From the NCBI GenBank assembly GCA_947624935.1, contig CANQML010000009.1, forward strand, positions 1 through 34,404: 34,404 nt of DNA, in the 5' to 3' direction. The position numbers and the translations under genes are program-made. This DNA comes from Candidatus Gastranaerophilales bacterium. GTDB taxonomy: Bacteria; Cyanobacteriota; Vampirovibrionia; Gastranaerophilales; Gastranaerophilaceae. Below are positions 1 through 34,404 of the stretch, in pieces. The notes beneath the pieces are model-generated. The model ran no database searches. It had not been told where the DNA came from and saw only the letters and a program-made list of their open reading frames with translations. Numbering within the stretch: position 1 is the stretch's first letter; each line of letters starts with the position of its first letter.

Positions 1-1175
1 ATGTCTTTCAAGCCCAAGAACGGTAAGTAAATTACCATAATCATATCAACGTTTTCATCGGCAATAACCGTTTCAAGCGTTTGTTTGTAGTGTTCGATAG
101 GTGCTGATGCTATCATGTCAATCGGGTTTTTAACCGATGCGGCTGACGGCAAAAAGCTTCTCAATTTGTCTTTTGTAGCGTCAGAGATTTTTGCCATTTG
201 CATACCGTATTCGCAAATCGCGTCAGTTGCCATAATTCCCGGACCGCCCGAGTTTGTAATTATCGCTACTCTGTCGCCTTTAGGAATCGGGCAGTTTGCA
301 AAAACCTTTGCCGTTGCAAAAAGGTTTTTCAAAGAGTATTCTCTGATTACGCCCGATTGCTGTAAAAGTGCGTTTGCGGCTTTGTCGGCACCTGCCAATG
401 AGCCCGTGTGGCTTGATGCTGCTGATGCACCCGCTGCCGATCTGCCTGCTTTGAGTGCCAAAATCGGTTTTTTCTTAGAAATTCTTGTTGCAAGCTTTCT
501 GAAGTTTGCGGGGTTTTGGATTGATTCCATATATAAAAGAATTTGTTCAACGTCAGATTCGTTTTCCCAATATTCCATAGCGGTTTCGGCGTTAACGTCA
601 GCCTGATTTCCGATAGAAATGAATTGTGCAAAACCTAAGTTGAGGTCTTTTAAGATGTTCAAGATACCGCCGCCTAAAGCGCCCGATTGTGATACAAAAC
701 CGATGTTTCCGCGCTCAGGCAAAGATTCGGCGAAACATCCGTCCATTCTGATATCGGGGTGAGTGTTTACAACGCCCAAACAGTTTGGACCAACGCATCT
801 CATGCCGTATTCTCTTACTTTTGCAAGTAATTGTTTTTCGGCTTCTGCGCCTTCTGCGCCTGTTTCTTTAAAGCCTGCCGTGATTATGCACAAGCCCTCA
901 ATGCCTTTTGCATGACATTGGTCGATTGTATCGAGTACGAATTTTGCGTTAACAACGATAATTGCCAAATCAACATAGCCGGGGATTTCACCGACCGATG
1001 TGTAAGCCTGCAACCCCTCGATAATCCCGCCTTTTGGGTTAACAGGGTAAATCTTACCGTTGAATTTGTACTCTTGAAGTCTTTTCATAATGTCGGAACC
1101 GATTGTGTGTTCCTTTGTTGATGCACCGATAACCGCTATCGATTTCGGTTTCATGATTTTGTCTAAATTGCTCAT
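1..1175 (-). CDS. ADP-forming acyl-CoA (acetyl-CoA) synthetase, 3' end outside window
   Basis: This gene has no stop in the window; 391 codons are visible from ATG 1173-1175, preceded by AAAGGA at about 1183-1188. The protein begins MSNLDKIMKPKSIAVIGAST, a CoA-binding Rossmann domain, followed by a succinyl-CoA-synthetase-alpha-like domain. PNCLGVVN, SQSGALGGG and the HTGSLAG motif are all present; in the NDP-forming acyl-CoA synthetase family the His of HTGSLAG is the phosphorylated residue. These enzymes convert acyl-CoA, ADP and phosphate to the free acid, CoA and ATP, usually acetate formation in fermenters. The C-terminal ATP-grasp (beta) part, if fused, lies outside the window. It sits 15 bp downstream of the radical-SAM gene on the same strand, probably co-transcribed. 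A Pat-type protein acetyltransferase would share these N-terminal domains, so the exact reaction is open. Confidence 0.9.
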   Translation of the reverse strand, partial: MSNLDKIMKPKSIAVIGASTKEHTIGSDIMKRLQEYKFNGKIYPVNPKGGIIEGLQAYTSVGEIPGYVDLAIIVVNAKFVLDTIDQCHAKGIEGLCIITAGFKETGAEGAEAEKQLLAKVREYGMRCVGPNCLGVVNTHPDIRMDGCFAESLPERGNIGFVSQSGALGGGILNILKDLNLGFAQFISIGNQADVNAETAMEYWENESDVEQILLYMESIQNPANFRKLATRISKKKPILALKAGRSAAGASAASSHTGSLAGADKAANALLQQSGVIREYSLKNLFATAKVFANCPIPKGDRVAIITNSGGPGIMATDAICEYGMQMAKISDATKDKLRSFLPSAASVKNPIDMIASAPIEHYKQTLETVIADENVDMIMVIYLPFLGLKD

Positions 1176-1190
1176 GTTTTTATCCTTTCG

Positions 1191-1814
1191 TTAATAACCG
1201 TTTACAATCCACTCCCGAACCCTAAACTTTGCGCCCAAAGCGTTTGCGGTCTGTTCGCACTTTTCAAGGTTCAAGTGCCTGCCCTTGTAGCCTTCAACCA
1301 CGCTCATTACGGTGGAAATTCCTTCATCTTTGCATGCTTTTGCAAAGTTTAGCATTTCACCGTAGGCGTTTTCAAACTTTGGTTTTGAAAGTTCATTGTA
1401 TTCGCTTTCGTTTTCACCGTTAAGACTTATTGAAAACTCGTCAACAAGCCCTTTTAACTCAGGCACAACATTTCTTTTATAAATATAGTTTGCATGTCCG
1501 TTTGTATTGACGCGAACTTTTACATGCGGGTGGGAAGTTTTGATATGGTTTGAAACCGCTTTCAAAACATCCAGCCTCATCATGGGTTCGCCGTAACCGC
1601 AAAATATAACTTCATCAGACGGATTTTTCGCATACAATTTCTCAAACTGTTCTATAACATCGTTTGCCGTGGAATTTTCGCTATCCAGCCACAAAGTCTG
1701 TCCGACAACGTCGTCTTTGTCGTTTCTCAGGCAAAAAATACAGTCGTTTGTACACATATTTGTCAAATTTATATAAATTTTCCCGTCCAATAAATATGCT
1801 AAAGTGTTTGCCAT
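1191..1814 (-). CDS. Radical SAM protein (resembles the TatD-associated type)
   Basis: The protein has 207 aa. The N-terminal segment MCTNDCIFCLRN carries the CxxxCxxC motif for the 4Fe-4S cluster that cleaves S-adenosylmethionine, and FCGYGEPMMR is the SAM-contacting GGE-like region. The rest fits a short TIM-barrel radical SAM domain (NTNGHANYIYKRN, SISLNGENESEYN), with no extra cluster-binding Cys tail visible. I recall a family of this length that accompanies TatD-type hydrolase genes, but no tatD is in view, so the assignment beyond radical SAM is tentative and the substrate unknown. There is no Shine-Dalgarno sequence. A possible promoter TTGTAA-18 bp-TAATAT ends four bases before the ATG, which suggests a leaderless or nearly leaderless mRNA. 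The acyl-CoA synthetase gene follows directly. Confidence 0.88.
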   Translation of the reverse strand: MANTLAYLLDGKIYINLTNMCTNDCIFCLRNDKDDVVGQTLWLDSENSTANDVIEQFEKLYAKNPSDEVIFCGYGEPMMRLDVLKAVSNHIKTSHPHVKVRVNTNGHANYIYKRNVVPELKGLVDEFSISLNGENESEYNELSKPKFENAYGEMLNFAKACKDEGISTVMSVVEGYKGRHLNLEKCEQTANALGAKFRVREWIVNGY

Positions 1815-1851
1815 ATCTATATTATTGCACGTGAAAAATTTTTTACAAGAA

Positions 1852-2082
1852 TTATTCTATATATAAAAGTTTATTTATATCGGTTTTTAAAGTTTTGGAT
1901 ATTTCAAGAATTTTGCCGAGCGACATGTTAATCTTTCCTGTTTCAATTTTAGCGATATACGTTAAGTGTATGCCCATCATATCGGCAAGCTGTTCTTGGG
2001 TAAGCCCTTTTTTCAATCGGGCTATTTTTACGTTCAAGCCGAATTTCTTAAGTAATTCTTCCTTGCTAATGTCTATATTCAT
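1852..2082 (-). CDS. Small XRE/Cro-type HTH regulator
   Basis: A 76-aa protein that is almost entirely one helix-turn-helix domain. The core LTQEQLADMMGIHLTYIAKIE (about residues 27-47) matches the HTH_3 family. The family binds operator DNA as a dimer, and no separate effector domain is present. It lies upstream of the radical-SAM gene on the same strand with a gap of about 37 bp. Its upstream region (2083-2160) is very AT-rich and carries no clear Shine-Dalgarno sequence. A target cannot be named; self-regulation or control of the downstream pair is only possible. Confidence 0.85.
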   Translation of the reverse strand: MNIDISKEELLKKFGLNVKIARLKKGLTQEQLADMMGIHLTYIAKIETGKINMSLGKILEISKTLKTDINKLLYIE

Positions 2083-2159
2083 ATACTTATATGTATAATA
2101 GTTGACAAAAATTTTATATAGCTTTATTATTATAAGTAATTAGATATATATAGGTAATA

Positions 2160-2270
2160 AATAAGACGATTTCTTGCTCGCTCGCGTTAATAAAGTTGTT
2201 AAGACGTTAAGACGTTAAGACGGTTACGCAAGTGAATAAGCGAATAAGCCAATAAGCGAATAGGCATGTT
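2160..2270. repeat. Short tandem repeats: GTTAAGAC units and GCGAATAAGC units
   Basis: Three GTTAAGAC units run from about 2198 to 2221. They are followed by the sequence around 2232-2264 built from near-copies of GCGAATAAGC/CAATAAGC. The beginning (ATAAGACGATTTCTTGCTCG, 2161-2180) recurs at about 13246. The second block recurs inverted at about 4803-4841 and, in translated form, inside two pilin leaders (about 4396-4447 and 13700-13731). The stretch sits directly upstream of the orphan leader ORF at 2310. Confidence 0.85.
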
Positions 2271-2309
2271 AATAATAAGTAACAGTTAAACCCATAAGGA
2301 GAAAGAGAA

Positions 2310-2703
2310 ATGGAACAAAAGAAAAGTGTAAAAAGATTAGTTAATGAAAAAGCAACAAGCTATGACGGCAGTCGTGAAAACTCCCTCCCGCCCGTCGAAT
2401 TGACCTTCGTGAGGAGCAAAGGGAACAAGCGAGCGTGCGAGCTTTGTGACCCTGCTTGCATAGCTGGGAGGGCTGGGGTGGGGGGTAATTCCCAACAAGA
2501 TAAACCCCGCCCCTGCATTTGTAGCTCGCTTCGCTCGCACAACCGCTTCCCCGCCCTCACGAAGGTCAATTCGACGGGGTGGGGATTGCGTGACGGATAC
2601 CCTCTCCTAGTGGAGAGCGTGAGGGAACAAGTCCTCAATAACAGTGGCATTCAACAGAGCCTAATTTATGATAAGAACTTAACGTCTTATCGTCCTAACG
2701 TCT
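2310..2703 (+). pseudogene. Orphan prepilin-type leader without a pilin domain
   Basis: This open frame starts at ATG 2310 behind a strong ribosome binding site (AAGGAG, 2297-2302). Its start (MEQKKSVKRLVNEKATSYD) and its later NNSGIQQSLI stretch match the leader regions of the two pilin-like genes at 4737 (LVNEKATRHD, HYGTSQSLIN) and 13427 (NNNGTSQSLI). The AFTLAEVL pilin start that should follow is missing. Instead the sequence enters GTCTTAAC-type repeats (about 2680-2706) and then the TerC-like gene. The frame stays open to 2879 but overlaps terC-like coding sequence out of frame, so I end the remnant near 2703. Read as a pilin gene that lost its body, or a leader copied by repeat-mediated recombination. 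The upstream 100 bp is also paralogous to that of the 4737 gene. Confidence 0.6.
2391..2578. repeat. 188-bp MITE-like element with perfect 24-bp terminal inverted repeats
   Basis: Positions 2391-2414 are the exact reverse complement of 2555-2578. The enclosed DNA includes 2411-2485, which recurs inverted at about 13555-13630 in the leader of another pilin gene. It lies inside the orphan leader ORF and keeps the frame open on the plus strand. No transposase is encoded; it is either a non-autonomous element or a palindromic repeat. Confidence 0.75.
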
Positions 2704-2733
2704 TAACGACTATATTTGTGTTAAAATATTGTT

Positions 2734-3759
2734 ATGAAATATTTTATCGGATCGTATATAGTTACAATCTTGGGGCTTGTTGGCGCTTACTTTTGGGGCG
2801 AACATATTCACGGCACGGGCTTGTTGTGCGTTTTTATTGCGTTGATTTTGGGCGTTTTGGAAGTGAGTTTGTCCTTTGACAATGCCGTTGTTAACGCTAT
2901 GAAACTTGAAAAAATGACGCCCGTCTGGCGTCACAGGTTTTTGACATGGGGAATTGCAATCGCCGTTTTTGGCATGAGGTTTTTGTTCCCGATTTTGGTT
3001 GTGTCGATTTTTGCAAAGCTTTCTATGATTGAAGTAACCAAAATCGCACTTACAAATTCTGACAAATACGCTCATTATTTAACTTTGACTCATGCGCCGA
3101 TTGTGACCTTCGGCGGAATGTTTCTGCTGATGTTGTTTTTAAACTACTTTTTTGACCGAAACAAAGATGTTCACTGGATTAGAAAACTTGAAGAACCGAT
3201 GGCGCATTTTGACCATATAAAAGAAATCGAAGTGATTTTGTCGCTTGCGGTGCTTTTGATTCTTTATAACGTATGCGGGCTAAAAGTGGTAATATCAGGA
3301 ATTTGCGGGATTTTAACCTATCTTGTTATCGACGGAGTTACGCATTATCTTGAACATAACGAAGATAAAATTTCTAATTGCAAGCAAATCGGCGGGTGTG
3401 CAGGGTTTGTAAGTTTTTTGTATTTGGAATTGATAGACGCATCGTTTTCACTCGACGGAGTTTTGGGTGCATTTGCACTCAGCAAAGACGTTGTGATAAT
3501 CACAATCGGGCTTGCAATCGGCGCTATGTTTGTAAGGTCTTTGACAATCATGCTCGTTGAAAAGAAAACGCTTGCAAGGTTCAGATATTTAGAACACGGT
3601 GCGCACTGGGCAATCGGTGCTTTGGCAATTATTATGTTCATATCGACCGTAAAAGAAGTCCCCGAAATCGTCACAGGCTTAATCGGCTTTGGCTTTATAG
3701 CCGCAGCGTTTGTTTCATCGGTTATTTATAATAAAAATCTTGAAAACAGGATTGCCTGA
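2734..3759 (+). CDS. TerC-like integral membrane protein (DUF475 family)
   Basis: A 341-aa polytopic membrane protein with about eight or nine hydrophobic segments. The TerC-like signature is present as two acidic motifs within helices: SFDNAVVNA (about residues 47-55) and SLDGVLGAFA (about 239-248). DUF475 proteins are relatives of TerC, which are linked to metal ion export or tellurium resistance; the substrate here is not known. There is no Shine-Dalgarno sequence. A TAAAAT hexamer ends six bases before the ATG, so the transcript may be leaderless. The stop codon abuts the stop of the convergent pilin-like gene with no gap and no obvious shared terminator. Confidence 0.9.
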   Translation: MKYFIGSYIVTILGLVGAYFWGEHIHGTGLLCVFIALILGVLEVSLSFDNAVVNAMKLEKMTPVWRHRFLTWGIAIAVFGMRFLFPILVVSIFAKLSMIEVTKIALTNSDKYAHYLTLTHAPIVTFGGMFLLMLFLNYFFDRNKDVHWIRKLEEPMAHFDHIKEIEVILSLAVLLILYNVCGLKVVISGICGILTYLVIDGVTHYLEHNEDKISNCKQIGGCAGFVSFLYLELIDASFSLDGVLGAFALSKDVVIITIGLAIGAMFVRSLTIMLVEKKTLARFRYLEHGAHWAIGALAIIMFISTVKEVPEIVTGLIGFGFIAAAFVSSVIYNKNLENRIA

Positions 3760-4737
3760 TTACTTGAATGGGTTGCAATCATCGGGAAACTTCCATCCGT
3801 TAAGCTGAGCTCTTTTTGAACATCGCAAAGTTTCATCATTCCCATCCCATGTGGAATCTATATATGGCTCCATTCCCTTTCCTTTATAGTATTTATCACG
3901 TAGATCATCTGTGCCTGTAGGACGAATCGTAAATACAAAATAATCTTTATCTTGAATTTGATGTTTTTTGTTTAATGCGTTTGAAGCAATGGGATAAAAA
4001 AATATATCTTGAGCCCTCCACGTAAAGACGACTAAAGACCCGTCTGGCAGATACGTCAATATTCCACTGTACTTCTTAGAACTATTGACTTTAAAGTCCT
4101 TGTCAAATTTATAACTTGATATTTTTAAATAAGGTTTGTAAAACTTTTCAAAGTTTGTAGTTATACATTTTTCAGAGTATGAGTCGGTTTTGCAAAACTC
4201 ATTGTTAAAATCCCAAGTTGTTTTATAGCCGTTGTCGATTTCGGATAGCGCAATAGCGTTATTCATAGTGCTGTAAAACAGTTTCAGTCTTGTTTCAGCT
4301 AAGATTTGGTTGTATTTATTCATAACCGTCGGAATGGTCATCGCGGCAACGATGCCGATAACGGCGAGGGTTATCAATACCTCTGCCAACGTAAACGCTG
4401 CGCGTTTACGTAAAGCAAATAAGCCAATAGGCGAATAAGCGAATAAGTGCTTTACATTAATTAGGCTCTGTGAAGTGCCATAATGGTTGGTGTGCGAAAT
4501 GTTGTTTCGGAACGATAGCGGGAGCAGAGCGGGAGCGTGTTCCCGAAACAATTTTTCGCACTCTTTCCATAGATTGCTTCGTCGGGCTGCGTTAGGCTTG
4601 CCCTCCTCGCAATGACGTTTACTGTTATGCAAAGCCCAATGTGGAAAGTGGCTTGCCACCTCGCAATGACGAGGGATGTCATGCCTTGTTGCTTTTTCAT
4701 TAACTAAATCTTTTCTACTTTCAAGTTTTCTTGTCAT
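3760..4737 (-). CDS. Type IV pilin-like (prepilin N-methylation motif) protein with very long leader
   Basis: The start is set at ATG 4735-4737 (MTRKLESRK) because AAAGGA lies upstream and the paralogs start at the same relative place; an upstream in-frame ATG at 4779 has no such site. The protein has 325 aa. The prepilin motif is KRAAFTLAEVLITLAVIGIV at about residues 111-130. Prepilin peptidase would cut before F115 and the hydrophobic helix would anchor it to the membrane or a pilus/pseudopilus. The rest (WDFNNEFC, YLPDGSLVVF, WKFPDDCN) is a Cys-containing globular domain typical of these secreted pilin-like proteins. The leader of about 114 residues is far longer than the usual 5-30 and contains translated repeat DNA (4492-4561 and 4605-4671). 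Function beyond surface or export apparatus is unknown. Confidence 0.85.
   Translation of the reverse strand: MTRKLESRKDLVNEKATRHDIPRHCEVASHFPHWALHNSKRHCEEGKPNAARRSNLWKECEKLFREHAPALLPLSFRNNISHTNHYGTSQSLINVKHLFAYSPIGLFALRKRAAFTLAEVLITLAVIGIVAAMTIPTVMNKYNQILAETRLKLFYSTMNNAIALSEIDNGYKTTWDFNNEFCKTDSYSEKCITTNFEKFYKPYLKISSYKFDKDFKVNSSKKYSGILTYLPDGSLVVFTWRAQDIFFYPIASNALNKKHQIQDKDYFVFTIRPTGTDDLRDKYYKGKGMEPYIDSTWDGNDETLRCSKRAQLNGWKFPDDCNPFK
4492..4561. repeat. 70-bp palindromic element inside a pilin leader
   Basis: Arms 4492-4510 and 4543-4561 are inverted repeats of 19 bp with two mismatches. They surround a GC-richer centre (GCGGGAGCAGAGCGGGAGCG). The element lies within the coding leader of the 4737 gene and does not break the frame. 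Confidence 0.7.
4605..4671. repeat. Twin CGTCATTGCGAGG repeat inside the same leader
   Basis: On the minus strand CGTCATTGCGAGG occurs at 4671-4659 and again at 4617-4605. The second copy is followed by GAGGGCAAGCC and, further on, GACGAAGCAATC. From memory this CGTCATTGCGAGG...GAAGCAATC pattern is a dispersed repeat found in many unrelated bacteria. Here it is translated as HCEVAS and HCEEGKPNAARRS. Confidence 0.6.
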
Positions 4738-4761
4738 TTTTTTTATCCTTTCTATTTTTCT

Positions 4762-4780
4762 GTTGGGCTGAAAGCCCAAC
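4762..4780. repeat. GTTGGGCT hairpin upstream of pilin gene
   Basis: A perfect 8-bp stem (4762-4769 with 4773-4780) closes a GAA loop in the 5' untranslated region of the 4737 gene, about 25 bp before its start. A near relative (GTTGGGCA-ATAA-TGCCCAAC) lies at 20043-20062. No T-tract follows, so it does not look like a terminator. Confidence 0.6.
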
Positions 4781-4798
4781 TTACATACTATTTTTATT

Positions 4799-4866
4799 AA
4801 CGTGCCTATTCGCTTATTGGCTTATTCGCTTATTCACTTGCGTAACCGTCCTAACGTCCTAACGAC
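4799..4866. repeat. Inverted copy of the 2190-2270 tandem-repeat block
   Basis: Read on the minus strand this is GTCGTTAGGACGTTAGGACGG, then TTACGCAAGTGAATAAGCG and AATAAGCCAATAAGCGAAT. It is nearly the same as 2200-2265 on the plus strand. Together they show that the 4737 gene and the 2310 orphan share a duplicated upstream region in opposite orientation. The remaining 4867-5015 is AT-rich with no gene. Confidence 0.75.
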
Positions 4867-5015
4867 TTTAAAAAAAACATCTTCCAAACCTTTCAAGTAA
4901 AATTCATTGATTTATTACCTTTAATTATCAAATATAATACCTTATATTTCATTTTTTGTCAATTATTACTTAAAATGTTCTTAATTTATTTTTTCTAATA
5001 GTTTACACTTAGACT

Positions 5016-5348
5016 ATGAATAAGCAGTGTGAATTAAGAAAAAATTTCGGAGAACTTCTCAAAAAAATTCGTACGTCAAGAAAGCTTACGCAATCACGAT
5101 TGGCGGAGTTGGTAAATGTTGAGCCTAAACACATCAGCTGTATTGAAAACGGGTTGAGTTTTCCCTCTGCTGAATTGTTATCAAGATTGTCCAAAGTCTT
5201 TAATATCCAAACTTATGAGTTGTTTATGTTTGAGAATAAACCCTCAATAGACGATATGAAAAAACATATTGAAAAGATTATCAAGAATGCAAATGATGAA
5301 GATTTGGAGAAAATTTATCTTTACGCATCATTTGTCACCGCAAAATAG
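5016..5348 (+). CDS. XRE-family HTH regulator (110 aa)
   Basis: The N-terminal HTH_3 domain covers about residues 8-65, with the helix-turn-helix LTQSRLAELVNVEPKHIS and the typical IENG turn. A short Lys/Asp/Glu-rich C-terminal helix (about 70-110) probably dimerises. There is no Shine-Dalgarno sequence. TACACT lies six bases before the ATG and could be a -10 box of a leaderless transcript, though the -35 is weak. The gene is the first of a same-strand set with the GHKL ATPase and STAS-like genes, 62 bp upstream of the former, so it may regulate that pair. Confidence 0.85.
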   Translation: MNKQCELRKNFGELLKKIRTSRKLTQSRLAELVNVEPKHISCIENGLSFPSAELLSRLSKVFNIQTYELFMFENKPSIDDMKKHIEKIIKNANDEDLEKIYLYASFVTAK

Positions 5349-5410
5349 TTCATATAAACGGTTGATGTATATATGTCATAAAGCTTTTATCATTGAGTTG
5401 GAGAATTATT

Positions 5411-6337
5411 TTGCAAAATAAACCTCAAAAAATTATATATATTCCGAAAGTTTTAAATGAAAATACAATTCCGGATACGATTTTTGAACTTAACGAATTT
5501 ATAGAAAGTTCTGAAAATTCCCTTGTATTGAGTTTCCATAAAACCGTCAATGCCAGTCCCAGCGGTCTAACTCCGTTACTTTGTTTTTTAAGGGATATTT
5601 CTTCAAGGAAACCGAATTTTCAAGGTAAACTTGTCGGTAGTAACGATGAAAATATTGAAAATACAATTGCTCGTATGGGATTTTACGAACTATTAGGGAT
5701 AGATGACGAATTGGCACAAGATGCTAAACGATTCAAAGAATTATATTGTTTTAGCAGCAGTACTCCTGAAGTGGATGTAATAAAAGTTAATGAGCAAATA
5801 ATATACAGCTTTGTAAAAAAAAGCAATAATGACAACTTTAAAAAAACTGTCACTTGGTGTATTAATGAACTTGTTGACAATGCAAGGACCCATTCACAAT
5901 CTCAAGAATGTGTATTATTTGCGCAAAAACAGAACAGGGGTAATTTTACGGAATTTTGCATAGCCGATTGTGGGCTTGGAATTCAAGCAACAATGGGCGA
6001 TAATGATATTATAACTGCACTGAAAAGGTGTGTAAGTCCGGAAAAAGGCATAAATTCAGAGGGCATGGGTAATGGTTTGTATTATACAACCGAGTTGATA
6101 AAAAATGACAAGTCTGAAAACAAAAGTTATTTGACAATTTGGTCAGGAAATGCAAAATTGCGTGTTGTAAGCGGCGATGACCCTATAATTGAAAATACAA
6201 AATCAAATTGGCAGGGAACTGTCGTTACGTTATCATTAAGTGACAATATTGAAAGTAGTATAGAACTTATTAAAAAGGGTATGGAAGTTACTTTAACCGA
6301 GGATTTGCCTAACTTTCTGTATCAATTGGAGGAATAA
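5411..6337 (+). CDS. GHKL-type ATP-binding protein (anti-sigma/histidine-kinase-like)
   Basis: The start is placed at TTG 5411 because GGAG (5400-5403) lies seven bases upstream; an in-frame TTG at 5393 lacks a site. It has 308 aa. The second half is a HATPase_c (GHKL) domain: N-box WCINELVDNARTHS (about residues 154-167), G1 box ADCGLGI and G2 box GMGNGLYY. The first ~115 residues look like a STAS-like alpha/beta fold (SGLTPLLCFLRDIS). No DHp domain, phosphoacceptor His or membrane segment is seen, so it is not a normal histidine kinase. By analogy with SpoIIAB/RsbW it may phosphorylate or sequester a partner, the obvious candidate being the STAS-like protein encoded next, whose ATG overlaps this stop (TAATG). 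Confidence 0.85.
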   Translation: MQNKPQKIIYIPKVLNENTIPDTIFELNEFIESSENSLVLSFHKTVNASPSGLTPLLCFLRDISSRKPNFQGKLVGSNDENIENTIARMGFYELLGIDDELAQDAKRFKELYCFSSSTPEVDVIKVNEQIIYSFVKKSNNDNFKKTVTWCINELVDNARTHSQSQECVLFAQKQNRGNFTEFCIADCGLGIQATMGDNDIITALKRCVSPEKGINSEGMGNGLYYTTELIKNDKSENKSYLTIWSGNAKLRVVSGDDPIIENTKSNWQGTVVTLSLSDNIESSIELIKKGMEVTLTEDLPNFLYQLEE

Positions 6338-6624
6338 TGGACATAATTTTGAAAAAAACAGGAAAAATATTAGGACTTCGTGAAACGGGAAAACGTTTGC
6401 GAGAAAATTTAGAGAGCGCATTAAATAATAATCAAACTGTTATTATTGATTTTGACGACGTTGATTCAGTTTCAAGCTCATTTGCGGATGAATTTATAGC
6501 AAAAACATATATAAATGTCGGCAGAAAAAAATTTCTTGAGAATGTAAAAATTAAAAATGCCAACGAATTTATAAAAGTCATAATTAATTCAAGTTTGAGT
6601 GAACGAATTAGGCAAAATAGTTGA
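6337..6624 (+). CDS. STAS-like protein, DUF4325 family
   Basis: A 95-aa single-domain protein. TVIIDFDDVDSVSSSFADEF (about residues 34-53) matches the STAS-like DUF4325 pattern: a beta strand, then a Ser-rich loop where anti-sigma-factor antagonists carry their phosphorylated Ser. The start overlaps the stop of the GHKL gene by one base and follows GGAGG (6328-6332), so the two are translationally coupled and probably made in fixed ratio. Such ATPase + STAS pairs form partner switches; what they control here is unknown. A bidirectional terminator follows. Confidence 0.85.
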   Translation: MDIILKKTGKILGLRETGKRLRENLESALNNNQTVIIDFDDVDSVSSSFADEFIAKTYINVGRKKFLENVKIKNANEFIKVIINSSLSERIRQNS

Positions 6625-6636
6625 TAAATATTTAAA

Positions 6637-6660
6637 AAAACGAGCCATTTGGCTCGTTTT

Positions 6661-6663
<3 letters not shown>
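6637..6663. terminator. Bidirectional rho-independent terminator
   Basis: ACGAGCC (6640-6646), a four-base loop and GGCTCGT (6651-6657) form a stem flanked by A-tract and T-tract. It can stop the STAS-like operon on the plus strand and ahcY on the minus strand, whose stop codon at 6661-6663 lies within it. Confidence 0.9.
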
Positions 6664-7944
<1,281 letters not shown>

Positions 7945-7990
7945 CTACATTATAATTGATAAAATCTTAATAAACATATATTATTAAACT

Positions 7991-8021
7991 TTGTTAAATT
8001 TTCTTAATAAAACCGTAATAT
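7991..8021 (+). promoter_or_regulatory. Possible promoter of the GH13 gene
   Basis: TTGTTA (7991-7996) and TAATAT (8016-8021) are 19 bp apart. If used, transcription would begin near 8028, past the TTG at 8022, favouring the ATG at 8070. The spacing is longer than ideal, so this is tentative. Confidence 0.35.
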
Positions 8022-8069
8022 TTGGCAAAAAATTATCTTTATCTTCGTTATAATGATAAAGGTGTAGTG

Positions 8070-11000
8070 ATGAAGGTATCTTTAAACGACAAATTAACAT
8101 TCAACGGTTATAAGCCCGTAAAAGATGATTTGGGGCGTAAGAATTATGAGTTTAACTATGTATTTGACGAGGATGCATTTGATTGTTATTTGGAAATTTA
8201 CAATGTTTCCGTCGATAAAAACGGAAACTACATAATAACCGACAGGGTTGATAATTATGATACCAAAGACGGCATGCTCAAACTTAAAAGTGGCGCTAAC
8301 AAAGTCAATCTTTCATCAAGTTATTTTTTGAGCGAGAAAACGCCGTTTGCATACCACTACAAACTCGTTGACAAGGATAACAACGAGTATTTCAGGGTTG
8401 ATGCGGGAAACATAGTTGACAAAACCAAAGAACATTCTTATGAAATCTATAATGTGGTTACTCAAAACGGTTCAAATTTAAATCATGGCGGCTCAATGAA
8501 GCTTGTAATTCCCGATAACTACAATGTCGGCTGGCAGTATAATAAAAAATTGTTCGATGATAATCATATAATTAAAAATAATGAAATTTTAAATAAGGCA
8601 ATAAAGTCACATAAGCATTTTTCAAACAAAGTCGGCGGAACGCTTGCCGGTATTGAAAAAGGTCTTGAAAACGGAGATTTTGACGGATATACAAATATAG
8701 TTTCGCTTCCCTTGTTTACTGATGACAGCCTTTCGGCACATGGTTATTGGAACAAAAACTGCATGCAAATATCCCAGCCTTTAGGCAACATTAATAACTA
8801 TATCTCTTTGCAGAAAAAACTATTCGGCAAAGGTATAAATCTTGTTTCAGACGGTGCTTTTGTAAATGAAGGCTTAGAAGGCATCCACTTGGCAAGTGTA
8901 TTAAAATGGGGCGAAAAGTCGCCTTATTTTAATTGGTTCAGAGCATCAGGCTTAAAAAACGGGCCTTTTATGTTCGGGGTTTTCGGCAAAAACAAAGATA
9001 TAATTTCTCATAAACTTGTCAATTCTCCCTATAATTTTGAACAGAATGAAAACGGGCATGTAAGTATATCAAGAAATCGTAATTATGACAGTTCAAAACC
9101 TACCTACATACAAATTTTTGACAACAGACTTGCAAGTGAAAAACAAAAAAATGATACCCAAAATTTAATCGAAACTTATGATATTCTAAACACAGATAAC
9201 CCTTATGAAATTAATGTTCACGATGACACTGTCATAAATTATCATTTTGAAATTGACCCTGAAATTTACAAAAAGAATGTCATCAACCTTAACGAATACA
9301 ATAAAAGTGCGGATTTTCCGATTACGTTGAAAAGTTATGACGGCACAAGATTTGTTTCCAAATTTGAAAATTTTGAGCTTGAAGACAAAATCGAAAGCAA
9401 CTTTGAAACCTGGGATGCAAACACAGACATTGCAAAATTAAATTATGTATATTCCCATTCTGATACCGAAAACGGGAAAAATCTTAACCAAAAACAAAGA
9501 ACGGAACGGGAAAATATTATAAAAGAAGGTAATTGTCAAGTTAAAGACTACATTATAACTTCAGGAAAATACTGGACTCAAAAGACAAAAGACATTTTAA
9601 CTCTTTATGCGGCACAAAACCTTATAAACATAGAAAAAGATAACCCGAAAAAGGTTTTGGATACTATCAAGAATAAAGTTACACAAGGAATTTTCCCGCA
9701 AAAACTCGACATTAATGAAGAAGTCGTTAAAAATGTATTAAACGGCGATTATTTGCTGAACCAAAAATCAGCCGGTGAAACTTTTGACGAGCAGGTTAAA
9801 GCCGGAATTATGAACCTTCCGCTTGATACAATTGAGTTTGGTGACAATATCGCAGAGGTTTTGGCATCGCCTTATATTACAAACCGTGCAATCCATGAAG
9901 ATGAAATCGGACTTACAAAATATGAGTTATACAAAAAAGGTAATCCGCATCTGACCGATGAAACTGAGCGTGCTTATTTGTCAGCCCAAAAATTGTATGA
10001 TAATGAGTTATTCGGGTTTGCTAAAGAAATTTTAGGTAAAGTTCAAGGGGGGCTTGAAGAAAAGCTCGATAACCCCGAATACGGCAAGTATGTTATACCG
10101 ATTATGACGTCTGAAATAGTCAAATTTGCGTTGGTAAAAGCGCTTGCGCCTGATGTAAAAGTATATGTAAATAAAGAAAACGGCGAAATAGGATATGATT
10201 ATGAGGCATTGAAGAAAACTTCACTCCAAGGGCTTGGAATTTACGGCGCATCACCTGAGGATGAAGCATTAAGTCTAATTCATAAAATTAAAAAAGGCGT
10301 TATTGGTATTGGCGAAAATGACAAAAATCTTCTTGCCGATGCGCTTAAAAAATCATTGAAAGGGACAAATGCTTCAAGTTTTGCGCTTGCCGAAATGATT
10401 GTTGACCGTTCTCAAGCCGGTTTGGATTGGAGAATTGATGCAACAAAAGATGTTGCGGATATTGATGCGTTAAGGGATAAGAAAAATAGTTTTGCGGATG
10501 CGTGGGAAGAAGTGACCGATTTTTGGAAAAACTTTACCCAAAACATTTTGAAAATTAATTCCAATTCATTTATTACCGCTGAAGTTACCGATGAAGTTGA
10601 TTTGCACAAAGAGTTCAAAGGGCATGCTTCCAGATTTTCTCAAAATGAGATAACCAAAAAACTTCTCAACGAAACAGGCATGACCTCAACTGCAAACTAT
10701 TCTGCGTTCTTTACCGATTTGGCAATGCTTTTCGGAAAAAGTTTTACCCATGAAAATTGTATGGAATACCCCGTAGATGATTATTTTCAAAAACGTATTT
10801 TTGAAAAAATGATTGGTAAGGAAGATTACTTGAGATCATCAAATATGGACTCATTACTTTATTCTTACACATTTATAGGAAACCATGACAAACCGCGTGC
10901 GCTGCATTGTTTTGCGCTGGATATGGGATTATTTTTCTGCGATTTGACTGATAAAAAGAATTCCCCCTACAGAGAACTTGCTTACAGAATATTAAACGAT

Positions 11001-12068
11001 AAACTTTATGGTGAAGTTAAGAGTGAAGAAATTGACAAATTTAATTTTGACACGGTAAGTCCGAAAGCTATTGCTATGGCAGATGCCATGATAAGAGCAT
11101 TCGGTGACGCTTTTAATAAGCTTTGTGAAGAGGATAATAAGCTTAAAAGTGACGAAAAATACAAAAATTCTGTATTTGAGAAAATAATAGCATCGATAAT
11201 AGATTTGGCAAAAGGTTCATATTTGGGTAATCGTTTTAACGCGGATGCTTTCGGTGTAAAACCTTTTGATGTTGTTATTGATACCGTAATAAAACAGGCA
11301 CAGGAAGTGCATGGTTTGGATTTGGATGATAAAAAGATTAAGGAATTAAAAGATACCGCATTCCAAAATATTTTAGCGCCTGCATATTCAAAGCTTTTGG
11401 GGGCTATGAAATATCTTGTTGCACTGCCGGGGAAACCGACACTTTATGCCGGCGATGATTTAGGTTCAACGGGATATGAAGAAAAAACAAAAAATATTTA
11501 TCTTGCAAACCGTTATTATATTCATAACGAATGGAAAGACAATGAATTTATAAAAAAATACAATGATGAATTAGCAAAGGTAATGAAATTGCGCTCACGT
11601 AGCGAGCTTGATGCTTTAAATAACGGTGCGCCTTATACTTTGCCTTTACAATACAGCCATGAAGGTACAAAACTTTCTGCGATTTTAAGACAAAATACGG
11701 AAGGTAAAATGGCGATTTCACTATTTAATACCGCAGGAATACACCACAATCCCGCTTTAGAATATACGCCAACTACTGTTTATTTGGATAAAATATCTTT
11801 GAATGAGGACGGTGACAGCGGAAAAATCGGTTTGAAAGGCGGATTAAAGGAAGGCGCAAAGTTTGTCAACGCAAATGATGAAAATGATGTTTATTACGTT
11901 CACAAATACGGTAATGAATATTGCATAGAACATCACGACAAAAGCCCGATTTGCGTAAACGACAGCACAATGATTTTGTACCATGTACCCGAAGTTTCTC
12001 AGGTAGCGTTTTTGGGTAGGGTTGATTTCAAACCGCAAAATGTCGAAAAAGCTTACAGCTTAGCATAA
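8070..12068 (+). CDS. Very large GH13 (alpha-amylase family) glycoside hydrolase-like protein
   Basis: About 1,332 aa from ATG 8070, which follows AAAGGTG; an in-frame TTG at 8022 would add 16 residues but overlaps a likely -10 box. No signal peptide, so cytoplasmic. The GH13 catalytic regions are recognisable (numbered from 8022): region I VSDGAFVNEG (~275), region II WRIDATKDV with the nucleophile Asp (~804), region III FITAEVTD with the acid/base Glu (~851), region IV FIGNHDKPR (~953), then PGKPTLYAGDD (~1137). An N-terminal beta-rich domain (first ~180 residues) resembles a carbohydrate-binding module. Regions I and II are over 500 residues apart, versus roughly 100 in ordinary amylases, so a large insertion splits the barrel. 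A role in intracellular alpha-glucan breakdown or transfer fits malQ nearby; the substrate is unknown. Confidence 0.8.
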   Translation: MKVSLNDKLTFNGYKPVKDDLGRKNYEFNYVFDEDAFDCYLEIYNVSVDKNGNYIITDRVDNYDTKDGMLKLKSGANKVNLSSSYFLSEKTPFAYHYKLVDKDNNEYFRVDAGNIVDKTKEHSYEIYNVVTQNGSNLNHGGSMKLVIPDNYNVGWQYNKKLFDDNHIIKNNEILNKAIKSHKHFSNKVGGTLAGIEKGLENGDFDGYTNIVSLPLFTDDSLSAHGYWNKNCMQISQPLGNINNYISLQKKLFGKGINLVSDGAFVNEGLEGIHLASVLKWGEKSPYFNWFRASGLKNGPFMFGVFGKNKDIISHKLVNSPYNFEQNENGHVSISRNRNYDSSKPTYIQIFDNRLASEKQKNDTQNLIETYDILNTDNPYEINVHDDTVINYHFEIDPEIYKKNVINLNEYNKSADFPITLKSYDGTRFVSKFENFELEDKIESNFETWDANTDIAKLNYVYSHSDTENGKNLNQKQRTERENIIKEGNCQVKDYIITSGKYWTQKTKDILTLYAAQNLINIEKDNPKKVLDTIKNKVTQGIFPQKLDINEEVVKNVLNGDYLLNQKSAGETFDEQVKAGIMNLPLDTIEFGDNIAEVLASPYITNRAIHEDEIGLTKYELYKKGNPHLTDETERAYLSAQKLYDNELFGFAKEILGKVQGGLEEKLDNPEYGKYVIPIMTSEIVKFALVKALAPDVKVYVNKENGEIGYDYEALKKTSLQGLGIYGASPEDEALSLIHKIKKGVIGIGENDKNLLADALKKSLKGTNASSFALAEMIVDRSQAGLDWRIDATKDVADIDALRDKKNSFADAWEEVTDFWKNFTQNILKINSNSFITAEVTDEVDLHKEFKGHASRFSQNEITKKLLNETGMTSTANYSAFFTDLAMLFGKSFTHENCMEYPVDDYFQKRIFEKMIGKEDYLRSSNMDSLLYSYTFIGNHDKPRALHCFALDMGLFFCDLTDKKNSPYRELAYRILNDKLYGEVKSEEIDKFNFDTVSPKAIAMADAMIRAFGDAFNKLCEEDNKLKSDEKYKNSVFEKIIASIIDLAKGSYLGNRFNADAFGVKPFDVVIDTVIKQAQEVHGLDLDDKKIKELKDTAFQNILAPAYSKLLGAMKYLVALPGKPTLYAGDDLGSTGYEEKTKNIYLANRYYIHNEWKDNEFIKKYNDELAKVMKLRSRSELDALNNGAPYTLPLQYSHEGTKLSAILRQNTEGKMAISLFNTAGIHHNPALEYTPTTVYLDKISLNEDGDSGKIGLKGGLKEGAKFVNANDENDVYYVHKYGNEYCIEHHDKSPICVNDSTMILYHVPEVSQVAFLGRVDFKPQNVEKAYSLA

Positions 12069-12104
12069 TTTATTTTCGTGCTATAATTTACTTGAGGAAA
12101 AATT

Positions 12105-13202
12105 ATGCTTAGAACAGGAATAGTCGGACTTCCGAATGTCGGAAAATCAACGTTGTTTAATGCGCTTACGAGTTCAAAAAACGCACAGAGCGCTAATTAC
12201 CCTTTTTGTACGATAGAGCCTAACGTGGGTGTTGTAAATGTACCCGATGAAAGGCTTGAGGTGCTTGCAAAGCTTTGTAAAACTGATGTAATAATCCCGA
12301 CGGCGATTGAGTTTGTTGATATTGCGGGCTTGGTAAAAGGCGCAAGCAAAGGCGAGGGCTTAGGAAACCAGTTTTTGCACAATATAAGAGAGGTTGATGC
12401 GATAATTCAAGTGGTAAGATGCTTTGACGACCCAAATACTATTCACGTTGCAGGCAAAGTTAACCCGCTTGATGATATAGAGGTTATAAATACAGAACTG
12501 GCGCTTGCTGATTTGGCATCGGTTGAAAAACGTCAGGCGCGTATTTCAAAACAGGCAAAAGGCGGCGATAAAGACGCAGTTTTGGAGGATAAAGTTTTAA
12601 CGAGATTGACCGAGCTTTTAAGCGAAGGCACTTTTATAAACGTTAAGGATTATTTTAACGAAGATGAGATAGCAGCGGTCAAGGCGCTCAATCTGATGTC
12701 GACAAAGCCCGTAATCTATGCGGCGAACGTATCGGAGTACGATTTAAAAGATGGAAACGATTATACAAAACAGGTGACAGAATACGCTAAAAAGCATAAT
12801 GCCGAGGTTGTGTTGATTTCGGCAAAGATAGAAGAAGAACTTGCAGAGCTTGGCGCCGATGAGGCAAAAGAGTATTTAAAAGAGCTTGGGGTGCAAGACA
12901 GCGGAATTGACAGGATGATTAAATCCGTTTATAAATTGTTGAATTTAAGGACATTTATAACCGCAGGGGAAAAGGAAGTTCACGCATGGACGATTCCGGC
13001 GGGTGCAAAAGCGCCGCAGGCGGCAGGCGTAATTCATACCGACTTTGAAAAAGGGTTTATAAGGGCGGAGATTACTCCCTGCAAGGATTTTATAGAGCTC
13101 GGGTCTTATGTTGCCTGCAAAGAAAAGGGTGTAACCCGACTTGAAGGCAAAGATTACGAAGTCCAAGACGGCGATTTGGTGCATTTCAGATTTAGTGTGT
13201 AA
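12105..13202 (+). CDS. ychF: Ribosome-binding ATPase YchF (Obg/HflX-type P-loop)
   Basis: The 365-aa protein is complete. The P-loop GLPNVGKST is at residues 8-16, the G3 motif DIAGLVKGASKGEGLGN follows, and the usual NKxD is replaced by NVSE, which is the YchF hallmark that makes it prefer ATP over GTP. The C-terminal TGS-like domain (AGVIHTDFEKGFIRAE) is present. The family binds ribosomes and is linked to stress and translation quality control. GAGGAAAA lies just upstream of the ATG, and TATAAT at about 12082-12087 may be its -10 box. Confidence 0.97.
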   Translation: MLRTGIVGLPNVGKSTLFNALTSSKNAQSANYPFCTIEPNVGVVNVPDERLEVLAKLCKTDVIIPTAIEFVDIAGLVKGASKGEGLGNQFLHNIREVDAIIQVVRCFDDPNTIHVAGKVNPLDDIEVINTELALADLASVEKRQARISKQAKGGDKDAVLEDKVLTRLTELLSEGTFINVKDYFNEDEIAAVKALNLMSTKPVIYAANVSEYDLKDGNDYTKQVTEYAKKHNAEVVLISAKIEEELAELGADEAKEYLKELGVQDSGIDRMIKSVYKLLNLRTFITAGEKEVHAWTIPAGAKAPQAAGVIHTDFEKGFIRAEITPCKDFIELGSYVACKEKGVTRLEGKDYEVQDGDLVHFRFSV

Positions 13203-13426
13203 GGGTGGGTGGCAAAGCAATCCATTTAAAGTTGTTAAGTAGTTAAGACGATTTCTTACTCGCTCGCGTTTAACGGGTCTGCGGTTGACGTCTGCAATGA
13301 CTGGCGTCATTTTGCCGTCAAGCCTCGCCCTCAGCTCGCTCGCGCAAGTCGTTAAGACGATAAGACGTTAAGACGTTAAGTTCATTAATAAAGATAAATT
13401 ATTACTAAAGAAAAGGAGAAATAGAA
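13203..13426. repeat. Repeat-rich intergenic region upstream of second pilin gene
   Basis: No gene is seen. It contains TTAAGACGATTTCTTACTCG (shared with 2161), a GC-richer stretch with CTCGCTCGCG twice, and GTTAAGAC-type units near 13350-13380. The last 20 bp carry AAAGGAG, the ribosome binding site of the following gene. The layout parallels the 5' regions of the 2310 orphan and the 4737 gene. Confidence 0.75.
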
Positions 13427-14410
13427 ATGAAAGAAAAAGAGCAATCAAAGGTAACAAATTTGGTAGCAAAGATAGCCCCTCGCCCCTTGCGGGAGAGGGG
13501 AGGAGCGCAGCGACGGGGTGAGGGGTCAAATGGCTTGTCAAATCGTAACGACAATCCCCCCACCCTAACCCTCCCAGCTATGCAAGCAGGGTCACAAGGC
13601 TCGCAAGCTCGCCTGTTCCCTTTGCTCCTCAAGGGCGGGAGGGAACAAGTTTCCAATAACAATGGCACTTCACAAAGTCTGATTGATGTAAAGGGCTTAT
13701 TTGCTTATTCGCCTATTGGCTTATTCGCTTCAAAACGTGCCGCTTTCACTTTAGCCGAAGTCTTAGTCACCCTCGCAGTTATCGGCATTGTAGCCGCCAT
13801 GACCATTCCGAATATTGTTCAAAGCTATAATGAAAAAGTCACCGTCACCAAAGTAAAAAAGATGTATTCTACACTAAGCAACGCTTATGAATTAGTTAAA
13901 ATTGAATACGGCGATATAAGTCAGTGGAGTACCAAAGGTGGCAATAATAGTGTGGAAGATTCCATTGCAATGAGAGAAAAATTTAAAAAATACTTTATTT
14001 TCTCTAAATTGTGTGATAATCCCGAAGATTTAAAAGAATGCGGTGTCGCAGATGTCGTCTATATGAATGATAATAAAGAAGTAGACGTTATATCCCCAAG
14101 TGTAAAAAATAAAGCTAAACAAGGTTGTGGAATGGTTCTTTCAGACGGAAGCAGTTTGTACTTTCATTCAGATACTCCCGATTGGAAACTTTTTTATTAT
14201 GACGTAAACGGGTTAAAAGAACCTAATACCTTTGGCAGAGACATTTTCCCGTTTGAAATCAGATTAGTAGGCAAGACTCATTCACCTATATGCACAGATT
14301 CTGAAGATGAAAATACTATATTATCACTCTGTGATTTAAAAAATAATAGTAGTGGGTTCTGTTGTACAGCATGGGTTGTTAGGAAAGGCAACATGGATTA
14401 TTTGAAATAA
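13427..14410 (+). CDS. Type IV pilin-like protein with long repeat-bearing leader
   Basis: The protein has 327 aa. The prepilin motif KRAAFTLAEVLVTLAVIGIV lies at about residues 103-122, with predicted cleavage before F107, then a globular domain with several Cys (CGVADVVYMND, GCGMVLSDGSSLYF, CCTAWVV). The mature part resembles the 4737 product in plan (the GxLxxxDGS strand) but is not closely similar. The 106-residue leader contains translated repeat DNA: 13476-13525 and 13555-13630, the latter an inverted copy of 2411-2485. Its LFAYSPIGLFAS stretch is the translation of the GCGAATAAGC-type repeat. It would be membrane- or pilus-associated; the precise role is unknown. Confidence 0.85.
   Translation: MKEKEQSKVTNLVAKIAPRPLRERGGAQRRGEGSNGLSNRNDNPPTLTLPAMQAGSQGSQARLFPLLLKGGREQVSNNNGTSQSLIDVKGLFAYSPIGLFASKRAAFTLAEVLVTLAVIGIVAAMTIPNIVQSYNEKVTVTKVKKMYSTLSNAYELVKIEYGDISQWSTKGGNNSVEDSIAMREKFKKYFIFSKLCDNPEDLKECGVADVVYMNDNKEVDVISPSVKNKAKQGCGMVLSDGSSLYFHSDTPDWKLFYYDVNGLKEPNTFGRDIFPFEIRLVGKTHSPICTDSEDENTILSLCDLKNNSSGFCCTAWVVRKGNMDYLK
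13476..13525. repeat. Small palindromic element in pilin leader
   Basis: CCCCTCGCCCC (13476-13486) and GGGGTGAGGGG (13515-13525) are inverted arms with one mismatch. They surround a GGGAGAGGGGAGGAGCGCAG centre. It resembles dispersed GC-rich palindromes of other genomes, and the reading frame runs through it. Confidence 0.6.
13555..13630. repeat. Inverted copy of the 2411-2485 repeat in pilin leader
   Basis: CCCTCCCAGCTATGCAAGCA and the following GGGTCACAAGGCTCGCAAGC match the reverse complement of 2411-2485 with few differences. Because the orientation is opposite, one DNA repeat is read as different amino acids in the two leaders, and both stay open. Confidence 0.8.
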
Positions 14411-14428
14411 AAGGTGATATATTGATGT

Positions 14429-15271
14429 TTAATTTATACTGTTCAGCTTGACACGCAAAATTGCGTTTGAACCTTGCGACGACACAAACAGTGTTCCGTT
14501 TGCTATGTATAGCCCGTATGGTTTTAATACATCCGACAAAATCACGGACACTACGCCCGTATTGCTTACTTTGAGAACGTTATTGCCGTTATAGTTTGCT
14601 ATATATATATTTGCCCCGTCTGCAGCAAGCCCGATAGGGCCGTTTAAGCGTTTGTCTTTTAAAAATATTATCCGTTTTCCGTCGGGGGTTATCTTGAAAA
14701 TCACGTTATCGGAATACCCTGCCACATATAGATTTCCCGAACTGTCGGACGTTATCCCCGTCGGCGACATTATATCTTCGTAAACCCCATTAGTTACAGG
14801 CTGTGTTGGAGTTTCTTTTACCGACTGTTCGTGTTTTATGGTCTGCATATCGGTATTCATACTGTGTGCAAGCTCTTGCGCCTTTGTGTTTACAAATGAC
14901 CCCGAAGGAATAAGTGCCAGATATGACTTCGCCTTGTCGGTATATCCGAGTTTTTGGCTCAAATTCGCCGCCTTATATACAGCCTCATAATCATCAGGCT
15001 TTCTTACAATAATTTGCTTAAATACGTTAAGCGCCTCCTCGTCCTGTTTTAGATATTCTAAAATTGAGCCTAAATTGTAATAAGCATCTATGTAATCAGG
15101 GTCTAAGTCAATCGCAGCCCTAAATGCGTCCATTGATTTGTCGTATTGACCGAGTTTGTAAAAATCAACCCCTTTATTGTATTCAAGCTTCGCATCGGTG
15201 TTCGCAAATGACGGCACCGCCGCCAAAGCCGCAACTACTAACGCATACATCAGGATTTTCTTAAATTTCAC
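14429..15271 (-). CDS. Secreted TPR and NHL/beta-propeller repeat protein
   Basis: The start is chosen at GTG 15269-15271, with GAGG six bases upstream; this gives a clean signal peptide (MKFKKILMYALVVAALAAVPSFA, described here only as residues 1-23 with basic start and Ala-rich core). The 280-aa product then has about three TPR units (KLEYNKGVDFYKLGQYDKSM, then YIDAYYNLGSILEYLKQDEE, then a third) at about residues 27-125. A C-terminal half of NHL/SMP-30-like strands follows (GITSDSSGNLYVAGYSDNVI, GLAADGANIYIANYNG). It is exported and probably mediates protein contacts in the envelope or periplasm. Its first codons overlap the end of malQ by 11 bp, indicating translational coupling, though the functional link with malQ is not obvious. 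Confidence 0.8.
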   Translation of the reverse strand: MKFKKILMYALVVAALAAVPSFANTDAKLEYNKGVDFYKLGQYDKSMDAFRAAIDLDPDYIDAYYNLGSILEYLKQDEEALNVFKQIIVRKPDDYEAVYKAANLSQKLGYTDKAKSYLALIPSGSFVNTKAQELAHSMNTDMQTIKHEQSVKETPTQPVTNGVYEDIMSPTGITSDSSGNLYVAGYSDNVIFKITPDGKRIIFLKDKRLNGPIGLAADGANIYIANYNGNNVLKVSNTGVVSVILSDVLKPYGLYIANGTLFVSSQGSNAILRVKLNSIN

Positions 15272-17105
15272 CAAGTTCCTCAATGAGTTTTTCGTTTTCT
15301 TTTGCAAATTTTGAACCCCTTGATATTATAGCCTGTTTTAAAATTTCTGGCAAATCAATCGGTTTGATATTCTTAAAGTTATCCGGAAGTCTTAAGCTCC
15401 AATTGCTGTCGCCCGATGTTCCCGGTCTGTTATAGACATCTTCAATTTGGAAATAATCCGTAAAGAACATCTGAACATTTTCCGCTTTTGATGCGAAAAT
15501 CTCAACAAGTTTTACAAACTTCAAATACTCAACATCTGTTGTAAGCCTTGTAATGAGTTCGTCTTTGTTCTCAACCTCACTAAACAAATCTTCAACAAGA
15601 TTTTTGACATGCAAATAGCCTTCATGCGTGTTCACCATAGCTTTTGCCCACATAGAAATCGGCTCGTTGTCGTGAGTTCCCGCCATAGCCCAGCATTTTT
15701 CATCAATGTTGCAGCACCTGTATGGGTGTTCGGGTTCTTCGGGCACTACAAATTGAGTTAAGCGCATGCCTTGAAGTTTGTATTTTTTCATAACAGCCGC
15801 AACAGGGTTGGTCAAAGTTCCCAAATCCTCGCACACAATAGCGTCTTTGTCCAAGCCTTCCTCTTTTGCCGCCGCAATTACTATCTTTTCAATAAGTCTG
15901 CCGTAAAGCTCGATTTGTTCATCCGTCAAAGTTTTTATGCGCTTTTCCTTATCAGCCTCAAGCGTTGTGTCCAAATCGTCAAGCTTTGCTATTGCAAACT
16001 TTGACAAAAACGGATGTTCGGGCGATGAATAAAGTCTTCCCGCACCTTCTTCAATCTTAGGTTTGCACCCTGCCTTATAAACCCAAGGGTCAATCAGTCC
16101 GACAATATGGTCAATCCTTACCCCACCTGGGTTTTCTTTAAACATCTTGCGGTATAAGTTTTTCAAAAGCTGACCGCCTTTGTCTAATGACCCGTCGTCT
16201 TTGTACATTCTTTCAGGGTTTAAAACGGGGAAACCCCATGCTTGTCCGTCTTTTGAAAAATAATCAGGCGGGCAGCCGAGCATCCAGCCGTCTAAAAACA
16301 GCGATTTGTAAGCCCAAATATCTCTGTCGGAGAATGCAACTTGTCTATCGGCAATCATTTTGATGCCTTTTGACTTTGCATAATCGCGCGTTTCTTCATT
16401 TTGCTTATACAAAACAAACTGAATAAATTTGTATTTATCAATGTCATACTCGTATTTTTTGGAAATCTCAATCAGCCGTTCGCCATTTTCCATACGCTGT
16501 TCAATGGTTTCGGGCGAGAATAAATTCATATCCGCTGAATCCCACAACGGCCAATAATCGTTTTGATGTTCTATGCTCAATGCCTCGTACAAACTGTCTT
16601 TGTCAAGCCATTTGTTGTTTTCTTCTTTATATTCTTCAAATTCTTTTTTCAGCTTTTTGTCACCTTTTTCAAGGAAATTTCTATATGCCTCGTCAAGTGC
16701 ATCGGCATATTTTCTGTAAGCATAAGCATAAGCGGTTCTGTTTTCGCCTTTTTTCGGGTTGTTTTCAACAATATCGTTGAAAGTTTCAGCCGATAAAATT
16801 TTGTCCCATTTGTCTGTTGTAAGCTCTTTCAAATCCGCAAAAAGCGGGTTGGTTGAAAAAATCGTTCCGGTATAAGGCGACGCGTCACAGCTTTTGGTTT
16901 TACCCGCAGGCCCGAGCTGGATTGAATTGAAAATTCCAGAGGCATAATCAATAAGTTCTTTTGCCCCGTTGGAATTCATCGTCCCAAAGCCTGTGTTTTC
17001 ACCGTCTGCTGACGGAAAACTTGCGCCATGAATAATTAATGCAAAATTCTTTTTGCCTAATACTTTGAGTGCTTTTTGAATAGTCTTAATGCTCTTTTTG
17101 TCCAT
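15261..17105 (-). CDS. malQ: 4-alpha-glucanotransferase (amylomaltase, GH77)
   Basis: The 614-aa cytoplasmic enzyme disproportionates maltodextrins by transferring 4-alpha-glucan chains. GH77 motifs appear in order: LGPAGKTK and SPYTGTIFSTNPLFADL near the N-terminus, GCPPDYFSKDGQAWGFPVLN, VRIDHIVGLIDPW with the nucleophile Asp, VCEDLGTLTNPV with the acid/base Glu, and GTHDNEPISMWAK with the third carboxylate. An insertion relative to short amylomaltases (about residues 90-200) is Lys/Glu-rich. The start follows AGAGGG at a short distance. The TPR/NHL gene overlaps its 3' end. Together with the GH13 gene it suggests glycogen or maltodextrin turnover. Confidence 0.95.
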   Translation of the reverse strand: MDKKSIKTIQKALKVLGKKNFALIIHGASFPSADGENTGFGTMNSNGAKELIDYASGIFNSIQLGPAGKTKSCDASPYTGTIFSTNPLFADLKELTTDKWDKILSAETFNDIVENNPKKGENRTAYAYAYRKYADALDEAYRNFLEKGDKKLKKEFEEYKEENNKWLDKDSLYEALSIEHQNDYWPLWDSADMNLFSPETIEQRMENGERLIEISKKYEYDIDKYKFIQFVLYKQNEETRDYAKSKGIKMIADRQVAFSDRDIWAYKSLFLDGWMLGCPPDYFSKDGQAWGFPVLNPERMYKDDGSLDKGGQLLKNLYRKMFKENPGGVRIDHIVGLIDPWVYKAGCKPKIEEGAGRLYSSPEHPFLSKFAIAKLDDLDTTLEADKEKRIKTLTDEQIELYGRLIEKIVIAAAKEEGLDKDAIVCEDLGTLTNPVAAVMKKYKLQGMRLTQFVVPEEPEHPYRCCNIDEKCWAMAGTHDNEPISMWAKAMVNTHEGYLHVKNLVEDLFSEVENKDELITRLTTDVEYLKFVKLVEIFASKAENVQMFFTDYFQIEDVYNRPGTSGDSNWSLRLPDNFKNIKPIDLPEILKQAIISRGSKFAKENEKLIEELGEI

Positions 17106-17199
17106 ATAATCCCTCTAAATAATACTGAATTTAAAACGGTAATTTTCGTCCGATTAATTTTAATAACGGTTCTTATTTTTTGAAATTTTCAAAGAATTT

Positions 17200-17272
<73 letters not shown>

Positions 17273-17350
17273 ATACACCCATTATACCCGCTCAAAAAAT
17301 TTTTACAAGTTGGTTTTTGCATAAATTTATATTTAATGTAAAATTGTTTT

Positions 17351-18334
17351 ATGAAAGTTACAAAAGCTATGGTTATGTCTGCTGGCATGGGGTCACGTCT
17401 TGAACCCCTAACTTTGCGGGTTCCCAAACCACTCGTGCCGATTTGCAACCGCCCGGTTATGGATATCCTGTTTGAACATCTGGAAAATATCGGAATTAAC
17501 GATGTTATCTGCAACACTTACTATCTTTCCGAACAAATAATCAACCGCTACGCTGATAACCCTCATTTAAACTTCAATTTCATAAAAGAAAAAACTCTGT
17601 CCGGAACCGCAGGCGGACTTAAAAAATGCCAGTTCTTTTTTGATGAAGGCGAAGATTTTGCAGTGCTTTCTGCTGACGGACTTTGTGATGCTGATATAAA
17701 ACGCGGAATTGAAATTCACCAAAAATCAGGCGCAATCGCAACTATCGGTATTAAAAAAGTTCCCCATAACGACGTCTCAAATTTCGGTGTGGTTGTCACC
17801 GATAAAAACGGCTTTATAACAGGGTTTCAAGAAAAACCACCGATTGATGAAGCAAAAAGTAATTTCATAAACACAGGGATTTATATTTTTAACTACAAAA
17901 TCTTTGATTACATCCCCGAAAATACCTTCTATGACTTTGCAAAAGATGTCTTTCCAAAACTTTTGGGCAAAATGAATACATTTGTTATAAATGAATATTG
18001 GAGCGACATCGGAACAATTAATAAATATAAAGAAACCATAAATGATACATTTGACGGCAAATGTAAGTTTAGCCATGCCCAAATCATTGACGTTGAAAAC
18101 GGCAGATATATTAGTGAAAGCAACTTGCCGCAAGATATGGAAATTACTGGTAAATGCACAATTGGTAAGGGCTGCAGGTTTGGCAAAAACGTGGTCATAG
18201 AAAATAGCATTTTGTGGAATAACATAAAAGTTTCAGATAATGTTCATATCAAAGACAGTATAATCGCATCTGATGAAGTTGTAACCGAGGATTTGTGTGG
18301 ACAAATAGTCGGGCATGAAAAATCTCGGACTTGA
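17351..18334 (+). CDS. Sugar-1-phosphate nucleotidyltransferase (mannose-1-P guanylyltransferase-like)
   Basis: The 327-aa protein has the NTP_transferase signature MSAGMGSRLEPLTLRVPKPL (about residues 9-28), LSGTAGGLKK, and the metal-binding SADGLCDAD. The C-terminal ~80 residues (GKCTIGKGCRFGKNVVIENS) form hexapeptide/left-handed beta-helix repeats. It activates a sugar phosphate to an NDP-sugar for cell-surface glycans; GDP-mannose, dTDP-glucose and ADP/UDP-glucose types are hard to separate by eye. There is no Shine-Dalgarno sequence. TAAAAT ends six bases before the ATG with TTTGCA 17 bp upstream, suggesting a leaderless mRNA. It lies between two tRNA genes. Confidence 0.87.
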   Translation: MKVTKAMVMSAGMGSRLEPLTLRVPKPLVPICNRPVMDILFEHLENIGINDVICNTYYLSEQIINRYADNPHLNFNFIKEKTLSGTAGGLKKCQFFFDEGEDFAVLSADGLCDADIKRGIEIHQKSGAIATIGIKKVPHNDVSNFGVVVTDKNGFITGFQEKPPIDEAKSNFINTGIYIFNYKIFDYIPENTFYDFAKDVFPKLLGKMNTFVINEYWSDIGTINKYKETINDTFDGKCKFSHAQIIDVENGRYISESNLPQDMEITGKCTIGKGCRFGKNVVIENSILWNNIKVSDNVHIKDSIIASDEVVTEDLCGQIVGHEKSRT

Positions 18335-18404
18335 TTTTTTAAAACTTTAATGATAGATTAATGACATATCGGTTTACGATTGACAAATAAATACAAAAAC
18401 TTTT

Positions 18405-18476
18405 GGGCTTGTGGCGCAGCGGTAGCGCAGAGGACTCATAATCCTTTGGTCGTGGGTTCGAATCCCTCCGGGCCCA
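18405..18476 (+). tRNA. tRNA-Met(CAT)
   Basis: The acceptor stem GGGCTTG/CGGGCCC is the same as in tRNA-Lys, the D-arm is GCGC-AGCGGTA-GCGC, and the anticodon loop CTCATAA gives CAT. The T-stem GTGGG/CCCTC has one T-T mismatch. Discriminator A, no encoded CCA. An isoleucine tRNA with lysidine-modified CAT cannot be excluded by eye. The 3' end is directly repeated at 18589. Confidence 0.88.
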
Positions 18477-18608
18477 AATTTTTTGTGTATTTTATAGGTT
18501 TTTGCGGAGGGATTCTCACGCAACAAGCTTTGCTTGTTGGGTTCTCCCCTCTCACAAAACAACAATCAGTTGTTTTGTTCGGCAGAGTCTCCGGGCCCAA
18601 ATTTTTTG
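18466..18608. repeat. Direct repeat of the tRNA-Met 3' end enclosing two hairpins
   Basis: The 20-mer CTCCGGGCCCAAATTTTTTG occurs at 18466-18485 and again at 18589-18608. Between the copies are two perfect hairpins: 18521-18528 with 18532-18539 (8-bp stem) and 18555-18563 with 18569-18577 (9-bp stem). The inner GCGGAGGGATTC also mirrors the tRNA's GAATCCCTCCG. A tRNA 3'-end duplication is the usual trace of site-specific integration, and cassette A starts just after it. Read here as a possible attachment-site remnant or a tRNA-derived repeat; no integrase is present. Confidence 0.65.
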
Positions 18609-18615
18609 CGTGTTT

Positions 18616-18906
18616 TTATTTAATTTGTGGAAAAGAATCTAAGTGTCTCTTCACATCAATTTTATACTTAGCGGCGACATGATTTATCATATTAATATCC
18701 AGCATATTATTTAAAATAGCAATCGCCACAGCATTTGTTTTATTCTTGGCATTAAGTTTTAAGTAAATATTTGCAAATGTCTTTTTTACGGTTGCAACAC
18801 TGACAAACAAAATCTTGGCGATATTTTTACTTTTATATCCCATAGCCGCTAGTAAAAGAATTTCCAATTCTCTTGGAGCAAGAACATTTTCAAGCATAGT
18901 CTTCAT
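18616..18906 (-). CDS. Stand-alone LuxR-type HTH protein, cassette A left
   Basis: ATG 18906 is chosen (MKTMLENVLAPRELE) because TAGGGA lies just before it; the longer frame to 18990 needs a TTG inside the inverted repeat. The 96-aa product is essentially one GerE/LuxR C-terminal domain: LAPRELEILLLAAMGYKS, then VSVATVKKTFANIYLKL. It has no receiver or ligand domain. Proteins of this class bind promoter DNA through the second helix-turn-helix helix. It is nearly identical to the 24136 gene apart from the last residues, and clearly paralogous to those at 19699 and 25439. Its 5' region forms the left arm of an inverted repeat around the 19035 gene. Confidence 0.85.
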   Translation of the reverse strand: MKTMLENVLAPRELEILLLAAMGYKSKNIAKILFVSVATVKKTFANIYLKLNAKNKTNAVAIAILNNMLDINMINHVAAKYKIDVKRHLDSFPQIK

Positions 18907-18953
18907 ATATTTCCCTATCCATAAGAATATCGTATAAATTAAAAATGCTATGT

Positions 18954-18991
18954 AAATTATCCTTTTGGCTACTTTTTTGAAAATTCGCAAA
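18954..18991. repeat. Inverted repeat, left arm, cassette A
   Basis: The reverse complement contains GTAGCCAAAAGGATAATTT and, beyond it, AT-rich sequence aligning to 19632-19667 with few mismatches. The arms face each other across the 19035-19517 gene. Confidence 0.85.
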
Positions 18992-19016
18992 AAAAAGCAC
19001 CCTAACGGGTGCTTTT
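18990..19016 (-). terminator. Rho-independent terminator of the cassette A central gene
   Basis: AGCACCC-TAAC-GGGTGCT forms a 7-bp stem (18996-19002 with 19007-19013) followed on the minus strand by a T-run. The same hairpin ends the 24836 gene at 25348-25365 in the opposite orientation. Confidence 0.88.
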
Positions 19017-19034
19017 ACCGGATACTTGAAATCT

Positions 19035-19517
19035 TTATTCTTTTGTCACATCTTTCATTCTGAAAGTTCGAACATATTCAAACCATGGTTTATCGCCCTG
19101 TGTTAATTGTGCAACCTGACCAACTGTATCCCCACTGTCATCTACTAAGTTATAAATACCATTGGTATTATTATCATTATCTTTTATATAATAGATTCTA
19201 GGATATTCTATAGGCAAATCGTTGGAATTTTTTAATATATCGTCAGTAACATCTCGCATATATGTATTCCATGCTATTGCAAATTGTGGTTTTTTATCTC
19301 CCGGATTTTCAATAACTCCGACGTCATAGTGCATATTAGGGTCTAAGTCTCTAAATTCAATTTGTTCACCGTTACCTTTTACAAAGTCTTTAACTTGAGT
19401 TCCTGTTTTTGTGTCAAACAACCCGTAAGCTCTTTCAGGCTGCGCCGGATTAATTCTAATTGTTCTCGGTGTGGGAATTAAAATAACTTGCTCGGGTGCA
19501 TCAAAATTCTTTTCCAT
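19035..19517 (-). CDS. Unknown 160-aa protein, central gene of cassette A
   Basis: I do not recognise this family. ATG 19517 is used because AAAGGA lies eight bases upstream, as in the twin gene; both products are then 160 aa. It is soluble with no signal peptide and beta-rich, acidic segments: QVILIPTPRTIRINPAQPER, AYGLFDTKTGTQV, DLDPNMHYDVGVIENPGDK, PQFAIAW, GIYNLVDDSGDTVGQVA, and a C-terminal FRMKDV. The FRDLDPNMHYDVGV pattern recalls a fibronectin-III-like strand-turn, but that is only an impression. It is enclosed by an inverted repeat and outward-facing LuxR-type genes, and it is paralogous to the 24836 gene, which lies in the reverse orientation within its own copy. Confidence 0.8.
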   Translation of the reverse strand: MEKNFDAPEQVILIPTPRTIRINPAQPERAYGLFDTKTGTQVKDFVKGNGEQIEFRDLDPNMHYDVGVIENPGDKKPQFAIAWNTYMRDVTDDILKNSNDLPIEYPRIYYIKDNDNNTNGIYNLVDDSGDTVGQVAQLTQGDKPWFEYVRTFRMKDVTKE

Positions 19518-19631
19518 AATCATAGTCCTTTCTTATTTTGTTATCGTTACTAATACAATATTATTATTTCACATATTTATAATTTAGAAAATAATATTAA
19601 AAAATTTAGTTACAAATATTAAAAAATGGTG

Positions 19632-19667
19632 TTGCAAATTTTTAAAAAATAGCCAAAAGGATAATTT
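19632..19667. repeat. Inverted repeat, right arm, cassette A
   Basis: It contains TAGCCAAAAGGATAATTT and pairs with 18954-18991. The sequence from about 19651 through the start of the HTH gene is identical to 25391-25478 in cassette B over at least 80 bp. Confidence 0.85.
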
Positions 19668-19698
19668 CTTTATTAAATTTAATCTATAAAATATTTAT

Positions 19699-19986
19699 AT
19701 GAATAGAGGGAGTACGCCGACTATATCTTATAAAGTTTTGACTACGAGAGAATTGGAAATTCTTTTACTAGCGGCTATGGGGTATAAAAGTAAAAATATT
19801 GCCAAAATTTTATTTGTAAGTGTCGCAACAATAAAAAAGACTTATGGGAATATTTATCTAAAGCTTGATGCAAAAAATAAAACAAATGCCGTCGCTATTG
19901 CAATTTTACACAAGATGATTGATATCAATATGATAAATCATATCACTGCGAAATATAACTTAAATATGGAAGATTATGCTAAATAG
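19699..19986 (+). CDS. Stand-alone LuxR-type HTH protein, cassette A right
   Basis: The 95-aa product starts MNRGSTPTISYKVLTTRELE and continues with the same GerE/LuxR domain as its siblings (AAMGYKSKNIAKILFVSVAT, IKKTYGNIYLKLDAKNK). It differs from the 25439 product at only three positions (T/P, Y/L, T/A). There is no Shine-Dalgarno sequence next to the ATG; TATAAA lies eight bases upstream, so the mRNA leader may be very short. It faces away from the central 19035 gene. Likely a DNA-binding regulator of the cassette or its neighbours, inferred from position only. Confidence 0.85.
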   Translation: MNRGSTPTISYKVLTTRELEILLLAAMGYKSKNIAKILFVSVATIKKTYGNIYLKLDAKNKTNAVAIAILHKMIDINMINHITAKYNLNMEDYAK

Positions 19987-20003
19987 TTTGCAATTTGGGG
20001 TTT

Positions 20004-20267
20004 TTACCCTAACAAGCTAAAACGATTTTGTATCTTGAAATTGTTGGGCAATAATGCCCAACCAACTTGCAGCCATGTTTTATCGGATTGGAATTGTACA
20101 TAATCAGATGGTTTATGGGTGACAATTCCCATCCTTGTATCATGAATTTGTAAAAGAATATTAGAATAACAATGAATTAAAAAACGGAATAAAGCTATAC
20201 CCATCCAAAGTTGTTCAAAACTGATTCGTAAATAAGTCCCCGTTTGTAATTCTTTAAAGCTGAACAT
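20004..20267 (-). CDS. Possible small protein downstream of the AAA ATPase (87 aa)
   Basis: The frame begins MFSFKELQTGTYLRISFEQL 10 bp after the ATPase stop and includes a moderately hydrophobic stretch (IALFRFLIHCYSNILLQI). No family is recognised. The same DNA occurs in cassette B (25714-26003), where a one-base deletion breaks the frame, so it may be either a real gene with a broken twin or merely duplicated non-coding DNA. The 3' part overlaps the GTTGGGCA hairpin at 20043-20062. Confidence 0.35.
   Translation of the reverse strand: MFSFKELQTGTYLRISFEQLWMGIALFRFLIHCYSNILLQIHDTRMGIVTHKPSDYVQFQSDKTWLQVGWALLPNNFKIQNRFSLLG
20043..20062. repeat. GTTGGGCA hairpin downstream of cassette A right HTH gene
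   Basis: A perfect 8-bp stem (20043-20050 with 20055-20062) closes an ATAA loop. The relative in cassette B (about 25777-25796) is imperfect. No T-tract follows. Confidence 0.6.
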
Positions 20268-20277
20268 TATCTACTTT

Positions 20278-21474
20278 CTATTTGCCAATCAGCCAATCCA
20301 AAACATACATTTGTTTTATCCCGTTATGCGATACATTGGGGACATTATCCATTGTTAATAAGTATTTTGGATTATGATCTCTTATGTCGTTCAGTGACTT
20401 TAGTTCTCTATCTAAAGTTGTTCCGCCCATAACCGTGTCTGCAACCTGATAGTATTCGGTGTATCCGTCTTTTATTGCTACAAAATCAACTTCTTTATTG
20501 TCAACTTTTCCAATATATACTTCATATCCGCGTCTTAAAAGTTCCAAATATATAATATTTTCCAAAACATGACCCAAATCTACATATTTTGTGCCAAGCA
20601 AATAGTATCTTAAACCAATATCAACAAGGTAATATTTTCCGTTTGTTTCTAAATACTGCTTGCCCTTTACATCATATCGGTTTGCTTTATACAAAATATA
20701 GCTTTTACATAGAGCATCTAAATAGTTTTCTACGGTATGATTTGATATTTTTTTATTCATCGAGGTCATTGTATCACTGATTTTTTTAGCGGAAGTTGAA
20801 TTCCCGATATTATCGAACATAAATTTAACAATATTTTCTAACCCAGTTACATCAGATATTTTATTTCTCTGGACAACATCTTTAAGTATAACCGTATTGT
20901 AAATTCCACTTAGGTATGTTCTTATTTGTTCTTTTTCATCATTTAGCTGTAATACATAAGGAAATGAACTGTTTTCTAAATATTTACGATACCTTGTCTG
21001 AATATCGCTATTGTCATTATAAAATGATAAATATTCCTTAAATGACAGGGGCAGCATTTCAATTTCAACATATCTGCCGGATAAAAGAGTTGCCAGCTCT
21101 CCTGACATAAAATAGGCATTAGAACCTGTTATATAAATATCAGTGTTTTCTTTTATATATAAACCATCTATCGCTTTTTGATAATCCTTTACATTCTGAA
21201 TTTCATCTAAAAAAATATAATTTTTTTCATCGGGCTGAAGTTTTGATTTTATGTATTCATAAAGTTTTTTATAATCAGTTAAATCTTCGTTATCAGGGTC
21301 TTCAAAATTAAGCGATATTATTTGAGAATTTTTAATGCCATTTTTCAATAAATAGTCTTGAAATAGCATTAATAAGGTTGATTTACCGCATCTTCTTATA
21401 CCGGATATTACTTTTATCAGTTTTTTGTCCTTAAAACTTATCAGTTTTTGCAAATATTCATTACGTTCTATCAT
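20278..21474 (-). CDS. AAA ATPase with DUF4143 C-terminal domain
   Basis: The start is set at ATG 21474 (MIERNEYLQKLISFKDK), the usual start of this family and just past a consensus promoter. The 398-aa product has an AAA_14 domain: Walker A GIRRCGKST (about residues 26-34), Walker B YIFLDEIQNV, and the sensor-like ITGSNAYFMSGELATLLSGR. A DUF4143 domain follows, with the nuclease-like EVYIGKVDNKEVDFVAIKDG and a YYQVAD strand (E/D-x-K-like PD-(D/E)xK remnant). The family is widespread in gut bacteria and archaea and its function is not established. It lies between cassette A and the Kiwa operon; a defence or mobile-element role is inference. Confidence 0.9.
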   Translation of the reverse strand: MIERNEYLQKLISFKDKKLIKVISGIRRCGKSTLLMLFQDYLLKNGIKNSQIISLNFEDPDNEDLTDYKKLYEYIKSKLQPDEKNYIFLDEIQNVKDYQKAIDGLYIKENTDIYITGSNAYFMSGELATLLSGRYVEIEMLPLSFKEYLSFYNDNSDIQTRYRKYLENSSFPYVLQLNDEKEQIRTYLSGIYNTVILKDVVQRNKISDVTGLENIVKFMFDNIGNSTSAKKISDTMTSMNKKISNHTVENYLDALCKSYILYKANRYDVKGKQYLETNGKYYLVDIGLRYYLLGTKYVDLGHVLENIIYLELLRRGYEVYIGKVDNKEVDFVAIKDGYTEYYQVADTVMGGTTLDRELKSLNDIRDHNPKYLLTMDNVPNVSHNGIKQMYVLDWLIGK

Positions 21475-21480
21475 ACATAC

Positions 21481-21510
21481 ATTATAAACTACTTTCTTAA
21501 AAAATGTCAA
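21481..21510 (-). promoter_or_regulatory. Consensus sigma-70 promoter, leaderless start for the AAA ATPase
   Basis: TTGACA (21510-21505), an 18-bp spacer and TATAAT (21486-21481) match the consensus at all twelve positions. Only six bases separate TATAAT from ATG 21474, so transcription should begin at or beside the start codon. Confidence 0.85.
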
Positions 21511-22074
21511 GTTTTGGAAATGTGTTTCTAAAAATATGTAAAAATAAAATTTTTTGGAATGAATTTATTAACATTCAATATAACTTTATAAAAAAGTATC
21601 AGAAATCCTAAGAATGAATTATCAGGGAGCTTTAAAATGCATCCCTCTAAATGGCATTAAAATTAAGAGCTCTCTAAAATTTACGACACATTTTTCTCAA
21701 TCTTTCTGAGAATTTTTATAACTGGGCACGATAAATACAGAAGAAAAATCGGAAGTTATAAGTAAATTATTTGAAATTATCTTGCCGAAATAATCAGCTG
21801 ACGCATACAGGCTCAGCCATCCTCACTTCGTTGCGGTGTTTCGCTTTGTAAAACTAAGTGATTCAAATAATCAAACTAAGTGTCTCTTTACAACTTCGTA
21901 TAAAGTGAAATGAGAAACCAGAAAAAGTACCAAGAATTTCCAGAAAACCACGAATGGTAATTATGTATAGAATTTATCTCTAAAGTATGTAGGATTTTAT
22001 CAAAATAAAAATTCTTATTTGTTTTGGATTAGTGAAATATTGTCTTTTTAAATGTATAAAATATATTATTGATT
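21511..22074. other. Intergenic region with decayed gene fragments
   Basis: No intact gene is seen. On the plus strand a 31-codon frame (21614-21709) starts MNYQGALKCIPLNGIKIKSS and stops. A different frame then reads GTINTEEKSEVISKLFEIIL to a stop at 21793, which looks like a frameshifted short gene. CTAAGTGATTCAAATAATCA at about 21860-21880 is a fragment of the DNA beyond the left HTH gene of cassette B (about 24113). The remainder to 22074 is AT-rich with no recognisable signal. Confidence 0.4.
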
Positions 22075-23085
22075 TTATTTACTTTTTTTATTACCAGTTA
22101 AAAATTTACCAATCGTTCCCAAAAAAGATAATTGACCTATTCTTTGATCCGAAATTAATCGTAAATCTTGTGTAATAATATTTTGATGTGGTTCTAAATT
22201 TAGTAAACTTAATAGTACCTCAATATATTCTTCCGAAGCATTTTCTTCTAAAATCAATTTTTTAGCTTTTTTATCTATCTTAATTCTTTTTTCTTCTGGC
22301 AACGCTTCATTTGCTTTTATTACATTATTGAAATTATTAATTACTTTATCAATTTTATTTTGAGTAAATATATTTGCTAATTTTTTGATTGAACGTTCTC
22401 TATTGACATATGGGAATGTTTCAAGGTTCACACCGGATATTATTGATTTATTATGGATTATTTCAATAGCAGATTTAGCTCTTTTAATATATTCTTCTTT
22501 ATATTTAAACATTGTTTCAAATTGTTTTTTATGAAAGATTATAATTTTACTTAAGCTTTCAATATATATACAATCAAAATAATTTGGAATGGAAATTAAG
22601 TTTTCTTTAAAATTCTTAACTTCATACGAATTCTGCAGTATAAAAAGTTTTTTCCCTTTAAATAAATTTAAGGGATTATAACTTGTAAAACAGATTGCAC
22701 GATCACCATTATTTGTTGTGTATGAAACAATAACCATATTTGTAGTTATATCGTTTGATGAATTATCAGTTAATTTTTTGACATCTTGATTTTGTATTGC
22801 GTCTAAGAAAACATTTAGAAACGGAACCTCTTTTGCATCGATAGAATATATACAATCAATTTCTGCTGTATCGATATCAATGGAATAAGGACTAATTGTC
22901 TTATATCGGAAATTTTTTATTACTGATTGTATTATGTTAACTATTTCAGGTCTGATTTGTTCATTTAAAATTAATCTATAATTACTTTTTATAATTTTAG
23001 TTTTATTTTGGTTGCATCTATCTAAATAATGCAAATTAACAGATACATCCTTTTGTGTAAATTTGTCTAATGTTTTAAATGGCAT
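22075..23085 (-). CDS. kwaB: Kiwa anti-phage protein KwaB (DUF4868-like)
   Basis: The 336-aa soluble protein has no membrane segment. Its middle and C-terminal parts (IEIIHNKSIISGVNLETFPY, VNRERSIKKLANIFTQNKI) resemble the DUF4868/KwaB family as I remember it. It follows the gene of a membrane protein of KwaA size by 10 bp, with GGAG before its ATG. Kiwa is a two-gene anti-phage system: KwaA sits in the inner membrane and responds to infection, while KwaB binds DNA and blocks phage replication and late transcription. The pairing, gene order and sizes support the call more than any single motif. Confidence 0.75.
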   Translation of the reverse strand: MPFKTLDKFTQKDVSVNLHYLDRCNQNKTKIIKSNYRLILNEQIRPEIVNIIQSVIKNFRYKTISPYSIDIDTAEIDCIYSIDAKEVPFLNVFLDAIQNQDVKKLTDNSSNDITTNMVIVSYTTNNGDRAICFTSYNPLNLFKGKKLFILQNSYEVKNFKENLISIPNYFDCIYIESLSKIIIFHKKQFETMFKYKEEYIKRAKSAIEIIHNKSIISGVNLETFPYVNRERSIKKLANIFTQNKIDKVINNFNNVIKANEALPEEKRIKIDKKAKKLILEENASEEYIEVLLSLLNLEPHQNIITQDLRLISDQRIGQLSFLGTIGKFLTGNKKSK

Positions 23086-23095
23086 AAATTGACTC

Positions 23096-23734
23096 CTATT
23101 TATTTTGCATGTTACTACCGGCTATCAGTATTTCTTCGTCATATTGTAAAAAATTTACGATACTATTCTCAGATATTTTTTTTATTTCTTTAGGGGTTAT
23201 TATGAAAACATCTTGTACTTCTTTTCCAAGATTTAATATTTTACCTGAAATTTTAAATGCTTTATAACCAAAAGAATTAAGCAATGGATTTATATACAAC
23301 ATATCAGAATTAATGTATATAATACCTATCGTTGTAATCAGTACAATAATACAGTATAAATTAATAGTAGAATTTAGATTCAAGGATAAAAATGGTACTA
23401 AATATGTAAATATATAGGTCATACTTTCTGAAGTTACATTTTTTGTTTCAGATACTTCTATTTTATCTTGTATAAGTTGGTTATGTTTATTTAATAAACA
23501 TAAAAGGAAACAAATCCCAACAAGAAGCAAAATTAACAAAATAGTTACAGGGTGAATAAATATTTTTATAATAATCAAAATATCAAAAATTGAATAGATA
23601 TGTCCTTTCTTGAAAATATTAAAAAAATCTAGAAAATTTTTCGTAATGGTATTATGATTCTGAATTAGTATGATTAAAAACAAAGGAGCATAAGAACTAC
23701 AAAACAATAATATTTTAGATTTCAAATTAATCAT
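23096..23734 (-). CDS. kwaA: Kiwa membrane protein KwaA
   Basis: The 212-aa protein has about four hydrophobic segments: residues ~6-24 (LLFCSSYAPLFLIILI), ~48-80 (two closely spaced helices around IHPVTILLILLLVGICFLLC), ~107-121 and ~125-142. A soluble C-terminal tail of about 65 residues follows. The small size, four-helix plan and adjacency to a KwaB-like gene identify it as KwaA. AGGAG lies eight bases before ATG 23734. It is first in the operon, with the promoter region in 23735-23830. Confidence 0.72.
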   Translation of the reverse strand: MINLKSKILLFCSSYAPLFLIILIQNHNTITKNFLDFFNIFKKGHIYSIFDILIIIKIFIHPVTILLILLLVGICFLLCLLNKHNQLIQDKIEVSETKNVTSESMTYIFTYLVPFLSLNLNSTINLYCIIVLITTIGIIYINSDMLYINPLLNSFGYKAFKISGKILNLGKEVQDVFIITPKEIKKISENSIVNFLQYDEEILIAGSNMQNK

Positions 23735-23828
23735 GCCGAATTCTCCTAACCTTATTATATAACATAAAAGACGAATAATTGGAAATAATAGTTATATTAT
23801 TATTGAATATAATAAAATAAGTTTGTAG

Positions 23829-23855
23829 ATAATGTCTTGAAAGTCAAGACATTAT
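23829..23855. promoter_or_regulatory. Perfect 12-bp hairpin upstream of kwaA
   Basis: ATAATGTCTTGA (23829-23840) pairs fully with TCAAGACATTAT (23844-23855) across an AAG loop. It lies about 95-120 bp upstream of the kwaA start and 45 bp downstream of the short frame at 23900. There is no T-tract, so an operator or RNA structure is as likely as a terminator. Confidence 0.6.
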
Positions 23856-23899
23856 ATTATTGTATCTTTTCAAAGGGTTGACTTAGTTCAATTTCAATT

Positions 23900-24088
23900 C
23901 TATTGGTCAAAAACGCAGCGCCACCCAGTGTTTTTCCATTCTTGGTTTTTACTATCTTTAAAGTCAAAATTATGTTTGGCTTCATTAAATACAGCTTGTA
24001 TGTAATCCTCTTTAGTTCCTGTAACAGCTATTTTTTCAAATCCTTTGTATCGATTTAATATTTTAATCAAGTAGGATGAGTGGAACAA
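23900..24088 (-). CDS. Short hypothetical frame, possible gene remnant (62 aa)
   Basis: A TTG-initiated frame reads YLIKILNRYKGFEKIAVTGT and KEDYIQAVFNEAKHNFDFKD, ending GWRCVFDQ. It has protein-like composition but no ribosome binding site, and a stop codon lies just two codons upstream of the TTG. An overlapping frame starting MTIVPLILL suggests a frameshifted remnant. GTGGAA/TTCCAC arms at about 24080-24100 give a small hairpin. No family recognised. Confidence 0.3.
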   Translation of the reverse strand: MFHSSYLIKILNRYKGFEKIAVTGTKEDYIQAVFNEAKHNFDFKDSKNQEWKNTGWRCVFDQ

Positions 24089-24135
24089 TTGTCATTCCAC
24101 CCATTTTACATTCTAAGTGGTTCAAATAATCAAAC

Positions 24136-24408
24136 CTAATACCTTTTTACATTTACATCAATTTTATACTTAGCGGCGACATGGTTTATCATATTAATAT
24201 CAATCATATTATGTAAAATTGCAATCGCCACGGCATTTGTTTTATTTTTGGCATTAAGTTTTAAGTAAATATTTGCAAATGTCTTTTTTACGGTCGCAAC
24301 ACTTACAAACATAATCTTGGCGATATTTTTACTTTTATAACCCATAGCCGCAAGTAAAAGAATTTCCAATTCTCTTGGTGCGAGAACATTTTCAAGCATA
24401 GTCTTCAT
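24136..24408 (-). CDS. Stand-alone LuxR-type HTH protein, cassette B left
   Basis: The 90-aa product from ATG 24408 is almost identical to the 18616 gene: L/M, N/H and L/I changes, then a different C-terminal end (IDVNVKRY). It has the same single GerE-type domain with RELEILLLAAMGYKSKNIAK. The upstream sequence up to the inverted-repeat arm at 24456-24493 is identical in the two copies by eye. It faces away from the central 24836 gene. Confidence 0.85.
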   Translation of the reverse strand: MKTMLENVLAPRELEILLLAAMGYKSKNIAKIMFVSVATVKKTFANIYLKLNAKNKTNAVAIAILHNMIDINMINHVAAKYKIDVNVKRY

Positions 24409-24455
24409 ATATTTCCCTATCCATAAGAATATCGTATAAATTAAAAATGCTATGT

Positions 24456-24493
24456 AAATTATCCTTTTGGCTACTTTTTTGAAAATTCGCAAA
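24456..24493. repeat. Inverted repeat, left arm, cassette B
   Basis: Same sequence as 18954-18991. It pairs with 25371-25407, which carries GTAGCCAAAAGGATAATTT on the plus strand. Confidence 0.85.
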
Positions 24494-24835
24494 ATTGACC
24501 CCCTAATTTTGAAAAAGTAACAAAAAGTTTTCAGAATTTTTTAAAACAGTATTTAGGTTTTAACCCAATTTACCAGTCTTCATAATACCCAAAAATTGAA
24601 AAATTTATTTTTTGCTGATTTTTAATATTTTATCTTTAAAAAAATATACGCATTATTAGTTTGTAAATCTGATTATCCGACGAATCTATTTGTCAGCTTG
24701 CAGTTTTGGATTTCTTGCCAAAATCACTATAGAAAATTTTGTAACTGAATTTTAATATTATTTTCAAAAATAAAAATATATGAAATAATAATATTATGTT
24801 TAATTATGATGAAATTTATAGAAAGGACAAAGATT
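24494..24835. other. AT-rich leader region of the cassette B central gene
   Basis: About 200 bp (24494-24710) have no counterpart in cassette A. The following stretch (about 24735-24830), with TTTTGTAACTGAATTTTAAT and GAAATAATAATATT, matches the reverse complement of 19524-19615, i.e. the upstream region of the 19035 gene. It probably holds the promoter and carries AAAGGA before ATG 24836. No ORF is supported. Confidence 0.6.
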
Positions 24836-25318
24836 ATGGAACAAAACAAATTTTCAAACGATGCACCGGAGCAAGTTATTTTAATTCCAAACCCGAGAAT
24901 TATTAAAATTAATCCAGCGCAGTCTGAAAGAGCTTACGGGCTTTTTGATACTAAAACAGGAACTCAAGTCAGTGAATTTGTAAAAGGCAACGGCGAACAA
25001 ATTGAATTTGACAACTTAGACCCAAACATGCACTACGATGTCGGGGTTATTGAAAATCCGGGAGATGAGAAGCCCCAATTTGCAATAGCGTGGATGCCAA
25101 ACATGCGGGATGTTACTGATGATATATTAAAAAACTCGAATGATTTGCCTATAGCATATCCCAGTACTTACACAATAAGATATAAAGACGGCAATGGGGT
25201 GTATGATTTAGTAGACGACAAAGGTGAAGTGGTCGGTCAGGTTGCGAATCTGACACAAACGGGCGATAAACCATGGTTTAATTGTGCTCACACTTTCAGA
25301 ATGAAAGATGTACAATAA
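24836..25318 (+). CDS. Unknown 160-aa protein, central gene of cassette B
   Basis: A close paralog of the 19035 product with the same length from the chosen starts. Conserved stretches are DAPEQVILIP, NPAQ(P/S)ERAYGLFDTKTGTQ, GNGEQIEF, LDPNMHYDVGVIENPGD, DVTDDILKNSNDLPI and FRMKDV. The divergent parts lie in two loops (around residues 110-125 and 140-152), a pattern compatible with selection on loops. No function can be assigned. Unlike in cassette A, it is transcribed rightward, toward the right HTH gene, and its terminator lies against the right inverted-repeat arm. Confidence 0.8.
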   Translation: MEQNKFSNDAPEQVILIPNPRIIKINPAQSERAYGLFDTKTGTQVSEFVKGNGEQIEFDNLDPNMHYDVGVIENPGDEKPQFAIAWMPNMRDVTDDILKNSNDLPIAYPSTYTIRYKDGNGVYDLVDDKGEVVGQVANLTQTGDKPWFNCAHTFRMKDVQ

Positions 25319-25345
25319 ATAATTTAGCACAAACAAAATAATTAA

Positions 25346-25373
25346 GAAGCACCCTAACGGGTGCTTTTTTTTG
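25346..25373 (+). terminator. Rho-independent terminator of the cassette B central gene
   Basis: AGCACCC-TAAC-GGGTGCT (25348-25354 with 25359-25365) followed by eight Ts. Same hairpin as in cassette A, but here at the right end of the central segment. Confidence 0.9.
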
Positions 25374-25407
25374 TAAATTTTTATAAAAGTAGCCAAAAGG
25401 ATAATTT
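25371..25407. repeat. Inverted repeat, right arm, cassette B
   Basis: It pairs with 24456-24493. From 25391 onward it is identical to cassette A (19651 onward) into the HTH coding region. Confidence 0.85.
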
Positions 25408-25438
25408 CTTTATTAAATTTAATCTATAAAATATTTAT

Positions 25439-25726
25439 ATGAATAGAGGGAGTACGCCGACTATATCTTATAAAGTTTTAACTCCGAGAGAATTGGAAAT
25501 TCTTCTACTTGCGGCTATGGGGTATAAAAGTAAAAATATCGCCAAGATTTTATTTGTAAGTGTTGCAACAATTAAAAAGACTTTGGGTAATATTTATCTA
25601 AAGCTTGATGCAAAAAATAAAACAAATGCCGTCGCAATCGCTATTTTACACAAGATGATTGATATCAATATGATAAATCATATCGCTGCTAAATATAACT
25701 TAAATATGGAAGATTATGCTAAATAG
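25439..25726 (+). CDS. Stand-alone LuxR-type HTH protein, cassette B right
   Basis: The 95-aa product MNRGSTPTISYKVLTPRELE is nearly identical to the 19699 product. It has the full GerE/LuxR helix-turn-helix (LTPRELEILLLAAMGYKSK, VSVATIKKTLGNIYLKLDAK) and no other domain. It lies 72 bp after the terminator of the central gene, on the same strand, and has the same A/T-rich short leader as its twin. In cassette B it could receive read-through from the central gene, which is impossible in cassette A. Confidence 0.85.
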   Translation: MNRGSTPTISYKVLTPRELEILLLAAMGYKSKNIAKILFVSVATIKKTLGNIYLKLDAKNKTNAVAIAILHKMIDINMINHIAAKYNLNMEDYAK

Positions 25727-26000
25727 GTTGTAGATTGGGGTTTTATTTTAACAAGCAACAATTTGGCATTTAAATTGTTGGACGAGAATGCCCAACCAAC
25801 TTGTAGCCATGTTTTATCGGATTGGAATTGTACATAATCAGATGGTTGATGGGTGACAATTCCCATCCTTGTATCATGAATTTGTAAAAGATAGTAGAAT
25901 AACAATGAATTAAAAAACGGAATAAGGTTGTACCCATCCAAAGTTGTTCGAAACTGATTCGTAGATAAGTCCCCGTTTGTAATTCTTTAAAGCTGAACAT
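25714..26000 (-). pseudogene. Frameshifted copy of the 20004 small frame
   Basis: The DNA matches 20004-20267, but one base is missing in the TTCTAATATTCTTTTAC stretch (here TTCTACTATCTTTTAC). The MFSFKELQTGTYLRISFEQL start is thereby separated from the LLQIHDTRMGIVTH part, which continues in the next frame. If the 87-aa frame is not a gene, this is merely duplicated spacer DNA. Confidence 0.4.
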
Positions 26001-26003
26001 TAT

Positions 26004-26146
26004 CTAGAGAGTAAACTCGTATTTACAAGGTAAGCAAAGTTTTCGTACAGACCCGTTTATTTTAATTCAGAAAGGAGTTCTATGAATAACAAATTCTACG
26101 AACTATAATAATTGTAAACAAATATATGTTTCTTTTTTTATAAATA
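26004..26146. other. Gap between cassette B and transposase remnant; 8-codon frame with strong ribosome binding site
   Basis: AAAGGAG (26073-26079) is followed by ATG 26083 and the short frame MNNKFYEL ending in TAA. This looks like the first codons of a gene whose body was lost. AAACTCGT at 26013-26020 recurs at 26630-26637 beyond the transposase and may be a target-site duplication. Confidence 0.4.
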
Positions 26147-26568
26147 TTATAATTTTAATCCTTCTCCGATGGTATATGCAATAACACGCTTTTGTCTTCT
26201 AGAATAAGCAGTCCATACGACTGCTCGATTTCTCTTTTTTTTACATAAGTATATATTTCATCTAACTCTATTACGTCAGCTTTGTCTGATACTAAAGGAT
26301 TAAAATTTTGTAAAAGCTCTGTTAATAATTTATGTGAATTCTTTATCCATTTTAATACTGCAGTAGGACTTACTCCGAAAAACAATGCTATTTTTCTTAT
26401 CCCTACATTATTTAAGTACATTAACAATGCTTTGTACTTAACTTCTTTTGAAAACCTTTTAGGTGTCTGTGCAAATGCCTTTTTACAAGACATACACTGC
26501 ATTCTTTGTGTGCCTCTGCTTTTCCCATTTTTTCTTACCTTTGTACTTTTGCAATACGGACATTCCAT
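26147..26568 (-). pseudogene. Truncated IS1-family transposase
   Basis: The zero-frame product is 137 aa. Its N-terminal zinc ribbon (CPYCKSTKVRKNG, MQCMSCKKAF) and HTH (GIRKIALFFGVSPTAVLKWI) are typical of IS1 InsA-type proteins. The first catalytic Asp region is VIELDEIYTYV. The frame leaves the family at an A8 run (26235-26242); stepping back one base restores KKKRNRAVVWTAYSRRQKRV and IAYTIGEG to a stop at 26147. Even so the last part of the DDE domain is missing, so the element is dead or needs help. The -1 step may be programmed frameshifting as known for IS1, or simply an indel in the homopolymer. Confidence 0.8.
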
Positions 26569-26629
26569 AACTTTTTACCTCCGTTATTAGTATAGCACAA
26601 ATTCATTATTATTGCAATGAAAAGTTTAC

Positions 26630-26955
26630 AAACTCGTTTTGAAACGGGTGGATAAATTCAAATTCATAATGAAAAACACAACTTTTTATAAATAAGTGAG
26701 CGTCACTTGTTTTAAGCCATTCAACTAAATCCTGCATCATAAGTTTATGAGCTTTCAATAATATCTATTATTTGTTTTAGGCTTAAACTATTATTTTCAA
26801 TCGCAAGCGAAGAATGAAGTTTTTATCCGGTTTTCTTTCCGTAATTGAATATGATAAGGACCATTTTGCAGATAATTTACTTCTCCGATTTTTTCCGAAA
26901 TATTGGAGATAAGTTTAATTATTTTTGATGTAATTTCAAACGGCGGTTTATACAT
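26630..26955 (-). pseudogene. fic (Fic/DOC family AMP-transferase) pseudogene
   Basis: ATG 26955 starts MYKPPFEITSKIIKLISNIS, the usual N-terminus of Fic proteins. After RKENRIKT a frameshift leads to HSSLAIENNSLSLKQIIDII, which holds the inhibitory-type (S/T)xxxE(G/N) helix region, then a stop. A further frame gives MMQDLVEWLKTSDAHLFIKS and HYEFEFIHPF, the beginning of the catalytic HPFx(D/E)GNGR motif, and ends right there. The GNGR part and the rest are missing, cut off at the transposase side near 26630. Functional Fic proteins transfer AMP or similar groups to target proteins and often act as toxins; this one cannot. Confidence 0.75.
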
Positions 26956-27012
26956 ATATTTATAAGTACCTCTTAACCCCCTTATTTTAGCATAAATAAA
27001 AGATTTGTAGAT
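26956..27012. other. Short gap before the hsd operon end
   Basis: AT-rich DNA between the DUF2971 stop and the fic remnant. GAGG lies about 11 bases before the fic start. No terminator hairpin for the hsd operon is obvious. Confidence 0.4.
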
Positions 27013-28440
27013 TTAGATATAAGGTTTGAGTTCTAATTGTTTTGTCATGGTAGAATAATATAAATCATAAAATTTAAAATCTTCTCTATTTGTGTTTTCG
27101 CAATGTCTATTTATAATTTGAATTATTTTATTTTTGTCTTTATCTGAAACCTTTTGCCCAAATATAATTGCTTCCAAATCTTCAAATTTATATTTTGCTT
27201 TTCTATCTTCATCATTAGTGAATAACGAAAAAGTATCCCTAGTGAATACTCTATATTCTTCTTCATAATCCCATTCTTTAGATTTTGTACATATATATTC
27301 TACAGCTTTTTTATGATATTCAGTTCTCCAACAATCCATATTTTTATAGTTTTCAATACATTTACTGAATTTAGTCTTGTCATAATTGCAAAGCCAAAAA
27401 CCATCAATTACTGACATTGGAATACAGCCTAAAGAATTAAAAAAATCTATTTCTGGATAGTTATCAGAGTAATTTACTTTATGTATTTCATAAGAAACAT
27501 AATTTTTGGTTGCTATTGTTTCTTTTAAGCCAAAACTAATTCCATTTGATATGTATAAATCAATATTGTTTTTTAAATTTTTTGTTTTTGTTTTGTATTT
27601 TAAGCATACTCCGTTACCACCATTTGCATAATGTCCCCACATTAATTTATTATTAAAGCTATTTGTAAAACATGCAATATAATGTTCATCATATAGAAGT
27701 CTTTTTAGTTGTTGAATGTATAACTCGGTAAAATCAAATGTTAAAAGTTCAATATTATATTTATTTTTATCAAAAAATTTAATATGAAGAGCTTTTTTTA
27801 TTTCTTTATGCGTATATTCAGAAAAGTTCATCAATAAAGCAATTTTTTCTTTGTCTTTGCTATTAGTTATTATTTTCAACAACTCTGTATAGTGTGCTGT
27901 TGTTTTTAAATGATTATATATAGTAGCATATTCTTTAGATTTTAAAAGATCATTTTGGTATATGTGTTTTTTTACCAAAGTATTTATTACTAAATAGGCA
28001 TATAAGTGTATTGATTTTAAAATAAAACCTATTTCATCTTGATTGAAAGTTTTTTGAGATTCGCTCATAATTTTGGGGATTCTTGCAATTTCTGAACTAC
28101 TGAAAAACTCATCAAAAATATCTTTAAATAAAGTTTCCATTTCAGGATATGATAATGATTCATATGATAAAAATATTGGAAGATTGTTCCTATCTAATTT
28201 CTCACTAGAGTTTATTATGGAAGCAATTGCGTATAAATGATAAAGAGAATAAATATAATGCTTTAACATACATTGAAAAGCAATTTCATCGCCTTTCCAC
28301 ACTATATTCATATATTCTTCCATTTTATCATTTAGTTCTGATGGTTTGGAAAAATAAATTTCCAAGTTTTCAAGTTCTTTATATTTAAATAATTTATCAA
28401 TTGAACGATAACGATATATGTATTCTAATTTTTCTGTCAT
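27013..28440 (-). CDS. DUF2971 protein, last gene of the hsd operon
   Basis: The 475-aa soluble protein is longer than the usual DUF2971 protein (about 250-350 aa). The family starts with YRYRSIDKLFKYKELENLEI and the FSKPSELNDKME segment. The second half holds IACFTNSFNNKLMWGHYANG and EWDYEEEYRVF, also hallmark segments. An alpha-helical insertion (about residues 60-230) separates them. DUF2971 genes are common in defence islands; their activity is not established. It starts five bases after the hsdS stop and is surely co-transcribed. Confidence 0.85.
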   Translation of the reverse strand: MTEKLEYIYRYRSIDKLFKYKELENLEIYFSKPSELNDKMEEYMNIVWKGDEIAFQCMLKHYIYSLYHLYAIASIINSSEKLDRNNLPIFLSYESLSYPEMETLFKDIFDEFFSSSEIARIPKIMSESQKTFNQDEIGFILKSIHLYAYLVINTLVKKHIYQNDLLKSKEYATIYNHLKTTAHYTELLKIITNSKDKEKIALLMNFSEYTHKEIKKALHIKFFDKNKYNIELLTFDFTELYIQQLKRLLYDEHYIACFTNSFNNKLMWGHYANGGNGVCLKYKTKTKNLKNNIDLYISNGISFGLKETIATKNYVSYEIHKVNYSDNYPEIDFFNSLGCIPMSVIDGFWLCNYDKTKFSKCIENYKNMDCWRTEYHKKAVEYICTKSKEWDYEEEYRVFTRDTFSLFTNDEDRKAKYKFEDLEAIIFGQKVSDKDKNKIIQIINRHCENTNREDFKFYDLYYSTMTKQLELKPYI

Positions 28441-28445
28441 AAATT

Positions 28446-29912
28446 TTACTTAACTCCTAATTTACCACAAATCTTAATAAGCTCTTCGACTTTATCAACA
28501 ATACGTTGTTGCTCGGCAAGTGGAGGAAGGGGAATAAGAGCATTTTTCCCATCTTCAGTACCCAATCTTGGCATTTTTACACCATATGTCAACTGGTTAA
28601 CATATTGTAAAAATGTAGGGCTTTTTAATACCCATCTTAAATAATAAGGATTTAGATCCGCATAAACTCTTAATGGCAAAATTTCTGTAGTGCATATTCC
28701 ATTTTCATCTGCAACTATAACTTTATCTAGATATGGTCGTAATTTTCCATATAAAACATCCCCTTTTTGAAAACACTTCTTTGTGCTATTAAAAGATTTA
28801 TCTTTAATCCGATTTTTAATAAGTAGTTTTGAAGAGACTTTTTCGATGTCTTCTAAATCTAATATCCACATATTTTTATCAAGTTCTTCGGAATAATCTA
28901 GACTACCAGTAGCCCCATAATTCACAATTTCACCCAACCTTGTCCATTCCCAGCCTTTTGGAAGTTCAAAAGGGATTTCATCTTGGGTAATCGGTGGCAT
29001 GGGTTTTTCCTTTTTGATTTTACCTTGTTTTATCAGTTCTTCTTTTTCTGCTTTTATTCTTTTTAACAATTCGCTAGCGGGTTCGTCGTTCGGGTTTTGA
29101 GGAACGAGTTTTCCTTGAACTGCGTGCTGAAGGATTGATTGTTTAATTTTACTAGGCAGAGTTTTATTTAATTTCTCCAATTCTTCTTTGTTTTTGCCGT
29201 ATTCTTCCACCAATGGAAAAATTTCTTCCAATTTTTCAACAATACGTTGTTGTTCTAAAAAGGGAGGGATAGGAATAATGGCATTTTTTAAATTATTTTG
29301 AGTGATTTGATTTATTGTAACTGTACTTACGGATTCTAAAGTTTGCTTAAACAGGGGAGAAATAAGATAAACTTTTATCCAATTATTTATATCTGACCGA
29401 AAAATCGCCATAAACGCACCAAAAGTCATTGGCTCGTCCAGTTTTTCAATTATAGCTGCTTTCCCAACTAAATTTTTGCTTCCGTTTCTTGCACAAATTA
29501 AAATATCCCCCTGTTGTACAAATAAATTTTCACTTTTTATTTCAGTTGTTACTCTTATTAAATCGTTAAGATTTATTTTGTCATTTTGTATATTACTAGA
29601 GCGAAGAACGGGAATTCCTTTCTTTGTATTTGTAATATCTGTAGGTTTATATGTAAGACCGATATTTGATGTTCCAACATTCCTAAGTCTTACCCACTCC
29701 CAGCCTTTTGGAAGTTCAAAGGGGATTTCATCTTGACTAATCGGTGGCAGTGGTTTTTCTTTTTTGATTTTGCCTTGTTTAATTAATTCTTCTTTTTGCG
29801 CTTTTATTCTTTTTAACAATTCGCTTGCAGGCTCATCATTAGGGTTTTGCTCAACCAACTTCCCTTGCATAGCATATTGTAATATAGCTTTTTTAAGATT
29901 TTCTGCTTTCAT
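28446..29912 (-). CDS. hsdS: Type I restriction-modification specificity subunit
   Basis: The 488-aa protein consists of two halves, each with a conserved spacer and a target recognition domain. The repeated block NPNDEPASELLKRIKA, KEELIKQGKIKKEK, IPFELPKGWEW occurs at about residues 24-75 and again at about 272-325. PPFLEQQRIVEKLEEI and PPLAEQQRIVDKVEEL end the two recognition domains. HsdS sets the bipartite DNA sequence read by the HsdM2S methylase and HsdR2M2S nuclease. Its ATG overlaps the stop of the 29909 gene by four bases. The long near-identical DNA repeats inside the gene could support domain exchange. Confidence 0.95.
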   Translation of the reverse strand: MKAENLKKAILQYAMQGKLVEQNPNDEPASELLKRIKAQKEELIKQGKIKKEKPLPPISQDEIPFELPKGWEWVRLRNVGTSNIGLTYKPTDITNTKKGIPVLRSSNIQNDKINLNDLIRVTTEIKSENLFVQQGDILICARNGSKNLVGKAAIIEKLDEPMTFGAFMAIFRSDINNWIKVYLISPLFKQTLESVSTVTINQITQNNLKNAIIPIPPFLEQQRIVEKLEEIFPLVEEYGKNKEELEKLNKTLPSKIKQSILQHAVQGKLVPQNPNDEPASELLKRIKAEKEELIKQGKIKKEKPMPPITQDEIPFELPKGWEWTRLGEIVNYGATGSLDYSEELDKNMWILDLEDIEKVSSKLLIKNRIKDKSFNSTKKCFQKGDVLYGKLRPYLDKVIVADENGICTTEILPLRVYADLNPYYLRWVLKSPTFLQYVNQLTYGVKMPRLGTEDGKNALIPLPPLAEQQRIVDKVEELIKICGKLGVK

Positions 29913-30688
29913 TTATTTTTTAATCCTATAAAATATAAAAATGAATTTACTTTAAACAGCAATTTTTTATTAAATAATTTTAAATAATCTAATATATTGA
30001 GGCTTTTTGTCCAAGAGTTTTCTATAATTCCCGATAGGTTTATAACTTCAGGAAATTGATTAATGTTAGGAACAAAAGAGTCAAAATTATGATTTATAAA
30101 AATATCCCTATCATCTAAATATAAAAAATTAAAATATAAACTTTTACACTTCAGTAGTTTTTCCCTTAATAAAAGCAAGTATGAAATACTTTTATCGATA
30201 TAAACTTTTGTTAGTTCAAATGTTTCAATTCCGTATTTAATGGTTTGCTCGGTTAAACTTCCATTCGCTCTATAGATGTTTCTATTGTCTGCATAATGTT
30301 CTTGACATAAATTAATAGATTCTTGTGTTAAAAAAATCTGCTTTTCTATTTCGCTGAGTAATAACAAAAACTGAAAATTATATTTTGCTAAAAATGTATT
30401 TTGTTCTATATTCGCTTTGAATGATATATTAGGTGGGTATATTGTTTCTTGTACAGCATTTTGAGGATTTTCGCATAATAATTTTTCTATTTTTGATAGA
30501 TATACTATTTTATAATTTAATAATGCAATCCAGACAACATTAACTTGATTTAATAATATATTAAACTGTTTAAAATTTTTTTCATCTTGTTTTTTATTTT
30601 CGCTATTCATATTAAATTTATAAGCAAAATATGCACCTGCAAATGCACAAGCAAATGGTATTATAATATCAGTTGCATTAAACAACAT
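29909..30688 (-). CDS. Unknown membrane-anchored protein inserted between hsdM and hsdS
   Basis: Not recognised. The 259-aa protein has one N-terminal hydrophobic segment (DIIIPFACAFAGAYFAYKF, about residues 7-25) followed by a basic KK-rich stretch, so a membrane anchor with a cytoplasmic, mostly alpha-helical body is likely. It overlaps hsdM by 11 bp upstream, with GGAGGT before its ATG, and hsdS by four bases downstream, so it is translated as part of the hsd operon. Type I operons often carry extra genes between subunits (for example the anticodon nuclease prrC or rlo genes), but no nuclease or NTPase motif is visible here. Confidence 0.8.
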   Translation of the reverse strand: MLFNATDIIIPFACAFAGAYFAYKFNMNSENKKQDEKNFKQFNILLNQVNVVWIALLNYKIVYLSKIEKLLCENPQNAVQETIYPPNISFKANIEQNTFLAKYNFQFLLLLSEIEKQIFLTQESINLCQEHYADNRNIYRANGSLTEQTIKYGIETFELTKVYIDKSISYLLLLREKLLKCKSLYFNFLYLDDRDIFINHNFDSFVPNINQFPEVINLSGIIENSWTKSLNILDYLKLFNKKLLFKVNSFLYFIGLKNK

Positions 30689-32141
30689 TTTTACCTCCGA
30701 TTAATTCTTTAATCTTATTCAAAACATCATCAATATTTTTATCAAGTTCAGCCCTTTTTTCTTGATATTGTTCTATTAGTTCTAATGGCGGTAAAACAAC
30801 TTCTTCTTCATAAGGATAACCGCATAAATCAAGATTATAATTTCTCTGTTTTATTTCATCAATTGTGTATTTTTTAGCCTTAAAAAAGCCGTCCAATTCT
30901 ATTTCTTTTCTATCTTTCCACCAATCTTCAACAGGTTTTAGGTGTTCTCTTTTCATTGGTTTTGTTTTTGAAAAATTCTTGTAGCCCTCTGGCATATCTA
31001 ACCTATAAAACCAAGTTTCTTTTGTAGGTTCACCTTTTATAAAAAATAAAAGATTTGTATTAATTGAAGTATAAGGAGCAAATACACTTTTGGGAAGTCT
31101 TATAACTGTGTGCAAATTGCATTCTTGCATTAATTTTTCTTTAATCCTTGTTTTAACACCTTCCCCAAATAGTGCCCCGTCCGGTAATACTATTCCGCAT
31201 TTACCTTGCGGTTTCAATTTCGCAATTATATAGAGCAAAAATAAGTCTGCCGTTTCTTTCGTTCTATATGCAGACGGGAAATTTGTTTCAATGCCGTCTT
31301 CTTCTACACCTCCAAAAGGCGGATTAGTTATTATACAATCAACTCTATCAGCAGTTGTTATATTATTTATAGGTTTTGATAATGTATTATCTCTTTTTAT
31401 ATTTATCGGAGTGTCAATCCCATGCAATATCATATTTGTTGTGCATAATTGGTGCGGAAGCGGTTTTTTCTCAATCCCAAAGATATTACTGTTTAGCATT
31501 TCACCGTCTTGTGTATTTTTAATTTGTTTTTTTAAGTGTTCAATTGAACAAGCTAAAAATCCACCGGTACCGCAAGCAGGGTCAAGAATTTTTTCACCTA
31601 GTTGTGGGTTTATCGTATCAACAATAAATTGGGTTACGGCACGAGGAGTGTAATATTCCCCTGCATTGCCTGCTGATTGCAGACTTTGCAAAAGTTGTTC
31701 ATAAATATCATTAAAAAGGTGTCTGTCTTCTGATGAATTAAAATCTATTTCATTTATTTTATTTATAACCTGCCGAAGTAAAGTTCCTGATTTCATGTAG
31801 TTATATGTATCTTGAAATATATTTTTAATAATTAAAGTTCTGTCATCTGAATTGTTTTCAAGGTTTTGCAGATATGGAAATAAGTCATTATTAATAAATT
31901 CAATTAAATCATCACCCGTCAGTCCCTCATCATCTTTAGCCCAATTTTGCCAACGGTATTTTGCTTCTATGGGCGAATTATAATTATCCTGCGTAAGTTC
32001 TGCTTCATCTTCTTTATCTGCAAATATTTTCAAAAATAACATCCAAACAATTTGAGAAAGTCTTTGAGCATCTCCGTCAACTCCCGTATCTTTTCTCATT
32101 ATGTCTTGTATTGCTTTAATTACACTTGATATATTTGGCAT
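30678..32141 (-). CDS. hsdM: Type I restriction-modification methyltransferase subunit
   Basis: The 487-aa protein is complete. The N-terminal HsdM_N helical domain (IKAIQDIMRKDTGVDGDAQR) is followed by the N6-adenine methylase domain, with motif I LDPACGTGGFL, motif IV IITNPPFGG and the YYTPR region just before. It methylates adenine in the sequence set by HsdS, protecting host DNA. GAGGAG lies before the ATG, two bases after the stop of the 32144 gene. Confidence 0.96.
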   Translation of the reverse strand: MPNISSVIKAIQDIMRKDTGVDGDAQRLSQIVWMLFLKIFADKEDEAELTQDNYNSPIEAKYRWQNWAKDDEGLTGDDLIEFINNDLFPYLQNLENNSDDRTLIIKNIFQDTYNYMKSGTLLRQVINKINEIDFNSSEDRHLFNDIYEQLLQSLQSAGNAGEYYTPRAVTQFIVDTINPQLGEKILDPACGTGGFLACSIEHLKKQIKNTQDGEMLNSNIFGIEKKPLPHQLCTTNMILHGIDTPINIKRDNTLSKPINNITTADRVDCIITNPPFGGVEEDGIETNFPSAYRTKETADLFLLYIIAKLKPQGKCGIVLPDGALFGEGVKTRIKEKLMQECNLHTVIRLPKSVFAPYTSINTNLLFFIKGEPTKETWFYRLDMPEGYKNFSKTKPMKREHLKPVEDWWKDRKEIELDGFFKAKKYTIDEIKQRNYNLDLCGYPYEEEVVLPPLELIEQYQEKRAELDKNIDDVLNKIKELIGGKNVV

Positions 32142-32143
32142 TG

Positions 32144-32737
32144 TTACTCCTCTATTCCTAAATCTTTCTTTAATAAAGTTACCAGTTCTGAAATAATTTT
32201 AATATACTTTTCTACTTTTTGTTTGTTATTGTCTAAGTCATCTGTTGAATTAATTAATAAATTTTGATCAACATCTAATTCTACAATTTCTTTTATTTTT
32301 GTTTCAATATCATTATTGATGTACATTAAAATTTCTAACCCTGGCATTGATAGATAACCTTTGATTTTTGAAAATTCTCTATACAAATCAATTACATTGG
32401 TTTTTTGAATATTAAACTCATCTTCAGAATTATATTTTTTTGCATTTAGTAAATGTAAGTTTGCAATCGTTTGTCCGGAAATTTTCCAAAAATCATCACA
32501 GATTTCAAAATATTTAGCATAAGCATTGTATTTCTTTTCATATAAAAATTGTTTTTGATGTTTTTCTAATTCCAAATTCTTGGTGCAAAATGGTATTATT
32601 ATAGATGCCATAATTGTAGACAGTGCTATTGCAGAATCATATTTTGTATAATATACCATTATTACAACCGCAATTGCTAATACAAGCATTGATAAACCTA
32701 GAATAATGTCCGTTGCCTTTAAATTTGTCTGCATCAT
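32144..32737 (-). CDS. Unknown two-helix membrane protein between hsdR and hsdM
   Basis: Not recognised. The 197-aa protein has two hydrophobic segments near the N-terminus (IILGLSMLVLAIAVVIMVYY, about residues 11-30, and SAIALSTIMASIIIPFCT, about 35-52), then a charged helical cytoplasmic tail. The ATG at 32737 overlaps the hsdR stop by four bases; a second ATG at 32734 is also in reach of the GAGGTGG site. It and the 29909 product share the plan N-terminal membrane helix plus helical tail but no clear sequence similarity. Whether they act with the restriction complex or as a separate linked system is unknown. Confidence 0.78.
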   Translation of the reverse strand: MMQTNLKATDIILGLSMLVLAIAVVIMVYYTKYDSAIALSTIMASIIIPFCTKNLELEKHQKQFLYEKKYNAYAKYFEICDDFWKISGQTIANLHLLNAKKYNSEDEFNIQKTNVIDLYREFSKIKGYLSMPGLEILMYINNDIETKIKEIVELDVDQNLLINSTDDLDNNKQKVEKYIKIISELVTLLKKDLGIEE

Positions 32738-34404
32738 GCCACCTCGTTATCATTAAACAATTCTTTTTCAAGCTCTCTGATTGCTTCTTCGTACTTTTCT
32801 TTGCCGCCAAATTCCTTTATTATCTCCATAGGAGTACCAAAAGAATCAAAAGGCTGAAATCTTAATATTTCTTTGCTTTCAATTTCCATTATTCCGCTAT
32901 AAGCAAATTTGTCTATTATTGCATTTAATATAGTTCTTGCTTTTTCGGAATATTTACCAAAGTAGTTGCGTTTTTTAACATTTTCGGCACGCTCTTTTCT
33001 TGAAAGCGGTGGCATATCGAAAGCAACATGGCAGATTAAATCAAAAATACTTAAATCTTTACCGGTTTTTTGTTTAACCTCATCCGATAACTCAGAAAAC
33101 ATTACCCCTTGTTCTTCAAGTTCTTTTATAATAGCCGTCTTTTTATCTGTTTCAGACCACTTTTTAATAAAATCATTTAAAGTTGCAAATTGAGATTTTA
33201 AACTTTTCTTTGTATAATCAATTAAACTTTCTGTTATTAATTTCCCATCATTACCATAATATTGAACACGTTCACCGACCTGAACAACCTCAATGCCATT
33301 TACATAGAATTTTCTTGTAGGATTTTCAATCTCGGTTATATTAATATCAGGAGGGAGCTCAACAACTGTTTCATCTTCAGGCAGTTCGTCAATCAATTGT
33401 TCAACTTCTTCTTGTGTTTGTTCATCATCAGAAAACTCTTCACCCTCTTTGACTTCTTTTATTTTAACCGGTTCTCCGTCAAATTCTTTATCTTCAAAAA
33501 GTCTTGTAACACCTCTGAAATCCAGAATAGTAAAATACCATTTGTTATAATCAGGTCTTAATCGAGTACCACGACCGATTATTTGTTTAAATTCGGTCAT
33601 AGAATTAATATTACTATCTATTGCAATTAATTTACAAGTTTTAGCGTCAACTCCCGTTGACATTAACTTTGAAGTGGTTGCAATTACAGGATAAGTAATT
33701 TCAGGGTCTATAAAATTATCTAATTCTTTTTTCCCTTCGTCATTATCACCCGTAATCTGCATTATATATTTAGAATTTTCTTTAACCATATCAGGATTTT
33801 CATTCACCAAAGCCTGACGCATTCTGTTTGCGTGGTCAATATCAACACAGAATACAATGGTTTTATCATATCTATTATTATTCTTTAAATATTCGCTAAT
33901 CCGTTTTACAACAAGCTCAGTTCTTTCATCAACTACAATTTTTCTATCAAAATCTTTTACGTTGAATTCTTCATTTGGTACAGCATTACCATATTTGTCA
34001 ATAGTACCTTCTTTAAGTTTTAAACCGTCAAGGTCAATGTTTATAAGTGGTCTGATTACTTTATAAGGGGCAAGAAAACCATCTTCTATCCCCTGCTTTA
34101 AAGAATATGTATATATGGGTTCTCCAAAATATTCAATATTTGAAACTTCTTTTGTTTCTTTAGGTGTTGCAGTTAAACCTAAATGCGTAGCTGAACTAAA
34201 GTAATCTAAAACTTCTCTCCATGCAGAATCTTCCTTTGCACTTCCTCTATGGCATTCATCTATCACAACCAAATCAAAAAAGTTGGGAGAAAACTGTTTA
34301 TAAGCATCCTTATCTTCGTCGTTTCCTGTTAAACCTTGATATAGTGCAAGATAGATTTCATAAGATTTATCAATCTGCCTTTTTGTAATCTTTGTCATTT
34401 TATC
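32734..34404 (-). CDS. hsdR: Type I restriction endonuclease subunit, 5' end outside window
   Basis: The open frame continues past the right window edge (codons for Asp-Lys precede the first visible Met at 34398). 557 residues are visible. They contain helicase motif II DECHRGSAKEDS, motif III GLTATP, VFCVDIDHANRMRQAL and motif VI IIGRGTRLRPD. The C-terminus (DLSIFDLICHVAFDMPPLSR, RNYFGKYSEKARTILNAIID) matches the EcoEI-type HsdR C-terminal domain. The N-terminal PD-(D/E)xK nuclease and Walker A lie outside. The subunit translocates DNA and cuts unmethylated DNA. It is the first gene of the operon seen here; the promoter is outside. Confidence 0.95.
   Translation of the reverse strand, partial: DKMTKITKRQIDKSYEIYLALYQGLTGNDEDKDAYKQFSPNFFDLVVIDECHRGSAKEDSAWREVLDYFSSATHLGLTATPKETKEVSNIEYFGEPIYTYSLKQGIEDGFLAPYKVIRPLINIDLDGLKLKEGTIDKYGNAVPNEEFNVKDFDRKIVVDERTELVVKRISEYLKNNNRYDKTIVFCVDIDHANRMRQALVNENPDMVKENSKYIMQITGDNDEGKKELDNFIDPEITYPVIATTSKLMSTGVDAKTCKLIAIDSNINSMTEFKQIIGRGTRLRPDYNKWYFTILDFRGVTRLFEDKEFDGEPVKIKEVKEGEEFSDDEQTQEEVEQLIDELPEDETVVELPPDINITEIENPTRKFYVNGIEVVQVGERVQYYGNDGKLITESLIDYTKKSLKSQFATLNDFIKKWSETDKKTAIIKELEEQGVMFSELSDEVKQKTGKDLSIFDLICHVAFDMPPLSRKERAENVKKRNYFGKYSEKARTILNAIIDKFAYSGIMEIESKEILRFQPFDSFGTPMEIIKEFGGKEKYEEAIRELEKELFNDNEVA

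What the first reader, a model, noticed from the sequence alone, without database searches (positions are those of the whole stretch)
18616..26003. Two HTH-payload-HTH cassettes with the payload inverted between copies
In each copy two stand-alone LuxR-type HTH genes point outward, and each has at its 5' side one arm of a 36-38 bp inverted repeat (18954-18991/19632-19667; 24456-24493/25371-25407). Between the arms lies one 160-aa gene of unknown family with its own terminator. In cassette A the gene runs leftward with the terminator against the left arm; in B it runs rightward with the terminator against the right arm. The outer parts keep the same orientation. This is what inversion between the arms would give. 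I know of no described system with this layout. Whether inversion is active is inference; no recombinase gene is in the window.
Basis: partly seen in the sequence, partly recalled or inferred. Interest (0 to 1): 0.85.

Follow-up and report, generated by a model that had tools for sequence, protein, structure and literature searches.

The report
Recombining twin-regulator cassettes around mobile gene
A gut bacterium carries at least five scattered copies of a cassette in which two small DNA-binding-protein genes point away from one unknown gene; the middle gene does face opposite ways in different copies, but the sequences point to ordinary recombination between the copies rather than to a purpose-built DNA switch.

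Summary
The layout is real. Cassettes A (18616-19986) and B (24136-25726) each hold two outward LuxR/GerE-type HTH genes, arms with an exact 17-bp core, and one ~160-aa gene facing opposite ways. The genome has two further cassettes with payload (one lacking its right HTH) and one cut by a contig end. Payload orientation relative to the two leader types is 2:2 and differs within both pairs of nearest relatives.

A dedicated invertible switch is not supported, though not excluded. The arms are the inner ends of an inverted duplication of whole HTH genes, and those genes are mosaics of one another. A and B payloads differ more at silent sites (dS 0.77) than their flanking HTH genes (0.31, 0.24). 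Their 5' junctions do not match. The payload carries its own upstream region and terminator. No known recombinase family lies on the cassette contigs. Best reading: homologous exchange between inverted HTH repeats leaves orientation unfixed.

A second genus has the same layout without short arms. The payload family matches no database, is under purifying selection, and was found only in "Lapin" (rabbit) gut MAGs, including Alphaproteobacteria bins. Orientation within a living population is untested.

The parts
18616..18906 (-). HTH-L of cassette A: stand-alone LuxR/GerE-type DNA-binding protein, 96 aa, points outward
   Evidence: PF00196 E=1.8e-14 on the longer ORF; start chosen from alignment of all copies
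18954..18991 (.). left arm of A; contains exact 17-bp core TAGCCAAAAGGATAATT (minus strand), overlapping a GATAAT -10-like box
18992..19016 (-). payload terminator hairpin of A, abutting the left arm
   Evidence: sequence AAAAGCACCCGTTAGGGTGCTTTT; repeated at B 25344-25368
19035..19523 (-). payload gene of A, 162 aa, no known family, dN/dS about 0.2; weak FN3/Ig-like fold
19632..19667 (.). right arm of A (17-bp core on the plus strand at 19650-19666)
19699..19986 (+). HTH-R of cassette A, 95 aa
   Evidence: PF00196 E=4.4e-14
20035..20273 (.). outer repeat downstream of HTH-R; part of it also dispersed elsewhere in the genome (C10, C151, C35), in two cases at a contig end; probably not a gene
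20278..21510 (-). AAA_14/DUF4143 ATPase (PADLOC PDC-S01 candidate defence protein) between the two cassettes
22075..23085 (-). KwaB-like (Kiwa anti-phage system) between the two cassettes
23096..23734 (-). KwaA-like (Kiwa) between the two cassettes
24136..24408 (-). HTH-L of cassette B, 90 aa
   Evidence: 94% DNA identity to HTH-L of A
24456..24493 (.). left arm of B, identical to the left arm of A through its inner end
   Evidence: 24440-24494 vs 18938-18992, 55 nt, 100%
24494..24760 (.). extra 5' leader of B, absent in A, C43 and C98; its first part resembles a dispersed intergenic repeat (C98:2765-2827, C43:5161-5215, C89:372-429, C98:198-265)
24836..25318 (+). payload gene of B, 160 aa, opposite orientation to A
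   Evidence: 82% DNA identity to payload A, dS 0.77
25344..25368 (+). payload terminator hairpin of B, abutting the right arm
25371..25407 (.). right arm of B
25439..25726 (+). HTH-R of cassette B, 95 aa
   Evidence: PF00196 E=8.3e-15; 95% DNA identity to HTH-R of A
25769..26006 (.). outer repeat downstream of HTH-R of B
   Evidence: 93-95% to 20035-20273

Best explanation
A and B are two members of a small family of dispersed HTH-payload-HTH units that recombine with one another. The two outward HTH genes with their upstream regions form a long, imperfect inverted repeat around the payload. A payload segment flanked by such repeats can be exchanged between units, or flipped in place, by general homologous recombination in either direction, so its orientation is not fixed. 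The payload brings its own upstream region and terminator, and in both orientations its start lies beside one arm and HTH leader, so either orientation is probably functional and the flip largely neutral. The 17-bp core is most likely the shared promoter/operator of the HTH genes. Shown: five or more units, 2:2 orientation relative to leader types, mosaic HTH genes, payload more diverged than its flanks, payload under purifying selection. Inferred: that the exchange is RecA-type, that orientation is neutral, that the core is an operator, and that the HTH proteins regulate the payload.
For: Copies: 9 exact arm cores on C9, C43 and C98 only; 8 closely related HTH genes and 4 cassette payloads. 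Nearest-relative pairs by HTH-L and leader are A/B and C43/C98 (first 60 nt 100% within each pair), and each pair has opposite payload orientation. Mosaicism: 339 aligned columns, 112 polymorphic; long identity runs between L and R copies (C43s_R with B_L and A_L; C43_L with C43_R; C98_L with A_R, B_R, C43_R and C43s_R) reached in 0 of 2000 permutations; C98_L has an L leader and N-terminus with an R C-terminus and R outer flank. Payload A-B dS 0.77, HTH A_L-B_L 0.31, A_R-B_R 0.24. B's 5' leader resembles a dispersed repeat, not A's leader. Payload upstream block and terminator recur in other genera. In genus g7 the same layout exists without short arms.
Against: In A versus B the HTH genes themselves are not swapped: L and R types stay on their own sides, so the last A/B event had its ends at the arms, only 36-38 bp long, which is short for RecA. 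The 17-bp core is kept even in C98's right arm, which has lost its HTH gene, as a recombination site might be. The terminator-arm junction is shared by all four cassettes on either side, as clean inversion predicts. All divergence estimates come from short genes and are noisy; gene conversion of the HTH genes alone could also make the flanks look younger than the payload.
Confidence: 0.55

Rival explanations
1. A dedicated inverton: a site-specific recombinase encoded elsewhere acts on the arms (core TAGCCAAAAGGATAATT) and flips the payload, changing which HTH gene it is divergent from.
For: 17-bp core exact in all 9 arms while neighbouring columns vary; A and B differ in orientation with ends at the arms; the genome has 9 tyrosine-recombinase matches and 1 serine-recombinase match above cut-off; one contig (C43) begins inside an arm.
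Against: No PF00589 or PF00239 match on C9, C43 or C98; payload divergence exceeds that of the flanks; 5' junctions not homologous between orientations; the core contains a -10-like box and lies directly upstream of HTH genes, so a promoter explains its conservation; g7 units lack arms; the contig break is also explained by exact repeats shared between copies.
Confidence: 0.17
2. Independent insertion: the payload is a mobile single gene that entered pre-existing divergent HTH pairs several times, in either direction, because the target is nearly palindromic.
For: Payload copies are dispersed and multi-copy in many genomes without HTH genes, including an Alphaproteobacteria bin with four near-identical copies in otherwise GC-richer contigs; in G148 a payload abuts an HTH gene cut exactly at the payload block's start; payload dS between A and B (0.77) is close to that between A and another genus (0.81).
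Against: The four cassette payloads form one clade (97/78 support) and share a terminator-arm joint, so the common ancestor was probably already in a cassette; no transposase, terminal repeat or target duplication was seen.
Confidence: 0.2
3. Old duplication plus assembly error: orientation differences are artefacts of short-read assembly across repeats.
For: The assembly is in 181 contigs, and A/B share exact repeats of roughly 100 nt at the leaders.
Against: L and R leaders differ (about 78%), so swapping interiors between A and B cannot reverse a payload relative to leader types; the exact L/R match is only about 17-22 bp; the pattern repeats on separate contigs (C43, C98).
Confidence: 0.05

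Closest known systems
Intergenic and gene-containing invertons (PhaseFinder-type; e.g. PMC11892184)
   Same: Segment between inverted repeats found in opposite orientations at related loci
   Different: No evidence of both orientations at one locus; no linked recombinase on the contig; the reversed segment is not the same sequence; the payload carries its own upstream region, so no on/off promoter switch is evident
RecA-dependent inversion between homologous inverted genes (e.g. Campylobacter fetus sap locus; from own knowledge, no paper found in the library)
   Same: Inversion and exchange between homologous inverted gene copies, with mosaic genes
   Different: Here the homologous parts are small regulator genes and the middle is a single gene of an unknown family; activity not shown
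LuxR/GerE-type DNA-binding-domain-only regulators
   Same: PF00196 match, 90-98 aa, no sensor domain
   Different: Present as inverted pairs around one gene, in at least two genera of the family
Dispersed mobile single genes / gene cassettes
   Same: Payload is multi-copy, dispersed, with own upstream block and terminator, and in bins of two phyla
   Different: No integrase, attC, transposase or terminal repeats recognised with the payload

Membership tests
Inverton (site-specific invertible element) | Inverted repeats flank the segment | tested here: met
   Arms with exact 17-bp core
Inverton (site-specific invertible element) | Both orientations occur at the same locus | not testable with these tools
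   One genome per species, no reads; none of the 15 other genus genomes searched has the payload
Inverton (site-specific invertible element) | Reversed segments are otherwise the same sequence with reciprocal joints | tested here: not met
   A/B payload 82% DNA identity, dS 0.77, against HTH dS 0.24-0.31; non-homologous 5' leader. Compared between loci only
Inverton (site-specific invertible element) | A tyrosine or serine recombinase acts on the repeats | tested here: inconclusive
   Ten above-cut-off recombinase matches in the genome, none on the cassette contigs; which, if any, acts is unknown
Inverton (site-specific invertible element) | Inversion switches expression (invertible promoter) | tested here: inconclusive
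   Payload upstream block and terminator stay with the gene in both orientations; no expression data
LuxR/GerE DNA-binding domain | Match to PF00196 above its curated cut-off | tested here: met
   52-55 bits against cut-off 23.5
Fibronectin type III fold (payload) | Seven-strand Ig/FN3-like sandwich | tested here: inconclusive
   Mean pLDDT 66, best blocks 81-89 in residues 21-60; best Foldseek E 0.01; VIA Z at most 6.8, 76 residues aligned, rmsd 2.8
IS element / composite transposon | Transposase within the unit | tested here: not met
   No transposase match in the cassette ORFs; the IS1-like remnant lies outside, at 26155-26568

The most novel reading that the evidence does not exclude
The payload is a host-ecosystem-restricted, cross-phylum mobile single gene that pairs with outward LuxR-type regulators to form a self-contained unit whose orientation is actively flipped through the 17-bp arm core, changing which of the two regulators shares its control region.
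Probability: 0.12. Interest if true: 0.85.

Novelty: new variant of a known kind. Interest (0 to 1): 0.5.

Why it matters
If right, it shows how inverted regulator pairs can let a cargo gene be swapped and reversed between chromosomal sites without a dedicated recombinase. It also points to an uncharacterised gene family that spreads in many copies, in bins of two phyla, apparently inside one animal's gut ecosystem, with no recognisable mobility machinery.

Tried and rejected
Viral contigs: no relatives of the payload or HTH. Phage and plasmid records: none. The arm core outside this genome: two single matches in 383 family genomes. One is inside a coding sequence and is taken as chance. The other (G281:C7, L110) is intergenic near tail-fibre-like genes, has some further similarity, and stays unresolved. 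Arms in the g7 units: none found. PADLOC scan of 106 payload neighbours: scattered defence matches, no clear enrichment, and no background rate was measured. Genus-wide search for an empty C98 site: only dxs and dispersed repeats matched, so the cassette ends were not pinned. Consensus promoter scan of the arms: TTTTCA-16-GATAAT in both left arms, but hits in A are no more than in shuffles. Papers: no described LuxR-flanked invertible unit, no paper on the 'Lapin' project.

Full report
OBSERVATION. The two cassettes are present as described. In each, two stand-alone LuxR/GerE-type genes (PF00196) point outward, each with an arm on its 5' side, and a ~160-aa gene with a terminator lies between. 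In A the payload runs left, in B right. The arms match far beyond chance (0 of 3000 shuffles for A). They are, however, the inner ends of a larger inverted duplication that takes in the HTH genes themselves (240 nt at 82-84%).

MORE COPIES. The same genome (G000, 181 contigs) holds nine exact arm cores TAGCCAAAAGGATAATT, all on C9, C43 and C98. They mark A and B; a cassette on C98 (payload +, right arm present but HTH-R lost, next to dxs); a cassette on C43 (payload -); and a fifth on C43 that the contig start cuts inside the arm. Two more payload relatives (C116, C31; 55-56%) have no HTH genes. The HTH family at this identity is found only in this genome among 383 searched.

ORIENTATION. By HTH-L and leader sequence the closest pairs are A/B and C43/C98 (first 60 nt 100% within each pair). 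Each pair has opposite payload orientation relative to the L and R leaders, so at least two changes are needed. Relative to the outer flanks only B differs clearly, because C98's HTH gene joins an L-type start to an R-type end and R-type downstream sequence. Swapping A and B interiors during assembly cannot produce this, because L and R leaders differ (about 78%).

WHY NOT A SIMPLE INVERSION. Payloads A and B differ more than their flanks: dS 0.77 against 0.31 (HTH-L) and 0.24 (HTH-R). Payload A is about as far from B as from a copy in another genus (0.81). The arm-to-payload 5' joints differ: A and C43 share about 20 bp, C98 has about 34 bp of other sequence, and B has about 270 bp whose first part resembles a dispersed intergenic repeat. 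The terminator-arm joint is shared by all four, which suggests a common cassette ancestor; the payload tree agrees.

EVIDENCE FOR GENERAL RECOMBINATION. Over 112 polymorphic HTH columns, several L-R pairs share identity runs never reached in 2000 permutations: C43s_R with B_L (columns 235-304), C43_L with C43_R (170-238), and C98_L with A_R (364-395). Inverted HTH copies therefore exchange sequence within and between cassettes. Such exchange, with arms in inverted order, would admit a payload in either direction. This last step is inference.

RECOMBINASES. The genome has nine tyrosine-recombinase matches and one above-cut-off serine-recombinase match, none on C9, C43 or C98. This does not exclude action from a distance.

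THE PAYLOAD FAMILY. It has no match in Pfam, NCBIfam or PADLOC, only marginal PHROG hits, and none in phage or plasmid records. Its dN/dS of about 0.2 among cassette copies indicates a working protein. A model from 46 sequences is of modest quality (pLDDT 66) and looks FN3/Ig-like. It occurs in 28 of 383 family genomes, often several times, usually without HTH genes. All 66 loci found among 84,980 species come from MAGs named 'Lapin', read here as rabbit gut from the name alone. Four loci lie in Alphaproteobacteria bins. In one of these bins four near-identical copies (GC 0.33-0.34) lie among genes of mostly higher GC, up to 0.49. Misbinning was not formally excluded.

SECOND GENUS. In G148 (genus g7) locus L238 is HTH(-), payload(+, with stops), HTH(+): the same layout with HTH genes only about 42-46% identical to these. 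The two HTH genes form a 177-nt inverted repeat at 76%, with no short arm. Three other G148 loci have partial versions, and in L077/L183 an HTH gene is cut exactly where the payload block begins. The payload orientation relative to the left-type HTH is the same wherever it can be judged there.

SETTING. A and B bracket a candidate defence ATPase (PDC-S01) and a Kiwa pair (KwaA, KwaB), followed by a type I restriction system. The two C43 cassettes also bracket what looks by sequence like a DUF4143-type ATPase (not scanned against Pfam or PADLOC). This may be chance or a trace of cassette-mediated exchange.

VERDICT. Observation confirmed; inversion in a broad sense partly supported; a dedicated switch not supported and not excluded.

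Noticed in passing
L174-L239: Every payload relative found in 84,980 species genomes is in a 'Lapin' MAG; four loci are in Alphaproteobacteria bins. A gene family apparently confined to one host ecosystem but present in two phyla.
   Followed up: partly
L181:1479-3489: In an Alphaproteobacteria contig two payload copies bracket a RelB/YafQ-like toxin-antitoxin pair; flanks contain CCTGGATCC.../CAGGATGACG intergenic repeats.
   Followed up: partly
window:20278-23734: Candidate defence ATPase (PDC-S01) and Kiwa KwaA/KwaB lie exactly between cassettes A and B; tRNA-Met lies just before A.
   Followed up: partly
L063:5706-15803: Five full-length payload copies (plus a shorter relative) in about 13 kb, alternating with unrelated accessory genes (Fic-like, HigBA-like, Abi-like by eye), between ribosomal-protein genes and lepA.
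   Followed up: no
L017:4083-5192 and L073:4361-5160: Payloads lie beside the 3' end of dxs in two genera (also L079), with HTH genes only in this genome: possible insertion hotspot.
   Followed up: no
L017:2765-2827, L018:5161-5215, window:24469-24530: A dispersed intergenic repeat (GGCTACTTTTT..TTTGCAAAA..TTGACCCC) precedes YD-repeat-like genes and the B payload; its start overlaps the inner half of the arm.
   Followed up: partly
L110:1500: An arm-like sequence (AATTATCCTTTTGGCTACTTTTTT) in another genus, intergenic beside phage tail-fibre-like genes.
   Followed up: partly
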